Below, piece by piece: positions 1-64,000 of a stretch of 64,000 nucleotides of DNA. Numbering within the stretch: position 1 is the stretch's first letter; each line of letters begins with the position of its first letter. Both the position numbers and the translations under genes were made by a program. This DNA comes from Pseudomonadota bacterium. GTDB taxonomy: Bacteria > Pseudomonadota > Gammaproteobacteria > Burkholderiales > JAJZQI01. The notes under the pieces are model-generated. The model was not told the origin of the DNA, searched no databases, and saw only the letters and a program-made list of their open reading frames with translations. The stretch is taken from the NCBI GenBank assembly GCA_021851875.1, contig JAJZQI010000002.1, forward strand, positions 1 through 64,000. The letters are read 5' to 3'.

Positions 1-107
1 CCTGGGTCAATTTCAAACTGTTCGGCATCACCGGACTGCTGTTTGTTTTCATATTGCTGCAGGGACTTTTTCTGTCCAAGCATATCCATGATGAGGAAGC
101 ACCTTAA
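1..107 (+). CDS. yciB: Septation protein A / YciB family, C-terminal end only
   Basis: Partial gene cut by the left edge; reading frame 3 gives about 34 residues ending in HDEEAP and TAA at 105-107. The visible peptide starts [12 protein letters not shown], followed by a hydrophobic segment (about residues 10-25) and a short charged tail. This matches the last transmembrane helix and tail of YciB/IspZ inner-membrane proteins, which act in cell envelope maintenance and division. The next gene starts one base after the stop, so the two are probably co-transcribed. The identification rests on a short tail plus the typical betaproteobacterial order yciB-yciI-bolA-ppiC. Confidence 0.75.
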
Positions 108-108
108 G

Positions 109-408
109 ATGTTATATGCCATTACAGGTACGGATAAACCGGACACGCTGGGAAATCGCCTCGCGGCACGCCCGCAGCACCTGGAGCGTCTGCAACAGTT
201 GCAAGCCGAAGGCCGGCTGTTGCTTGCCGGGCCGTTCCCCGCCATCGATAGCCCCGACCCGGGCCCGGCCGGATTCACCGGCAGCCTGATCGTGGCCGAG
301 TTTGCCTCCCTTGCTGCCGCGCGCAGCTGGGCGGATGCCGACCCCTATGTGGCCGCCGGTGTCTATGGCGATGTTCAGGTGCGTCCATTCAAGAAAGTGC
401 TGCCATGA
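109..408 (+). CDS. yciI: YciI-like protein (YCII-related domain)
   Basis: A 99-residue protein starting MLYAITGTD. The frame is open upstream, but that part overlaps yciB out of frame, so the ATG at 109, one base after the yciB stop, is preferred. The whole protein is one YCII-type ferredoxin-like fold: hydrophobic first strand, a helix rich in R/L/Q, the pattern [10 protein letters not shown] near residues 37-46, and an [11 protein letters not shown] segment near the C terminus. That last segment carries the Asp typical of the putative active site (the His of the usual HxxxD arrangement is not obvious). The biochemical role of the family is not settled. It overlaps bolA by 4 bases (ATGA), indicating translational coupling. 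Confidence 0.8.
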
Positions 409-674
409 TGAACACCATTGAAAAGATTCGCACACGTTTGACGCAATTGTCTCCCACCCAGCTCGACATCGAGGACGACAGCGCCCGGCACGCCGGTCAT
501 GAGGGTGCACGCGGCGGTGGCGGACATTATTTCCTCACCATTGTATCGCCACTGTTCTGGGAGAAGTCGACGGTTGCGCGTCACCGCATGATCTATGACG
601 CCCTGGGCGAAATGATGAAAACCGAGATACATGCCTTGAGCATCAAGGCGTTTTCACCCGAAGAGTTACAATGA
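405..674 (+). CDS. bolA: BolA family protein
   Basis: An 89-residue BolA/IbaG-type protein. BolA proteins partner with monothiol glutaredoxins in iron-sulfur handling and can bind DNA through their KH-like fold. [16 protein letters not shown] segment corresponds to the central strand, and the conserved C-terminal histidine region reads [14 protein letters not shown]. An insertion rich in His and Gly ([13 protein letters not shown]) lies near residues 28-40. The start is ATG 405 or ATG 408; 405 overlaps the yciI stop as ATGA. It lies 16 bases upstream of the PPIase gene, in the same apparent operon. Confidence 0.88.
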
Positions 675-690
675 CCTCACCAAAGGAAAC

Positions 691-1467
691 ATGATGAAAA
701 AGCAACTTGTTCTGACTTTACTGGCCAGCATAATCAGCCTGCCGGTTATGGCCGACGTGACTGTAAACGGCAAAACCATTCCCAACGCCCGCATCGACAT
801 GCTGGTCAAAGAGCGCGTACCTGCCGGTCAAACCGCCCCGGCCGAGCTGCGCAGCGCCATTACGGACGATCTGGTAAACCGTGAAATTATCGCCCAGGAA
901 GCAGCTCGTAAGGGTTTGGACAAAAACCCCGACATCCTGCAACAAATTGAATTGGCCCGCCAGAGCGTACTGGTTCGCGCTTACCTGGGCGACTACGTCA
1001 AAGCGCATCCGGTAACCGATGCCGCCATCCAGGCGGAATATGACCGCGTGAAAGCCCAGGCCGGCAACAAGGAATACCATGCACGCCATATTCTGGTTGG
1101 CAGCGAAGCCGAAGCCAAGGCGATCATCGATAAACTGAACAAGGGCGAAAAATTCGAGACGCTGGCCAAGGCCAATTCCAAGGACCCCGGTTCCAAGAAT
1201 AACGGCGGCGATCTGGGCTGGTTCACTCCCGCCGCCATGGTCAAGCCGTTCGCTGACGCTGTTGCCGGCCTGAAAAAAGGCGAAACCACCAAGGCCCCGG
1301 TACAAACCCAATTCGGCTGGCATGTGATTCGTCTTGATGACGTACGCCCCACCAAGTTCCCGGCGCTGGATGAAGTCAAGGCTCGCATCAAGCAAGGTCT
1401 GGAACAGCAGGAAGTACAACAGGCTGTGGCAGAGCTGCGCAAATCAGCCAAGGTCGAGGGACTCTGA
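691..1467 (+). CDS. Periplasmic parvulin-type peptidyl-prolyl cis-trans isomerase
   Basis: A 258-residue exported foldase. A signal peptide (MMKKQLVLTLLASIISLPVMA) is followed by a SurA-N-like helical segment (about residues 30-120). A PpiC/rotamase domain (about 128-220) carries the family hallmarks YHARHILVGSEAEAKAI, DPGSKNNGGDLGWF and QFGWHVIRLDD. It should catalyse proline isomerisation in the periplasm and assist outer-membrane or secreted protein folding. Two start codons are adjacent: AAAGGA lies 3 bases before ATG 691 and 6 before ATG 694, so 694 may be the real start. It is the last gene of the yciB-yciI-bolA unit, followed by a strong terminator. Confidence 0.9.
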   Translation: MMKKQLVLTLLASIISLPVMADVTVNGKTIPNARIDMLVKERVPAGQTAPAELRSAITDDLVNREIIAQEAARKGLDKNPDILQQIELARQSVLVRAYLGDYVKAHPVTDAAIQAEYDRVKAQAGNKEYHARHILVGSEAEAKAIIDKLNKGEKFETLAKANSKDPGSKNNGGDLGWFTPAAMVKPFADAVAGLKKGETTKAPVQTQFGWHVIRLDDVRPTKFPALDEVKARIKQGLEQQEVQQAVAELRKSAKVEGL

Positions 1468-1517
1468 TCAACCGCCCGGGGAGCTTTCTGCGCCACCCGC
1501 ACTGGTTTTGATCAGCC

Positions 1518-1556
1518 AACGGCAGGCAACCGGCAAAACGGTTCCTGCCGTTTTTT
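1518..1556 (+). terminator. Rho-independent terminator after the PPIase gene
   Basis: AACGGCAGG (1518-1526) pairs with CCTGCCGTT (1544-1552). An inner stem AACCG (1528-1532) pairs with CGGTT (1539-1543), leaving a GCAAAA loop. A run of six T follows (1551-1556). It ends the plus-strand operon at the junction with the convergent trmO gene. Confidence 0.88.
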
Positions 1557-2284
1557 CATTTAAGCGGGGACACTGGAACCAGCGCCAATACCTCGGCACG
1601 GTCACCCTCCACTACCCAGCGCACATCGTAATCCGCCAACCGGAAACCATATTGCCGCCGGCTATCGGCATGATAGGCTGGGCGCGGGTCCAGCTCCAGC
1701 ATGCGGCGAATCAGCAGGGCGATGTCCAGTCCGTATGTCTTCTTGTGGCGCTCGCATTCTTCCCTGGCCTGCTCGGTAAATGCGACATGCAGCTTCGCCG
1801 CAGGGGCCTCGGCGGCGTATGCGGCAACAGCTCCGGCAATGGCATCCGCGTACGGCAGATAGGGTTTGATATCGAAAATCGGCGTCCCATCCAGCAAATC
1901 AGCGCCGCTGATGTGCAGACGCACCCCCTCCTCCGTTTCCACCTTCACCAGCCGCACGACGGAAAGTCCCAAGGAATTGGGGCGGTGTGTGCTGCGGCTG
2001 GCAAACACACCCATGCGGGCATTGCCGCCCAGCCTTGGCGGCCGCACCAGGGGCTGCCACTGCCCGGCGGATACCGCGTGAAACTGGAAAATCAGCCAGA
2101 GATGGGAAAAGCCGTCCAATCCCCGGACGCAGTCCGGATCATCGTACGGCGGCAGCAGTTCCAGCGTGGCCGGGACATCCGGCAGCAGGCCCGGCTGACG
2201 CGGGATGCCGAATTTTTCCCGGAACGGCGAGTGGATCACGCCCACGGGCTGCAGCGGAAGGGGCTCAAAAAGCGCTGTGGTCAT
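1556..2284 (-). CDS. trmO: tRNA (N6-threonylcarbamoyladenosine37-N6)-methyltransferase TrmO
   Basis: A 242-residue TrmO/TsaA (UPF0066) protein. The family uses SAM to N6-methylate t6A37 in tRNAs reading ACN/ACY codons. Hallmarks are the N-terminal PVGVIHSPFREKFGIPRQPGL (near residues 12-32), LDGFSHLWLIFQFH, the substrate/SAM segment RPPRLGGNARMGVFASRSTHRPNSLGLSVVRL and the C-terminal YHADSRRQYGFRLADYDVRW. It is convergent with the PPIase gene and shares its short terminator region. It lies 28 bases downstream of the NifU-like gene and may be co-transcribed with purL. Confidence 0.93.
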   Translation of the reverse strand: MTTALFEPLPLQPVGVIHSPFREKFGIPRQPGLLPDVPATLELLPPYDDPDCVRGLDGFSHLWLIFQFHAVSAGQWQPLVRPPRLGGNARMGVFASRSTHRPNSLGLSVVRLVKVETEEGVRLHISGADLLDGTPIFDIKPYLPYADAIAGAVAAYAAEAPAAKLHVAFTEQAREECERHKKTYGLDIALLIRRMLELDPRPAYHADSRRQYGFRLADYDVRWVVEGDRAEVLALVPVSPLK

Positions 2285-2312
2285 GATGATACCCTATCCG
2301 ACTGCCGGAAAC

Positions 2313-2768
2313 TCAGTAGCTGTTGGCGACCTCGGTGACTTGCGGAAATTGCTCCATCACCAGTCGTTCGACGATGTTTTTCAGGTCGAGCACAGAGTTC
2401 GGGCACCCCACGCAATTGCCTTTAAGGCGCACCCGCACGACGCTGCCCTGCACCTCGACCAGCTCCAGATCGCCGCCGTCCTGCAGCAAAATGCGGCGGG
2501 CCTTTTCCAATACGGCATTAAGCTCGGTCAAATCGGGCGGCGGAGCATCCGGATTGGGCGGACGACGCACCAGGCCGGTCCGTTTGGCCTGCTCCTGTTC
2601 GCGCGAAATCTTCATCGCCAGCACCGGATCCTGCTCGTACAGCGCATCCAGTTCTTCCTCGCTGTAGATGCGCGACGCCCCCCCCTCGATACCGGCCAGA
2701 CGGTTGCGCTCGGCCAGTTCCTCGGCCGAAAAGCGGCTTTTGCGAACGGTGATGGGTTTTACATCCAT
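2313..2768 (-). CDS. NifU C-terminal domain protein (Fe-S scaffold/carrier-like)
   Basis: A 151-residue protein. The C-terminal ~75 residues form a NifU-type domain with the cluster-binding CxxC in GNCVGCPNS (about residues 116-124). The first ~75 residues are a charged segment (TVRKSRFSAEELAERNRL) without a domain I recognise. NifU/NfuA domains bind and transfer 4Fe-4S clusters. The open frame continues far upstream, but ATG 2768 is chosen because it overlaps the purL stop as TGATG (one shared base), a classic coupling arrangement. Why an Fe-S carrier is coupled to purL is not evident; some glutamine amidotransferases (PurF) carry Fe-S clusters, but PurL does not. Confidence 0.8.
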   Translation of the reverse strand: MDVKPITVRKSRFSAEELAERNRLAGIEGGASRIYSEEELDALYEQDPVLAMKISREQEQAKRTGLVRRPPNPDAPPPDLTELNAVLEKARRILLQDGGDLELVEVQGSVVRVRLKGNCVGCPNSVLDLKNIVERLVMEQFPQVTEVANSY

Positions 2769-5700
2769 CAGCCAACCCACTTGCGGGCATTGCGGAACAT
2801 GCGCATCCAGGAACCGTCTTCGCCCCACTCCGCCGGGTGCCAGGAGTGCTGTACCGCACGGAACACGCGTTCGGGGTGCGGCATCAGGATGCTGAAGCGG
2901 CCGTCCGGCGTGGTGAAGCCGGTGACCCCGCCGGGGGAACCGTTCGGATTGAGCGGATAGCTCTCGGTCGGCTGGCCGTAATGATCGACGTAACGCAGCG
3001 CTGCCAAGGCATTGTTCTGCTGCTCGCGGCTGGCAAATTCGGCATAACCTTCGCCATGGGCAACCACGATCGGCATGCGGCTGCCGGCCATGCCGGCAAG
3101 GAAAATCGACGGACTGTCCAGCACCTCGACCATCACGAAGCGCGCCTCGAATTGCTCCGACTGATTGCGCACGAAGTGCGGCCAGTTCTCCGCCCCCGGA
3201 ACGATTTCGTGCAGGTTGCTCATCATCTGGCAGCCATTGCACACGCCCAGTGCAAATGTATCCTGCCGCTGGAAGAAGGCGGAAAACTCATCGCGCGCGC
3301 GGCCGTTGAACAGGATGGATTTGGCCCAGCCCTCGCCGGCGCCCAGCACATCGCCGTAGGAGAAGCCGCCACAAGCGACAAAACCGGCAAAGTCTTTCAG
3401 GCTGACACGGCCGCCGATGACGTCACTCATGTGCACGTCAACTGCAGTGAAACCGGCCCGATCAAAAGCCGCCGCCATTTCAACCTGGCCGTTTACCCCC
3501 TGCTCACGCAGTACCGCCACTTTCGGACGCTTGCCGGCGGCAATGAAGGGCGCGGCGATATCCTCGTCCACCCGGTAAGTCAGCGTAACCGACATCCCCG
3601 GGTCTTTGGCGTCGAGCAGACCGTCGAATTCCTGTTGCGCCCCAACCGGGTTATCGCGCAGCTTCTGCATATGGTAGCTGGTTTCCGACCAGGCGCGCTG
3701 CAGATCAACGCGGGATGCGTCAAAAATGGCCACTTCCTTGCGCATGATCTGCACTCGGTCGCTGTCGTTGATGCTGCCGACGACATGCAGCTCGCTGCGC
3801 AAGCCAACATTGAAGAAGGCGTCCAGCACTGCCGCCGTATCACAGCGGCGCACCTGCAGCACAGCGCCCAGTTCCTCATTGAACAGCACGCTGAACAGAT
3901 GTTCGGAGTAGCTGCCGGCATCAATGTCGCGCTCTTTGCCGCACGCTTCGGCTTCATTGCGCAACTGTTCGATGCACATTTCGTCCACATCCAGCGTAAT
4001 GCCGACATGGCTGGCAAAAGCCATTTCACAAACGGCGGCAAACAGGCCGCCGTCGGAACGGTCATGGTAGGCCAGCAGCTTGCCTGCGGCATTCAGGCTC
4101 TGAATGGTGTTGAAGAAAGCCAGCAGGGCGGCGGCGTCATCCACATCCGGCGCGGTATCGCCCACCTGCTTGGTCACCTGCGCCAGGGCGGAACCGCCCA
4201 GACGATTCTTGCCGCTGCCCAGATCGATCAGGATCAGGTCGGTGTCGCCGGCATCCAGACGCAGCTCGGGCGTCAGCGTTTTGCGCACGTCGCTGGCGGG
4301 AGCAAAGGCGGAGATGATCAGCGACAGCGGTGCCGTAACCGATTTCGACTCGCCGTTTTCTTGCCATACCGTACGCATGGACAGGGAATCCTTCCCGACG
4401 GGAATGCTGATACCCAGTTGCGGGCACAGTTCCAGCCCCACGGCCTTTACCGTTTCGTACAAAGCCACGTCTTCGCCCGGCGCGCCGGCTGCCGCCATCC
4501 AGTTGGCCGACAGCTTGATATCGCCGATTTGACCGATCCGGGCTGCGGCGATATTGGTGAGGGCTTCACCGATCGCCATGCGGCCCGAAGCGGGCGCATT
4601 GATCAGGGCCAGCGGGGTGCGTTCGCCCATGGCAAACGCTTCGCCCGCATAGCCGCGATAGCCCATTGAGGTGACCGCCACATCGGCCACCGGCGTCTGC
4701 CAGCGGCCGACGAACTGATCCCGCGCGGTAAAGCCGCCCACGGTCCGGTCACCGATGCTGATGAGGAAGGTTTTGCTGGCGACAGCCGGCAGGCGCAGCA
4801 CGCGATAAGCCGCATCGTGCAGCGTCAGGCCGCCGTAATTGAGGGCGGACAGTTTGGCTGATACGCGCTTTACGTCGCGCGTCATACGCGGCGGTTTGCC
4901 GAGAATGACCGACATGTCGATATCGACCGGGTTGTTGCCGAAATGGCGGTCCGCCACTTTCAGATGCGTCTCCCGGGTGGCCCGGCCGATGACGGCAAAC
5001 GGGCAGCGTTCGCGTTCGCACAACGCCTTGAACATCTCCAGCGATTCGGGCCGGATGGCCAGCACATAACGCTCCTGCGCCTCGTTGGACCAGATCTCAC
5101 GCGGCGACATGCCGGATTCTTCCGAGGGAATATCGCGCAACTGGAACACACCGCCCTTGCCGGAGCCGTCCACCAGTTCGGGCAAGGCATTCGACACGCC
5201 GCCCGCGCCCACGTCGTGGATCGACAAAATCGGGTTGGCCGGCCCCATCTGCCAGCAGCGGTCGATGACCTCCTGCGCCCGCCGCTGCATCTCCGGGTTG
5301 CCGCGCTGCACGGAATCGAAATCGAGATTCTCGGCGTTGGCACCGGTATCCATGCTGGAAGCCGCTCCCCCGCCCAGACCGATCAGCATGCCGGGACCGC
5401 CCAGCTGGATCAGCAGCGCGCCGTCGACCACCTCCTGTTTGAACACATGGTCGTCGCGGATGTTGCCCACCCCGCCCGCCAGCATGATGGGCTTGTGGTA
5501 GCCGCGCATTTCGCCGCCGCTGCTTTCCTCATAGGTGCGGAAATAGCCGGCCAGATTGGGGCGACCGAACTCATTGTTGAAGGCAGCCGCGCCGATCGGG
5601 CCATCCAGCATGATCTGCAGCGCCGAAGTGATGCGGCCGGGCTTGCCGTAGGTGGTATCGGCCCCCTGATAGTCTTCCCACGGCTGGCGCGCTCCCGGAA

Positions 5701-6721
5701 TATTCAGATTGGAGACGGAAAAACCGCACAAACCGGCTTTGGGTTTCGAACCGGTACCGGTAGCTCCTTCGTCGCGTATTTCACCGCCCGAGCCGGTGGC
5801 CGCCCCCGGGAAAGGTGAAATGGCCGTCGGGTGGTTATGCGTTTCCACTTTCATCAGAATATGGGTTTTTTCCTGCGTGAAGGCATATTCGCCGCCGGCA
5901 CGCGGGTAAAACCGCTCGATCTCGGCGCCCTCGATAACGGAGGAGTTGTCGCTGTAGGCCACCACCGTACCCTGCGGATGCCGGCGATGCGTCTCGCGAA
6001 TCATGCCGAACAGGGTGTTGGGCTGCTTCTCGCCGTCGATCAGCCACTCGGCATTGAATATCTTGTGGCGGCAGTGCTCGGAGTTGGCCTGCGCGAACAT
6101 CATCAGTTCCACATCGGTCGGATTGCGCCCCATGCGGTTGAAGTTGTCCATCAGGTAATCGATTTCATCGACCGACAGAGCCAGCCCCATATCCTGGTTG
6201 GCGGCTTCCAGCGCGGCCCGCCCGCCTGTCAGAATATCCACGCTCTCAAGCGGCCGCGGCTCGATATGCTGGAACAGCGCATCGGCGGACTCGAATGCAG
6301 TCATGACGGCTTCGGTCATGCGGTCGTGGATCAGCGGCAGCAGCGCCTGTTTGAGTTTACCGTCCAGGCCTTCGACAAAATAGGCAACGCCCCGCTCGAT
6401 ACGGCGCACTTTGGCCAGCCCGCACTGGCGGGCGATATCGGTGGCCTTGGAGGACCAGGGGGAAATTGTGCCGATGCGCGGGACGACCAGCAGCAGAGCG
6501 CCCTTTTCCGTCTCCGCCTGCAGGGAAGGACCGTACGTGAGCAGGCGCTGCAGCGTTGCCATTTCGCGCTCGTCCAAGGGCCCGCTCAACTCGGCAAAAT
6601 GCCAGAATTCCGTGTGGATAGGCACATTGCTGATCTGCTTTTCGGCCAGGCCTGTCAGCAGTTTATCCATACGGAATTGAGAAAGCGCGCGGCTGCCGCG
6701 CAGACGGAGAATGGAAGACAT
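2768..6721 (-). CDS. purL: Phosphoribosylformylglycinamidine synthase (large, single-chain PurL)
   Basis: A 1317-residue single-chain FGAM synthase, close to the usual proteobacterial length (about 1295). It converts FGAR, ATP and glutamine to FGAM in de novo purine synthesis. Order of parts: N-terminal PurS-like domain, linker, AIRS-type synthetase half with [23 protein letters not shown] (about residues 290-312), second AIRS-type half with SVGKDSLSM-like residues, and a C-terminal class I glutamine amidotransferase. The nucleophile lies in [12 protein letters not shown] and the triad His in [11 protein letters not shown] 6721 begins [10 protein letters not shown]. The downstream NifU-like gene overlaps by one base. 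Confidence 0.97.
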
Positions 6722-6863
6722 GTAAATCCTGTTTCACAATAGAAGTGCGAAAGTCGGGATTTTACCGTAAATTAGGGCCAACACGAAAACGGGGCAAGCC
6801 ATGCATACTCAGGCAAGCCGGATAAGGGGCGGAATCGCCCCCCTGCCGCTGCGGCGGGGGGGC

Positions 6864-7484
6864 ATGCGTCAGTTAAGCCGACACTTGAACAGGATCGCAA
6901 CCCTGCTCGCCGCCGGGTTCCTGCTGACGATCTCAGGCGCGGCCCTGGCCGAGCTGCGCGTGCAAGCGGCAACACCGCCCCTGCAGCGGTTCGTGCAGCC
7001 CGGCTACATGCTCCAGCCGCCCGGCGAACCAGGCTGGGTGCTGGCCAGCCGCACGCCCTATCAGCTCATTCTCGGCAAAGCAGGCGCAGGAGCCGACGAG
7101 TCCTACATCATCGAAGCCACGCTGATCCATGTGCCGGCCGACCAGCTGGACCGCCTGCAACAATGGGTAGCGGACAGCGAGGCCCGCGATACCGATCCGG
7201 CGAGATTCAGTCAGCAAACCCGTGAAGTGGCTCCCTTCGAAGGCAAAAACACCCCTTGTATCGCCTCCCACACCGTTTCGGAAGACCGTCAGCCGCACCG
7301 CCGCTCGGGCAACAGCAGGCCGATGATCCTGGAGCTGTATGCCTACACCTGTATTCTGCCCAGTAACCGCACGCTGGCCCTGCACCTGGGCTATTCCTTC
7401 CGGCACGAACCCGGCCATGATGACGCCGAGCTGGCGCAGAAAGCGAACCAGCTGATGCTCGGCCTGATGTTTACCGGCATGTGA
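6864..7484 (+). CDS. Small exported protein of unknown function
   Basis: A 206-residue protein from the ATG at 6864. This start directly follows a G-rich stretch and gives a good signal peptide (RHLNRIATLLAAGFLLTISGAALA). An in-frame ATG at 6801 would add 21 residues before it and weaken the signal. The mature part has no motif I can assign. It is mixed alpha/beta in pattern, has two Cys (in TPCIASHTV and YTCILPS) that could form a disulfide, and ends in AQKANQLMLGLMFTGM. It is divergent from purL and convergent with the cyanophycin genes, 14 bases from the end of cphA. Codon use looks like that of the neighbours. Confidence 0.7.
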   Translation: MRQLSRHLNRIATLLAAGFLLTISGAALAELRVQAATPPLQRFVQPGYMLQPPGEPGWVLASRTPYQLILGKAGAGADESYIIEATLIHVPADQLDRLQQWVADSEARDTDPARFSQQTREVAPFEGKNTPCIASHTVSEDRQPHRRSGNSRPMILELYAYTCILPSNRTLALHLGYSFRHEPGHDDAELAQKANQLMLGLMFTGM

Positions 7485-7498
7485 TTCGACTCGGTCAG

Positions 7499-10087
7499 TC
7501 AGGCGCCGGCGGCTGATTTGGCGGCGGCAACCTGTTTGGCGATGTGTTCAAGCGCTTCTTCCACCTGGTCAACCAGGACCAGACACAGATCGCCCGGCAG
7601 CAAAGCCGCCAATGCCGTGTCGATAGCGAGAAACTCGCCGCGGATTTCTTCCACGTGGCTGGCCCGGGCCGCGTTCACCAAGCCCTGCTGCAACAAGGCC
7701 AACACCTCCCCATCGGCCCTCCCGCGCTGGCATTGGTCCTGATACAGCAGCACCTGATCGAACGCCGTCCCGACAATCTGCCCCTGCTGCCGGATGTCCT
7801 CATCACGCCGGTCACCCGCGCCGCTGATAACGATGAAACGGCGATTCGCCGGCATTTTCTCGATTGCGGCGACCAAAGCGATGAGGGCGTCCGGATTGTG
7901 GCCGTAATCGGCAATGACCGTGGCGCCGCGATAATCGAACAGGTTAAAGCGTCCCGGGGTGGAAGCCGCATCGTTGACGAATGTCGTCAGCGCCCGATGA
8001 ATGACATCCCAGCTGAGCCCCAGCCCCCAGCCCGCCGCCACGGCGGCCATGGCATTTTCCACCTGGAATGGGATGAGGCCGTTGTGCGTGAGCGGAATAT
8101 CCGCCAGCGGAATCATGACTTCTCCAGTCCCCTGGGCCGCCACCACCGCCAGCTCCTGCACGAACACCACCCGCTGGCCGCGCGCGCGATGGGCGGCAAT
8201 AACAGGGTTGTGCGGATCGGCCGCAAAGAACGTCACCCCTCCCGGGCAGGCATCCGCCATACGCGCCACAATGGGGTCAGCCGCATTGAGCACGGCCATG
8301 CCGTTGGGCGCCACATTCTCCACGATCACGCGTTTGACGACGGCCAGATCTTCCACCGTGGTGATGAAATTCAGTCCCAGATGGTCGCCGATACCGATAT
8401 TGGTCACCACCGCGACGTTGCAGCGATCAAACGCCAGGCCTTCGCGCAACACCCCGCCGCGCGCCGTTTCCAGCACCGCCGCGTCGACGTGCGGGTGCAT
8501 CAGCACACTGCGGGCGCTCTTGGGACCGCTGCAATCGCCCGTGTCGATGCGTTTGCCCTCAATGTAAACACCATCGGAATTGGTCATCCCCACCCGCAAG
8601 CCGTTGGTCCGGAGCATGTGGCTGATCAGCCTGACAGTGGTTGTCTTGCCGTTGGTGCCCGATACGGCAACCAGAGGAATGCGGCCGTCGTTACCCTCAG
8701 GGAAAACCGACTGGATAATGGCCTCGCCTACCGGCCTCGGTTTGCCGTAGGAAGGGGCCAGATGCATGCGCAGACCCGGCGCGGCATTGGTCTCGACGAC
8801 CCCGCCGCCCTGCTCTTCCAGAGGCCGCAGCACACTTTCGCACACCACATCGACGCCGCAAATATCCAGCCCGACCATCTTGGCCGCCGCCACCGCGCGG
8901 GCAGCCACTTCGGCATGGACATCATCGGTCACGTCGGTTGCCGTGCCGCCAGTGCTCAGATTGGCGTTGTTGCGCAACATTACCAATGCACCGTCGGGCG
9001 GCACGCTCTCAGGCGTGTAATGCTGTTTTGCCAGCGTTGCCAAAGCGATGTCGTCGATGCGAATGCGGGACAAGGAGGTCGCGTGACCATCACTGCGGCG
9101 CGGATCGCTGTTCACCTGCGCCACCAGTTCGATCACCGTGTGCGCGCCATCCCCGATCACTTGCGGCGGGTCGCGCCGCGCGGCCGCCGCCACCTGGTCG
9201 CCGACCACCAGCAAGCGGTAGTCGTACCCCGGGATATAGCGCTCCACCATGATTTCGCCGCTGATTTCCGCTGCTGCGGCATAAGCCAGCATCACTTCCT
9301 CATAGGTCTGGACATTGACGGCCACACCTTTGCCCTGATTGCCGTCCTGCGGTTTGATGACCACGGCGCCGCCGATTTCCTGCACGGCCGCCCAGGCATC
9401 TTCCGCATCCTGCACCGGCCGCCCCTTGGGCACGGGCACCCCGGCCGCATCCAGCAGCAATTTGGTCAAATCCTTGTCCTGCGCGATCGACTCGCCGATG
9501 GCGCTGCTGGCATCGGTTTCAGCCGCCTGGATGCGACGCTGGCGCGATCCCCAGCCGAACTGGACGAGACTGCCCTGGGTCAGGCGACGGAACGGAATGC
9601 CGCGGGCAATGGCCGCCTGGACGATGGCGCCGGTACTCGGCCCCAGACGAACGTCTTCATCCAACTCCCGCAACTGCGCCAGCGCAGCATCAAGATCATA
9701 TGACGTATCAGCCAGCGCCGAACTGCACAATTGCTCCGCCAACGACAAAGCCAAACGCCCGACCGTCTCTTCCGTGTATTCGACCACCACCTGATACACG
9801 CCCGCCTCGACGGTACGGGTCGTGCGACTGAATGTCACCGGGCAGCCTGCCCTGGCTTGCAGGCCGAGGGCAACCAATTCAAGTACGTGAGCCAGGGAAA
9901 CGGCCTGATCGTTGCCCGCAGGCTGAAATACGCCCAAGTCATGGAAGCGGGAACGCAACCGCTCTTCCAGCCCCACGATGCGCTGCACCGAGTTTTCCTC
10001 CCCGCTACACGACACAATGGCTTCGATTGCAGTGTGTCGACTCCACAGATTGGGGCCGCGCAAGGCCCTCACACGCGAAATTTGCAT
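7499..10087 (-). CDS. cphA: Cyanophycin synthetase, catalytically complete paralogue with degenerate N-domain
   Basis: An 862-residue cyanophycin synthetase (multi-L-arginyl-poly-L-aspartate from Asp, Arg and ATP). The central ATP-grasp domain (~200-465) has KPQDGNQGKGV. The Mur-ligase domain (~470-862) has GTNGKT (477-482), ETARGG (540-545), DYGHNP (727-732) and GDRRDED (758-764), so both ligation sites look intact. The N-terminal domain begins MQISRVRALRGPNLW but is shortened. The family's H-C-S-G-GGF region is missing, and the usual GHxxEHxxLELQ reads AHVLELVALGLQ (66-77). An open frame adds 27 residues upstream, but ATG 10087 matches family N termini and follows a GGGGGGAGG stretch. It is second in an operon, 31 bases after the 813-residue paralogue. 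Confidence 0.93.
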   Translation of the reverse strand: MQISRVRALRGPNLWSRHTAIEAIVSCSGEENSVQRIVGLEERLRSRFHDLGVFQPAGNDQAVSLAHVLELVALGLQARAGCPVTFSRTTRTVEAGVYQVVVEYTEETVGRLALSLAEQLCSSALADTSYDLDAALAQLRELDEDVRLGPSTGAIVQAAIARGIPFRRLTQGSLVQFGWGSRQRRIQAAETDASSAIGESIAQDKDLTKLLLDAAGVPVPKGRPVQDAEDAWAAVQEIGGAVVIKPQDGNQGKGVAVNVQTYEEVMLAYAAAAEISGEIMVERYIPGYDYRLLVVGDQVAAAARRDPPQVIGDGAHTVIELVAQVNSDPRRSDGHATSLSRIRIDDIALATLAKQHYTPESVPPDGALVMLRNNANLSTGGTATDVTDDVHAEVAARAVAAAKMVGLDICGVDVVCESVLRPLEEQGGGVVETNAAPGLRMHLAPSYGKPRPVGEAIIQSVFPEGNDGRIPLVAVSGTNGKTTTVRLISHMLRTNGLRVGMTNSDGVYIEGKRIDTGDCSGPKSARSVLMHPHVDAAVLETARGGVLREGLAFDRCNVAVVTNIGIGDHLGLNFITTVEDLAVVKRVIVENVAPNGMAVLNAADPIVARMADACPGGVTFFAADPHNPVIAAHRARGQRVVFVQELAVVAAQGTGEVMIPLADIPLTHNGLIPFQVENAMAAVAAGWGLGLSWDVIHRALTTFVNDAASTPGRFNLFDYRGATVIADYGHNPDALIALVAAIEKMPANRRFIVISGAGDRRDEDIRQQGQIVGTAFDQVLLYQDQCQRGRADGEVLALLQQGLVNAARASHVEEIRGEFLAIDTALAALLPGDLCLVLVDQVEEALEHIAKQVAAAKSAAGA

Positions 10088-10118
10088 AGACTCCGACCTC
10101 CCCCCGCAGGGGGTACTT

Positions 10119-12560
10119 TCAGTGATGCTCAGCCCATTGCCGCACAAGCTGCAGCAATGACGAAGCAATTTCAGGGATTACATGCCAGAACAGCACGCTG
10201 CCGGGCTTTAAAGTGGCCAGACGGTCGAGCACGACGGCGGCTTCCGGCAGTTCATTCAAGGTTTCGCGCTGAATGCGCGACATGTCGGTGGTCAATTGAG
10301 CCAATGCCTGTTCGGCCGATTCGTGCGCCGTTTCATTGCGTGCCTGATCGATAACCACCTGCACCCCATGCCGTTCGAATAAGCTGAATCGGCCGGCCAG
10401 GGCATTGCGCTCGGCATTGAACGACTCCAGTGCGGCGCGCATGATATCAGGCCATAAGCCCAAGCCCCATGCCGCTCCCACTGCCGCAAGCACGTTTTCG
10501 ACTTGAAAACCGATACGCCCGCTGGCGGTCAACGGCACCGCTGCCAAAGAAATCAAATCGATTTCCTCGCGTCCCTTGGCCAGCATAATTTGCCCGTTCC
10601 GCACAAAGACAATCCGTTTGCCGCGAGCACGGTGTTCAGCCAGAATCGGCGACGTCTCCTCCACGCCGAAGAAAATCACCTCGCCGTCGCACAGCTCGGC
10701 CATGCTGGCCACAATCGGATCCCGTGAATTGAGCACCCCGACGCCGTGCGGCAAAACCACATCCATCTGGGTGCGCATGACCTTGTACATGTCGGCAGCG
10801 CTGTTGATATCGAAATCGCCCAGGTGATCACCGCCGTCGATATTGGTCACCACGCCGACAAGACAACGGTCATAGGCCAGTCCCGAGCCCAGGATCACGC
10901 CGCTGTCGTTTTCGATCACGGCCGCCTCGATCTGACGGTTCATCAGCAATTTGCGGGCAGCCTGCCAGTTTGCCCGATCGCCGGTCTCCACCAAGCGCTT
11001 ATCGAAACAGAGCCCGTCGCTGGATGCCAGGCCGGTTCGTTTACCGCTGAGCTGCAGCATCCAGGCCAGCAGATGAGCCACCACGGTCTTGCCATTGGTG
11101 CCGGTAATGCCGACCACAGGAATGCGCCCGTCGTCCTTCGTATCGAACAGGCTGTTCACGATGGCTTGCCCGACCGGCCGGGGTTCCCCGACGGCCGGTT
11201 TCAGATGCATGAGCAAACCCGGACCGGCATTGACTTCCACGATAGCCCCCCGGGTGGCCTGCAACGGTTGGCTGACATCCGTCGTCACCATGTCGACGCC
11301 GGCGATATCCAGACCGACCACCTGGCTGGCCAGAATGGCCGCCGCAGCTACGTCCGGATGCACTTCGTCGGTTACGTCAAACGCCATATTGCCATTGCGC
11401 AAGATCAGCACGCGCTTCCCTTGCGGCGGCACGGAGTCGGGCGTAAATCCCTGTCGTTCGAGCTCAAGGCGAGCAATCGTGCCGCTGTCCAAATGGATTA
11501 CGTTGAGCGGAAATTCCTCTTCCTCGCCACGCCGCGGGTCCGAATTCAGCTGAGCGTCGACCAATTGGGCAACGGTTGAACGGCCGTCTCCCGTGATCCA
11601 GGCTTCCTCTCCCCTGTTGGCAGCCACCAGCTTGCCATTGACCACCAGCAGACGGTGTTCGCCACCCTCGATAAACCGTTCGACGAGCACGCCGCTGCCT
11701 TCATTCAGGGCCGCCGCATAAGCCGTTTCAACCTGTTCACGGGTGAACAGGTTGGTGAATACGCCGCGGCCATGGTTGCCGTCGTACGGTTTGACCACGA
11801 CCGGCACACCGATCGACTCCGCTTCTTCCCACGCCTCCGCGGCATTCCGGACAAATGCGCCCTCCGGCACTGGAACGCCGCACGCCTGCAGCAGCTGCTT
11901 GGTCAGGTCTTTGTCGCGCGCGATGCCTGCGCCGATGGCGCTGGTCCGATCGCTCTCCGCCGTCCAGATGCGGCGCTGGCGGCTGCCGTAGCCGAGCTGC
12001 ACCAGATTGCCCTCATTCAAGCGCAGGGCCGGAATTCCGCGCGACTTATCCGTGGCCGCGTCGACAATGCACGCCGTTGAAGGCCCTAGCAGCAGACGGT
12101 CCGCCATGTCGTGCAATTCGGCAATGGCGCCGGCCACGTCAAACGGGGTATCGTTGATCGCCGCCAGCAACAGATCCCGTGCCTTGTGCAGGCTCAGCCG
12201 GGTAATCTCCTCATGCCAGGCGCGCACCACGACCTTGTATACTCCCCGCGTGGAAGTTTCCCGCGCGCGCCCGAAGCCGCCGGGCATGCCTGCCAGGTTT
12301 TGCAATTCCAGGGTGACGTGCTCCAGAATATGCCCCGGCCAGGTTCCTTCTTCCAAACGCCGCAAGAAGCCGCCGCGTTCGCCGTAACTGCAACGGTGTT
12401 CCACCAGTGTCGGCAGCCAGGCTTTCAGGCGGTCATTGAAGCCCGGGAGTGTATTCGAGGGATAATCTTCCAAATAGCCAATATCAACCCATGCTTCCAG
12501 CACCGGCCGGTAGGTCCAGATATTCGGTCCGCGTAACGAAATAATCTTGAGGAATTCCAT
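10119..12560 (-). CDS. cphA': Cyanophycin synthetase paralogue (CphA'-like) with degenerate Mur-ligase site
   Basis: An 813-residue paralogue of the downstream gene, similar over its whole length. The N-domain keeps family motifs: LRGPNIW (9-15), EHRCSYGERGGFLRRLEEGT (54-73) and GHILEHVTLELQ (76-87). The ATP-grasp part keeps KPYDGNHGRGV (257-267). The Mur-ligase P-loop GTNGKT (487-492) is present, but other ligase motifs are changed. ETARGG reads ENDSGV (550-555), DYxHNP reads DQARNE (738-743), and the GDRRDED region is absent with a shortened C-terminal lobe. I infer that Arg addition (the Mur-like step) is lost or weak, while Asp addition or a structural role remains. Tandem cphA/cphA' pairs are known in betaproteobacteria. 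No clear Shine-Dalgarno precedes ATG 12560. Confidence 0.9.
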   Translation of the reverse strand: MEFLKIISLRGPNIWTYRPVLEAWVDIGYLEDYPSNTLPGFNDRLKAWLPTLVEHRCSYGERGGFLRRLEEGTWPGHILEHVTLELQNLAGMPGGFGRARETSTRGVYKVVVRAWHEEITRLSLHKARDLLLAAINDTPFDVAGAIAELHDMADRLLLGPSTACIVDAATDKSRGIPALRLNEGNLVQLGYGSRQRRIWTAESDRTSAIGAGIARDKDLTKQLLQACGVPVPEGAFVRNAAEAWEEAESIGVPVVVKPYDGNHGRGVFTNLFTREQVETAYAAALNEGSGVLVERFIEGGEHRLLVVNGKLVAANRGEEAWITGDGRSTVAQLVDAQLNSDPRRGEEEEFPLNVIHLDSGTIARLELERQGFTPDSVPPQGKRVLILRNGNMAFDVTDEVHPDVAAAAILASQVVGLDIAGVDMVTTDVSQPLQATRGAIVEVNAGPGLLMHLKPAVGEPRPVGQAIVNSLFDTKDDGRIPVVGITGTNGKTVVAHLLAWMLQLSGKRTGLASSDGLCFDKRLVETGDRANWQAARKLLMNRQIEAAVIENDSGVILGSGLAYDRCLVGVVTNIDGGDHLGDFDINSAADMYKVMRTQMDVVLPHGVGVLNSRDPIVASMAELCDGEVIFFGVEETSPILAEHRARGKRIVFVRNGQIMLAKGREEIDLISLAAVPLTASGRIGFQVENVLAAVGAAWGLGLWPDIMRAALESFNAERNALAGRFSLFERHGVQVVIDQARNETAHESAEQALAQLTTDMSRIQRETLNELPEAAVVLDRLATLKPGSVLFWHVIPEIASSLLQLVRQWAEHH

Positions 12561-12920
12561 AATGGCGAATTATTTACACTTAATACTTAATTAATACTTA
12601 AGGCACGTGCAGCAAAACGGTCATTTCCGCTTTGCTCATGCCATCGAATCACTCACGTAGACCGTGCCTATCATAAAGAAGCCGTCACACTGTACTCGAC
12701 AGGGCAAGCCGAGTAAACTTCGCCGCCCATCCCGCAGCCGCGCGCCACACTCGCCTGCGACGATGACGGCGCAGTTCGCGCAAAGAGAATTTATTTTGCA
12801 CAAAACATATTTCAAATCAGCCAATTACAACATGATATACTGTAAAGGAGCTGTAGTAATCTCCCTTTTCGAATCGATCATAAAAATGCAGGACTTTTGC
12901 TTTACAGGGATACCGACACG
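12561..12920. promoter_or_regulatory. Divergent control region of the cyanophycin locus (360 bp, no gene)
   Basis: AT-rich spacer between the minus-strand cphA' gene and the plus-strand ABC transporter gene. A perfect tandem 11-bp repeat TTAATACTTAA lies at 12580-12590 and 12591-12601, in the leader of cphA'. On the other side, TATACT (12836-12841) is a possible -10 for the ABC gene. It is flanked by TTACA (12825-12829) and TGTAA (12841-12845), a short inverted repeat that would overlap this promoter. Short open frames here lack family resemblance and good ribosome sites. The promoter and operator roles are inferred. Confidence 0.5.
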
Positions 12921-15161
12921 GTGAATCGCCCCCACTCCCCCTCAGTTTCCCCGCTCGTCCCCATTCTGCCGCCGGCCTGGCAAGAACGCCTGCAGCCCAT
13001 GCTGCAACCGGGTGAACACCTGCTGGCCTGGATACAAACCGATCTGAACAGCAAGTTGATGTATTCGGACGGGGTACTGGTTTTGACTGAAACACGTTTG
13101 CTCAGCGCCGATAGCCCAGATGCATGCTGGCAAGCCTACCCGCTTGAACCGATGATGCGCATGCGGCGGCGCGACCACGCGGGCGTCGCCACGCTTGAAT
13201 TGGTGGACGACCACAAACTGCTCCAAACCTGGCATTGCACAATGGGACAGGACACCGCGGGGCGCCGGCTGATCGAGGCGTTTAATGGCGACCGGCAAAA
13301 GGGCGCCCTCTCCGAACCTCAAGTAGCACTACCCCCAGCCGCACCCGCCGAGGAAAGCGGGCCGCCGTCTTTACGCACCTGGCCGTTATTGCGCCTGTGG
13401 CGCTTCGCCCGGCCTTACCGCTGGCAGCTGCTGGGCGGTTTCCTGCTCACGCTGACGGGGACGGCCGCCACGCTGGTGCCGCCTTACCTGACCATGCCGC
13501 TGATGGATGACATCCTGATTCCCTATCAGAACGGCCACCCGATCGATTACCACAAAGTGGAACTGTATCTCGGCGGCTTGCTGCTCGCAGCCTTGCTGGC
13601 CTGGCTGCTGAGCTGGGCGCGAACCTATATTCTCGCGCTCGTCAGCGAGCGCATCTGCGCTGACCTGCGTACTGCGACCTATGCCCACCTGCAGGAACTG
13701 TCGCTGGAATTTTTCGGCGGAAAACGCACGGGCGATCTGATCGCACGCATAGGATCGGAAACCGACCGCATCAGCGTTTTCCTCTCCCTGCATCTGCTCG
13801 ACTTCGCCACCGACGTGCTGGTGATCGGCATGACCACCGCCATTCTTGTGTCCATCAACCCCTGGCTGGCCGTCGTCACCCTGCTTCCCTTGCCCATCAT
13901 TCTCTGGCTGATTCATGCGGTACGAGAAAGGCTCAAAGTGGGTTTCGAACAAATCGACCGCGTCTGGTCCGAAGTCACCAACGTACTGGCCGACACCATT
14001 CCCGGCATCCGCGTCGTCAAGGCATTCGCCCAGGAAAAACGGGAAGTGGCGCGATTTCGCACCGCCAACCAACATAACCTGGCGGTCAATGACCGCATCA
14101 ATGCCATCTGGTCGCTGTTTTCACCGTCCGTCACGTTGCTGACGGAAATCGGTCTGCTGGTGGTATGGATTTTCGGCATCGGGCTGATTGCCCACAACTC
14201 GATCACCGTCGGCGTGCTCGCCGCCTTTCTCGCTTATATCAGCCGCTTCTATACCCGGCTGGACTCGATGAGCCGCATCGTTTCAGTGACGCAAAAAGCG
14301 GCGGCGGGAGCCAAACGGATTTTCGATATTCTGGATCACCAGTCGAGCGTGCCCGAGCCGGTGAAGCCGGTACATCTACCGCATGTAAAGGGCGACATTG
14401 CAATCCAGCATGTCGGCTTCCGCTACGGCAACCGCACCATCCTGCGCGACGTCGACCTGAACATTGCTGCCGGCGAAATGATCGGCCTGGTCGGTCACAG
14501 CGGCTCCGGCAAAAGCACGCTGGTCAACATGATCTGCCGTTTCTACGATGTCGCCGAAGGCGCCATTCTGGTCGACGGCGTCGATATCCGTTCGTTGCCC
14601 ATTGCGGAATACCGCAGCAACATCGGACTTGTCCTGCAGGAGCCCTTCCTGTTCTTCGGCACCATTGCCGAAAACATCGCCTACGGCAAACCTGCTGCCA
14701 CAAGAGAGGAAATCATTGCCGCCGCCCGTGCGGCACATGCCCACGATTTCATCCTGCGCCTGCCGCACGGCTATGACTCTCTGGTCGGCGAGCGCGGCCA
14801 GGCGCTCTCGGGCGGCGAACGCCAACGCATTTCAATTGCCCGTGCATTATTGATCAATCCGCGCATTCTCATTCTGGATGAAGCCACCTCATCGGTCGAC
14901 ACGGCAACCGAACTGGAAATCCAGGCCGCGCTGGACAACCTGATCCGCGGCCGCACCACCATTGCCATTGCCCACCGTCTCTCCACCCTGCGCCAGGCCA
15001 ATCGCATCATCGTGATGGACAAAGGCCGCGTGGTCGAAGAAGGCCAGCATGACGAACTGCTGGCCCGCCAAGGCGCCTATTACGAATTGCATCAGGCGCA
15101 AAGCAAATTGATCGAGGCCGGCGGCACGGAAAAGGCCGGCGACGACGAAGGAGACGAATAA
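12921..15161 (+). CDS. Cyanophycin-locus ABC transporter (exporter fold) with extra N-terminal domain
   Basis: A 746-residue half-transporter. Residues ~10-120 form a soluble domain with PH-like features (GEHLLAWIQTDLN, GVLVLTETRLLS, alternating strands), followed by a Pro/Ala linker. Then come six membrane helices of the ABC exporter type (~165-440) and a nucleotide-binding domain with Walker A GHSGSGKST, Q-loop LQEPF, signature LSGGERQR, Walker B ILILDEAT and H-loop IAHRLST. It presumably works as a homodimer in the inner membrane. GTG 12921 is chosen after CAGGGA; a TTG at 12897 is an alternative. It is divergent from the cphA genes and abuts a DUF1854 gene with no gap. I know this pair as recurrently linked with cyanophycin genes; the substrate is unknown. 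Confidence 0.88.
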   Translation: MNRPHSPSVSPLVPILPPAWQERLQPMLQPGEHLLAWIQTDLNSKLMYSDGVLVLTETRLLSADSPDACWQAYPLEPMMRMRRRDHAGVATLELVDDHKLLQTWHCTMGQDTAGRRLIEAFNGDRQKGALSEPQVALPPAAPAEESGPPSLRTWPLLRLWRFARPYRWQLLGGFLLTLTGTAATLVPPYLTMPLMDDILIPYQNGHPIDYHKVELYLGGLLLAALLAWLLSWARTYILALVSERICADLRTATYAHLQELSLEFFGGKRTGDLIARIGSETDRISVFLSLHLLDFATDVLVIGMTTAILVSINPWLAVVTLLPLPIILWLIHAVRERLKVGFEQIDRVWSEVTNVLADTIPGIRVVKAFAQEKREVARFRTANQHNLAVNDRINAIWSLFSPSVTLLTEIGLLVVWIFGIGLIAHNSITVGVLAAFLAYISRFYTRLDSMSRIVSVTQKAAAGAKRIFDILDHQSSVPEPVKPVHLPHVKGDIAIQHVGFRYGNRTILRDVDLNIAAGEMIGLVGHSGSGKSTLVNMICRFYDVAEGAILVDGVDIRSLPIAEYRSNIGLVLQEPFLFFGTIAENIAYGKPAATREEIIAAARAAHAHDFILRLPHGYDSLVGERGQALSGGERQRISIARALLINPRILILDEATSSVDTATELEIQAALDNLIRGRTTIAIAHRLSTLRQANRIIVMDKGRVVEEGQHDELLARQGAYYELHQAQSKLIEAGGTEKAGDDEGDE

Positions 15162-15629
15162 ATGAGTCAGGCATTCAAACTGGAACGCACACCGTTCGGG
15201 CGGCTGGCTCTGCTGGACGCCGCCGGCAACCGCCACGACAACGTCGTGCCTGTGCGGGCCTTTCCGATTACCGCACCCGATGGCGGCCTCTCGCTGGTCA
15301 GCGCCGACGGGCACGAACTCGTCTGGCTGGACAGCCTTGACGATCTTGCTGAAGAATCGCGCCGCCTGCTGCTGGAAGAACTGGCACCGCGTGAATTCAT
15401 GCCCGCACTAGTACGGCTGCATCACGTCTCGTCTTTTTCCACCCCCAGCGAATGGGATGTCGCCACGGACCGCGGGGCTGTACGGTTGACTTTACGCAGC
15501 GAAGACGACATTCGCCGTTTATCGGACAGCACCCTCATCATCAGCGGCAGTAACGGAGTCCAGTACATCATCCGCGACCTCGCAGCGCTGGATCAACATA
15601 GCCGGAAACTGCTTTCGCGCTTCCTGTAG
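15162..15629 (+). CDS. Cyanophycin-associated DUF1854 family protein
   Basis: A 155-residue soluble protein starting directly after the TAA of the ABC gene (TAAATG), so the two are translationally linked. The pattern (VPVRAFPITAPDGGLSLV, HELVWLDSLDDL, REFMPALVRLHHVSSFSTPSEWDV, VRLTLRSEDDIRRL, ISGSNGVQYIIRDL) matches DUF1854. This family has no known biochemical role and is found next to cyanophycin genes. There is no signal peptide or membrane segment, so it should act in the cytoplasm. A role as a partner of the transporter or of the synthetases is inference from position. Confidence 0.85.
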   Translation: MSQAFKLERTPFGRLALLDAAGNRHDNVVPVRAFPITAPDGGLSLVSADGHELVWLDSLDDLAEESRRLLLEELAPREFMPALVRLHHVSSFSTPSEWDVATDRGAVRLTLRSEDDIRRLSDSTLIISGSNGVQYIIRDLAALDQHSRKLLSRFL

Positions 15630-15734
15630 CAACTTTGCCAAAAACCTCAAAAATTTGCCAAAGTGTTTGCTCTGACCAGTCTATTTGGCCATAATGTTTT
15701 CAACTTAACGCCATTGGAACATTGAATCGGCCTT

Positions 15735-17987
15735 ATGCAAGCCCAGACGTGCGACACCTCACTGGACAAGGTTGATTACAGTCTGCTCTCCCCCGCCGAG
15801 CAGGAAAAGATTCTTCGTCTGCAGCAAGACATCCTTACCGCCGTGGCGCGTGGCGGCGACCCTGTTGAAATCGTCAATGAAGTATGCAAACTGGAAGAGC
15901 ACCTGCTGCCCAATTCCGTTGCATCCGTCATGCTCATGGACGCAGAAAGCAAACACCTCAACGTGTTCGCCGCGCCCAATGTTCCCGCTGCCGGCATCGA
16001 GCAACTGAATGGACTGGTTCCCGGCCCCGGTGCGGGCTCCTGCGGCAACGTGCTGTATCGGCGTGAACCGGTGTTTGTCGGCAATACCCTGACAGACCCG
16101 CGCTGGCAGGATCTGCGTCATCTGGCGCAAAATTTCAACATTTGCGCCTGCTGGTCCATGCCCATCTACTCCGGCGGACAAGATAAAATTATCGGCACCT
16201 TCGCCCTGTCCAGTTTCGAAAACCGCATGCCCAGTCCCTTCCACCGCAAATTGCTGGAAATCGGTGCGTCAATCGTCGGTATCGTGCTGGAACGCAGCAA
16301 GGCGCTGGAACACCTGCGCATTTTCGAGACGGCGCTGGAGGGAAGCGAAGAAGGCTTCATGATGACAGATGCCAATCAGCGCATCATTCTGGTCAACCCG
16401 GCCTTCACCCGCCATACCGGCTATTCGGCAGAGGAAACGCTGGGGAAAAAACCGGCTTTCCTGGCTTCCGGTCAACATGACACGGAATTTTACCGCTCCA
16501 TGTGGGAAAGCCTCGATAACCTCGGCCACTGGCACGGCGAGATCTACAATCGCCGCAAGAACGGCGAGGTTTTTCCGGAATGGCTGAGCATTTCCGCCGT
16601 CAAGGACAAACACGACAAGTTGACCCACTATATCGGCATTTTCTCCGATATCAGCGACCAGAAAACCGCTGAAGCCAAAATCCAGTTTCTGTCGACCCAC
16701 GATGCCCTGACCGGTTTGACCAATCGTCAGCAATTCCGCGATCGGGTCGACTTTGCCCTGAGTTTGAATGAGCATTCGCACACTCCGCTTGCCTTGCTGT
16801 CAATTGACGTCGACCACTTCAAGCTGCTGAACGAATCGCTTGGCCACTACACCGGTGATGCCGTATTGCATGAACTGGCAAACCGCCTGCAAAGCTGCGT
16901 GCCGGACACGTCCCAGCTGTCGCGCCCTGGGGGTGATGAATTTCTGATGGCCCTCACCGATGTGAGCGACACGAATCAATTAACCCGCACACTCATGCAG
17001 ATTCTGGAAAAAACAGCGCAGCCCATCAACATCGGCGGTCAGTCACTCAACCTGTCCTGCTCCATCGGCGTGGCAATCTTCCCGGATGACGGCAAAGATT
17101 TCGAAACCCTGCTGAAGAATGCCGACGCGGCCATGTATCACGCCAAAGATGCGGGCCGCAACACCTATCGTTTCTTTACCCAGCACATGAACGACAGGGT
17201 CAACGAGCACATGCGCGTTGCCCACAGCATGCCGGCCGCACTCGAAAACAACGAGTTCGTGCTGCATTATCAGCCGCAATTCGATCTGCGCAGCGGCAAA
17301 TTGATCGGCGCAGAAGCATTGATTCGCTGGAACGACCCGCGCGAAGGGCTGGTTCCGCCCGGCCGCTTTATACCCATCGCGGAGCAAAGCGGATTCATCC
17401 TCAAACTGGGGGAATGGGTTTTGCAAGAAGCCTGTCAGCAAGCCGTCAAATGGCAGAAGGCAGGTCTGCCGCCGATGCTGATGGCGGTCAACCTGTCGGC
17501 CCTGCAATTCCGCCGGGGAGACATCGCCGAGCTCGTTGCGCGCGTGCTCAAGCAATCCGGCCTGATGCCGGAACTGCTTGAACTGGAAATTACCGAATCC
17601 GTGCTCATGCACGACAGCGAGTTCATGTTGGAACAGATTCAATGTCTGAAGAAAATCGGTGTTACCCTGGCAATCGACGACTTCGGTACAGGTTACTCCA
17701 GCCTGGCATACCTGAAGAAATTCAAGGTGGACCGGCTCAAAATCGACCAGTCATTCGTGCGCGACATGACGACCGATCCTGACGACGCCGCCATCGTCAG
17801 CGCCGTGATCCAGATGGCTCATGCGCTCAACCTGCGCACTATCGCTGAAGGTGTGGAAAACCTGGAATTGCTGCAATTGCTGCGTGATTACCAGTGCCAG
17901 GAAGCCCAAGGGTTCTACTTCACCAAACCCTTGCCCGCCGAGGTATTTTTTGCCAATTACCGGCAGCCCAATCACACGGCCGGTTAA
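15735..17987 (+). CDS. GAF-PAS-GGDEF-EAL c-di-GMP turnover protein
   Basis: A 750-residue soluble signalling protein. An N-terminal GAF domain (~30-185) is followed by a PAS domain with a PAC end (~190-310; TDANQRIILVNPAFTRHTGYSAEET). The GGDEF domain (~318-478) has an intact PGGDEF near residue 398. The EAL domain (~490-745) has intact EAL near 526 and the catalytic DDFGTGYSSL loop. Both a cyclase and a phosphodiesterase activity are therefore possible; which dominates cannot be read from sequence. There are no membrane segments. The 105-bp spacer upstream suggests its own promoter. It ends convergently on the SHOCT gene, with the last 4 bases overlapping. Confidence 0.93.
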   Translation: MQAQTCDTSLDKVDYSLLSPAEQEKILRLQQDILTAVARGGDPVEIVNEVCKLEEHLLPNSVASVMLMDAESKHLNVFAAPNVPAAGIEQLNGLVPGPGAGSCGNVLYRREPVFVGNTLTDPRWQDLRHLAQNFNICACWSMPIYSGGQDKIIGTFALSSFENRMPSPFHRKLLEIGASIVGIVLERSKALEHLRIFETALEGSEEGFMMTDANQRIILVNPAFTRHTGYSAEETLGKKPAFLASGQHDTEFYRSMWESLDNLGHWHGEIYNRRKNGEVFPEWLSISAVKDKHDKLTHYIGIFSDISDQKTAEAKIQFLSTHDALTGLTNRQQFRDRVDFALSLNEHSHTPLALLSIDVDHFKLLNESLGHYTGDAVLHELANRLQSCVPDTSQLSRPGGDEFLMALTDVSDTNQLTRTLMQILEKTAQPINIGGQSLNLSCSIGVAIFPDDGKDFETLLKNADAAMYHAKDAGRNTYRFFTQHMNDRVNEHMRVAHSMPAALENNEFVLHYQPQFDLRSGKLIGAEALIRWNDPREGLVPPGRFIPIAEQSGFILKLGEWVLQEACQQAVKWQKAGLPPMLMAVNLSALQFRRGDIAELVARVLKQSGLMPELLELEITESVLMHDSEFMLEQIQCLKKIGVTLAIDDFGTGYSSLAYLKKFKVDRLKIDQSFVRDMTTDPDDAAIVSAVIQMAHALNLRTIAEGVENLELLQLLRDYQCQEAQGFYFTKPLPAEVFFANYRQPNHTAG

Positions 17988-18256
17988 TCCCCGCCCTTAC
18001 CCTGCAGATCGTCCCTTTTCTGCAGATATTCTTCCCGTGTGATCTCGCCCCTGGCGTACAACTTTTGCAGAATGTCCAGCGAGGTTTCCCGTTCGGGCAA
18101 TTGTCCGGCTTGCCGCTCCTGGCGTGCTCGCCCAAGCAGATATTTAAGCAGGGCCAGCACCAGCAGAATAGGAATGGCCCAAACCAGGATCATTCCCAAA
18201 CCGCCGAACAGCATGCCGCCCCCGAACATCCATCCGTGATCATAGGGTCCATACAT
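17984..18256 (-). CDS. Small membrane protein with C-terminal SHOCT domain
   Basis: A 90-residue protein. It has a Gly/Met-rich N terminus (MYGPYDHGWMFGGGMLFGG), one membrane helix (about residues 18-40) and a C-terminal SHOCT motif (LDILQKLYARGEITREEYLQKRDDL). ATG 18256 is chosen because GGGGGC precedes it and the N terminus matches similar proteins; the frame stays open for 19 more codons. Such proteins are common in copper and other metal resistance clusters, with unknown function. It lies 230 bp downstream of copB and may have its own promoter. Confidence 0.8.
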   Translation of the reverse strand: MYGPYDHGWMFGGGMLFGGLGMILVWAIPILLVLALLKYLLGRARQERQAGQLPERETSLDILQKLYARGEITREEYLQKRDDLQGKGGD

Positions 18257-18486
18257 ATTGCCCCCTCGGCCAGTCCGGCCGACTAAACCTGAACCAGCCA
18301 GGCTATTGCGCACTGTGTAAACATACCGTCACCTGACCTCGGCTGCTGTGCGCGCAAACACATCAGCCGCAGGCCGATATCATCACACGCTCCTGCCAAT
18401 CATTATAGATCATCGCTTGACCAGCTTGACCAATTTGATCGTGCGATCGACGTCTCATACGGCACCGGGTTTATCTCGGCGTTCCC
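18257..18486 (-). promoter_or_regulatory. Spacer between copB and the SHOCT gene with possible promoter and tandem repeat
   Basis: No gene is visible. On the minus strand a TATAAT lies at 18407-18402. Just upstream of it is a perfect tandem 9-bp repeat, TGGTCAAGC twice (18432-18424 and 18423-18415). A palindrome GATCGTGCGATC (18437-18448) lies further up. The arrangement resembles a promoter with direct-repeat operator sites for the SHOCT gene. No good -35 hexamer is seen. Confidence 0.4.
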
Positions 18487-19227
18487 TCACCACCAGGCAC
18501 GTACACCGATGACGAATTGGGTATCGTTTACCGCTTCGTTTTCCAGACGGGCATAATCTGCCGTTCCGCCATATTTTTGCTTCCAGACAACGCCGATGTA
18601 TGGCGCCAACTCGCGGCGGATTTCATAGCGCAGACGCAAGGCCAAAGCCGCCGATGACAGGCCCGAACCCAAACCGCGCTCCGCATCGCTTTGCCCATAC
18701 AGCTGCACCTCAGCCTCCGGCATCAATACCAGGCGCTGAGTCAGCAACAGGTTGTACTCGGCCTTCAGGCGCGCAGCGGTATTGCCGCCCTGCCCAAGGT
18801 ACACGGTTGCATCGACATCAAACAGATAGGGGGCGAGGCCCTTCATTGCAAAAGCAGCCCAATCGCGCCCTGGTTTGCCCGCCACGGCCATGTCGTGCCG
18901 CACGCCGACTTGCGCATCCCAGAACGGCAACACGGCCCGGCTGTACAGCAATTCGACAGCGGACTCCTCGGTCGAACCCTTGAGCATGTCGCCCTCGGTC
19001 TTCAGCCACAGCTTGTTGATATCGCTGCCGGCCCAGGCCTGCGCTTCCCAGTACGTTACCGTACCCGCATCCGAGCTGCGCGCTTCCAGCCTGTCCAGCA
19101 TGAATTTGCTCAGCAGCGGGCTGACATGGTCATGCGCAGTGTCATGCGACATGTCCATCCCAGCCGCGCAAACGGGCAGCGCAAACAATAGTCCGCATGC
19201 CAGAATTCCGTTTTTAACGCCCATCAT
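18487..19227 (-). CDS. copB: Copper resistance protein B (outer membrane)
   Basis: A 246-residue CopB-family protein. A signal peptide (MMGVKNGILACGLLFALPVCAAG) is followed by a short HDTAHDH segment and then a predicted beta-barrel with alternating strands ending in VIGVRAWW, the aromatic C terminus typical of outer-membrane proteins. It lacks the long Met/His-rich repeat region of pseudomonad CopB and is shorter (about 330 residues there). It is thought to bind or move copper at the outer membrane with CopA. AGGGGAAA precedes ATG 19227 and 19224; an upstream ATG at 19242 overlaps the copA stop as ATGA and is an alternative start. Confidence 0.9.
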   Translation of the reverse strand: MMGVKNGILACGLLFALPVCAAGMDMSHDTAHDHVSPLLSKFMLDRLEARSSDAGTVTYWEAQAWAGSDINKLWLKTEGDMLKGSTEESAVELLYSRAVLPFWDAQVGVRHDMAVAGKPGRDWAAFAMKGLAPYLFDVDATVYLGQGGNTAARLKAEYNLLLTQRLVLMPEAEVQLYGQSDAERGLGSGLSSAALALRLRYEIRRELAPYIGVVWKQKYGGTADYARLENEAVNDTQFVIGVRAWW

Positions 19228-19238
19228 TTTCCCCTGCC

Positions 19239-21116
19239 TCATGCCACGGTCACTTCACGGAACATCCCGCCCATCATGTGATACAGCAGATGGCAGTGAT
19301 AAGCCCAGCGGCCCTGCACATCCGCCAGCACACGGTAGGACAGCGACTGCCCCGGCTTGACGCTGATAGTGTGCTTGCGCGCCTGGAAACCGCCGTCCTG
19401 GTTTTCCAGTTCGCTCCACATGCCATGCAGGTGAATCGGATGCTCCATCATGGTGTCGTTGATCAGGACAAAACGGACGCGTTCGCCGTATTGCAGCCGG
19501 ATCGGTTCCGCATCGGCATATTCCACGCCATCGAAGGACCACATGTAGCGGCGCATGTTGCCCGTCAGATGCAGCTCGATGGTCCGGCTCGGTTCGCGCG
19601 GGTCCTGCCAGCCGTCCACTGCATGCAAATCCGCATAGGTCAGCACGCGTCGGCCGTTATTGCGCAACCCGGCACCGGGGTCGTCCAGACGGGTCGAAAC
19701 CATACTAGCCTGCATGTCCACGCCGGGGCCGTTTTCCGTGACGGGATGATGCGCCACCTCCATGCTGTCCGGCTTGCGCTGGCTGGCCATATGCATGCCT
19801 TCCATGCTCGCTCCGCCGCCCATGCCAGCCATGTTGTGGCCTGCGTGCGGATTGGCCGGCACGGTGTCATGCCCCACCGAACCGTGACTCATGCCGGTGT
19901 GATCCATTGCCGCAGGCTTTTCGGCCGGCTGATCCATGCCCGGCATGTTGCCCATCTCCCCCATATCATGCTGGGCCATGCCCATGTCAGCCATGGTCAG
20001 AATGGGCACTGAATCCATCGGCGGCACCTCGGCAGCCAGTCCGGCACGAGGAGCCAGTGTGCCGCGGACGTAGCCGGAGCGATCTATCGACTGGGCAAAA
20101 ATCGTGTAGGCGCTGTCGTCCGTCGGCTGGACAATCACATCATACGTCTCCGCCACCCCCATGCGGAATTCATCCACCGTCACCGGATGAACGTCCTGGC
20201 CGTCAGCCGCGACCACGGTCATTTGCAGCCCCGGTATGCGCACATCGAAATAGCTCATCGCCGAGCCGTTGATGAACCGCAGACGCACGCGCTCGCCCTG
20301 GCGGAACAGGCCGGTCCAGTTGCCGGCAGGCGTAATGCCGTTCATCAGATAGGTATAGGTTGCGCCCGTCACATCGACAAGGTCGCGCGGGCTCATGCGC
20401 ATGCTGTCCCACATGGCGCGCTCCTGCCAGGCGGCGGACCAGCCCTTCTCCCCGGCTTCGCGCAGAAAATCCGCCAGCGTCGGTTTGACATAGTTGTAGT
20501 AACCGTCGCCCTTTTTCAGGTTGGCAAACACTCGATTGGGATCTTCATCCGTCCAATCGGTCAGCATAACCACATAGTCGCGCTCTGCCGAATAACGTGC
20601 CTGATCGCGCGGCTCGATCACCAGTGGAGCATATAGACCAGTCTGCTCCTGGTAGCCGGAATGGCTGTGATACCAGTAGGTGCCGCTCTGGCGCACTTGG
20701 AAACGGTAAGTAAAGGTCTCTCCCGGGGCTATGCCTTTGAACGTCAACCCAGGGACCCCATCCATATCGTTCGGCAGAATAATGCCGTGCCAGTGAATCG
20801 ACGTACTGTGATTCAAACGGTTGGTCACACGGATGGTCACCGTATCCCCTTCGCGCCAGCGTAGCGTCGGCCCGGGGATCTGGCCGTTGATCGCCGTGGC
20901 CATGCGCGGCTGGCCGGTAAAATTGACGGGGATTTCACTGATTTCCAGATTGAACTCGGTGCCGCGCAACTCCTGTGGCCGGCTAGCGGAGTTGAACGCC
21001 CAGGCCGACTGGTTTGCCAGTCCCAAACCGAACAAGGCGCCGCCCAAAGCCAAGCCCTGTACGAACCGCCGCCGGGATAAGTTAGCGGGCACTTGCAATG
21101 CGATCTCGTGTCTCAT
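19239..21116 (-). CDS. copA: Periplasmic multicopper oxidase CopA
   Basis: A 625-residue CopA-type multicopper oxidase. A Tat signal with SRRRFVQG (residues 14-21) and an AWA cleavage region precede three cupredoxin domains. Copper ligands are visible in STSIHWHGI, GTYWYHSHSG, HPIHLHGMW and the C-terminal AYHCHLLYHMMGGM. A Met/His-rich insert (~370-460, for example MGEMGNMPGMDQ and GMSHGSVGHD) should bind extra Cu(I). It likely oxidises Cu(I) to Cu(II) in the periplasm. It sits mid-operon between the Met-rich protein and copB. Confidence 0.95.
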   Translation of the reverse strand: MRHEIALQVPANLSRRRFVQGLALGGALFGLGLANQSAWAFNSASRPQELRGTEFNLEISEIPVNFTGQPRMATAINGQIPGPTLRWREGDTVTIRVTNRLNHSTSIHWHGIILPNDMDGVPGLTFKGIAPGETFTYRFQVRQSGTYWYHSHSGYQEQTGLYAPLVIEPRDQARYSAERDYVVMLTDWTDEDPNRVFANLKKGDGYYNYVKPTLADFLREAGEKGWSAAWQERAMWDSMRMSPRDLVDVTGATYTYLMNGITPAGNWTGLFRQGERVRLRFINGSAMSYFDVRIPGLQMTVVAADGQDVHPVTVDEFRMGVAETYDVIVQPTDDSAYTIFAQSIDRSGYVRGTLAPRAGLAAEVPPMDSVPILTMADMGMAQHDMGEMGNMPGMDQPAEKPAAMDHTGMSHGSVGHDTVPANPHAGHNMAGMGGGASMEGMHMASQRKPDSMEVAHHPVTENGPGVDMQASMVSTRLDDPGAGLRNNGRRVLTYADLHAVDGWQDPREPSRTIELHLTGNMRRYMWSFDGVEYADAEPIRLQYGERVRFVLINDTMMEHPIHLHGMWSELENQDGGFQARKHTISVKPGQSLSYRVLADVQGRWAYHCHLLYHMMGGMFREVTVA

Positions 21117-21224
21117 AATACGCCTGGACTCCTTATTGTTTCCGTTCGCTTTGGCTTATTGATAGCTGGGATACCGGCTTGAGCGCCGATCGAGTCGGCT
21201 GTTCCACGCCCCGTTATCCTGATC

Positions 21225-21524
21225 TTATTTGGATTGTGGCTGCACCTGACCCTGGCCGTTCATCTGCATCTGCCCGCCCATGCTGCCCGGGGCCATCTGC
21301 TCGCCCGGCCCCATATTCATGCGACCGTTACCATTCATTTTCATGCCGTTCATATTACCCTGCTGCATGGCCTGGGTACCGCTGGCAGGCATGTTCTGCA
21401 TCCCATGGTGCATATCCATTTGCCCCATGCCCGGCATATTGGCCATACCCGTTTGGGCATGGGCCGGCAAAGCGATAAAGCCGGTTACAACAATAAAAGT
21501 CATGATCAAGCGAGTTTTACACAT
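21225..21524 (-). CDS. Small methionine-rich periplasmic protein (putative copper binder)
   Basis: A 99-residue protein with a signal peptide (MCKTRLIMTFIVVTGFIALPAHA). The mature part of about 76 residues is low in complexity and holds 17 Met, many in MxM or MxxM spacing (GMGQMDMHHGM, GMKMNGNGRMNM), plus Gly, Gln and Asn. It has no other domain. Such sequences bind Cu(I) through thioethers. It stands between the DUF411 gene and copA, so a role as a periplasmic copper buffer or donor to CopA is likely, by inference. I know no established gene name for it. Confidence 0.8.
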   Translation of the reverse strand: MCKTRLIMTFIVVTGFIALPAHAQTGMANMPGMGQMDMHHGMQNMPASGTQAMQQGNMNGMKMNGNGRMNMGPGEQMAPGSMGGQMQMNGQGQVQPQSK

Positions 21525-21562
21525 GGTTGGCTCCGTATAGTCTAGTTAAGGTCCAGTCAAGC

Positions 21563-22006
21563 TCAATGTTTTGCATAGACGCGATAACTCGCGTCACCCT
21601 GTACCAGCAGTGTGTCATAAGGCACGGCATACGCCCCTTCCATGCCGGGCGAGCCCGGCGGCATGGAAGGTACCGCGAGACCGATCGCCTGCGGCCGTTC
21701 CTTGAGCAGGCGCCAGATATCGGCGGCAGGCACATGGCCCTCGATCACATAGCTGCCAATTTTGGCACTATGACAGGCGGCGAACTGGTTTGGCATACCC
21801 AGCCTGTGCCGCTCGGTCGTCACGTTGGCGACATCATGAGCCCGTACGGCGAATCCGGCCTGCTGCAAATGCTCAATCCATTTATTGCAGCAACCGCAGT
21901 GGGGACTTTTGTATACCTCCACGGTATCCGCCAACCCACTGGCCTGCGCATTCCCAAGCAACAGAATGAGCATAGCAACAAATATACTTGTTTGTTTGAT
22001 CATCAT
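21563..22006 (-). CDS. DUF411 (CopG-like) metal-binding protein
   Basis: A 147-residue protein. A signal peptide (MMIKQTSIFVAMLILLLGNAQA) precedes a DUF411 domain with the metal-site motif SPHCGCCNKW (Cys 37, 39, 40). Later His/Cys residues lie in FAACHSAKIGSYVIEGHVPA. DUF411 proteins accompany copper and silver resistance genes and are thought to bind metal in the periplasm. ATG 22006 (next to ATG 22003) follows AGGA; the frame is open 20 codons further. It is probably the first gene of the DUF411-Met-rich-copA-copB operon, with a cop-box-like repeat 64 bases upstream. Confidence 0.87.
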   Translation of the reverse strand: MMIKQTSIFVAMLILLLGNAQASGLADTVEVYKSPHCGCCNKWIEHLQQAGFAVRAHDVANVTTERHRLGMPNQFAACHSAKIGSYVIEGHVPAADIWRLLKERPQAIGLAVPSMPPGSPGMEGAYAVPYDTLLVQGDASYRVYAKH

Positions 22007-22069
22007 TATTCCTGGTCCACGCTCAATAAGGATCATAACGTACACTCTTCGACAGAAGACCGACAACCG

Positions 22070-22087
22070 GATTACAAAACGGTAATC
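22070..22087. promoter_or_regulatory. Cop-box-like inverted repeat (putative CopR site) before the copAB operon
   Basis: GATTAC-N6-GTAATC, a perfect 6-bp inverted repeat with a 6-base spacer, upstream of the DUF411 gene. The identical arms recur at 22765-22782 in front of copR. The TTAC-N6-GTAA core is like known CopR/CusR-class operators. Confidence 0.7.
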
Positions 22088-22112
22088 GATTTTGCCGCCA
22101 CGTCAGCTCTGT

Positions 22113-22673
22113 TCAATGATTTTCAGAAGATGCATGGTCACTTTCATGCATATGCTCCATGTCTTCATCTGGCGGCGCCTTGGCAAGCATATCCCTGTAC
22201 TGCGCATCCGTCATATCGGGCAGCTGCTGCAAGAATGCCACCATGCTCCAAATGGTTTCATCATCGTGCGTTGCCCCCCATGCAGGCATCGCGGTCATTT
22301 TAATCCCGTGTTTGATCACCCAAAATGCTTCACGCGGATCCAGGCGAACCTTGGTCAGATCCGGTGGTTGTGGATAAAGTCCAGTGCGCAACTCGGTATT
22401 TTTCACGCCCGGCGCCAAGTGGCAGGACGTGCACATGGCTGCATATTGTCCCGCCCCCCTGAGCACAACATGAGGATCATTCAGATCAATCGCAACAACT
22501 GTCTTTTCCGCATACCGCTCGACCGAAGACGCACGCGCCTTCTTCAACACTTCACTGGTAAGTCGCCAATGCGGGCTGTCGGCCCCCACATTATAGAAAC
22601 CAAACCCGATGTACACGCCCGCCGCCAACCCAAGCAGCACAAACACGGCCAATATTCCTCTGCAATACCTCAT
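22113..22673 (-). CDS. Membrane-anchored c-type cytochrome of the copper locus
   Basis: A 186-residue protein with an uncleaved or signal-like N-terminal helix (about residues 6-26). A single cytochrome c domain has heme motif CTSCH (81-85) and a likely distal Met in KMTAMPAWG (Met129). The C-terminal tail is rich in acid, Met and His (DEDMEHMHESDHASSENH) and could bind metal. ATG 22673 follows AGGGAGGG; ten extra codons upstream are possible. It is transcribed away from copR, and the cop-box-like repeat lies between them. A role in electron transfer to or from CopA, or in sensing, is speculative. Confidence 0.85.
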   Translation of the reverse strand: MRYCRGILAVFVLLGLAAGVYIGFGFYNVGADSPHWRLTSEVLKKARASSVERYAEKTVVAIDLNDPHVVLRGAGQYAAMCTSCHLAPGVKNTELRTGLYPQPPDLTKVRLDPREAFWVIKHGIKMTAMPAWGATHDDETIWSMVAFLQQLPDMTDAQYRDMLAKAPPDEDMEHMHESDHASSENH

Positions 22674-22764
22674 ACGCCCTCCCTCCAAGTTTTGGACTGC
22701 CATTATTAAACGACGGATTTGTCGTTATCATGACTCGCCTGTTCGGTCTCAACACTGACAAGCA

Positions 22765-22782
22765 GATTACAAATCTGTAATC
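22765..22782. promoter_or_regulatory. Cop-box-like inverted repeat between cytochrome gene and copR
   Basis: Second copy of GATTAC-N6-GTAATC, 38 bases before the copR start. It could serve both the copRS operon (plus) and the cytochrome gene (minus). A further inverted repeat of the same geometry, AACGAC-N6-GTCGTT, lies at 22709-22726. Confidence 0.7.
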
Positions 22783-22819
22783 TTTTCCATCCTTGCAACA
22801 GACGGGCGATAATAGCCAC

Positions 22820-23497
22820 ATGAAAATCCTGATCGTAGAAGACGAAGTCAAAACCGGCACCTACCTCAAGCAGGGCCTGAGCGAGGCAGGTTTCGTCACC
22901 GACCTGGCGGCCAACGGCATTGACGGACAGCACCTCGCGCTGACGGAAAACTACGACCTGCTCATTCTCGACGTCATGCTCCCCGGCCTGGACGGCTGGA
23001 CGATCCTGCGCTCCCTGCGCACAGCGGGCAAACACATGCCGGTGCTCTTTCTCACCGCCCGCGACCAGGTCGATGACCGTGTCAAAGGCCTGGAACTCGG
23101 CGCGGACGACTACCTGATCAAGCCCTTCGCCTTTTCCGAACTGCTCGCGCGCGTTCGCACCCTCTTGCGCCGCGGCAAGACCGCCGAAGCGGAAATGCTG
23201 AGCCTGGCCGACCTCGAAGTCGACCTGATTCGCCGCCGTGCTGTTCGCCATGGGCAACGCATCGACCTCACTGCCAAAGAATTTGTCCTGCTCACCCTGT
23301 TTCTGCGCCGACAGGGCGAAGTGCTGTCGCGCACCCTGATCGCCTCGCAGGTATGGGACATGAATTTCGACAGCGATACGAATGTGGTGGAAGTGGCCGT
23401 GCGCCGCTTGCGCGGCAAAATCGACGAGCCGTTCGAGCCCAAGCTGATCCACACCGTGCGCGGTATGGGTTACGTGATGGAATTGCGCGACGACTGA
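22820..23497 (+). CDS. copR: Copper response regulator (OmpR/CusR type)
   Basis: A 225-residue response regulator. The receiver domain has acidic pocket VEDE, phospho-acceptor Asp51 ([14 protein letters not shown]) and Lys in LIKPFAF. The C-terminal OmpR-type winged helix has the family's [13 protein letters not shown] and RRLRGKID. It is close to CusR/CopR/PcoR. ATG 22820 is used; an in-frame start 9 codons upstream has no support. It should bind the GATTAC-N6-GTAATC repeats and activate the copper operons. The sensor kinase gene follows after 2 bases. Confidence 0.93.
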
Positions 23498-23499
23498 AC

Positions 23500-24882
23500 A
23501 TGCGCTCAATCACCTTTCGTCTTGCCTCGCTGTTTGCCCTGGCCACCCTGCTCGTGCTGGCCAGTATTGCTTATTTCTTAAGCCGTTCCGTCGAAACCCA
23601 CCTGGCGGAAATGGACTGGACCGAGATCTACGGCAAATGGCAACTCACCAGCAACCTCGTGCAGCAAATTCGCACCCCCGCCGACAAAAAAGCTTTTCCC
23701 GCCCTGCTGCAATCCGCTTTGGTGGGGCATCCCTATCTGTCGGTCGCCGTCGACACGCAGGCGGGCGCTACACTCTTTGCCAGCAGTCATTTCAGCTTCC
23801 CGGCTGGCCATGCGGCGGCTGCCGCCAACGGCCAGCCGCAATTCGCTTCCATGTTGACCTGGCAGCGCCATGGCGACGTATTCCGCGGCATTGCGGCAAA
23901 AACCGCGTCGGCGGAGCCCGGTGGGCCCATCTATATCATCCGTATTGCCGTGCAGACCGAGGAACACCGGCGCTTTCTGGCACACTTCCATCACATGCTG
24001 CTGCTGGCCCTGCTGTTCGGCATGAGCACATCTGCCGGCCTGGGCTGGTTCATCGCCCGCCGCGGCCTTCTGCCCATCAGGCACATGGCCGGCGTAGCGG
24101 GAAAGATTTCCGCCAGCCAACTGGCCGAACGCCTGGAAATTGATAGCGTCCCGCAGGAGCTGCACGATCTGGCCATCGCCTTTAATGACATGCTGGCACG
24201 GCTGGAAAACGCCTTCCAGCGCCTGTCGGATTTTTCTGCCGACATCGCGCACGAGCTGCGTACCCCCATCAACAATCTCATCATCCAATCCCAGGTGGCC
24301 CTGTCGCAAAACCGCACGAATGATGAGTATCGCGATACGCTGGCCTCCAATCTGGAAGAATTCGACCGGCTTGCCCGCATGATCTCCGACATGCTCTTCC
24401 TGGCCAAGGCGGATAACGGCCTGATGACCACGGAACAGGCAGACGTGGATCTGACCAATGAAATAGGACATCTGCTTGAGTATTTTTCTCCCGTGATGGA
24501 GGAGCAGAACGTCAAAGTGGTCATGTCAGGCACCGGCAGAGTCCGCGGCGATCGCATCATGCTGCAAAGAGCGCTGGCCAATCTGCTCTCCAACGCCATC
24601 ACCCACACTCCACCAGGAGGCGCAATACAGGTACGGCTGCAACAGCAGGCGCAACAACTGCAGATTGCCATCCAAAATCCTGGGCAAGGCATTCCGCAAG
24701 AGCAGCTGGACAGAATATTCGACCGCTTCTACCGCCTGGACCCGTCCCGTCGAGCCTCGCCCGACGGAGCCGGCCTTGGCCTGGCGATCACCCAGAGCAT
24801 TATCAGGGCGCACAATGGAACAATCACTGTGACATCGCGAGATGGCATGACAATTTTTATTGTCACGCTCCCAATGCAGTAA
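23500..24882 (+). CDS. copS: Heavy-metal sensor histidine kinase (CusS/CopS type)
   Basis: A 460-residue membrane kinase. TM1 (about 10-30) is followed by a periplasmic sensor loop (~31-160) and TM2 (about 165-188). Then come HAMP, the H-box ADIAHELRTPINNL, N-box LANLLSNAITHTPPGG, and G-boxes (DRIFDRFYRLD, GAGLGLAI). The loop has His residues in SSHFSFPAGHAAAA that could ligand copper. ATG 23500 begins two bases after copR stops; the frame is open upstream inside copR only as an overlap. It pairs with CopR. Confidence 0.93.
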   Translation: MRSITFRLASLFALATLLVLASIAYFLSRSVETHLAEMDWTEIYGKWQLTSNLVQQIRTPADKKAFPALLQSALVGHPYLSVAVDTQAGATLFASSHFSFPAGHAAAAANGQPQFASMLTWQRHGDVFRGIAAKTASAEPGGPIYIIRIAVQTEEHRRFLAHFHHMLLLALLFGMSTSAGLGWFIARRGLLPIRHMAGVAGKISASQLAERLEIDSVPQELHDLAIAFNDMLARLENAFQRLSDFSADIAHELRTPINNLIIQSQVALSQNRTNDEYRDTLASNLEEFDRLARMISDMLFLAKADNGLMTTEQADVDLTNEIGHLLEYFSPVMEEQNVKVVMSGTGRVRGDRIMLQRALANLLSNAITHTPPGGAIQVRLQQQAQQLQIAIQNPGQGIPQEQLDRIFDRFYRLDPSRRASPDGAGLGLAITQSIIRAHNGTITVTSRDGMTIFIVTLPMQ

Positions 24883-24899
24883 ACGATACATAGAAATGG

Positions 24900-24928
24900 A
24901 AAAACCGACCACATGGGTCGGTTTTTGT
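24900..24928. terminator. Bidirectional terminator between copS and tRNA-Ser
   Basis: ACCGACC (24904-24910) pairs with GGTCGGT (24916-24922) around an ACATG loop, with A-tract on the left and T-tract on the right. It can end copRS on the plus strand and the tRNA transcript on the minus strand. Confidence 0.85.
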
Positions 24929-24931
24929 ATT

Positions 24932-25022
24932 TGGCGGAGAGGGCGGGATTCGAACCCGCGTTAGGGTATTACCCTAAACACGCTTTCCAGGCGTGCGACT
25001 TAAACCACTCATCCACCTCTCC
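24932..25022 (-). tRNA. serT(GGA): tRNA-Ser (anticodon GGA)
   Basis: Class II tRNA of 91 nt including an encoded CCA. The acceptor is GGAGAGG/CCTCTCC, and the anticodon stem-loop reads CACGC-CTGGAAA-GCGTG with GGA at the anticodon. A long variable arm (TTAGGGTAATACCCTAA) and T-arm GCGGGTTCGAATCCCGC follow. All stems pair. It reads UCC/UCU codons. Confidence 0.96.
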
Positions 25023-25117
25023 AGGTGCCTTGCAGCGCGGTCTTCGGCACTGCAAAAAGAAGCGGAAGGATATACCAGAAAGCGAATTCTGGCAAGCCGC
25101 TCGCACCCGGATCAGGC

Positions 25118-25342
25118 TTAATCGTTAAAGTACTGCCGCAGGCAGCCTGCCACGATTTGAGCATGCTCTGGCCGAACCACGCAATCCGCCTGAGTATGTT
25201 CCTGCAAGCCGGGAACTACATAGGTTTTGGCGCTATCCGGTACCGGTTCGGTCATTTTAGCCTCCAGCGGCTGCACGTTGCTGACACAAATCCAGCTGCA
25301 TTCATCTTCGTCTGTGGAGCACATATCAAATACGGTGACCAT
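25118..25342 (-). CDS. Small Cys-containing hypothetical protein
   Basis: A 74-residue soluble protein with no signal or membrane helix. It has five Cys (8, 15, 19, 54, 67), the first three as C-x6-C-x3-C in an acidic stretch (MCSTDEDECSWICV). I do not recognise the family. It is accepted as a gene because a strong Shine-Dalgarno, TAAGGAG, lies 8 bases before the ATG, and because it fills an otherwise empty gap between tRNA-Ser and the methyltransferase gene. The Cys spacing suggests a metal or redox role, by inference only. Confidence 0.55.
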   Translation of the reverse strand: MVTVFDMCSTDEDECSWICVSNVQPLEAKMTEPVPDSAKTYVVPGLQEHTQADCVVRPEHAQIVAGCLRQYFND

Positions 25343-25493
25343 GATGTTCTCTCCTTATAAAAACTGCTGGCTGTTACTCATATTATCGGCATACCTGAGC
25401 AAACTTTAATCAAGCAAACACCATGCCGCAGCCTCCCAGCTGCTCCATCCGTTTCGGCCGCTTATTGTTTATATGGGCTCGAACGGCAGGAAA

Positions 25494-26027
25494 TCAACCC
25501 CCCACTTTGTTTATAGCGCATATCCGCTGGATTACAGCGGGTTTCGGCGTGTCCACCGGCAAATTCTCATAAGCCATGACGTGCAGCCGCGGATAGCAGA
25601 GATTGAACAATTCACCCGGCTGCAACAGAAAATCGGGGTTCGATGGGTGGCCAAAATGTTCATTGCCTGCGGCAAATGTTTCATAAATCAGCACCCCATT
25701 GGGTCGGAGAGCATCCAGCAGGTGCCCCATAAGAGGGCGATGCAAGTAATTCGTCACCACAATGGCGTCGAAAGCGCATCCTTGCAACGGCCAACTACCC
25801 AGCTCCAGATCGAGCTGGCGCGTTGCGATATTCGGCTCGCCTTTCAGCTGCAGCAACAATTCATCATTTCTGTCGACTGCCAGCACCGAATAGCCGAGCC
25901 GTTGCAGATAGCGGCTATGCCTCCCGGTCCCGCAGGCAAGATCCAGCACGGCGCCGCCGGGAACGATGCGATTCGCCCATTTCATCACCCATTCCGACGC
26001 TGTCTCGTCGATCAATCCCGTCTGCAT
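25494..26027 (-). CDS. SAM-dependent methyltransferase (class I)
   Basis: A 177-residue Rossmann-fold methyltransferase. Motif I is VLDLACGTGRHS, followed by motif II VLAVDRNDELL, motif IV FDAIVVTNYLHRPL and a post-motif ALRPNGVLIYETFA. The pattern is that of TehB/UbiG-like small-molecule methyltransferases. The substrate is unknown. ATG 26027 overlaps the fliR stop as TGATG, so it is translationally coupled to the end of the flagellar operon. A TTG at 26030 is less likely. A flagellar function is not implied by sequence. Confidence 0.85.
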   Translation of the reverse strand: MQTGLIDETASEWVMKWANRIVPGGAVLDLACGTGRHSRYLQRLGYSVLAVDRNDELLLQLKGEPNIATRQLDLELGSWPLQGCAFDAIVVTNYLHRPLMGHLLDALRPNGVLIYETFAAGNEHFGHPSNPDFLLQPGELFNLCYPRLHVMAYENLPVDTPKPAVIQRICAINKVGG

Positions 26028-26818
26028 CAAGGTGTTCCTGCTGTAGCACGCAGCATGTCTATAATCATCCCGATACCCTCATGCAGCACACGCTCAAAAA
26101 CAGGCACAAAATAAGGGAAAGTCGCATACATCATCAGCATGCCGACCAGCAGCGTGATCGGGAATCCAATGGCGAACAGGTTGAGCGTAGGTGCGGCACG
26201 GGTCATGATGCCGATGGCCACGTTGCTCACCAGCAATACCCCCACGACCGGCAAAGACAACACGACCCCGATGAGAAAAATCTGTCCTCCCGATTGGGCA
26301 ATCATGCTCCAGGCCGTTGGATTGGGGGGAGCTGCCTGGACAGGCAGCAAATGAAAACTTTCAGCCAATGCCGCCAACAGCAGCAAATGACCGTCGAACG
26401 TGAAATAAAACAGTACCGCCAGAATACCGAAGAACTGCCCCACCACTGGGGCTTGCGCCGAATTGATCGGATCGAAGAAGTTGGCAAAGCCCAGCCCCAT
26501 CTGCAGACCGATCAAACTGCCGGCCAACTCGATGCCGGCAAAAACGATGCGCATGGAAAACCCGATGGCCACCCCGATCAGGATTTGCTGAGCCAACACC
26601 CACAAACCCATTGCAGTACCGGGAGAAATCGGCGGAGGCGGATCGAGCAGCGGCGTAATGGCCAGGCTGACGAACACGGCCAAGGCCACCTTGACGCGGT
26701 TAGGAATGGCGCGGTTGCCGAAGACGGGGTCAGCCATAAAAATGGCCAGGATGCGCACGAAGGGCCAGAAATAGACGGCGATCAGCTGGTCCCACTGCGC
26801 CGTCGTGAAAGTCAGCAT
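26027..26818 (-). CDS. fliR: Flagellar export apparatus protein FliR
   Basis: A 263-residue polytopic inner-membrane protein of the FliR/SpaR family, with about six hydrophobic helices. Recognisable parts are FVRILAIFMADPVFGNRAIPNRVKV near residues 18-42, GFSMRIVFAGIELAGSLIGLQMGLGFA, and the C-terminal MYATFPYFVPVFERVLHEG. It forms the export gate with FliP and FliQ and opens to FlhB/FlhA. It lies 10 bases after fliQ. Confidence 0.96.
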   Translation of the reverse strand: MLTFTTAQWDQLIAVYFWPFVRILAIFMADPVFGNRAIPNRVKVALAVFVSLAITPLLDPPPPISPGTAMGLWVLAQQILIGVAIGFSMRIVFAGIELAGSLIGLQMGLGFANFFDPINSAQAPVVGQFFGILAVLFYFTFDGHLLLLAALAESFHLLPVQAAPPNPTAWSMIAQSGGQIFLIGVVLSLPVVGVLLVSNVAIGIMTRAAPTLNLFAIGFPITLLVGMLMMYATFPYFVPVFERVLHEGIGMIIDMLRATAGTP

Positions 26819-26828
26819 GGCTGGGAGT

Positions 26829-27098
26829 CTAACCGACCAGTTGCGGAATACTCGTGATCAGTCGGCGGGTAAAGTCCACCAATTGTTCGATCATCCACGG
26901 CCCGAACACGATCATGGAAATAAACGCGACGACCAGTTTCGGAATGAAGGACAAGGTCATCTCGTTGATTTGCGTGGCCGCCTGGAAAATACTCACCAGC
27001 AAGCCCGCTGCCAGTGCGGCAAGCAGCATGGGGGCGGACACCAACATCATCACTTCCAGCGCCTGGCGGCCAAGCGTCATAACGGTTTCGGGTGTCAT
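26829..27098 (-). CDS. fliQ: Flagellar export apparatus protein FliQ
   Basis: An 89-residue protein with two long membrane helices: ALEVMMLVSAPMLLAALAAGLLVSIFQAATQINEMTLSFIPKL, then VVAFISMIVFGPWMI. The length and the ATQINEMTL motif are diagnostic of FliQ. It belongs to the FliPQR export gate. The start ATG overlaps the fliP stop as ATGA. Confidence 0.96.
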   Translation of the reverse strand: MTPETVMTLGRQALEVMMLVSAPMLLAALAAGLLVSIFQAATQINEMTLSFIPKLVVAFISMIVFGPWMIEQLVDFTRRLITSIPQLVG

Positions 27099-27841
27099 GT
27101 GTAGAAACTCTGTACGAGCGAACCGATCAAAAGATTCCAGCCATCCACCAGGACAAACAGCATCAGTTTGAACGGCAGGGAAATCATCACCGGCGACAAC
27201 ATCATCATACCCATCGACATCAGTACGGATGCGACCACCATGTCGATAATGATAAACGGAATAAAAATCACAAAACCAATTTGAAAAGCGGTTTTCAGTT
27301 CGCTGATCACATAAGCCGGCACCAGAACGCGCAGGGTGATGTCTTCCGGCCCCTTCGGCTGCGCGCTATTGGACAGCTTGATGAAAAGCGCCAGATCGTC
27401 TTGCCGGGTTTGTCGCAGCATGAACTGCTTGAATGGTTTCACGCCGGCATCGAGCGCCTGGGGCAAATCCATTTTGTTTTCCGCATAGGGCTGGTATGCG
27501 TCCACATAAGCCTTGTCAAAAACCGGCGACATGACGAAAAAGGTCAGAAACAGGGACAAGCCGACAATCACTTGATTGGGCGGAGACTGGGTCGTTCCCA
27601 GCGCCATGCGCAGGAGCGACAGCACGATAACGATGCGTGTGAAAGCCGTCATCATCAGCAGGATCGCCGGCAAAAAACCCAGCAAACTGAGGAAAATCAC
27701 CGTTTGCAGACTCAGCGAGTAGCTTTGCCCCCCACCCGGCAGCGGACTGCTGGTGAATCCGGGCAAACCGGCCTCGGCAAACGCCAAACCCGGCAACGCG
27801 AACAACAGGAAAAGAAACAGAACGCGCACGGCTCGCTTCAA
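27095..27841 (-). CDS. fliP: Flagellar export apparatus protein FliP (TTG start)
   Basis: A 248-residue protein. A cleavable signal (RAVRVLFLFLLFALPGLAFAE) precedes four membrane helices with family motifs FLPAILLMMTAFTRIVIVLSLLR, PPNQVIVGLSLFLTFFVM, and the C-terminal MGMMMLSPVMISLPFKLMLFVLVDGW. The start is a TTG at 27841, overlapping the fliO TGA stop (TTGA); AAAGGA lies about 9 bases upstream. No better ATG exists near the N terminus. It is the central subunit of the export gate. Confidence 0.95.
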   Translation of the reverse strand: MKRAVRVLFLFLLFALPGLAFAEAGLPGFTSSPLPGGGQSYSLSLQTVIFLSLLGFLPAILLMMTAFTRIVIVLSLLRMALGTTQSPPNQVIVGLSLFLTFFVMSPVFDKAYVDAYQPYAENKMDLPQALDAGVKPFKQFMLRQTRQDDLALFIKLSNSAQPKGPEDITLRVLVPAYVISELKTAFQIGFVIFIPFIIIDMVVASVLMSMGMMMLSPVMISLPFKLMLFVLVDGWNLLIGSLVQSFYT

Positions 27842-28272
27842 GGCTGCGTTCCTTTAGACGATGTGTTCAATGCTTTCTGCAGCCACGCGGAAAAAGCGGC
27901 CGCCTCGTTTTTTTTGTCCGCCATCGGCAGGTCAGCAGGCCGCGGCATGGTGTGCAGCGTATTGATTCCGGCAGCGCTCACCCCCAGCAGCAGCCAGGTT
28001 TCCCCCGCTTCAACCACCACAACGCGTTCCCTCGCCCCGACATGAAGGCCCCCCACCACCCTGAGGCCTCCGGCAGTCATGCCGCCCCCCTGGCCCGGCA
28101 GGAATTTTCGCGCCAGCCAGGCAAACAGGATGATAGCGGCAAGCACCAAAACCAGCGCCAATGCGACTTGCAACAGACTTACGGAAGGAGACTGGCCGAC
28201 AGCCTGGCCGGCTTGTGCTGCAGAGGAAAACAACAAGACGCTTCCGCTACCGGCGAAATACCGGCATTTCAT
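27838..28272 (-). CDS. fliO: Flagellar biosynthetic protein FliO
   Basis: A 144-residue protein. It has an N-terminal signal-like stretch ending SSAAQAG and one membrane helix (about 28-53, LLQVALALVLVLAAIILFAWLARKFL). The cytoplasmic FliO domain reads LRVVGGLHVGARERVVVVEAGETWLLLGVSAAGINTLH. FliO assists assembly of the FliP ring. Its ATG overlaps the fliN stop as ATGA and it overlaps fliP by 4 bases. Confidence 0.93.
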   Translation of the reverse strand: MKCRYFAGSGSVLLFSSAAQAGQAVGQSPSVSLLQVALALVLVLAAIILFAWLARKFLPGQGGGMTAGGLRVVGGLHVGARERVVVVEAGETWLLLGVSAAGINTLHTMPRPADLPMADKKNEAAAFSAWLQKALNTSSKGTQP

Positions 28273-28739
28273 TTTTGCAAACGCCGCAAGCGTTCGGAAG
28301 GGGTTATGATATCGGTCAGGCGGATACCGAACTTATCGTTCACCACGACCACCTCACCCTGAGCGATCAAACAACCGTTTACCAGAACGCTCATCGGCTC
28401 ACCCGCCAAGCCATCCAGCTCGACAACGGAACCCTGGGCAAGTTGCAGCAAGTTACGAATGGCAATCTTGGTGCGCCCGAGCTCAACGGTCAGATTGACG
28501 GGAATATCGAGCACCATTTCCAGATTTCCCGGCGGTGCTGCAATCTGTTCCTGCGTCAACGGCTGGAACAATTGACTGGCCGGCTTGACATCGGATTGAG
28601 CCGCCGCGTCGGATGCAGCCTGTTCGGCCAGTGCCGCACCCCAGTCATCTGCCGCAGAATCCCCGGCAGGCTCTGTCTGCTGCTCTGCCATGGCGGCAGC
28701 CCAGTCATCAGCACTGATTTTATCGTCTTCTTCAGCCAT
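28269..28739 (-). CDS. fliN: Flagellar motor switch protein FliN
   Basis: A 156-residue protein. The acidic, Ala-rich N-terminal part contains two similar DDWAAAMAEQ/DDWGAALAEQ segments. The C-terminal SPOA domain (~80-150) reads LDIPVNLTVELGRTKIAIRNLLQLAQGSVVELDGLAGEPM then VLVNGCLIAQGEVVVVNDKFGIRLTDI. It forms the C-ring base with FliM and FliG. ATG 28739, after AGGTG, overlaps the fliM stop by 8 bases. An upstream in-frame start adds three residues. Confidence 0.95.
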   Translation of the reverse strand: MAEEDDKISADDWAAAMAEQQTEPAGDSAADDWGAALAEQAASDAAAQSDVKPASQLFQPLTQEQIAAPPGNLEMVLDIPVNLTVELGRTKIAIRNLLQLAQGSVVELDGLAGEPMSVLVNGCLIAQGEVVVVNDKFGIRLTDIITPSERLRRLQK

Positions 28740-29736
28740 TCTTGGCACCTAACACGTTGCAGCTAGCCGCCTCACCCGCCAGAATCTTGTCGACTTTCAA
28801 GGCATACTGCCCGTTCAATACGCCATACTTGCACTCTAGTACAGGTACGCCGTCCACCTCGGCAATAATCGCTTCTGGCACGTCCAAGGATACCACATCA
28901 CCCACGTTAAGGTTGAGGATTTGCCGCAAGGTCACGGGCGCATGCGCCAGGTTGGCCACCAGATTCACTTCAGCCTGCTGCACCTGTGACTGCATCAGTT
29001 TGAGCCAGCGGTCGTCCACCTCGGCCCGGTCTGCCTGCATGCTGCTGTACAGAACATCGCGAATGGGTTCGATCATGGAATACGGCAGGCAGATATGGAA
29101 GTCGCCCCCGCCGGCACCCAATTCGATCGTAAAGGTGGCGGTCACAACCACCTCTGTCGGTGTGGCGATATTGGCAAACTGCGTATTCATTTCCGAACGC
29201 ACATATTCGAACTTGATCGGATGAATGGTTTCCCACGCCTTCTCATATTGCTCAAACGCAACATTAAGCAGGCCCATGATGATGCGCTGCTCGGTGGGCG
29301 AGAAATCGCGCCCTTCAACCCGCATGTGATAGCGGCCGTCGCCGCCGAACAGGTTGTCGATCACCAGAAACACAAAATTGGGATCGAACACGAACAGCCC
29401 GGTACCGCGTAGCGGGTTCACATGAATCAGGTTGAGGTTGGTCGGAACGACAAGATTGCGAACGAATTCGCTGTATTTTTGAACCTTGACGGGACTGACG
29501 GAAATTTCGGCGTTGCGGCGCATGTAATTGAACAAGCCGATACGGAACAAACGGGCAAAACGCTCGTTGATCAGTTCCAGCGTGGGCATACGCCCGCGCA
29601 CGATTCTTTCCTGTCGGCCGATGTCGTACGAACGTACGCCGGCCCCGGACTCATCGGCAGATGACTCTGCTTCTTCCCCGGTTACGCCGCGCAGTAACGC
29701 ATCGACTTCTTCTTGTGACAGGATGTCGTCAGCCAC
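28732..29736 (-). CDS. fliM: Flagellar motor switch protein FliM (GTG start)
   Basis: A 334-residue protein. The N-terminal CheY-P-binding segment DILSQEEVDALLRG (residues 4-17) is followed by a middle CheC-like domain (~45-230) and a C-terminal SPOA domain (~250-325, LNVGDVVSLDVPEAIIAEVDGVPVLECKYG). It couples phospho-CheY to motor reversal. The start is GTG at 29736 by homology of the N terminus. It lies 12 bases after fliL. Confidence 0.96.
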   Translation of the reverse strand: MADDILSQEEVDALLRGVTGEEAESSADESGAGVRSYDIGRQERIVRGRMPTLELINERFARLFRIGLFNYMRRNAEISVSPVKVQKYSEFVRNLVVPTNLNLIHVNPLRGTGLFVFDPNFVFLVIDNLFGGDGRYHMRVEGRDFSPTEQRIIMGLLNVAFEQYEKAWETIHPIKFEYVRSEMNTQFANIATPTEVVVTATFTIELGAGGGDFHICLPYSMIEPIRDVLYSSMQADRAEVDDRWLKLMQSQVQQAEVNLVANLAHAPVTLRQILNLNVGDVVSLDVPEAIIAEVDGVPVLECKYGVLNGQYALKVDKILAGEAASCNVLGAKNG

Positions 29737-29748
29737 TTCTCACCCGTA

Positions 29749-30255
29749 TTACTGAATAATAAAGGTACTGAACAATACCTTGCTTGTGCCTTCGGCTGGT
29801 TTCTTTGCTTCCAGCAGGCCGTTAACTTGCGCTTGAATCTGGTCGGCCAGCTTCTGTTTACCCTGAACCGTCACCAGCTCTTCCTGCGTTTTGCTGGACA
29901 ACAGTTCGATAATGGCGTTACGTATTTCGGGCATGCGCGCCTTGATTTTTTCGCTCACGGAAACATCTGCCACCTTCAGGGCAATTTCCGTTTGCAGATA
30001 ATTGCCGCCGCCACTCAGATTTACGGTAAACACCTCCAGCTTTTCATATACCGGCGGTTTTTCGTCATGTTTTTCTTCCGCCGCCTGCTCGGCATGCCCG
30101 GCAGGAGCATTGGAACTACGGGCCTGCCAGATAATGGCCCCCGCCACACCCAAAGCGATCACGACCAAAAGAATAAGGGCAATAATAATGATCTTTTTCA
30201 GCCCGCCCTTTTTTTCCCCCGGCTCTTCCACCGCTCCCCCGGCTTTTTTGGACAT
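29749..30255 (-). CDS. fliL: Flagellar basal body-associated protein FliL
   Basis: A 168-residue protein. A short Lys/Gly/Glu-rich cytoplasmic part precedes one membrane helix (about 22-44, IIIIALILLVVIALGVAGAIIW). The periplasmic FliL domain reads YEKLEVFTVNLSGGGNYLQTEIALKV and ENSL-like KTQEELVTVQGKQKLADQIQ. It supports the stator and rotor under load. ATG 30255 is used; the frame is open 18 more codons upstream without a ribosome site. It is the first gene of fliLMNOPQR, which has its own leader region. Confidence 0.92.
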   Translation of the reverse strand: MSKKAGGAVEEPGEKKGGLKKIIIIALILLVVIALGVAGAIIWQARSSNAPAGHAEQAAEEKHDEKPPVYEKLEVFTVNLSGGGNYLQTEIALKVADVSVSEKIKARMPEIRNAIIELLSSKTQEELVTVQGKQKLADQIQAQVNGLLEAKKPAEGTSKVLFSTFIIQ

Positions 30256-30445
30256 ACCTTTCCCCCGCAATTCGGACCAGCCTACATGTTTGAATTGTTT
30301 ATAACTCAAAAAAAACTATAAAACAAGCATTTTGAGTAAAGTGTTTATGTTGTTTACTCATATTCCGAGTTAATGAGTGAAATAATAAAGACTTTTTTTC
30401 TCATTGACGCAGGGCGCTTTAGGCGAAAAAAAGTGCCGCAAAACG
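30256..30445 (-). promoter_or_regulatory. AT-rich leader of the fliLMNOPQR operon with inverted repeat
   Basis: No gene. A perfect 8-bp inverted repeat TGAGTAAA (30333-30340) and TTTACTCA (30353-30360), with a 12-base spacer, lies about 80-105 bases upstream of the fliL start. The region is much richer in A and T than its surroundings and holds several related GAGTTA/GAGTAA words. It could be an operator or a promoter-linked structure. I cannot place a convincing sigma-28 or sigma-54 promoter in it. Confidence 0.5.
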
Positions 30446-30472
30446 CAAAAAACGCCCATAAACGGGCGTTTT
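30446..30472 (-). terminator. Rho-independent terminator after fliK
   Basis: AACGCCC (30451-30457) pairs with GGGCGTT (30464-30470). Read on the minus strand the hairpin is followed by a T run (A tract at 30447-30452 on the plus strand). It separates fliEFGHIJK from fliLMNOPQR. Confidence 0.8.
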
Positions 30473-30511
30473 CCAGAAGCAGCACCATGCCGCCATATAA
30501 TCAGACGAATA

Positions 30512-31609
30512 TCAAACGAACGTATCGACCATGCCGTTGTTCCACATTTTTGCCCGCACCACAGCCGCAGACGGACCGGCTGCGTCAATTGAATCCCCCC
30601 CCTCCACGCGCCCCGCCCCTGACGCGAATCGGCCGCCCGCAAATGCCGACTGATCTCGCTGAGCATCTTGCGAACTGACATTGACGTTGCCCAAACTGAT
30701 GCCGCTGTCGGCCAGCATTTCGCGCAATTTCGGAATGGCGTTTTCGATCGCGTCACGCACCGGCGCATGGGCGGACAGGAACACAGCGCTCGCCTCACCC
30801 TTATGGATATTCAGCTGAATTTCCAGCGGCCCGAGATTAGGGGGGTTAAGCTGCAGCTGGGCGACTTGATGTTGCTGGCCAGCCATCCAGATGACCCGCT
30901 GGCCGAGAGCGGCATTCCAGTCCGGCGACTGGACCGGCACGGCAATTTGCGCTACCGGCAGATTGCTCATCTGGACCGAATTCTGGACGCCGCCCGAATT
31001 TGCATTTACCGCCGCCGTCAAGGAAGTGCCGAATTGCGATGCCTGAGCAGCTGCACTGTCCGGCAAATTCGCCTGTAAAGCGGCAAGTTTTGCCGCCTTT
31101 TCGCCCTGTTCACCCACTGCCTCAAGCTGACTTGTCAGCGTGGCCGCAAGCGGCAAAACACCCACGGCAGAGGTTTTCGCATCAGCCGCGTTGGCATTCG
31201 CCGGCGTCACCGAGGAAGCCGTTAAAGCCATAATGGACTTGCCGTCAGCGATATTCGCCGTCGTACCTCCCGCCTGCGCCGGCTGCGCGGCCTGCTGCAG
31301 CATTGGCAAGGTCTGCAGCATCACCCCACCCGCCATTGCGGTTGGATCGAGCGCCGGATCAAGCGCTTGCCCAACCTCGTCCGGCAGGGCTTTATCCTTG
31401 CCGGCAGCCGCCCCGTCCTGCGCTGCAATACGGCCCAGAGCCGCCAACTTCAGGCCAGCAACCCCTTCGGACAGCAAATCCTTGAAGGCGGGAGCCTGCC
31501 CTTCCTGAGGCAGCGCGGCCGCATTTCCGGCGGTAGCGGAAACCACCTGAATGCTGCCTTTGCCTGCTGCCGGCTGGACGACTGCAACTACGGGAATATT
31601 GCCTGCCAT
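30512..31609 (-). CDS. fliK: Flagellar hook-length control protein FliK
   Basis: A 365-residue protein. A long Ala/Gln/Gly-rich, probably disordered N-terminal ruler region (~1-235) precedes the conserved hook-length domain (~240-325). That domain reads LGQRVIWMAGQQHQVAQLQLNPPNLGPLEIQLNIHKGEASAVFLSAHAPVRDAIENAIPKLREML, followed by GISLGNVNVSSQD. It measures hook length and switches export specificity through FlhB. ATG 31609 follows AGGAGG at ideal spacing. It is the last gene before the terminator. Confidence 0.93.
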   Translation of the reverse strand: MAGNIPVVAVVQPAAGKGSIQVVSATAGNAAALPQEGQAPAFKDLLSEGVAGLKLAALGRIAAQDGAAAGKDKALPDEVGQALDPALDPTAMAGGVMLQTLPMLQQAAQPAQAGGTTANIADGKSIMALTASSVTPANANAADAKTSAVGVLPLAATLTSQLEAVGEQGEKAAKLAALQANLPDSAAAQASQFGTSLTAAVNANSGGVQNSVQMSNLPVAQIAVPVQSPDWNAALGQRVIWMAGQQHQVAQLQLNPPNLGPLEIQLNIHKGEASAVFLSAHAPVRDAIENAIPKLREMLADSGISLGNVNVSSQDAQRDQSAFAGGRFASGAGRVEGGDSIDAAGPSAAVVRAKMWNNGMVDTFV

Positions 31610-31662
31610 GAATGACCTCCTGATGAATCTTTGCAGCAATCAAAGCAAAACTTGTGCCAACC

Positions 31663-32115
31663 TTAATGATCCTTCGGCTGATTCTGATGAAAGAATTTTC
31701 TTGCCCACTCATCCAGCTCTTTTTGTTCCAACCGGTTTTCTTTCACATTCAGCTGATGCCGGAAACGGTTTTGCAGCACCGTATAAGCCTGCAGCTGGCG
31801 GTCGGCCGCCTGCCAGACGGAATATTGCTCATGCCAGCGCTGTTTGTTACGCTCCACTTCATTTTCCTGCTGCTGTACCGCGGCAGCCAGTTTCGCCAAA
31901 AAAACCTGATAATCTCGCAGCAAAGAGACCGAAAATCCGCCCTTGGCGGAATGGTGCAGGCGATTGCGGTATTCCTCTTCATAACCCTGCAATTGGCGCA
32001 ACTTGCTCTCGGCCTGCTGCCACTGCGCCTTCATTTCCAGCAACGCGCGCGCTTCTTCTTCCAGCTTGCTGCTGGCAAGATCGAACAACACTTGCAACGG
32101 AAATGTCTGCGCCAT
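31663..32115 (-). CDS. fliJ: Flagellar export chaperone/stalk protein FliJ
   Basis: A 150-residue protein predicted to be almost entirely coiled coil (LEEEARALLEMKAQWQQAESKLRQLQGYEEEYRNRL and later QEN/ERNKQRW repeats). It has the FliJ-type N terminus PLQVLFDLA. FliJ forms the central stalk of the FliI ATPase ring and escorts export chaperones. ATG 32115 is used; five upstream codons are possible. It follows fliI by 85 bases. Confidence 0.9.
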   Translation of the reverse strand: MAQTFPLQVLFDLASSKLEEEARALLEMKAQWQQAESKLRQLQGYEEEYRNRLHHSAKGGFSVSLLRDYQVFLAKLAAAVQQQENEVERNKQRWHEQYSVWQAADRQLQAYTVLQNRFRHQLNVKENRLEQKELDEWARKFFHQNQPKDH

Positions 32116-32200
32116 TTGGTTTTCTTGCAATGAACGGAAATATTATGAGACTAGCCAGCAGGGCCTGGAAACGCAAGCATCGCCCCGCGCCCAAACAGCA

Positions 32201-33598
32201 CTACTGCAATACAATCGAAAGCAGATTACGGCTTTCCGCGTAGGTCGAGCTCTCCAGCATGTTCTGCGTGAGGAACGACTCCAGTTGCGGATAGCGGCTT
32301 ACGGCTTCATCCAGCACCGGATCGTTGCCTCGCTGGTAAGCGCCAACGGCAATCAGATCACGGCTGCGCTGATAGCGCGAGTACAATTGTTTGAAACGAC
32401 GGATCTCGCCCAGCTGCGTGGCCGTCACCAGGTCGGTCATCACGCGGCTGATCGACGCCTCAATGTCTATCGCGGGATAATGCCCCTGATCCGCCAGAAA
32501 ACGCGACAGAACAATATGCCCATCCAGAATGGCGCGCGCACTGTCGGCGATCGGGTCCTGCAGATCATCGCCCTCCGTCAGCACGGTGTAGAAGGCGGTA
32601 ATCGAACCGCCGGCCTCGCGTCCATTGCCGGCCCGTTCGACCAATTGCGGCAGTTTGGCGAACACCGACGGAGGATACCCCTTGGTGGCCGGCGGCTCAC
32701 CAATAGCCAGGGCAATCTCTCGCTGCGCCATGGCGTAGCGTGTCAGCGAATCCATGATCAGCAGGACATTGAGCCCGCGATCGCGGAAATACTCGGCTAT
32801 GGCGGTCGCATAGGACGCGCCGTGCAATCGCAGCAAAGGCGGCGTATCGGCCGGCGCGGCGACTACGACGGCCCGGGCCAGCCCCTCCGCCCCGAGAATA
32901 TTCTCGATAAAATCCTTCACTTCCCGGCCGCGCTCGCCGATCAGCCCGACCACAACCACGTCGGCCGTGGTGTAGCGCGCCATCATGCCGAGCAGCACGC
33001 TTTTACCCACCCCGCTGCCGGCAAACAATCCCATGCGCTGTCCGCGCCCCACGGTGAGCAGAGCGTTGATGGCCTTGACGCCCACATCCAGGACATCACG
33101 CACGGGAACACGTTCCAATGGATTGAAGGGACGACTTTGCAAAGGCGCTTTGTCGGGCAGGGGCGGCAGGGGCCGGCCATCGAGTGGGCGCCCGGCCCCG
33201 TCGATAACACGCCCCAGCAAAGCGTCGCCGACCGGAATCTGTTTGGCCCTATCACTCATCCGCTTGCGCGAAATAATGCCGCTGCCCAAGCTGGGCGGAA
33301 AAAGCGCCGGCGCCTCGGCGGCCACCACGCGCGCGCCGGGCGTCAAACCATAGACGTCGGTTGAGGGCATCAGGAATAGCTTATCGCCGGAAAAACCGAC
33401 CACTTCCGCCTCAACGGCATGCCCATCGGGCAAAGACACCAGGCAACCGCTGCCGACGGCCAAACGCAATCCCACCGCCTCCATGACCAGGCCGGCGACG
33501 CGGGTCAGGCGGCCGCAACTGGCTTGCCTGGGGGCGACAGAGATCGCTTCCGAGCAGTTATGCAGAAATGCGGCTATTTCCCCGAGAAAATCCGACAT
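32201..33598 (-). CDS. fliI: Flagellum-specific ATPase FliI
   Basis: A 465-residue AAA-type export ATPase related to the F1 beta subunit. Walker A is [16 protein letters not shown] and Walker B is [38 protein letters not shown]. Further motifs are [15 protein letters not shown] and DGHIVLSR. It energises unfolding and delivery of export substrates together with FliH and FliJ. ATG 33598 lies 2 bases after the fliH stop. Confidence 0.97.
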
Positions 33599-33600
33599 GG

Positions 33601-34257
33601 CTATTCCAACCAGTCGCCATCGCGCCCCAAGGCCGTCAGCGCTTGCCTCCAGGCCGTCTGCAGGGTTGCGTCAATGTCCCCCTGGCTGCTTTCGATGCGG
33701 CAGCCGCCGGCATGCACCCCGGCATCTTCCTGAATGACATAACTGGCATGCGTCAATTCTTCCGGCAAAGCCTTTCTGACCAGTTCCGCGTCCGCGGGAT
33801 TGAGAATGATTCTGAACGGCTGGGTAGCCTGTCCCATGGTATCCAGCGCTTCGCGCACGCTATTGAGCACGATTTCGGGATGGACCTTGACCGTTTGTCG
33901 TACGATGTGTGCCGCCAGCTCGACCGACAGGGTCAACACGTCCTGCGCCAGGCTTTGCTGTAACTGCGACAGCTCGGCAGAAACCGCTTGCAGCATGACA
34001 TGCAGGCGCTGGCTTGCCTCTTCTCCCGCCCGATGGCCTTCGGCATAGCCCGCCTGATACCCTTCGTCACGCGCCTGCTGGTGAATCGCCTCGACCTCTT
34101 CCGCGGTCGGCAGGGAGACGGGCTGTTCGGCTGCGTCCAACGGCACTGCCGACTCGTCGGGGGCGTCAGACTGCGGCGCTTCTTCCCCGGCGAACGAACC
34201 CAACTCCCAGCGCTGATAAGCCGTGAGCTGTTCCTTGGGGATGACCCTATTCGACAA
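33601..34257 (-). CDS. fliH: Flagellar assembly protein FliH (TTG start)
   Basis: A 218-residue protein. The N terminus [21 protein letters not shown] is typical of FliH, followed by an acidic spacer and GxxxG-type repeats in [20 protein letters not shown] (~66-85). The C-terminal FliH domain reads [21 protein letters not shown] and [23 protein letters not shown]. It regulates the FliI ATPase and tethers it to the C-ring. The start is TTG at 34257 with GAGG six bases before it; it overlaps fliG by 11 bases. Confidence 0.92.
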
Positions 34258-35245
34258 GACTTTCCTCTCCGCCCTTGCCGCCTAGAACGATCTGACCCTC
34301 TTCGGCCAGACGGCGCACGATCTTGAGAATCTCTTTCTGTTCAGCTTCCACCTCGGACAAGCGCACGGGCCCTTTGGCCTCAAGATCGTCACGCAGCATT
34401 TCCGCCGCACGTTGCGACATGTTCTTGAAAATCTTTTCGCGCAATTCCGGCGTTGTGCCCTTCATGGCCACAATCAGCGAATCAGACTGGACCTCACGCA
34501 ACAATAGCTGGATAGCGCGGTCGTCCAGATCCATCAAATTGTCAAAGACAAACATCTCGTCCTGAATTTTCTGCGCCAGGTCCGGATCGAAATCGCGTAC
34601 CCCGGCGATGACGGCGGCCTCATCCTGCGAACCGAAGAAATTGAGAATTTCGGCCGCCGCGCGCACCCCGCCCATGGCCGACTTCTTGATCTTGTCGCCG
34701 CCGGCCAGCACCTTGGTCAACACATCATTCAGCTCACGCAGCGCGGCGGGCTGAATCCCCTCCAGCGTGGATATGCGCAGAATGACGTCGGTACGCAGCC
34801 GCTCAGGGAAAAACCGGATGATGTCGCTGGCCTGATCGCGGTCCAGATGAACCAGAATAGTGGCGATAATCTGCGGGTGTTCATTGCGGATCAATTCCGC
34901 CACCGAGGCCGCGTCCATCCACTTCAGACTCTCAATGCCGCTGGTATCGCCGCCGTGCAGAATCCGTTCGATCAGGTTGGCCGCCTTGTCATTGCCCAAG
35001 GCCTTGGTGAGCACCGAACGGATGTACTCGTCCGACGAGCTGCCCAGCGAAGTCTTTTCCGACGCCTTGTGGCGGAACTCCGACAACACGCCGGAAATAT
35101 CCTCGCGCGTCACATTGCTGAGCGCAGCCATGGCCATGCCGAGCTTCTGCGCCTCCTTGGGGGACAAATACTTGAACACCTCCGCCGCCTCGTCTTCCCC
35201 CAGCGACAGAAGCAGTATTGCGCTTTTGGTCAGGCCATCCGGCAT
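34247..35245 (-). CDS. fliG: Flagellar motor switch protein FliG
   Basis: A 332-residue FliG. The N-terminal domain binds FliF (SAILLLSLGEDEAAEVFKYLSPKEAQKLGMAM), the middle domain has the EHPQIIATILVHLD motif, and the C-terminal torque domain reads FDNLMDLDDRAIQLLLREVQSDSLIVAMKG with conserved charged residues. ATG 35245 overlaps the fliF stop as TAATG; six upstream codons are possible but lie inside fliF. It transmits torque from the stators to the rotor. Confidence 0.96.
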   Translation of the reverse strand: MPDGLTKSAILLLSLGEDEAAEVFKYLSPKEAQKLGMAMAALSNVTREDISGVLSEFRHKASEKTSLGSSSDEYIRSVLTKALGNDKAANLIERILHGGDTSGIESLKWMDAASVAELIRNEHPQIIATILVHLDRDQASDIIRFFPERLRTDVILRISTLEGIQPAALRELNDVLTKVLAGGDKIKKSAMGGVRAAAEILNFFGSQDEAAVIAGVRDFDPDLAQKIQDEMFVFDNLMDLDDRAIQLLLREVQSDSLIVAMKGTTPELREKIFKNMSQRAAEMLRDDLEAKGPVRLSEVEAEQKEILKIVRRLAEEGQIVLGGKGGEESLVE

Positions 35246-36882
35246 TATTCCTGCCCCACCCATTCTTTAACAACATTGGCCACGATAACCGGATCCTGTT
35301 TCGCCAACTCCTTGGCAATACGCAGATTTTCATCATAACTGACGTGGCGTGGCAATGACATGCCGGCCTCGCCGCCGCCCAGATGCACGATATCCTCCGC
35401 CAACTCTTCTGTCGGCTCCGCACGCGGCGGAGGCGTCATCAGCGTCCGGAACATCGGCCGCAGCACGCCAAACACAATGTAAAGAATAACGCCCACGATC
35501 AGCAGATTCTTGACCATGTCCTTGGCAAAGGAAATATTGTCAGGATCTTTCCAGATCGGCACATCAGGCGCCGCCTCCGGCGGCGCGAAAGAGGCATTCA
35601 CGACTTTCACGGAGTCGCCGCGGGAAGCATCGAACCCCATCGACTCCCGCACCAGGTTGCTGATCTGATCCAGCTCATTGGGGGTGAGCGGCTTGGAGGT
35701 TTCCTTGCCGTCCTTGTCCAGCATTTGCCGGAAATTCACCACGACAGCCACGGAAAGACGCTTCACAACGCCGACCGGCAGCTTGGTGTGGCGGATGGTC
35801 TTGTCCACCTCGTAATTAATGGTGGTTTCCTTGTGGATATTGCTGCTTGCCGCCGTCGCTCCGCCGCCTTGTTGCGCCCCGCCCTGTGGAGCCGTGATCG
35901 GCGCAGTGGCGCCGCCCGGCGGCTGATTGGACAATGCACCGGGCACGCCGGACGGATTGGCGCCGCTGCCGTCGATGGTCTCGATCGTTTGCTGACTCCG
36001 CACGGCGCTGTCGGCGGGCGTCGGATTGGGTTTATAAATTTCGGAGGTCTGTTCCGACTGGGCGTAATCCAGATCGGCAGAAACCTGGGCCTTTACATTA
36101 CCCTGCCCGACAATGGGCTCGAGAATGCCGGTAATCCGCTTGATATAGCTTTGCTCAACCGCATGGCGGTATTCCAGCTGCGTCGGGTTCAAACCGTCCT
36201 GGACATAGGCATCCGTGTTGCGGCTTAACATGGCTCCCGTCTGGTCCAGCACCGTCACGTTGGATGCCGGCAAATCGGGAACGGCAGCGGCCACCAGATG
36301 AACAATGCCGCTTACCTGGCCGGGATCGAGCACTCTGCCGGCGCGCAAGGACAGCACGATAGACGCGCTGGGCTTTTCCTGCTCGCGCACGAAAACGCTC
36401 GGCCGCGGAATGGCCAAATGCACCCGCGCCCCGTCAACGGCGGATAGCGATTCGATGGTGCGCGCCAGCTCGCCTTCCAGCGCCCGCTGATAATTCACTT
36501 GCTCAAGGAACTGGCTGACACCGAGCTTTTGATTTTGCAGCGACTCGAAACCGACATTTCCCCCTTTGGGCAGACCTTGAGCCGCCATTTTGAAGCGCAA
36601 GTCATATACCTGGGAAGCAGGCACCAGGATGACAGCGCCGCCGCCTTCGATCTTGTAGGGAATGTTCTGCTGCTGCAGGGAGGCAATGATGTCGCCGCCG
36701 TCCTTTTCCGACAGATTACTGTAAAGTACCCGGTAATCCGGTGTTTTGGCCCACAGCCAAACTGCGGCAATAATGGCGATGGATACGGCAACGCCCAGTA
36801 TGAGCGCGACTTTTTGCCCATTTCCCAAACGGGAAAGATTTGTTTGAATGCGGCCGAGAATTTCCTGTGGTGCAAGCGCCAT
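35245..36882 (-). CDS. fliF: Flagellar MS-ring protein FliF
   Basis: A 545-residue MS-ring protein. TM1 is near residues 22-43 (KVALILGVAVSIAIIAAVWLW), followed by YscJ/RBM periplasmic domains (GGDIIASLQQQNIPYKIEGGGAVILVPASQVYDLR). A Gly/Ala/Gln-rich segment lies around residues 300-350, TM2 near 450-470, and a C-terminal FliG-binding tail reads DENLRIAKELAKQDPVIVANVVKEWV. ATG 36882 follows GGAGA; the TTG one codon earlier is ignored. It is the first ring assembled in the basal body. Confidence 0.96.
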   Translation of the reverse strand: MALAPQEILGRIQTNLSRLGNGQKVALILGVAVSIAIIAAVWLWAKTPDYRVLYSNLSEKDGGDIIASLQQQNIPYKIEGGGAVILVPASQVYDLRFKMAAQGLPKGGNVGFESLQNQKLGVSQFLEQVNYQRALEGELARTIESLSAVDGARVHLAIPRPSVFVREQEKPSASIVLSLRAGRVLDPGQVSGIVHLVAAAVPDLPASNVTVLDQTGAMLSRNTDAYVQDGLNPTQLEYRHAVEQSYIKRITGILEPIVGQGNVKAQVSADLDYAQSEQTSEIYKPNPTPADSAVRSQQTIETIDGSGANPSGVPGALSNQPPGGATAPITAPQGGAQQGGGATAASSNIHKETTINYEVDKTIRHTKLPVGVVKRLSVAVVVNFRQMLDKDGKETSKPLTPNELDQISNLVRESMGFDASRGDSVKVVNASFAPPEAAPDVPIWKDPDNISFAKDMVKNLLIVGVILYIVFGVLRPMFRTLMTPPPRAEPTEELAEDIVHLGGGEAGMSLPRHVSYDENLRIAKELAKQDPVIVANVVKEWVGQE

Positions 36883-37070
36883 CAATGCATCTCCAAGCCA
36901 GCGACCGGAATAATAGCGCTAACGGCCCCGATATGCGGCCTCACGCTGGGCGCACCTTCGTGTCCGAATGAAAAGTAACCACTCCAGCTCCATCCTGAAT
37001 CTGACACGTCTTTCAGGTTTCCCTCAACATTTATAATTATAATTTCAGCGCCGGATGGCGTCTGCCCGCG

Positions 37071-37400
37071 TTATACGGGCATGTTCATGACTTCCTGGTA
37101 GGCGGTGACCAAACGGTTCCTGACCTGAACCATGGTCTGGAAACTCAGGTTTGCTTTTTGCAGCGACATCATGACCTCGTGCAACGGCGCATCCGGACTA
37201 CCCAGCTCATATTGCCTGGCCATGGTATCGGCCTGTTGCTGCTGAGCGTTCACCTGATCCAGCGAACCCTTCAGGATTGCAGCAAAATCCGGCGCGCCAG
37301 AATTTGAAGCAGCAGATGACGAAGCAGGCTTTTCGCCGGCAGCCATTGCGGCAGCCGTCTGCATTTGCGCCAGTAACTGGTCAATACCCTGTGTATCCAT
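37071..37400 (-). CDS. fliE: Flagellar hook-basal body protein FliE
   Basis: A 109-residue protein. An Ala/Ser-rich N-terminal part precedes the FliE domain (FAAILKGSLDQVNAQQQQADTMARQYELG, then LHEVMMSLQKANLSFQTMVQVRNRLVTAYQEVMNMPV). It links the MS-ring and the rod. ATG 37400 follows GGAGGG with good spacing; the open frame continues upstream without support. fliF starts 188 bases downstream. Confidence 0.94.
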   Translation of the reverse strand: MDTQGIDQLLAQMQTAAAMAAGEKPASSSAASNSGAPDFAAILKGSLDQVNAQQQQADTMARQYELGSPDAPLHEVMMSLQKANLSFQTMVQVRNRLVTAYQEVMNMPV

Positions 37401-37592
37401 GCATCCCTCCGGTACACCCCATGCACAAAGTCTATAGCAGACGCTCACACCAATCGGCGGCAGCGTCATCCTCGACTAATTATAGCCGACTTGCTTCTGC
37501 AACACCAAGCTGTTGGGTAGAGGACTGAGCAGTTAAAATTTCCGCGCCGACGCTTCTCCCGACCCGTTTGCCGATGCGGGCAAAAACCGCCC
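37401..37592 (-). promoter_or_regulatory. Spacer between flrC and fliE with possible promoter
   Basis: No gene. On the minus strand a TATAAT within CGGCTATAATTAG (about 37486-37481) is a possible -10 for fliE; a -35-like TTGGTG lies 18 bases upstream. Around the same place TTGG-TGTTGCAGAA-GC has the GG-N10-GC spacing of sigma-54 promoters but a poor overall match. Neither can be decided from sequence alone. Confidence 0.35.
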
Positions 37593-38933
37593 TCAGTCGC
37601 CGTCCTCTTGCAGCCACCCCTCGGCTTTGTATTGATGCAGCTTGTGGCGCAAGGTCCGCTCGCTCATGGCCAGACGCTCTGCCGCCACTTTGCGCACCCC
37701 CTGAGCGGCCTTCAAAGCCTCCAGAATATGCTGCCGCTCGAGGGTTTTCATGTCGGTTGCCGTTTCTTCAGGCCGGCCCGACTGTTTCTCATCTGCAACA
37801 CCTGCCGGCGCCGGCAGGAACAGATGCGCCGCTTCCACCCATTTGGCCGGCGCCAGAATCACGGCGCGCTGGATTACATTTTCCAGCTCCCTGACATTGC
37901 CCGGCCAATTATGCTGCAGCAGCGACTGTTCGGCCGGCGCTGAAAACTCCATCGCACCGCGCTGCATTTTTTGCGCATAGCGCCGCAAAAAGAGCTTGGC
38001 CAGCGGCAGGATGTCGGCGCGCCTGACCCGCAACGGCGGCAACTCAAGAGGAAATACATTGAGCCGGTAATACAGATCCTCGCGAAAGCGGCCGGCCGCC
38101 ACCTCTGCCGCCATATTGCGGTTTGAGGTGGCAATGACCCGAATATCCAGCCGGATCGGCGCCCGCCCCCCCACGCGCTCAACTTCTCGCTCCTGCAGCA
38201 CGCGCAGAAGCTTCGTCTGCAGCAGCAACGGCATTTCCGAGATTTCATCGAGCAACAGCGTGCCATGCTGGGCTTGCTCGAATTTGCCGGCTTGCGCCTG
38301 CGCGGCACCGGTAAATGCTCCCTTTTCATGCCCGAACAAGGTCGCCTCCAGCAGCGCTTCGGGGATGGCGGCGCAATTAATGGCCACAAACGGCAGCGCC
38401 GACCGCGGGCTGTTGCGATGAATAAAGCGCGCCAGCACTTCTTTGCCGGTTCCGCTTTCGCCGCTGATCAATACCGTCGCATCGGAATGCGCCACACGCC
38501 GGGCCAAGGCGAGCGTCTCGGCCATCTGCGCATCCTCGGTCGGCGCTTCGTCGGTGTTGGCCGGCCCGGCGGTGAGCATGAAACGCGCCACTTCCGACAA
38601 AAGCCGCTGCGGTTCGAATGGCTTGGCCAGATAGTGACTGGCCCCGGCTTGCATTGCCCTGACCGCATGCTCGATATCGCCAAACGCGGTCATCATCAAT
38701 ACCGGAATATCCGGCCTGGTCTCCCGCAAGCGGTGCAACAGGGTCAGACCATCCATGGGCTGCATTTGCACATCGCTCACCACAATGCCGACCTGATCGC
38801 GCTCCAGCAAGCGCAGCGCTTCTCCCCCGTCAGCCGCCGCAACAACGGAATAACCGGCCAATTCGAGCGTATCGCAGAGCGCCTCGCGCAATGGTGCGTC
38901 ATCTTCCACCACCAACACCGGTAAAGTCTTCAA
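37593..38933 (-). CDS. flrC: Sigma-54-dependent flagellar response regulator (FlrC/FleR type)
   Basis: A 446-residue NtrC-family regulator. The receiver domain has phospho-acceptor Asp54 (GIVVSDVQMQPMDG) and Lys in YLAKPFEP. The AAA+ domain (~135-365) has Walker A GESGTGKE, the sigma-54 contact loop GAFTGA and Walker B GTLLLDEI. The C-terminal Fis-type helix-turn-helix (KVAAERLAMSERTLRHKLHQYK) completes it. It is the class III flagellar activator in polar-flagellate bacteria. It overlaps the sensor gene flrB by 4 bases. Confidence 0.92.
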   Translation of the reverse strand: MKTLPVLVVEDDAPLREALCDTLELAGYSVVAAADGGEALRLLERDQVGIVVSDVQMQPMDGLTLLHRLRETRPDIPVLMMTAFGDIEHAVRAMQAGASHYLAKPFEPQRLLSEVARFMLTAGPANTDEAPTEDAQMAETLALARRVAHSDATVLISGESGTGKEVLARFIHRNSPRSALPFVAINCAAIPEALLEATLFGHEKGAFTGAAQAQAGKFEQAQHGTLLLDEISEMPLLLQTKLLRVLQEREVERVGGRAPIRLDIRVIATSNRNMAAEVAAGRFREDLYYRLNVFPLELPPLRVRRADILPLAKLFLRRYAQKMQRGAMEFSAPAEQSLLQHNWPGNVRELENVIQRAVILAPAKWVEAAHLFLPAPAGVADEKQSGRPEETATDMKTLERQHILEALKAAQGVRKVAAERLAMSERTLRHKLHQYKAEGWLQEDGD

Positions 38934-40144
38934 ATTTTCACCCTCAATGCTTCGCCCAGCGGCAAACAGACCTCAACCCGCGCCCCGCCTTCGGGGGCAT
39001 TGGCAGCCGACACGCTGCCGCCATGCGACGTCGCAACGTTGCGCACAATGGCGAGCCCCAGCCCCGTTCCTTCGCTGCGTGTTGTCACGAACGGCTCGAA
39101 CAGCCTGTTCATCACACCGTCGGCCAACCCCGCCCCGTTATCTTTCACGCTCCAGCAGATGCTGTCCGCGCAGCGCTGCACCACCAGCTCTATTTTTCCG
39201 GGTTTGCCGCAAAACTGCATGGCGTTTTCCAGAACATTAACCAAAGCCCCTATAAACGCCTTGCGATCGACCTGCACAACGGCATCCCGGCCCAGCGTGC
39301 TCACTTGATATTCAATCTGTTTATCCGCCATAAGCGGCTGCACAATATGGTTAAGCTCGGCCAATATGTCCATCGCGGAAATCGACTCCCGCGCTCCGGG
39401 CCGTCCACGCACGAAACTCAACATGTCCTGCACCATGCGCTCAAGATGATGCAAACGCTCCTGCACGCGCCGCGCAAATCGTTCCCGCTCGGCCCCGGGC
39501 AAATCCTGCCGCTCCAGATGCGAGGAATACAGCAATGCCGTGGCGATGGGCGTGCGCAGCTGGTGCGCCAGCGAAGCCGCCATTTCCCCCATGGCAGCAA
39601 GTTTTTTGTGATGCTCGAGCTGCTGCTTGAGCTGCTCTGCGTCCGTCACATCGTTGAGCAACAATACTGTTTCGCCCGAGCTTTCAATTTTGCTGGCGTG
39701 CAGCACGATGCGCCGTTCTTGATCGGCTCGATTCAATCGATATTCATGCGGCGCATCGGTCTTGGCGAGTTCGGCAGACACGTCCTGCCACAACGCCCCG
39801 GATTGCGGCATGCCCAAAATGCTCTGCGCCGCCGGGTTCATCTCCAATATCCGTTCATTGGCGTCCAGCACCAGCACCCCGCCGGGCAGCACGTCCAGCA
39901 GCAGGGCCAGCCTGGAAGACAAGGCCTCCTTCGCCTCATATTCGCGCCGCAGTTCGCCGTTGGCCACAGCAAGCTGGTCGGTCAACTGCTGCACGCGCCC
40001 CTGCAGTTCCAGGTAAGCCTCCTCAAGCCGCGCAGACGATTGCGCGAAAAGGTGAAAGGCTTCAGCCAGCTGATCGGGCGTCAGCGCTCCGGTAATTTGC
40101 AACGACGGCGACAATTGATTTTGTTTCTTGTCTTCTGCATCCAT
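38930..40144 (-). CDS. flrB: Flagellar sensor histidine kinase (FlrB/FleS type)
   Basis: A 404-residue soluble kinase. An N-terminal coiled coil (~30-85) is followed by a PAS domain (~80-165, VLPGGVLVLDANERILEMN). The dimerisation/phospho-acceptor domain has His194 (GEMAASLAHQLRTPIAT) and the ATPase domain has ENAMQFCG, DNGAGL, FEPFVTTRSEGTGLGLAI. No membrane helix is present, as expected for FlrB/FleS, which respond to basal-body assembly. It is cotranscribed with flrC upstream of fliE. Confidence 0.92.
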   Translation of the reverse strand: MDAEDKKQNQLSPSLQITGALTPDQLAEAFHLFAQSSARLEEAYLELQGRVQQLTDQLAVANGELRREYEAKEALSSRLALLLDVLPGGVLVLDANERILEMNPAAQSILGMPQSGALWQDVSAELAKTDAPHEYRLNRADQERRIVLHASKIESSGETVLLLNDVTDAEQLKQQLEHHKKLAAMGEMAASLAHQLRTPIATALLYSSHLERQDLPGAERERFARRVQERLHHLERMVQDMLSFVRGRPGARESISAMDILAELNHIVQPLMADKQIEYQVSTLGRDAVVQVDRKAFIGALVNVLENAMQFCGKPGKIELVVQRCADSICWSVKDNGAGLADGVMNRLFEPFVTTRSEGTGLGLAIVRNVATSHGGSVSAANAPEGGARVEVCLPLGEALRVKI

Positions 40145-40349
40145 TGGCGGATTATATCTGCCTTCAACACGAAAATAACAAAACTAAGCGATCGTTTTAC
40201 GGCCAGCAGGCCAATGCTGTATTTCATGCCTCTCCAGGGCCTGCATATATTAAATCCGGGCAAATAAACTTGCCGCATCCGGACACCATGGTTAATATTC
40301 TTCCCCAATAAACAAAAAACGCGCCATAGGGATAGCGGAGAGAAAGCGA

Positions 40350-41936
40350 ATGAAGGTCAACTTACCCGTCACAAACAAGGAACTGGATTATCCATCCGGC
40401 ACTATCCTGCTCTCGAAAACAGACCCGCAGGGTATCATCACCGAGGTAAATGACGCATTTGCCGAGGTCAGCGGCTTTACCCGTGAAGAACTGATCGGCA
40501 AATCGCACAACCTCGTGCGCCACCCCGACATGCCCCCTGCCGCATTCGAAGACTTGTGGCGTACGATCCAGAAGGGCAAGCTTTGGCACGGTTATGTCAA
40601 AAACCGCTGCAAGAACGGCGACCACTACTGGGTGGAAGCCAATGTTACGCCCATCATGCAGGGGCGCGAAATCACCGGTTACGTCTCCGTCAGAACCAAA
40701 CCGGAAGCCGTCAAGGTAGCGGCAGCGGAAAAACTTTACCGCAGCCTGAAAAACGGCTCCGGCGGCAAGCTGCTGATGCTTTTCCGCACCCTGTCCGACT
40801 TTGGCGTGCAAACCAAACTCATTCTGGCCATCCTCACCTTGTTCGGCATTTCCGGCATCACCGTGCTGACCGGTTTTTCACCGTGGGTTGCCGGCGGCAT
40901 CAACCTTGCGCTGACGCTCATTTTCGGCCCGCTGATTTTGCGCTCGATCACCCGCCCCATGCAGCAACTGGCCCAGGCCATGATGGCAACGCAGGCCGAC
41001 GGCAATCTCAGACGACGTGTCGCCGTCCACAACAACGACGAGATCGGCCAGGCGGCCAAGGCATACAACGCCCTGCTGGCCACACTCTCAAGCCTGACCA
41101 AGGAAGTCACCGACAGCGCCGACAAGCTCGTCGCGCATTCGCAGGAATTGAGCGAAATCACCGACAGCGTGCAGGAAAATTCCAACCACCAAAATGATGC
41201 CGCCGCCTCCACCGCGTCGGCAGTCGAGCAAATGACCGTCAGCATCAACTCGGTTGCGGAAAGCGTCGACAACGTCCGCACTACCGCCCACACCAGCCTG
41301 GACCGGACGCATGCCGGCAACGAAGGCGTGTCGCAAATGGTCGGCGAAATCACCGGCGTTGAACAGTCGGTGCACAGCATTTCCGAGGCCGTCGCCAGGT
41401 TCATAGACAGCACCAAGCAAATCAACAACATGACGCAGGAAGTCCGCGAAATTGCCGACCAGACCAATTTGCTGGCGCTCAATGCCGCAATTGAAGCGGC
41501 ACGGGCGGGCGAACAAGGACGGGGCTTTGCCGTTGTTGCCGACGAAGTCCGCAAGCTGGCGGAAAAATCCAGTGCCTCCGCGCGGGCCATTGATGACATC
41601 ACGCGTTCGATTTCCGAGCAGTCCAGCGCCGTCGAAACCTCCATCTCGACCGGACTGGAACACCTGGAGTCGACACAGGAACTGCTTGAAAACATTGCCA
41701 TTATTCTCGGCGAGTCCAGCCATTCGGTCAAGAACGTAACCAGCGGCATGGATACCATTACCAACGCAACCCAGGAACAAGCCCTCGCAAGTGCACAAAT
41801 TGCACAAAACGTAGAAAAAATTGCCCAAATGACAGAAAACAACTCACATGCCATCCGACAGACGGCTGACGCAGCTCACCAGCTCAACGACCTGGCCCGA
41901 AATCTCAAAAATGCCATCAAGCGTTTTCAGCAATAA
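40350..41936 (+). CDS. aer: Aer-like PAS chemoreceptor (energy taxis)
   Basis: A 528-residue methyl-accepting protein. The N-terminal PAS domain (~15-120) is very like that of E. coli Aer: [27 protein letters not shown] and [20 protein letters not shown]. This implies FAD binding and redox sensing. It continues with a short helical hairpin in the membrane (~155-200, no real periplasmic domain), HAMP, and a cytoplasmic signalling domain with the hairpin tip [45 protein letters not shown] 40350 follows GGAGAGAAAGCGA. It opens the chemotaxis block. Confidence 0.93.
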
Positions 41937-42024
41937 AACCTGATAACACGCTAGAATTACTCTATAGTGAGTGTGAGACGACCGCACGGGCTTGCCCGAA
42001 CACGGACACAAGGGATGGAATCGT

Positions 42025-42978
42025 ATGTCGGATTTATTGAAAAAAATTGATGCCAGAACAAAATTGGCAGGCACCAACAAGCTGGAAATTCTGCTGTTTT
42101 CCCTTGGGGTCAATCCCATGACCAATCGGAATGAGACTTTCGGCATCAACGTCTTCAAGGTACGCGAAGTCATGCGCGTACCAGAAATCACGCACGCTCC
42201 CGACATGCCGCCATCCGTCGAGGGCATGGTAAGCCTCCGCGGCGTACTGGTCCCCGTCGTCGACTTGAAGAAATACTCCGGCATCAACGATGGAAAACCC
42301 GCGCAAATCATGATTGTGACCGAATACAACAATCACACACAGGGTTTTCTGGTGGAGTCCGTCGATACAATTTTGCGCATTGACTGGTCGCAGATGCGCG
42401 TGCCGCCGGAAATGCTGACTGCGCAAATGGGCGGCTTGGTGGTAGCCGTTACCGAACTGGCCGACAATCGCCTGGTGATGATGCTGGATGTGGAAAAAAT
42501 CCTCGCGGAAACCAACCCGATTGATGACAGCCACTTGTACATGGGACTGGAACCGTTCCAGGATCAGGACCACGCAATCTTTTTCTGTGACGACTCCTCC
42601 GTGGCCCGCAAGCAGATCGAGAACACCCTGAACGCGCTCAACGTGCGCTATTACAGCGCCAACAACGGTGCGCAGGCGTGGGAAGAGCTGCAGCGCCTCG
42701 CCAAGCAAGCGGAAGCAAGCAAACGGCCGATGTCAGAGGTCGTTCAGATGGTACTGACGGACGTGGAGATGCCGGAAATGGACGGCTATGTGCTGACCAA
42801 AAAGATCAAAACCGACCCGCGTTTCAAAGGCATTCCCGTCATTATGCATTCCTCCCTGAGCAGTTCGGCCAATGCTCAACTGGGTTTCAATGTCGGCGTT
42901 GACGAGTATGTCCCCAAGTTCGAGCCGCAACGCCTTGCGGAGGTGCTTGGCAGGATGCTGCACAGGGAAGCACAATGA
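42025..42978 (+). CDS. cheV: Chemotaxis coupling protein CheV (first copy)
   Basis: A 317-residue CheV. A CheW-like domain (~15-160, LEILLFSLG, FGINVFKVREVMRVPEITHAPDMPPSVEGMVSLRGVLVPVVDL) is followed by a receiver domain (~180-315). The receiver has the acidic pair in FFCDDSSVAR, phospho-acceptor Asp in VLTDVEMPEMDGY and Lys in YVPKFEPQR. It couples receptors to CheA and may act in adaptation. ATG 42025 follows AAGGGATGGA; an in-frame start 11 codons earlier is unlikely. Confidence 0.94.
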   Translation: MSDLLKKIDARTKLAGTNKLEILLFSLGVNPMTNRNETFGINVFKVREVMRVPEITHAPDMPPSVEGMVSLRGVLVPVVDLKKYSGINDGKPAQIMIVTEYNNHTQGFLVESVDTILRIDWSQMRVPPEMLTAQMGGLVVAVTELADNRLVMMLDVEKILAETNPIDDSHLYMGLEPFQDQDHAIFFCDDSSVARKQIENTLNALNVRYYSANNGAQAWEELQRLAKQAEASKRPMSEVVQMVLTDVEMPEMDGYVLTKKIKTDPRFKGIPVIMHSSLSSSANAQLGFNVGVDEYVPKFEPQRLAEVLGRMLHREAQ

Positions 42979-43024
42979 AGTTCCAGCAGTAAATGTACGC
43001 TAATTCGGAACGGATGCACTGAGC

Positions 43025-43957
43025 ATGAGCAATCAAAACGGAAAACTGTTGGACACGATCGATGCCCGCACCAAACTGGCGGGCTCGAACAAAATGGAAA
43101 TTCTCCTGTTCTCATTGGGCAGCGATGAAATTTTCGGCATCAACGTATTTAAGGTGCGCGAAGTTTCACAGACTCCCATGATTACCAAAACCCCCAACAT
43201 GCCGCTGGGCGTCGAGGGCGTCATTTCCTTGCGCGGAAATATTATTCCGGTCATCGGCCTGGCCTCCTTTCTCAACGTCGATACGCCGGAAGAAGGCTGG
43301 CCGACCATGATCGTTACCGAATACAGCCGGCGCACCCAGGCATTCCTGGTAAAAGACGTGGACCGCATCATTCGCGTCGATTGGGATCAGGTCAAACCGC
43401 CTGAATCCATGCTGTCCGGCAACGACGCCATGATTACTGCGATTACTGAATTGCCGGACGGCAAGCTGGTGTCCATTCTCGACGTGGAGCAGATACTCGC
43501 CAGCGCCACGGGCGAACCGATTACGCCGGATCTGCCGGCAATCGATTCCAACGGCGAATTGACCATCTTTTTTGTTGACGACTCTGCGGTGGCGCGCAAG
43601 GAAATCATCGGCGTTCTCGACAAGCTGGGCGTCAAATACCAGCAAGCCAATAATGGCCTGGAGGCATGGGACCGTTTGCAGAACATGGCAAGCCGGGCGC
43701 AAGTCGACGACGTGCCCCTGTCGCAGCAATTGAAGCTGATCCTGGTCGATGCCGAAATGCCGGAAATGGACGGTTACGTACTCACCCGCAACATCAAGTC
43801 CGACCCCCGCTTCGAAGGCATACCGGTGGTCATGCACTCATCGCTGTCCTCCGAAGCGAACAAAACCATGGGACAGCGCGTCGGTGTGGACGCCTATGTC
43901 GCCAAATTCGACGCGATTCAACTCGCCGATACATTACGCCCTCTGCTGCTGCGCTAA
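43025..43957 (+). CDS. cheV: Chemotaxis coupling protein CheV (second copy)
   Basis: A 310-residue CheV, homologous along its length to the gene just upstream, with identical architecture: CheW-like domain (MEILLFSLGSDEIFGINVFKVREV), then receiver with FFVDDSAVARKE, phospho-acceptor Asp in ILVDAEMPEMDGY and Lys in YVAKFDAIQ. The loop FNPMTNRNETF of the first copy is absent here (GSDEIF). The pair looks like an old tandem duplication with divergent coupling surfaces. No cheW is present in this block, so these proteins may do the coupling locally. Confidence 0.94.
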   Translation: MSNQNGKLLDTIDARTKLAGSNKMEILLFSLGSDEIFGINVFKVREVSQTPMITKTPNMPLGVEGVISLRGNIIPVIGLASFLNVDTPEEGWPTMIVTEYSRRTQAFLVKDVDRIIRVDWDQVKPPESMLSGNDAMITAITELPDGKLVSILDVEQILASATGEPITPDLPAIDSNGELTIFFVDDSAVARKEIIGVLDKLGVKYQQANNGLEAWDRLQNMASRAQVDDVPLSQQLKLILVDAEMPEMDGYVLTRNIKSDPRFEGIPVVMHSSLSSEANKTMGQRVGVDAYVAKFDAIQLADTLRPLLLR

Positions 43958-44036
43958 GGAGCTATTTGACAATCACGCCCTTGTGGCCAACTCAATGTCC
44001 AAAGACACTAAAAGTATGAATGTGGAGCAAGAATAA

Positions 44037-44429
44037 ATGCCTGACAAGAACATGAAGTTCCTGGTTGTCGACGATTTCTCGACCATGCGACGAATCGTTC
44101 GTAACCTGCTTAAGGAGCTGGGCTTTAACAATGTGGACGAAGCGGAAGACGGTTTAGTCGCACTGCAAAAGCTGCAAGCCGGCGGCGGGTTCGAGTTTGT
44201 GGTCAGCGACTGGAACATGCCCAATATGACAGGCATCGACTTGCTCCGCAACATCCGCAGCGACCCCAATCTGAAACACTTGCCGGTATTGATGATTACC
44301 GCCGAGGCCAAGAAAGAAAACATCATCGAAGCAGCCCAGGCCGGCGCCAACGGATATATCGTGAAACCGTTTACTGCAGCGACGCTGGAAGAAAAACTCA
44401 ACAAAATTTTCGAAAAGCTGGGCAAGTAG
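44037..44429 (+). CDS. cheY: Chemotaxis response regulator CheY
   Basis: A 130-residue single-domain receiver. It has [24 protein letters not shown], phospho-acceptor Asp58 ([15 protein letters not shown]), the switch Thr in [12 protein letters not shown], and Lys in [15 protein letters not shown]. This is the classic enteric-type CheY that binds FliM and reverses the motor. It is followed by cheZ 24 bases downstream. GGAG lies 9 bases before the ATG. Confidence 0.96.
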
Positions 44430-44453
44430 TTTAGGCTTAAGGAGGATGAATAA

Positions 44454-45317
44454 ATGGCTCATACTGACGCTAGCGGAGACAGCGACGACCTGCAAGCCTT
44501 GTTTGACAGCGTTGCCGAGCAATCGCAACCGACAGCACGCCCCCCTGCCCCCGCTCCCGCGCCGTCCAAGCCGGCTGATGCAGCGGGCGACAGCGACGAT
44601 TTACAAGCGCTGTTTGACAGCATAGTCACCGCCCAGTCGGCAGACATCCCGCAAGGGACCCCGGCTGCAGCCAGCGCGGCCGGCCCGGAGGCCGAAACGC
44701 CCGAAGGCGCCGGTTGCGACAGCATGTTCGAACAAATCGGCCATATGACCCGCAAGCTGTACAACACCATGCGGGAACTCGGCTACGACAAGAAACTGGA
44801 AGATGCCGTACAGGCCATTCCTGACGCGCGCGATCGCCTGGTGTACATCACCAGCATGACGGAGCAGGCGGCCGAGCGGGCCATCAATGCGACAGAAGCC
44901 GCGCGTCCCTTGCAGGACAAGCTGGAAGCCGGCGCCAACACGCTTTCAGCCAGCTGGCAAAAGGTTTTCGATCAGCAGATGGACATGGACGAGTTCAAGA
45001 CGCTGGTCATGGAAACCCGCAAATTCCTGGCCGAGGTGCCGCAGCACACGCGCGCGACCAACTCGCAGCTGACCGAAATCATGATGGCGCAGGACTTTCA
45101 GGATCTGACGGGCCAGGTGATCAAACGCGTCATTGATATGGCTCAATCGCTTGAGCAGCAGCTGCTGCAGCTGCTGCTGACGGCCACGCCGCCGGACCGC
45201 CGGCCGGAAAATGTGGATGGTCTGCTGAATGGCCCGGTCATCAACGCAGAAGGACGCACTGACGTAGTAACCAGTCAGGAACAGGTGGATGAATTGCTGG
45301 AAAGCTTGGGTTTCTAG
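44454..45317 (+). CDS. cheZ: CheY-P phosphatase CheZ with duplicated N-terminal motif
   Basis: A 287-residue CheZ, longer than the E. coli protein (214). The N-terminal extension holds two exact copies of GDSDDLQALFDS (residues 8-19 and 45-56), joined by a Pro/Ala/Ser-rich linker. The four-helix core carries the catalytic stretch EIMMAQDFQDLTGQVIKRV (Asp and Gln of the phosphatase site). The C-terminal CheY-binding peptide is QVDELLESLGF. A strong AAGGAGG lies 8 bases before ATG 44454. It removes phosphate from CheY-P in the cytoplasm. Confidence 0.94.
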   Translation: MAHTDASGDSDDLQALFDSVAEQSQPTARPPAPAPAPSKPADAAGDSDDLQALFDSIVTAQSADIPQGTPAAASAAGPEAETPEGAGCDSMFEQIGHMTRKLYNTMRELGYDKKLEDAVQAIPDARDRLVYITSMTEQAAERAINATEAARPLQDKLEAGANTLSASWQKVFDQQMDMDEFKTLVMETRKFLAEVPQHTRATNSQLTEIMMAQDFQDLTGQVIKRVIDMAQSLEQQLLQLLLTATPPDRRPENVDGLLNGPVINAEGRTDVVTSQEQVDELLESLGF

Positions 45318-45365
45318 CACATGAATGGATTGCTGCTCGCTAGCGATGGTTGAAGGAATGCAAAA

Positions 45366-47213
45366 ATGAGCGACTTTGGTGGAATGGAAGAACTGCTGCA
45401 GGATTTCCTGACCGAGGCAGGGGAATTGTTGTCCGATGTTGACAACAAGCTGGTTGAGCTGGAGCGTCAGCCGAACAACAAGGAACTGCTCAACGATATT
45501 TTCCGCGGCTTTCACACCATCAAGGGTGGCGCGGGCTTTCTCAATGTGAACGAGCTGGTTGCCCTGTGCCACCGAACCGAAAATCTGTTCGACAAATTGC
45601 GCAATGCCGAGTTGACGCTGAATGCTGAAATCATGGACGCCATCATGAGCGCCACCGCCACCGTGCGCGATATGTTCGGTGCGTTGATGCAACGGCAAAT
45701 GCCGGCCCCTGCCGCCGCCCATCTCTTGCAGGCATTGGACGACGCTATCGCCGGCAATGCAGTCAAGGCAGTCGCCGCGCCGGTGGTCAAGTCCGTGCCT
45801 GCGGCCGCGCCAGACATACCGGTCAACGTGCATGCCGGCGAACCCAACTGGCCCCAGCTGTACCATGCGGTAACAGGGCAAACCGTTGAAACCACCGCCG
45901 TCCCAGTAAGCAATGCGGGCTCACACCCGGCCCCCCATGCGTCCTTGCCCGTCGAGCCACGCCCGGCTGCTGTCCACAAACCGGCCGCCCAGGCAGCCAG
46001 CGCACCGGTCGCCAAGGAAACAACCATTCGCGTCGACACGGAGCGCCTCGACCAGGTGCTCAACCTGTCGGGCGAGATCGGCCTGACGAAAAACCGGCTC
46101 AACTGCCTGCGTGCGGACATTTTGGCCGGCAAACACGATGCCGAGACCTACAAGGCTTTGGACGATGCGGTCAACCAGCTGGATCTGCTGGTGGGCGATC
46201 TGCAAAATGCGGTGATGAAAACCCGTATGCAGCCGATTGGCCGGCTGTTCCAGAAGTATCCGCGGCTGGCCCGCGATCTGGCCCGGCAATTGGGCAAGGA
46301 TGTGGAGCTGGTGCTGAGCGGTGAAGAAACCGAGCTGGACAAGACCATGATCGAGGATCTGAACGATCCCTTGGTGCACCTTGTGCGCAATGCGGTTGAT
46401 CATGGCATTGAGGATGCCGAAGAGCGCTCCATCACGGGCAAATCCGCCAAGAGCTTGGTCCGCCTGTCGGCCACCCAGGTGGGCGACCATATCTTGATCG
46501 TCATATCCGACGACGGCCGCGGCATGCGGCCGGACGTCATCCGCCGCAAGGCCATCGAAAAAGGCATCATCGATGCCGATACGGCCAACACGCTGGATGA
46601 CAAACAGAGCCTGAATCTGATCTTCCTGCCGGGATTCTCCACCAAGGATGAGATTTCCAATATTTCCGGTCGCGGCGTGGGCATGGATGTGGTCAAGACC
46701 AACATTCAACGCATGAATGGCCGCATCGAGGTCAACTCCGTGGTTGGCGAAGGCACCACCTTCACCATTTCCCTGCCGCTGACGCTCGCCATCCTCCCGG
46801 TCCTGGTTGTACGCGTCGGCACCCAGCCTTTTGCCGTACCGCTGTCGCTGGTGCGCGAAATCATCCCTATCCAGTCCGAGCAGGTACAGCAGATATCGGG
46901 ACGCGCCACCATGGTTGTACGCGAGGAGGTCCTGCCCATCCGTTCGCTGGCAAGCTTGATCGGCTGGCCGGAAACCGCCATTCCGGCATTCGGCGTGCTC
47001 ATGCAGTCTGGCGACACCTCGTTCATCCTGGCCATTGATGGCTTTGTAGGCCGTGACGACGTGGTCATCAAACCCTTGCTCGACATCAAGCCCAAAGGTA
47101 TTGCCGGCGCCACCCTGTCCGGCGATGGGCAGGTCGTGCTGGTGCTCGACATGGAGGAGTTACTGCGCAACAGCACTTCTGAAACGCGTGCAGCTTGTTT
47201 CAAACGCGCGTGA
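45366..47213 (+). CDS. cheA: Chemotaxis sensor kinase CheA
   Basis: A 615-residue CheA. The P1 phosphotransfer domain has His50 (FRGFHTIKGGAGF). A Pro/Ala-rich linker of about 110 residues (~110-220) stands where the P2 CheY-binding domain usually lies. The P3 dimerisation domain (~220-285) precedes the P4 ATPase (HLVRNAVDHGIE, SDDGRGMRPD, ISGRGVGMDVV, GEGTTFTISLPLTLAI). The P5 CheW-like domain (~470-610) follows. It phosphorylates CheY and CheV in receptor arrays. The start is ATG 45366 with no strong ribosome site visible. Confidence 0.95.
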   Translation: MSDFGGMEELLQDFLTEAGELLSDVDNKLVELERQPNNKELLNDIFRGFHTIKGGAGFLNVNELVALCHRTENLFDKLRNAELTLNAEIMDAIMSATATVRDMFGALMQRQMPAPAAAHLLQALDDAIAGNAVKAVAAPVVKSVPAAAPDIPVNVHAGEPNWPQLYHAVTGQTVETTAVPVSNAGSHPAPHASLPVEPRPAAVHKPAAQAASAPVAKETTIRVDTERLDQVLNLSGEIGLTKNRLNCLRADILAGKHDAETYKALDDAVNQLDLLVGDLQNAVMKTRMQPIGRLFQKYPRLARDLARQLGKDVELVLSGEETELDKTMIEDLNDPLVHLVRNAVDHGIEDAEERSITGKSAKSLVRLSATQVGDHILIVISDDGRGMRPDVIRRKAIEKGIIDADTANTLDDKQSLNLIFLPGFSTKDEISNISGRGVGMDVVKTNIQRMNGRIEVNSVVGEGTTFTISLPLTLAILPVLVVRVGTQPFAVPLSLVREIIPIQSEQVQQISGRATMVVREEVLPIRSLASLIGWPETAIPAFGVLMQSGDTSFILAIDGFVGRDDVVIKPLLDIKPKGIAGATLSGDGQVVLVLDMEELLRNSTSETRAACFKRA

Positions 47214-47242
47214 ACAAAGCAGTCATCAAGGTTGGGTAGGGC

Positions 47243-48457
47243 ATGTCTGAACACGTATTTATCGGCCGCCAGCCGCTAGTCGACAAACAACAAAAAATCT
47301 TTGGCTATGAGTTGCTGTTTCGCGACAGCGGCCATGCCACTACGGCCAATATTGCCGACGACCTGGAAGCGGGCACCCGTGTGCTGGTCAACACGCTCTC
47401 GAACATGGGCGCGGAGTGGCTGTTTGGCGACAAGCTGGCATTCATCAATGTGGCCGCCCAGATGCTCAGCAGCGACTTTCTCGAACTGCTGCCCCCGCAA
47501 AAGGTCGTGCTCGAGCTGATTGAGACCGTCATGCCCACCGAGGATCTGCTGGTGCGGGTTAAGGATCTCCGCTCGAAGGGATATCGTTTTGCCCTGGACG
47601 ATTTCATTCCCAACCAGCAAAACCTGCCGTGGCTCGAAGTAGCCGATTACGTCAAACTGGATGTGCAACACATCGGCGCAAGCAAGGTTGAGCAGTACAT
47701 CAAGATTCTGTCGAAATTCCCGGTCAAGTTCATCGCCGAAAAGGTCGAAACGCACGAGGAATTCAATCACTGCAAGAACGCCGGGTTCGACTATTACCAG
47801 GGTTACTACTTCGCCCATCCCGAAACGCTGAGCACGAAAGTCGTCACGCCCGACCATACGGCGGTCATGCAGCTTTTGAATCTGGCGCGCGAAAATGCCG
47901 ACATCAAGGACATTGAAACCGCCTTCAAACGTGATGTCGCCCTGTCATTCAAATTGCTGCGCTACATCAATTCCGTCGGCTTCGGCCTGTCCTGTGAAAT
48001 CCAGTCGATTCGCCATGCTGTCGCGATCCTGGGCTACGAACAACTTTACCGCTGGCTGACTCTGTTGCTGGTCACCGCGGGCGCGAGTTCGACCTCCCCC
48101 GCCCTGATGAAAACCGCGGTCACGCGCGGCCGCCTTACCGAGTTACTGGGCGAAGGTTTGCTGGAAAAACAGGAACGCGACAATCTGTTCATCGTCGGGG
48201 TGTTCTCGTTGCTTGACGCCATGCTGGAAATGCCCATGGAGCAGGTGCTGGACAAGCTGCTGCTGCCGGAAAGCATTACCGATGCATTGCTCGACAGACA
48301 GGGCGTCTATGGACCCTTTCTGCAGCTGGCGGAAGCCTGTGAGGACGAAGACAGCGAAAAGATCACCGAAGTGGCCGGTCTGCTGTCGATCAAACCGGAG
48401 CAAGTCAACAAGGCACACCTGTCGGCCCTGGCCTGGGTCGAGCACTTGGGTATCTGA
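47243..48457 (+). CDS. EAL-HDOD signalling protein (CdgJ/YuxH-like)
   Basis: A 404-residue protein. An N-terminal EAL-type domain (~5-195) has degenerate motifs: ELL instead of EAL (residues 23-25), LELIET for ELTE, FALDDF without the following GTG loop, and AEKVET. A C-terminal HDOD domain (~200-400) follows. Proteins of this type (for example Vibrio CdgJ) control motility and usually lack c-di-GMP phosphodiesterase activity. It lies 29 bases after cheA, so it is likely part of the chemotaxis operon. Whether it binds c-di-GMP is not known. Confidence 0.88.
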   Translation: MSEHVFIGRQPLVDKQQKIFGYELLFRDSGHATTANIADDLEAGTRVLVNTLSNMGAEWLFGDKLAFINVAAQMLSSDFLELLPPQKVVLELIETVMPTEDLLVRVKDLRSKGYRFALDDFIPNQQNLPWLEVADYVKLDVQHIGASKVEQYIKILSKFPVKFIAEKVETHEEFNHCKNAGFDYYQGYYFAHPETLSTKVVTPDHTAVMQLLNLARENADIKDIETAFKRDVALSFKLLRYINSVGFGLSCEIQSIRHAVAILGYEQLYRWLTLLLVTAGASSTSPALMKTAVTRGRLTELLGEGLLEKQERDNLFIVGVFSLLDAMLEMPMEQVLDKLLLPESITDALLDRQGVYGPFLQLAEACEDEDSEKITEVAGLLSIKPEQVNKAHLSALAWVEHLGI

Positions 48458-48467
48458 CCCGCACAAC

Positions 48468-48920
48468 TTACAGCATGTCGCTCGTCAAAGAGCAGCGCAG
48501 CACGGTTTGGTGCTCGCCCAACCGCACCCGGTTGGACAGCCACCAGATGGCCGATTTCTTGATGCTCCAGGGCATTTCCTGACCTGCCAGCAAAAATGCA
48601 GCCGCAGCGCCGAGCGCCGGCTGATGCCCCACGATGATAACCGTGCCTTTGGCATCGGGCCAGCCCGCCGCAGTCAGGATGGAGGCCGCCGAACAGCCGG
48701 GGGCGATCAAGGGCTCAATATTATATTGAGCCGCCAGGTAGTCTGCGGTTTCGCGCGCCCGGACTGCCGGACTCGCCACTACGCGATACGGTTGCGTGAC
48801 ATGGTCGCGCAGCCATTCGGCCATTTTTTCGGCCTGCTTATGTCCCTTGGCCGTCAATTTACGGGCCATATCATTCATGCCATCCTCGGCATCGGCGTGT
48901 CGCCATAAGATCAGTTCCAT
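48468..48920 (-). CDS. sixA: Phosphohistidine phosphatase SixA
   Basis: A 150-residue histidine-phosphatase-fold protein with the active RHG-type motif LWRHADAEDG (His8) and the second His in IIVGHQPALG. It is the size of SixA, which dephosphorylates phosphohistidine in phosphorelays (ArcB, PTS-Ntr). ATG 48920 is chosen because the protein starts MELILWRHADAE as in SixA; a much longer open frame upstream overlaps the next gene's 3' end. It lies 103 bases after the MBL-fold gene. Confidence 0.9.
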   Translation of the reverse strand: MELILWRHADAEDGMNDMARKLTAKGHKQAEKMAEWLRDHVTQPYRVVASPAVRARETADYLAAQYNIEPLIAPGCSAASILTAAGWPDAKGTVIIVGHQPALGAAAAFLLAGQEMPWSIKKSAIWWLSNRVRLGEHQTVLRCSLTSDML

Positions 48921-49023
48921 GCTTTCCCCAATCGAAAGGGTTTTACCAGGGTGCCAGGCACCGGAATTGCGGCGATTATGCCAGCCATGCATGAAAGAAA
49001 AACGACAGAGAGCAGAACATCCA

Positions 49024-49788
49024 TTAAAGCAGGTATTCATCACCTTCCCGCACCTGCTTCAGCACCAGCCCCTGGCGCGACAACTGCATCATGGTGCGCC
49101 CCTCCATACCGGGTTCCATGTGCAAGACACTCACCTCGACATCCGCCGGCACTGTCGCCAGTGCCGTTTTCAGCATGCGCGGCGTCATGTGTCCGCTGCG
49201 GCTCGCTGCTGCTTGCTGCTCGTCACGGAACGTACACTCGACCAGAACGTAGCGTAGACGCGGGATCGAGCCAAGGGCATGCCAGAATGCCGGGCACCAG
49301 GTGGAGTCGGCGGAATAGGCCAGACTGGCTTGCTGACCGATGACGGCATAGGCTGTCGCGGCGACCGAATGAGCGGCGGGCAGAGGCAGCAGCTGCAGTT
49401 CGCCCAGCGCTACCGTCTTACCCGGTTCAATCGGGGCATAGCGAATATAAGGCGCATCGGCAGAGGGCAAGCAGGTGTAATCAGGCCAGACAAGCCCGTT
49501 GAAAACGGATTGCCTTAACGTTTGCCATGTTTCCGCCAAGGCATGCACCGTCAGCCCGGTTGCCCGAAAATTGACCGCCGCATCGGCCAGAAGCGGCAGC
49601 AGGGCAATGTGATCGAGATGACTGTGGGTAAGAAAAACGTGTTCCAGACCGATGATCTCGTCCAGCTCCAGTGTCCCGGCACCGGTACCGGCATCAATCA
49701 AGGCATTTTCACCGAGCTGCAGACAGATCGTGCGTCTGGCGCCACCGATGCCGCCACTGGCCCCGAGCACGCGCAATCTCACGGACAT
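49024..49788 (-). CDS. Metallo-beta-lactamase-fold phosphodiesterase-like protein
   Basis: A 254-residue MBL-fold hydrolase. The metal site THSHLDHIALLPLL (about residues 59-72) is followed by further His/Asp ligands in LPAAHSVAATAYAV and YSADSTWCPAF. The gross pattern resembles class II cyclic-nucleotide phosphodiesterases (3',5'-cAMP PDE), but substrate is not proven. The start ATG 49788 overlaps the 3' end of the PPK2 gene by 10 bases, giving translational coupling. No signal peptide. Confidence 0.78.
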   Translation of the reverse strand: MSVRLRVLGASGGIGGARRTICLQLGENALIDAGTGAGTLELDEIIGLEHVFLTHSHLDHIALLPLLADAAVNFRATGLTVHALAETWQTLRQSVFNGLVWPDYTCLPSADAPYIRYAPIEPGKTVALGELQLLPLPAAHSVAATAYAVIGQQASLAYSADSTWCPAFWHALGSIPRLRYVLVECTFRDEQQAAASRSGHMTPRMLKTALATVPADVEVSVLHMEPGMEGRTMMQLSRQGLVLKQVREGDEYLL

Positions 49789-51296
49789 GTTCCCGGTCTG
49801 CGGCACTTCACGTTCATGGCGGCTTCAATGCGCTCGCACAGGGTTCGCAGTATTTTGATGCGGGCATACAGCTTGTCGTTTGCCTCCACCAGCGTCCAGG
49901 GCGCGATTTCCGTACTGGTCCGGTCGACCATATCGCAAACGGCCGACATGTAATCGTTCCATTTCTCGCGGTTGCGCCAGTCCTCTTCGGTAATTTTAAA
50001 ACGCTTGAATGGCGTTGCCTGGCGTTCTTCGAAGCGCCGCTTTTGCTCCTCCTGGGTGATCGCCAGCCAGAACTTCACCACGACCACGCCGGATTGGGAC
50101 AGTTGCTCCTCAAAGTCGTTGATTTCCGAATAGGCCCGCATCCAGTCGGCTTCACTGCAGAAGCCTTCGACGCGCTCCACCAGCACACGGCCATACCAGG
50201 AACGGTCAAAGATCGTCAGTCGCCCCTTGCGCGGGACATGCCGCCAGAAACGCCACAGATAGGGCTGCGCACGCTCCTCTTCGGTTGGCGCGGCTACGGG
50301 TATCACATCATATTGCCGCGCATCGAGCGCCCCCGTCACGCGACGAATAGCCCCGCCTTTGCCGGCCGCATCGGAGCCCTCGAACACGCAGACGACGGCC
50401 ATTTGGTTGAATTTCGGCTCGCGCGTGAGCAAGGCAAGACGGCCCTGCAGCTCTTCCAGCTGTGCAGCGTAGGCCTTGCCGGTCAGTTTTTGCGTGTAAT
50501 CGAGCTGCTCCAGAACGTTGAGCTTATCAATCGCCGGAATAAACGGCGCCACTGCAGCCGTGCTGCGATGCTTGCCGCTTTTCTCCTCGTCCAGCCGCTT
50601 GCGGATCGATTCGGCCACAATCTGCCCGATACGCAGGCTGCGATAGCGTTCATCCACCCCCTCGACGACAATCCAGGGGGCCTCGCCGGTACTGGTTTGC
50701 CGCAATGTCCGCTCGCTGGTTTCGCGGAATGTGTCGTAAAGCTTGTAGTGCAGCCAATCACGATCGCTTACGCGCCAGCGTGTTTTGGGATCTTTTTCCA
50801 ATGCCTTGAGGCGCTTTTTCTGGAAATCTTTCGACAGATGCATCCAGAATTTGAGGATCAGCGCGCCCTCGGCCACCAGCATCTGCTCGAAGCGCACAAT
50901 CTGGTCCGAATACATGTCCAGCTTGGCGCCTTTTATTTCTCCGAACACGCGCTGCAGGATCGGCTGGGTGTACCAGGAACCGAAAAAGATGCCGATCTTG
51001 CCTTTGGGCGGCAAATTGCGCCAAAAGCGCCACATGGATGGGCGCGCAGCCTCCTCGTCGCTCGGCTCCCCCATGGCATGAGCCTCGATATGCCGCGGAT
51101 CCATCCAGGCCTTGAGCAAATTGACCGTTTCACCACGCCCGGCCCCGTCCACGCCACCGATCAGAATGACCACCGGGAATGATTTGCCTTGCAACAGCTC
51201 GTACTGCACATCAAGCAACTGTTCGCGTAAGACGGGCAATTCCTTATCGTAGGTGGCTTTATCAATCTTGTGCCCCAACTCGGCGGATTCAAACAT
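49779..51296 (-). CDS. pap: Polyphosphate:AMP phosphotransferase (two-domain PPK2)
   Basis: A 505-residue protein with two PPK2 domains in tandem (~15-250 and ~270-500). The C-terminal domain has an intact P-loop (EGSDAAGKGGAIRR) and the RSWYGRVLVERVEGF lid. The N-terminal P-loop is altered (GGVDGAGRGETVN, lacking the usual Lys). This is the architecture of class II PPK2/PAP, which makes ADP from AMP using polyphosphate. It sits 12 bases after the CYTH-CHAD gene. Confidence 0.92.
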   Translation of the reverse strand: MFESAELGHKIDKATYDKELPVLREQLLDVQYELLQGKSFPVVILIGGVDGAGRGETVNLLKAWMDPRHIEAHAMGEPSDEEAARPSMWRFWRNLPPKGKIGIFFGSWYTQPILQRVFGEIKGAKLDMYSDQIVRFEQMLVAEGALILKFWMHLSKDFQKKRLKALEKDPKTRWRVSDRDWLHYKLYDTFRETSERTLRQTSTGEAPWIVVEGVDERYRSLRIGQIVAESIRKRLDEEKSGKHRSTAAVAPFIPAIDKLNVLEQLDYTQKLTGKAYAAQLEELQGRLALLTREPKFNQMAVVCVFEGSDAAGKGGAIRRVTGALDARQYDVIPVAAPTEEERAQPYLWRFWRHVPRKGRLTIFDRSWYGRVLVERVEGFCSEADWMRAYSEINDFEEQLSQSGVVVVKFWLAITQEEQKRRFEERQATPFKRFKITEEDWRNREKWNDYMSAVCDMVDRTSTEIAPWTLVEANDKLYARIKILRTLCERIEAAMNVKCRRPGTCP

Positions 51297-51308
51297 GATA
51301 GCGGCTCC

Positions 51309-52796
51309 TCACTGCCAAAACGGTTTTAGCTTGCCGAATTCACCAGCCAGCCTCTTGCTGTTCAGCGCATCAGCTTCACAGGAATCAAGCCACGCGGCAA
51401 ACTGCACAATCTCATTGTTCAAACCGGGGTCGCGCTCGCCCAGCAAGTCCAAGAACCGCTTGGCAACGACCCGGTCCTGAGCCTTACCCAGAGTATCCTG
51501 CACCTGTGCCAGGCCGTCGCGATACGCCTTCCAGCGGTTCTGCGGGTAAAGCACTGAGGCAAATTCCGCCGCGTAACGCAGCCGCTTTGCCCGAATGCGC
51601 AGGCGGTGGCGCTGCTCGGCGGACAAACTGTGCAGATTCCGCAAGCCGCTTAGCAATTTTTTGTGCCAGCCGTCTAAGGGCCGGTGCAGCACGGGCTCAA
51701 GCCGGTTTTTCCGATATCGTGAGAGTATGGGCGGATTCAGCAGCATCGCCGCGGCATCCAGCAAAAACAGCTGATAGCGCGGGCTGGCAAGCGCTTCAAA
51801 CAGCGCCTGCCGAGATTCTTGCCGCACCGCTTCGGCAGCCTGCTGCAGACGCTGCAAGATGGACTCGGGGACCAAGCCCCGGGCGGCGGGCAGTGTTTCC
51901 TGTACAAATACGTCCAGATCCCGCACGGGACTCATTTTTTTCATCAGCCAGCGCAAATCCTCTTGCAGCCTTTGCCATGATTTGATTTTTGTTTCCTTGC
52001 GCAACAAATGCAGCGCGGCGTAAAAACGTCTTACGGCGACCCTCATCTGGTGCAGGTATTCAATGTCGCAATAGCGGTCGAGATATTGACCGTTCTTTTG
52101 CAACTGTTGCAGGCAAGACGCCAACAAAGCGGCAAAACCATCCGCAACACTCATCTTGCGCTGCAAGGATGGGCGCTCTGCGCGTGTCGGCGCCGGTTCA
52201 AGGGCGGAATAGAGGGTGTAGCCCCGCTCCGCCTTGCTGACGCTGTCAAGCTTCAAAGGAACGGCATGCAGCAGGGTTTTCGCCACCTTAAACAGAATCC
52301 CCGCCTCCCCTTGTTTGAGCTCAAGTTCCACTTCGCTGATCGGCATGCTGTTATCGCCGCTTACCACTTGCCCCTGATCCAATGCCATTTCGACGCTGCC
52401 GCCGGCGATATCCAGATTCCAGATGGTGCGCCAGAATTCGGTGGTAAATACCGGCACGATTTGCCGCCACTGCTCCGCCGACAGCAGCGCCAGCACCTCC
52501 GGCGGCAATTGCTGCAAATCGGGTTGCCGGTCCTTTATTCGGCATTCCCACTCGGCACGTTGATGCAGTCCAGCCACGACTGCCCCGCCCCCCTTGGCCG
52601 TTTGTATCCACTGCCGCCCCACCTTGCGAACGCGCAATGCCATACCGGCCTTGAGCAAATCGAGCGCGGGCGTATCGAAATAGATGCTGTACAACTTTTG
52701 TCTGAGCGCCTTGCCAGCTCCCTGTTTGAGGACCTCGCTCCGGCGCAGGCGCGCCGCATCCTGAGGCTGCAAAGCAAGCTTCAGTTCAATTTCCAT
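51309..52796 (-). CDS. CYTH-CHAD domain protein (polyphosphate-linked)
   Basis: A 495-residue protein. The N-terminal CYTH domain (~1-200) has the ExExK start MEIELKLAL and is a triphosphate tunnel fold. The C-terminal CHAD domain (~225-490) is all-helical and rich in conserved His/Arg (YLHQMRVAVRRFYAALHLLR, RLRIRAKRLRYAAEF). CHAD domains bind polyphosphate and CYTH enzymes hydrolyse tripolyphosphate. ATG 52796 begins the family N terminus; 39 more open codons upstream are not supported. It heads the pap-MBL-sixA operon, back to back with ppk1. Confidence 0.92.
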   Translation of the reverse strand: MEIELKLALQPQDAARLRRSEVLKQGAGKALRQKLYSIYFDTPALDLLKAGMALRVRKVGRQWIQTAKGGGAVVAGLHQRAEWECRIKDRQPDLQQLPPEVLALLSAEQWRQIVPVFTTEFWRTIWNLDIAGGSVEMALDQGQVVSGDNSMPISEVELELKQGEAGILFKVAKTLLHAVPLKLDSVSKAERGYTLYSALEPAPTRAERPSLQRKMSVADGFAALLASCLQQLQKNGQYLDRYCDIEYLHQMRVAVRRFYAALHLLRKETKIKSWQRLQEDLRWLMKKMSPVRDLDVFVQETLPAARGLVPESILQRLQQAAEAVRQESRQALFEALASPRYQLFLLDAAAMLLNPPILSRYRKNRLEPVLHRPLDGWHKKLLSGLRNLHSLSAEQRHRLRIRAKRLRYAAEFASVLYPQNRWKAYRDGLAQVQDTLGKAQDRVVAKRFLDLLGERDPGLNNEIVQFAAWLDSCEADALNSKRLAGEFGKLKPFWQ

Positions 52797-53068
52797 CGTT
52801 CTTCCACGTGCAAACACAAAATACTGCCCGGCAGACAGGCAGCGGAGACGGGCTATACCCGCAACCCGCCTCTGTCGGTCCCATGAAAAACCCAACCGGA
52901 ATCCGCTGGACAACTGCCATCCGGGGACCGGCGTCGTTTTCCAACAGTCCGCCTGATGCCGTTTGGCACAGATTAATCAGGACATTCAGGTTTATTATGG
53001 CTAGCGGATGATAGATAGGCAAAGCCTTTTTGGGGTATAGTGAAGCGGTATCAATTGAGGAAGAGTGT

Positions 53069-55147
53069 ATGCGTCTGTCTGCCCCGGAGCATTTCATTAA
53101 TCGCGACCTGTCGCTGGTCGCCTTCAACGAACGTGTTCTGGCCCAGGCCGAGTCAACTTCCACTCCCCTGCTGGAACGGCTGCGTTTCATCTGCATCGTC
53201 AGCAGCAATCTGGACGAGTTTTTTGAAATCCGCATGGCCGGGCTGAAGGAGCAGATCAAACTCAATGCGCATGACGCCAAGCCCGATGCCATTCCGCCCA
53301 GGCAACTGTTCCAGCAACTCAGCCAGCGTCTGCATGAGCTGGTTGAACGCCAATACGACCTGTTCAATCGCCTTATCGTGCCGGAACTGGCCCGCCATGA
53401 CATCAAGTTTATCCGCCGGACGCACTGGAATGCGGAGCAGCAGGCATGGGTGAAGGATTATTTCTTCCGCGAAGTGCTGCCCGTCTTAACGCCCATCGGT
53501 CTTGACCCGGCCCACCCGTTTCCGCGCATCCTCAATAAAAGCCTGAATTTTGCCGTCGAATTGAGCGGCAAGGATGCTTTCGGCCGCAATTCCGGCAACG
53601 CCGTGGTGCAAGCGCCGCGCGCCCTGCCGCGCGTCATTCAGATGCCGCCGGAGATTGCCGGCTGCGAATACGGCTTTGTTTTTCTCTCTTCCATTCTGCA
53701 TGCGCATGTCGGCGAACTGTTCACCGGCATGACGGTACAAGGCTGTTACCAGTTCAGGGTCACGCGCAACAGCGATCTGTTCATCGACGACGAGGAAGCC
53801 AAAAACCTGCGCACGGCGCTGCAGGGGGAATTGCCGCACCGCCACTACGGCGATGCGGTACGCCTGGAAGTGGCCGACAATTGTCCGGAAAAAGTATCGG
53901 CTTTCCTGCTTGCCCAGTTCAACCTGGGGCCGGAAGACCTGTATCAGGTCAACGGTCCGGTCAATCTGGTCCGATTGATGTCCATTCCCGATATTGCCGA
54001 CGTGCCGCAGCTCAAGTTCGGCACCTTTGTCCCCAGCACCCCCAAATCGCTGCCGCAAACGAGCAATATCTTTGAAAACATCCGCAAGTCGGATATCTTG
54101 CTGCATCATCCCTACCAGTCTTTTGCGCCGGTCATCGATTTTATCCAGCAAGCCGCCCGCGACCCGCAAGTGGTCGCCATCAAGCAGACCATTTACCGCA
54201 CCGGCACCGATTCGGTCTTGATGAAAGCGCTGATCGATGCGGCTCAAAGCGGCAAAGACGTCACGGTGGTCGTCGAGCTGATGGCCCGCTTCGACGAAGA
54301 AGCCAACATCAACTGGGCGGCCAAGCTGGAGGAATCCGGCGCCCACGTCGTATACGGCGTGGTCGGCTACAAAACGCACGCCAAAATGCTGCTGGTCGTG
54401 CGCCGCGAGGCCAGCGGCCTGAAGCGCTATGTCCACCTTGGCACGGGCAACTACCACCCGCGTACCGCGCGTCTTTATACCGACTTCGGCCTGTTCACCT
54501 GCCATGACGGCATCTGCAGCGACGTCAACGACGTGTTCATTCAGCTCACGGGACTCGGGAAAGCCTCAAAGCTTTCATACCTGTGGCAATCGCCATTCAG
54601 TCTGCACCCGCAGCTCATCCAGGCGATCAATCGCGAAATCGAACATGCCCAGGCGGGTAAACCGGCTGCCATCGCCGCCAAGATGAACTCGCTGCTGGAA
54701 CCCAATGTGATCCAAAAGCTGTATGAAGCCTCCAACGCCGGCGTCAAGGTCGACCTGATCGTTCGCGGCGCTTGCGCGCTGCGGCCCGGCATAGAGGGTT
54801 TATCGAAAAATATCCGCGTGCGCTCCGTTATTGGCCGTTTTCTGGAACACCCGCGTATCTTCTATTTCCGCAACAACGGCCAGCAGGATGTCTACTTGTC
54901 GAGTGCCGACTGGATGGACAGAAATTTCTTCCGCCGCATCGAAGTGTGCTTCCCCATTCTCAATCCCAAGCTGAAACGGCGTGTCATTCGGGAAGGCCTG
55001 CGGGTTTACCTGCAAGACAATACGCAGGCGTGGGAAATGGATGGACAGGGCAATTACCGTAAAAAACTGCCGCGCCGCTCGCCGCCGGTTTGCGCCCAGG
55101 CACTGCTGCTCAACGAGCTGTCGGATAAGGATGAAACCGCCGATTAA
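53069..55147 (+). CDS. ppk: Polyphosphate kinase 1
   Basis: A 692-residue PPK1. Order: N domain (HFINRDLSLVAFNERVLAQA), head domain (DIKFIRRTHWNA), and two phospholipase D-like catalytic domains. The autophosphorylated His is in GYKTHAKMLLVVRRE; LGTGNYHPRTARLYTDFGLF and RGACALRPGIEGLS are also conserved. It makes polyphosphate from ATP. ATG 53069 follows GAGGAAG; an in-frame start 13 codons upstream is weaker. The 272-bp spacer from the CYTH-CHAD gene holds the divergent promoters. Confidence 0.96.
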   Translation: MRLSAPEHFINRDLSLVAFNERVLAQAESTSTPLLERLRFICIVSSNLDEFFEIRMAGLKEQIKLNAHDAKPDAIPPRQLFQQLSQRLHELVERQYDLFNRLIVPELARHDIKFIRRTHWNAEQQAWVKDYFFREVLPVLTPIGLDPAHPFPRILNKSLNFAVELSGKDAFGRNSGNAVVQAPRALPRVIQMPPEIAGCEYGFVFLSSILHAHVGELFTGMTVQGCYQFRVTRNSDLFIDDEEAKNLRTALQGELPHRHYGDAVRLEVADNCPEKVSAFLLAQFNLGPEDLYQVNGPVNLVRLMSIPDIADVPQLKFGTFVPSTPKSLPQTSNIFENIRKSDILLHHPYQSFAPVIDFIQQAARDPQVVAIKQTIYRTGTDSVLMKALIDAAQSGKDVTVVVELMARFDEEANINWAAKLEESGAHVVYGVVGYKTHAKMLLVVRREASGLKRYVHLGTGNYHPRTARLYTDFGLFTCHDGICSDVNDVFIQLTGLGKASKLSYLWQSPFSLHPQLIQAINREIEHAQAGKPAAIAAKMNSLLEPNVIQKLYEASNAGVKVDLIVRGACALRPGIEGLSKNIRVRSVIGRFLEHPRIFYFRNNGQQDVYLSSADWMDRNFFRRIEVCFPILNPKLKRRVIREGLRVYLQDNTQAWEMDGQGNYRKKLPRRSPPVCAQALLLNELSDKDETAD

Positions 55148-55156
55148 CACGGCGCC

Positions 55157-55186
55157 ATGGCAGTTTTGCCATAATTGTCATTTTTT
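55157..55186 (+). terminator. Possible weak hairpin after ppk1
   Basis: ATGGCA (55157-55162) pairs with TGCCAT (55167-55172) around GTTT. A T-run begins nine bases later (55181-55186). The gap makes a true terminator doubtful; it may only slow read-through into the next gene. Confidence 0.35.
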
Positions 55187-55236
55187 CGTAACAATGCACA
55201 CATACACTTGCGGCACTTGCAGCAGGAGTATGTACG

Positions 55237-57105
55237 ATGTCCTCATTAACACAATCAATAATAAACTCAGAGGGAATACAGCCTCCTGCTTCCCTTTTGT
55301 CCAGTGGCAGCGGTAACGGCACCGCTTTTCCCAGCATTGAGCAGCAACTGCTGGAAATCATTCGCAAACGTCAGCTCAAAGCGCTCTTCCAGCCCATCAT
55401 GGATATGCGCAATGGCAACTATATCGGCTACGAAGGCCTGATTCGCGGTCCCTCCAACAGCCCCCTGCACACGCCGATTAACCTGTTCCGCGCCTCGGCC
55501 ATGTACGGGCTGTCCAACGTGGTGGAAAGACTCTGCCGCGAAGTGGTGATGGAAAGCTTTTGCCAGCTGAACCTGTCAGGCAAACTGTTTCTCAACGTCA
55601 GTCCCGAATGCCTGCTCAATGCGCATTTCCGTGAAGGGGAAACCGTCGCCTTCATGCAAAAAATGGGCATTGCACCGGAACAGGTCATCATCGAATTGAC
55701 TGAACACCAGCCGACCTACGATTACACTTTGCTGCGTGATGCGGTGCTGCACTATCGCAAGCAGGGCTTCCAGATTGCCATTGACGACCTGGGGGAAGGC
55801 TTTTCCAGTTTGCGCTTGTGGTCCGAACTGATGCCCGACTACGTCAAGATGGACATGCACTTTTCTCAGGGCATCCATCAGGACAAGGTCAAGCAGCATT
55901 TCGTGCAGACCATCCAGAATCTGGCGAAAATCGCCAATTGCAAAGTGATTGTCGAAGGCATCGAAACCGAGGCCGACTTCGCCGTCCTGCACGATATCGG
56001 CATTCCCTTCGGCCAGGGCTATCTGATCGCACGCCCGGCCCCCTTGCCCGGCATCGCTTCGGACGACAAGATCCACGACCTGATTCAGACGCGCATGACG
56101 GCAAGCGGCCAGCGCGAGCGCCGCACCGGCAGACATCTTGTCCGCGCCGAGAAACTGCTGATCCGCTCGCCCTATGTCACGCCCGACACAACCAACGACC
56201 AGGTCTACGGCCTGATGACCCGCATGCCGGAACTGCACGCCGTGCCGGTGATCGACACTAACCGCAAACCGGTCGGCCTGATCAGCCGCTACAAGCTGAT
56301 CGACTTCTTCTCCCGCCTTTACAGCCGCGAACTGTTCGGCAAACGCTCATGCGTGCAGCTCATGGATGAGGCTCCGGTTGTCGTCGACAAGGACATCAGC
56401 ATCCAGTCCCTGTCCCGGGTGCTGGCAGACAGTGCGCAGCACCACCTGTCGGACGGCTTCATCATTACGGAAAACGGCATGTATATCGGCATTGGCACAG
56501 GCCAGGATCTGATGCGGGAAATGACCGAGCAGCAAATCAACGCGGCGCGTTATGCCAACCCCCTGACGCTGCTGCCGGGCAACGTGGCCATCAACGAGGA
56601 AATCGACCGTCTGCTGGCCGAGAAAGTGCCTTTCGTGGCGGCCTACTGCGACCTGGACAACTTCAAGCCGTTCAATGACCGCTACGGCTACAGCCGCGGC
56701 GACGACATCATTGAATATGCCGGCAAGATGCTGCAGCAGGCATGCAATATACACTGCGATTTCGTCGGCCACATCGGCGGCGACGATTTTCTTATCCTGT
56801 TCCAGTCGCCCGACTGGCAAGCCCGCTGCGAAAATATCATCAGCCAGATCAATACCGGCTTGCAGCAGTTTTTTACCCGTGAAGATCGGCAAAACAAAGG
56901 TTATCTGGAAGAAAACCGCCAGGGTGAACGCGTGTTTGTACACCTAGTCAGCCTGTCCATCGGCGCCGTTTCGATTGAACCCGGACTGATTGACAGTCAT
57001 GCCGAAATTTCCACCCTCGCCGCCAGCGCCAAGAAAATGGCCAAGAAGCAGGCGCAAAAGGGTGAGGGAAGCGGGCTGTTCATTGATCGCCGGGCGGTCG
57101 AATAA
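55237..57105 (+). CDS. EAL-CBS-GGDEF c-di-GMP signalling protein
   Basis: A 622-residue soluble protein. The EAL domain (~40-280) has EGL at residues 66-68 (GYEGLIRGP), VIIELTEHQ, and the loop DDLGEGFSSLRLW, so phosphodiesterase residues look mostly kept. A pair of CBS domains (~300-430) probably binds an adenine nucleotide or similar ligand. The GGDEF domain (~440-610) has GGDDF in place of GG(D/E)EF (near 512). GGAG precedes ATG 55237. The location between ppk1 and ppx suggests a link to polyphosphate or energy state, an inference. Confidence 0.9.
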   Translation: MSSLTQSIINSEGIQPPASLLSSGSGNGTAFPSIEQQLLEIIRKRQLKALFQPIMDMRNGNYIGYEGLIRGPSNSPLHTPINLFRASAMYGLSNVVERLCREVVMESFCQLNLSGKLFLNVSPECLLNAHFREGETVAFMQKMGIAPEQVIIELTEHQPTYDYTLLRDAVLHYRKQGFQIAIDDLGEGFSSLRLWSELMPDYVKMDMHFSQGIHQDKVKQHFVQTIQNLAKIANCKVIVEGIETEADFAVLHDIGIPFGQGYLIARPAPLPGIASDDKIHDLIQTRMTASGQRERRTGRHLVRAEKLLIRSPYVTPDTTNDQVYGLMTRMPELHAVPVIDTNRKPVGLISRYKLIDFFSRLYSRELFGKRSCVQLMDEAPVVVDKDISIQSLSRVLADSAQHHLSDGFIITENGMYIGIGTGQDLMREMTEQQINAARYANPLTLLPGNVAINEEIDRLLAEKVPFVAAYCDLDNFKPFNDRYGYSRGDDIIEYAGKMLQQACNIHCDFVGHIGGDDFLILFQSPDWQARCENIISQINTGLQQFFTREDRQNKGYLEENRQGERVFVHLVSLSIGAVSIEPGLIDSHAEISTLAASAKKMAKKQAQKGEGSGLFIDRRAVE

Positions 57106-57122
57106 CGTACTGTCCGGCCGGG

Positions 57123-58604
57123 CTATTTCAGCTCGAAGCGGATTCCAATGGCCTGCCAGGCCTTCACTTCAGCCTGCAAGGCATTTTCCGTCAACGGATT
57201 CGCCTTGAGCCAGCCCTTCGGCAGGGACAAGGCGAATGTCTTCTCCGCAATCTGCAAGCCGAGTACGGGCAGATCGCTATCCATCCGATTGCGGCAAAAC
57301 AGCACAGACAGCCGCAAAGCCACCACGGGGCACCAGTCGCTCACATTCGCCATGTATTCACACGCCTTGACCAGGTTCCCGCGCTGCGCCCGGATAAGAA
57401 AACCCACGTAGCGTTGTTCCGTGCGGGAAAAACCGGGCATATCGGCATTCTCGATGATGTAGGCGCCGTGGCGATGGTATCCCGAATGGGCAATTGAAAT
57501 GCCCAACTCGTGCAAACTGGCCGCCCAGCCGAGATGCTGCTCCATCTCTTCATACTGATCCGGCGCGTAGCGGCTGGAAAAGCTGCTCATGAACTGATGC
57601 GCCATCTGCTCTACCCTGCGCGCCTGGGCGCCGTCCACCTGGTAACGCTGCATGAACTGACGCACCGTTATGTCACGCATATCCTGATGCGAAAACCGGC
57701 CGATCAGGTCATACAGCACCCCCTCGCGCATGGCGCTGTCCGATACGCGCATCTGCTGAATTTCCAACTCCGCAAACAAACCGGCCATAATGGCAAAACC
57801 GCCGGGCAGAACCGGGATACGGTCGGGACGCACGCCGTGTGCCGCAAGTTTTTTGCTGTCGCCGATGCGCAGCAGTTCTTCGCGCAGCGCATCCAGCCCC
57901 TCGGCGGTGATGCCGGAGACCGTGTAGCCGCGCTGCTCCAGCACGTCGGACAGCGCACGCGCAGTACCGGATGAACCGACCGCCTCGTCCCAGTTGCCCT
58001 TGCGAAATTCAGCCGCGATGGTTTGCACCTCCGTACGCACGGCAATTTCGGCCCGGTTTATGGCCGCCCTGGTAATCTTGCCGTCGGGGAAAAAGCGCCG
58101 CGAGAAGCTCACGCAACCCATGTACAGACTTTCCATGTGCCGCGGGGTCAGGTGATGGCCGATGATGAATTCGGTCGAACCGCCGCCGATATCGACCACC
58201 AGGCGTTTGCCGCTAATGGCCGGCAGTTCGTGCGACACGCCGAGGTAAATCAAACGCGCCTCTTCACGGCCGGCAACCACTTCAACGGGAAAACCCAGGG
58301 CTTCTTCGGCTTTGCGCAGAAACTGTGCGGCATTCTTGGCCACCCGGAAGGTATTGGTACCGACTACGCGCACGGCGTGCGGCGGCAAACCGCGCAGCCG
58401 TTCACCGAATAAACGCAGGCAGGCGAGCGCGCGTTCCTGCGAATCCTCATCCAGCAGCTTATCCGTGGTAAGCCCCGCGCCTAAACGTACCGCCTCACGT
58501 AACGAATCAAGCGGATAGACCTGGTCGCCGACGACACGCGCCACCTGCAGCCGAAAGCTGTTGGAACCCAAATCCACTGCCGCAATCGTCGAATATTCCT
58601 GCAT
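57123..58604 (-). CDS. ppx: Exopolyphosphatase / guanosine pentaphosphate phosphatase
   Basis: A 493-residue Ppx/GppA protein. The ASKHA-fold catalytic half (~5-310) has VDLGSNSFRLQVA, GREEARLIYLGV and the nucleotide/phosphate loop VVDIGGGSTEFIIG. The C-terminal HD-like helical domain (~315-493) has ELGISIAHSGYHRHGAYIIENADMPGF. It trims polyphosphate and may hydrolyse pppGpp. ATG 58604 is chosen because MQEYSTIAAVDLG is family-like; 15 open codons upstream are weaker. It is convergent with the EAL-CBS-GGDEF gene and divergent from fabI. Confidence 0.95.
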   Translation of the reverse strand: MQEYSTIAAVDLGSNSFRLQVARVVGDQVYPLDSLREAVRLGAGLTTDKLLDEDSQERALACLRLFGERLRGLPPHAVRVVGTNTFRVAKNAAQFLRKAEEALGFPVEVVAGREEARLIYLGVSHELPAISGKRLVVDIGGGSTEFIIGHHLTPRHMESLYMGCVSFSRRFFPDGKITRAAINRAEIAVRTEVQTIAAEFRKGNWDEAVGSSGTARALSDVLEQRGYTVSGITAEGLDALREELLRIGDSKKLAAHGVRPDRIPVLPGGFAIMAGLFAELEIQQMRVSDSAMREGVLYDLIGRFSHQDMRDITVRQFMQRYQVDGAQARRVEQMAHQFMSSFSSRYAPDQYEEMEQHLGWAASLHELGISIAHSGYHRHGAYIIENADMPGFSRTEQRYVGFLIRAQRGNLVKACEYMANVSDWCPVVALRLSVLFCRNRMDSDLPVLGLQIAEKTFALSLPKGWLKANPLTENALQAEVKAWQAIGIRFELK

Positions 58605-58672
58605 GCCAAAACCTTTGAATGAATCAGGTATAATTTTACCAGTCCTCAATTACACTACCAAAAGGAATCAGC

Positions 58673-59452
58673 ATGGGATTTCTCGCCAACAAGCGCATTC
58701 TCATCACCGGCATGCTGAGCAACCGCTCCATCGCCTACGGTATCGCCAGCGCAATGAAGCGCGAAGGCGCGGAATTGGCCTTCACTTATCAGGGCGAACG
58801 CGTCAAGGACCGTGTGCAGGAGCTGGCCAAAGACTTCGGCAGCGATCTCGTCCTTCCCTGTGATGTCGCCAGCGACGCAGAAATCGAACAGCTGTTTGTC
58901 AGCCTCAAGCAACACTGGGACGGTTTTGACGGCTTCGTCCACTCCATTGCCTTTGCCCCCAAGGCGGGGCTGGACGGCGATTTTCTTGCCGGCATCAGCC
59001 GCGAAAACTTCCGCATTGCCCACGACATCAGCTCCTACAGCTTTGCCGCCATGGCAAAAGCCGCCTTGCCGATGATGGAAGGCCGCAACGCCGCGCTGCT
59101 GACGCTCTCCTATTTGGGTTCCATCCGCTCCGTGCCGAACTACAACGTCATGGGTCTGGCCAAAGCCAGTCTGGAGTCCAGCGTCTATTATATGGCCCAA
59201 AGCCTCGGCCCCAAGGGTATCCGCGTCAACGCCGTCTCCGCCGGCCCGATCAAGACGCTGGCCGCTTCCGGCATCGCCGGCTTCAACGGCATTCTTGGCA
59301 TGGTGGAGAAAAACGCCCCATTGCGCCGTAACGTCACCATTGAAGAGGTCGGCAACACGGCCGCTTTCATGATGAGCGACCTGGCCAGCGGCATTACCGG
59401 CGAAATCACCTATGTCGATGCCGGCATGAACACCACCATGGGTGTTTTATAA
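58673..59452 (+). CDS. fabI: Enoyl-ACP reductase FabI (NADH-dependent)
   Basis: A 259-residue SDR-fold reductase. [23 protein letters not shown] forms the cofactor site; catalytic Tyr and Lys lie in [19 protein letters not shown], followed by [18 protein letters not shown]. It performs the last step of each fatty acid elongation cycle and is the triclosan target in many bacteria. AAAGGA precedes ATG 58673. A TATAAT lies at 58629-58634 in the short divergent region with ppx. Confidence 0.97.
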
Positions 59453-59508
59453 AGCCGGACGAAGCGGCTCTATGTAGCAGCCATGTAATGAACGGCTACG
59501 TGCAAAAT

Positions 59509-59536
59509 AAAAAAGCCGTCTCGCGACGGCTTTTTT
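59509..59536. terminator. Bidirectional terminator between fabI and ppiD
   Basis: AAAAAAGCCGTC (59509-59520) pairs with GACGGCTTTTTT (59525-59536) around a TCGC tetraloop. A and T tracts flank it on both strands, so it can end both convergent genes. Confidence 0.93.
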
Positions 59537-59552
59537 GTACGGTGCTGCGCAT

Positions 59553-61454
59553 TTATTCCTTGCTTGCGGGCTCTTTGCCTGCCACGGCTTTCATCTCGAC
59601 CTTGGCCGATTTCCTCAAGCCTTCCAGGTAAAGCGATACCGCCTCGTTACCGAGCAATTCAGCCAGGCCATCCTGATACATCCTGGATTTTTCCGCCGTC
59701 ACGTCAGCCACCTCTTCCACCTTGCTGATGCGAGCCAACTGGAAGCCTTTAGCGTCAGCCACACCGACATAAACCGGCAGTTTGGCTGTAGCCGCCCGGA
59801 AGATTTTCTCCTTCAGCGGCACCGGCCAAGGGCCTTGCTGACGCGTAGCGCTTTGCGCGTTATCCCAGGCAACGTTCACCTCTTCCCCCTTATTCAGGCG
59901 GGCCAGCATGGCATTGCCGTCCTGCTCGGCCATTTTAACGGCCGCAGCGGCGCGCAGTTGGGCGGCAATCGCCTCCTTCACTTCCTCGAACGGCCGTACG
60001 CCGGCGGCGACATGCTTGATCACGCGCGCAGCCACGAGCGTATTGGGCGCAACCTCGACCGCATCGGTATTGCGGCCGTTCTTGAGCACATCATCGGCAA
60101 ATACGGCATCCATCAGCTTGCGCGACGACAGCAGCGGGTCCTGGTTGGTGCGGCCGATCAGATCGCTTTCCTGGATTTGCAATTTGGCGGCATCGGCCGC
60201 CGGCTTCAGGCTGTCCGATTGCTCGAAGGCCAGATTGCTGAACTGGTCGGCAATTTCATTGAAACGAGCCAGCGCTTTTTGCTCCACCACTTTCTGCCTT
60301 ACCTGGTCCTTCACTGCATCGAAGGGCTTGGTCTGGGCAGGGATAATCTTTTCCAGCTTGATGATGTGATAGCCGAACTCACTCTTGACCGGCTCGCTGA
60401 TGTCACCTTCCTTCATGGCAAAAACCGCGTCCTCAAAAGGCTTGACCATCGCTCCGCGCGGGAAGGCTCCCAGCTCGCCGCCCTTGTCCGCCGATCCCGG
60501 ATCCTGCGAATTTTTGCTCGCCACTGCGGCAAAGGATGCCGGATTCTTGCGCACCTCGTCCGCCAGTTGCTTGGCGCGCTTCAGCACCTCTTCCTGCTGC
60601 GCAGCCGTGGCGTTCGGATCGAGCGTCAGCAAAATATGCGCTGCGGAACGCTGCTCCGGCTCGGCAAATTGGGCGGTATTTTTCTGGTAATAGCTTTTCA
60701 GTTCATCATCGCTCACCTGCATCTGGCCAGCCAGCGTCTGCGGCGACAATACCAGGTACTGCAGCTTGACCTGCTCGGGCACGCTGAAATGGGCGCGATT
60801 TTTGTCATAGGCCGCACGCACCTCCGCCTCGCTCACGTTCACCTTGCCCAGATACGGCTCGGCCGGCAGGCTATAGAGCGCCACTTCTCGTTTTTGCTCA
60901 TTCGCCCGCAGCACGGTGTTGACCGTTGCACGCGGCATAATGGCGCCCTGCGCGTAACCGCTCAGCAGCTGACGGGCAGACAATTGCTCTTTGACCTGCT
61001 TTTCAAAGTCCGCAGTGCGCATGCCGCGCGCCTGCAAGGCGGCCTCATAACGTGCCTTGGAGAACTGACCGTTCTCCTGGAAAGCAGGGACCGCGGCGAT
61101 CTCTGCACGCAGCTGATCGGGCGTCAGGCTGACCTTGGCATCCGCCACCGCCTGATTGACCAGATGCTGCTCAATCAAGCCATCCACCACGTGCTGGCGA
61201 ACCTCATTCGAGTCAATGGCCGATTCATCGAAAGCCGGCCCCATTTGCGAACGCAGGCGAGCCATTTCGTCCCGCACTCCCTGGGAGACTTCCTGCTCAT
61301 AAATCTTCACATTGCCTGCCTGGGCCACTACGCTGCCGCGCCCATCGCCTTTGAAGTAAGAATCCACTCCCCACAAGACAAAGGGAATCGTAATAGCGGC
61401 CAGAATAATCTTGGCCAACCAGCCTTGCGCGTGTTTACGAACAGTTTCGAGCAT
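59553..61454 (-). CDS. ppiD: Periplasmic folding chaperone PpiD
   Basis: A 633-residue inner-membrane-anchored SurA/PpiD-type protein. One N-terminal helix (about 14-33, IILAAITIPFVLWGVDSYF) precedes a SurA-N-like chaperone region and a parvulin domain (~265-360: SAAHILLTLDPNA, DPGSADKGGELGAFPRGAMVKPFEDAVF, FGYHIIKLEKI). A long C-terminal helical chaperone part follows. It helps periplasmic and outer-membrane protein folding at the Sec exit. ATG 61454 is used; the frame is open into the tRNA terminator upstream. The minus-strand tRNA transcript ends just before it. Confidence 0.93.
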   Translation of the reverse strand: MLETVRKHAQGWLAKIILAAITIPFVLWGVDSYFKGDGRGSVVAQAGNVKIYEQEVSQGVRDEMARLRSQMGPAFDESAIDSNEVRQHVVDGLIEQHLVNQAVADAKVSLTPDQLRAEIAAVPAFQENGQFSKARYEAALQARGMRTADFEKQVKEQLSARQLLSGYAQGAIMPRATVNTVLRANEQKREVALYSLPAEPYLGKVNVSEAEVRAAYDKNRAHFSVPEQVKLQYLVLSPQTLAGQMQVSDDELKSYYQKNTAQFAEPEQRSAAHILLTLDPNATAAQQEEVLKRAKQLADEVRKNPASFAAVASKNSQDPGSADKGGELGAFPRGAMVKPFEDAVFAMKEGDISEPVKSEFGYHIIKLEKIIPAQTKPFDAVKDQVRQKVVEQKALARFNEIADQFSNLAFEQSDSLKPAADAAKLQIQESDLIGRTNQDPLLSSRKLMDAVFADDVLKNGRNTDAVEVAPNTLVAARVIKHVAAGVRPFEEVKEAIAAQLRAAAAVKMAEQDGNAMLARLNKGEEVNVAWDNAQSATRQQGPWPVPLKEKIFRAATAKLPVYVGVADAKGFQLARISKVEEVADVTAEKSRMYQDGLAELLGNEAVSLYLEGLRKSAKVEMKAVAGKEPASKE

Positions 61455-61512
61455 GGAAGCAGTTCCTGATAGATGAACTTTTGGGGCTCGTGCGTTTTGA
61501 CCCCTGAATAAA

Positions 61513-61546
61513 CAAAAAGGGCGATCCTTTTCAGGGATCGCCCTCA
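61513..61546 (-). terminator. Terminator of the tRNA-Val/tRNA-Asp transcript
   Basis: AGGGCGATCC (61518-61527) pairs with GGATCGCCCT (61535-61544). On the minus strand the hairpin is followed by TTTTTGTTT. It lies between tRNA-Asp and ppiD. Confidence 0.88.
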
Positions 61547-61552
61547 TGAATT

Positions 61553-61629
61553 TGGCGGAGCGGACGGGACTCGAACCCGCGACCCCCGGCGTGACAGGCC
61601 GGTATTCTAACCAACTGAACTACCGCTCC
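61553..61629 (-). tRNA. aspT: tRNA-Asp (anticodon GTC)
   Basis: A 77-nt class I tRNA with encoded CCA. The acceptor is GGAGCGG/CCGCTCC, the D-arm contains AGTTGGTTAGA, the anticodon loop CTGTCAC has GTC, and the T-arm is GCGGGTTCGAGTCCCGT. All stems pair. It is co-transcribed with tRNA-Val upstream (50 bases apart). Confidence 0.97.
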
Positions 61630-61679
61630 GGGTAATATCCATGGAGAAATTACTTAGCGGTAATTTCCTTGGCAATTAT

Positions 61680-61755
61680 TGGTGGGTGATGACGGGATCG
61701 AACCGCCGACATTCTGCTTGTAAGGCAGACGCTCTACCATCTGAGCTAATCACCC
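61680..61755 (-). tRNA. valT: tRNA-Val (anticodon TAC)
   Basis: A 76-nt class I tRNA with encoded CCA. The acceptor is GGGTGAT/ATCACCC, the D-arm contains AGCTCAGATGGTAGAGC, the anticodon loop CTTACAA has TAC, and the T-arm is GGCGGTTCGATCCCGTC. It is the first of two tRNAs downstream of hupB. Confidence 0.97.
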
Positions 61756-61810
61756 ACTGCGCGGCACAGCTGCATTTGCTAATGCCGTAAGAGCCGTGCC
61801 ACAAAGCCGC

Positions 61811-62083
61811 TTAGTTTACACCATCCTTGAGGGTTTTACCAGCGCGGAATTTCGGTACTTTAGCAGCAGCGATTTTAATGGTTGCGCCGGTACGCGGGTT
61901 ACGGCCGCTGCGGGCAGCACGAGTACCAACATAGAAAGTGCCAAAACCAACCAGAGTAACCATATCGCCTTTTTTCAGCGCAGCGCCGATAGCGTCCATG
62001 GCACCATCCAGCGCACGGCCGGCAGCAGCCTTGGAAATGTCAGCAGACTTGGCGATAGCATCAATCAGTTCAGATTTGTTCAC
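61811..62083 (-). CDS. hupB: DNA-binding protein HU-beta (GTG start)
   Basis: A 90-residue HU protein, the standard length. N-terminal helices [25 protein letters not shown] lead to the DNA-binding arm with GRNPRTG and [25 protein letters not shown] 62083 is preferred because AAAGGGG lies six bases upstream and the product then starts (M)NKSELID like other HU proteins. An in-frame ATG at 62089 has the Shine-Dalgarno directly against it and would add two residues. It follows lon, the usual order lon-hupB in proteobacteria. Confidence 0.93.
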
Positions 62084-62284
62084 GTACATCCCCTTTCAAG
62101 GTTTTAATTAGAACGCGGAATCTCCTGCAACGCCTTTATAGCAAGGCCTTAAAGCCTGTGTCAAGGATGTTACAGGCACTTTGACCGATTCCGGTCCAAG
62201 TGGTCTCCTCCACGCAGAAACGACGCCCTGCATGTGCCCTAAAGCAGCGTCAGACAAGGCGTAGACTGCATTCTGCCACTTTTC

Positions 62285-64000
<1,716 letters not shown>

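Follow-up and report, generated by a model that had tools for sequence, protein, structure and literature searches.

A polar array of half-sites adjoins the predicted CopR operators of a cytochrome gene and a DUF411-copA-copB operon in a Burkholderiales bacterium

Background

The locus described here lies in the window, the first 64,000 nucleotides of contig JAJZQI010000002.1. It comprises a putative two-component system, copRS, a divergently transcribed gene for a small c-type cytochrome, and a downstream operon that runs from a DUF411 gene through a gene for a Met-rich small protein to copA and copB (Table 1). The start of the cytochrome is probably the ATG at 22673, which, as read from the sequence, stands behind GGAGGG. 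DUF411 likewise appears to begin at an ATG (22006 or 22003) rather than at the TTG of the frame that opens at 22066, because the latter would overlap operator half-sites. A SHOCT-domain protein is encoded downstream of copB on the same strand (17984-18313) and may belong to the operon.

Table 1. Genes, boxes, half-sites and predicted promoter elements of the locus
Feature	Position	Strand	Remarks
copB outer-membrane protein	18487..19242	-	PF05275
copA multicopper oxidase	19239..21116	-	TIGR01480
Met-rich small protein	21225..21524	-	no Pfam or NCBIfam match
DUF411 protein	21563..22006	-	PF04214
Predicted -10 TATGAT, DUF411 operon promoter	22032..22037	-	+33 from box 22070
Second direct half-site GTCGA	22049..22053	-	DUF411 side
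Direct half-site GTCGG	22060..22064	-	DUF411 side
Predicted CopR box 1, GATTAC-AAAACG-GTAATC	22070..22087	.	upstream of DUF411
Small c-type cytochrome	22113..22673	-	PF13442; one CXXCH, His/Met-rich tail; listed ORF to 22703
Predicted -10 CATGAT, cytochrome promoter	22727..22732	-	+33 from box 22765
Second direct half-site GACCG	22744..22748	-	weaker, 3 of 5 consensus bases; 11 bp further
Direct half-site GTCAG	22755..22759	-	11 bp from box arm, cytochrome side
Predicted CopR box 2, GATTAC-AAATCT-GTAATC	22765..22782	.	divergent cytochrome/copR intergenic region
Predicted -10 GATAAT, copR promoter	22808..22813	+	+26 from box; copR-side peak +26/+27
copR response regulator	22820..23497	+	TIGR01387; ATG 22820
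copS histidine kinase, CusS sensor domain	23494..24882 (start approximate)	+	PF21085, TIGR01386

Results

Two repeats with identical arms in the copper locus

A first-pass annotation had reported the same perfect inverted repeat, GATTAC-N6-GTAATC, at two places in this locus and had called it very likely the CopR operator. Both the coordinates and the identity of the arms were confirmed. One copy separates DUF411 from the 3' end of the cytochrome gene, and the other stands in the gap from which the cytochrome and copR genes diverge; their spacers are AAAACG (22070) and AAATCT (22765). The genome-wide scan proposed in that annotation found these two exact copies only (2.68 Mb in 52 contigs, 98.75% complete), and a reversed-pattern control found none. 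Near-matches with one mismatch occur at four places; at up to two mismatches there are 83 places including the two exact ones, against 26 for the reversed control. Compared with ATKACA-N4-TGTMAT, the inverted repeat of CusR/CopR/AgrR-type operators, the box at 22765 agrees throughout and the box at 22070 departs at a single inner base, where G replaces T; in the outer arms, ATTAC-N6-GTAAT, both boxes agree exactly.

The box is conserved upstream of copR

Among 399 genomes of the order, 126 had a match to CopR at E 1e-70 or better. The order was used for sampling because a family-level draw held just two genomes. The copR loci examined were the first 60 places of the match list outside the genome itself (70-92% identity, 26 families). 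In the 400 bp before copR, 49 of these 60 loci carry ATTAC-N6-GTAAT with no more than one mismatch; the best box per locus had no mismatch in 26, one in 23, two in six, three in three and four in two. By comparison, boxes of this quality were found in 26 of 3000 mononucleotide shuffles and in none of 60 control stretches within copR. Of the 11 loci without such a box in the 400 bp, two are boundary effects, one with its box at the start codon (L192) and one with it at -460 (L217).

The spacing was checked separately by searching 109 cytochrome loci for ATTAC-Nn-GTAAT with n from 0 to 15. The N6 spacing gave five exact matches, two of which (L028 and L064) are the same site, apparently on one contig, and the other spacings gave zero to two.

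A polar array lies on one side of the box

Sites upstream of copR with at most two mismatches were aligned on the box, which gave 56 sites; four of the 60 loci had no such site and were dropped. On the side of the divergent gene, GTCAG follows at +6 to +10 (52, 49, 50, 54 and 46 of 56 for the successive bases), with G at +17 in 53 sites and at +21 in 48, and with A at +34 and T at +38 in 55 each. The half-sites ATTAC, GTAAT, GTCAG and GTYGG have their starts 11 bp apart, GTCAG beginning at +6 and GTYGG at +17. A -10-like hexamer, xAnn[AC]T, begins at exactly +33 in 52 of the 56 sites on this side. On the copR side there is little conservation and the array is absent; xAnn[AC]T begins there at +26 in 14 sites and at +27 in 22.

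An array score of at least 10 out of 14 was reached on the divergent side of 53 of the 56 sites, on the copR side of none, and in 15 of 20,000 random windows; the sites below this score were L199 (score 0) and L190 and L214 (9 each). Since the scoring scheme was chosen once the consensus of these 56 sites was known, the count of 53 is partly circular and a fairer test is given by the 16 other boxes, those with at most one mismatch that lie away from the copR start. Thirteen of these 16 have the array on one side, in a test that drew on the same loci as the consensus and took the better side of each box. The array lies to the left in 12 and to the right in one (L180); one of the 16 boxes (L217) is perhaps copR's own. 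The three boxes without an array are one inside copB (L169) and two located 1.2 kb (L182) and 1.8 kb (L200) downstream of the copR start.

Both boxes of the window carry the in-phase half-site at +6 to +10 on the promoter side (GTCAG at 22765 and GTCGG at 22070). The arrays point from 22765 to the cytochrome and from 22070 to DUF411, and the opposite sides of the two boxes score 0 and 3 of 14. The operator reading of the first-pass annotation is upheld, with the correction that the 18-bp palindrome is only part of the operator.

On the copR side, the end of the predicted -10 hexamer GATAAT is 6 nt from the copR start codon, and copR may therefore be transcribed without a leader. The same short layout from -10 to ATG is seen in L167-L170. 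Leaders are longer in most other copR orthologues, whose -10-like hexamers stand about as far from the box.

An array model recovers the two sites

A sequence-only model of the array was built from 55 sites, none of them from the genome under study (L199 was left out). When the model was run on this genome, both window sites were retrieved, at E 1.6e-6 and 1.2e-4, and were oriented to the cytochrome and to DUF411, respectively. No further site fell under E 0.01 among the 150 of 931 first-look candidates that were scored, the third match being partial (E 0.31). The two operators in the window are probably the whole CopR regulon of this genome.

Run on 12 chosen genomes, the model matched 33 sites at E ≤0.01, some of them used in training, and all 33 lie on contigs that also bear a copR match. 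Nine of these genomes have one or two array matches; G362 and G335, both of family f21, have 10 and 6 on their copR contigs. Over 24 chosen sources, 10 were matched. Beyond the order, the model retrieved, in part, the Escherichia coli hiuH promoter and Acinetobacter and Acidovorax plasmids; it missed the cusC promoter of E. coli and two loci of Burkholderia type, L092 and L112, whose copR genes have 61% identity.

The cytochrome and DUF411 as probable targets

The first-pass annotation had tied the cytochrome to the regulon through the shared repeat. That tie is firmer than could be known at the time, because the half-sites and the -10 element face the cytochrome and because in 55 of 80 loci with homologous cytochromes the gene immediately upstream, in the same orientation, is copB. 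In 61 of the 80, copA or copB lies within the stretch, and a copR of at least 55% identity does so in four.

The box at 22765 might instead serve copR autoregulation only, with the cytochrome a mere neighbour. A symmetric palindrome between divergent genes would allow for this, as would the near-constant distance of a -10 element on the copR side. Such a function would not explain the direct half-sites and the fixed -10 element on the cytochrome side, the match of the array model to the cytochrome-facing strand or the recurrent position of homologous cytochromes behind copB, and we regard it as very improbable. Our reading remains that the cytochrome is a regulon member, which these sequence comparisons support well.

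Two of the 60 copR loci, L172 and L185, also have two boxes and the gene order copR - cytochrome - DUF411. In a same-genus genome (G001, 85% complete; L167), DUF411 and copR diverge from each other directly across one common box and the cytochrome is absent there, whereas in the window the cytochrome and a second box lie between them; the cytochrome has therefore either entered or left this position. Among 17 loci with a DUF411 hit, DUF411 has its own box within 300 bp in seven and shares copR's box in three (one with two mismatches), and in the other seven no box came within one mismatch. Eight of the 17 therefore have no box of that quality before DUF411, namely these seven and the one on copR's two-mismatch box.

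In Pseudomonas aeruginosa, a DUF411 protein is listed among the copper responders in the excerpted text of PMC6444534. A cop-operon cytochrome was not found in the excerpts of PMC10304878, and in the abstracts and excerpts retrieved on copper resistance, copA/copB/CopR and c-type cytochromes we found no publication naming the cytochrome. A literature search for CopG together with DUF411, copper and cytochrome gave no match.

CopR as the probable binding regulator

CopR scored 355.7 bits against TIGR01387 (cut-off 279.2), and CopS scored 486.2 bits against TIGR01386 (cut-off 292.55) and 71.8 bits against the CusS sensor domain, PF21085 (cut-off 24.1). Assignment of CopR to the E. coli CusR equivalog NF007346 (343.1 of 420 bits) or the E. 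coli HprR equivalog NF008567 (295.4 of 353 bits) was rejected, both scores being below cut-off. CopR is thus of the same subfamily as CusR and HprR and lies outside those equivalogs. A copper response of CopRS is putative and is suggested by the neighbouring genes. A CueR scoring over the cut-off was not found in the genome (best 80.7 of 147.4 bits). The genome encodes three copper P-type ATPases that score over their cut-off, each at a distance of about 120 kb or on a different contig.

Regulators of this subfamily can share a box, as CopR, CusR and CzcR do in Pseudomonas (PMC11195947) and CusR and HprR do in E. coli (PMC9302797), in both cases according to excerpts of the papers. The boxes could then be operators of another OmpR-family regulator, whether zinc- or silver-responsive or a peroxide-responsive protein like HprR. 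We consider this very improbable, marginally more so than autoregulation alone, given that the boxes adjoin copR and copper genes and that no second CopR-type regulator was found in the genome, where the next response regulator is at most 41% identical to CopR. CopR is therefore the only obvious binder.

That the repeats are a chance or duplicated palindrome devoid of regulatory function is barely credible: the window is indeed not enriched at up to three mismatches (14 found, 11.7 expected), so the exact copies alone are informative, but none of these appeared in 100 dinucleotide shuffles of the window, which holds two, and the box is kept upstream of copR across the sampled families.

Discussion

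The sites, their conservation, their polarity, the fixed spacing and their uniqueness in the genome are direct observations. The view that the box is very likely the CopR operator is now supported by its presence upstream of most copR orthologues, by the published boxes of the subfamily, by the absence from the genome of any other closely related regulator and by the recovery of both sites with the model. From these sequence comparisons we hold it to be highly probable that both repeats are CopR operators that activate the cytochrome and DUF411 promoters through directional arrays.

Binding, phosphorylation, activation and copper response enter the following scheme as predictions. CopS would sense periplasmic copper and render CopR active. 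In P. aeruginosa, CopS is a copper-blocked phosphatase (excerpts of PMC10141476 and PMC7763554), and the signalling step in this bacterium could work in the same manner. Active CopR would bind the inverted repeat together with the direct half-sites that extend from it, in 11-bp phase, towards the structural gene as far as the -35 region, and would recruit RNA polymerase at a -10 element set 33 bp from the box. The array at 22765 would in this way activate the cytochrome gene and the array at 22070 the DUF411-Met-rich-copA-copB operon, and the box at 22765, read from its other side, may provide for copR autoregulation.

A wider proposal, towards which we incline with some reserve, is that CopR-family promoters follow one old, rigid and polar plan of one inverted half-site and three direct half-sites in 11-bp phase with a -10 element at 33 bp. 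The palindrome would be the upstream half of the operator, the direction of the array would mark the activated divergent gene, and the cytochrome would be a primary target of the copper regulon. Beyond the order this claim is carried by few promoters, since the model missed cusC, L092 and L112 and matched the plasmids and hiuH in part.

If the proposal holds, the array turns a symmetric palindrome into a directional promoter code. One could then assign the targets of CopR-type regulators to the right strand and set aside boxes that occur by chance. There is also a testable argument for counting the small cytochrome, often found next to copB, among the copper-resistance genes.

Comparison with known operators

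Published work already covers the box, the regulator, the divergent layout and, at some operators, additional direct half-sites; against the literature on CopR direct repeats, half-sites and cop boxes, the near-invariant polar geometry is a modest addition. The comparisons below draw on excerpts of the cited papers and on our own inspection of promoters.

There is a close likeness to AgrR of Cupriavidus metallidurans (PMC7380067), whose box, ATKACANNNNTGTMAT, is an inverted repeat in a divergent cop/copR layout. In the copA2-copR2 region the promoter-proximal arm is the better conserved and direct half-sites follow in phase, as they do here. The AgrR footprint at copA2 extends from -74 to -40, and mutation of the promoter-proximal direct repeat much reduced activation by AgrR. 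The copA2 side was upregulated and the copR2 side was not. The footprint is centred at about -57 of copA2 and about -43 of copR2; on the assumption that transcription begins 7 nt beyond the -10 element, the window boxes would be centred near -54 relative to the cytochrome and DUF411 transcription starts and near -47 relative to that of copR. Extra in-phase direct repeats occur at some AgrR operators, whereas in the order sampled here two half-sites and a fixed -10 element are found in nearly all 56 sites. The targets here, unlike those at copA2-copR2, include a cytochrome.

In E. coli, CusR and HprR have the common box CATTACAAAATTGTAATG (PMC9302797), and the hiuH promoter resembles the present sites in this box (L226 and L227 are the E. 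coli cusC and hiuH loci). By eye, hiuH has GTAAG at +6 and TATCCT at +33, with a weak third half-site, and cusC reads ATGAC-N6-GTCAT-N6-GTCAC-N6-ATCAG with TAAAGT at +33, although its arm sequences differ. The target genes there differ from those described here, with no cytochrome among them. The Acinetobacter plasmid has, also by eye, GTCAC, GTTCA and TATTGT at the matching array positions, and the Acidovorax plasmid fits the array in part.

In Pseudomonas, one palindrome is common to CusR, CopR and CzcR (PMC11195947) and, as in our locus, lies between an operon (pco) and the regulator gene (PMC11195947, PMC12428095). Several related regulators meet there at one site, whereas one was found here. 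The half-sites of P. putida are written TGACA (PMC11195947, PMC12428095) and differ in this from ours, but the extended footprints of CopR1 and CopR2, with several half-sites (PMC12428095), are alike in plan. The cop box of P. syringae is likewise an inverted repeat, bound by CopR within 16 bp at copper-inducible promoters (Mills 1994, cited in PMC7380067).
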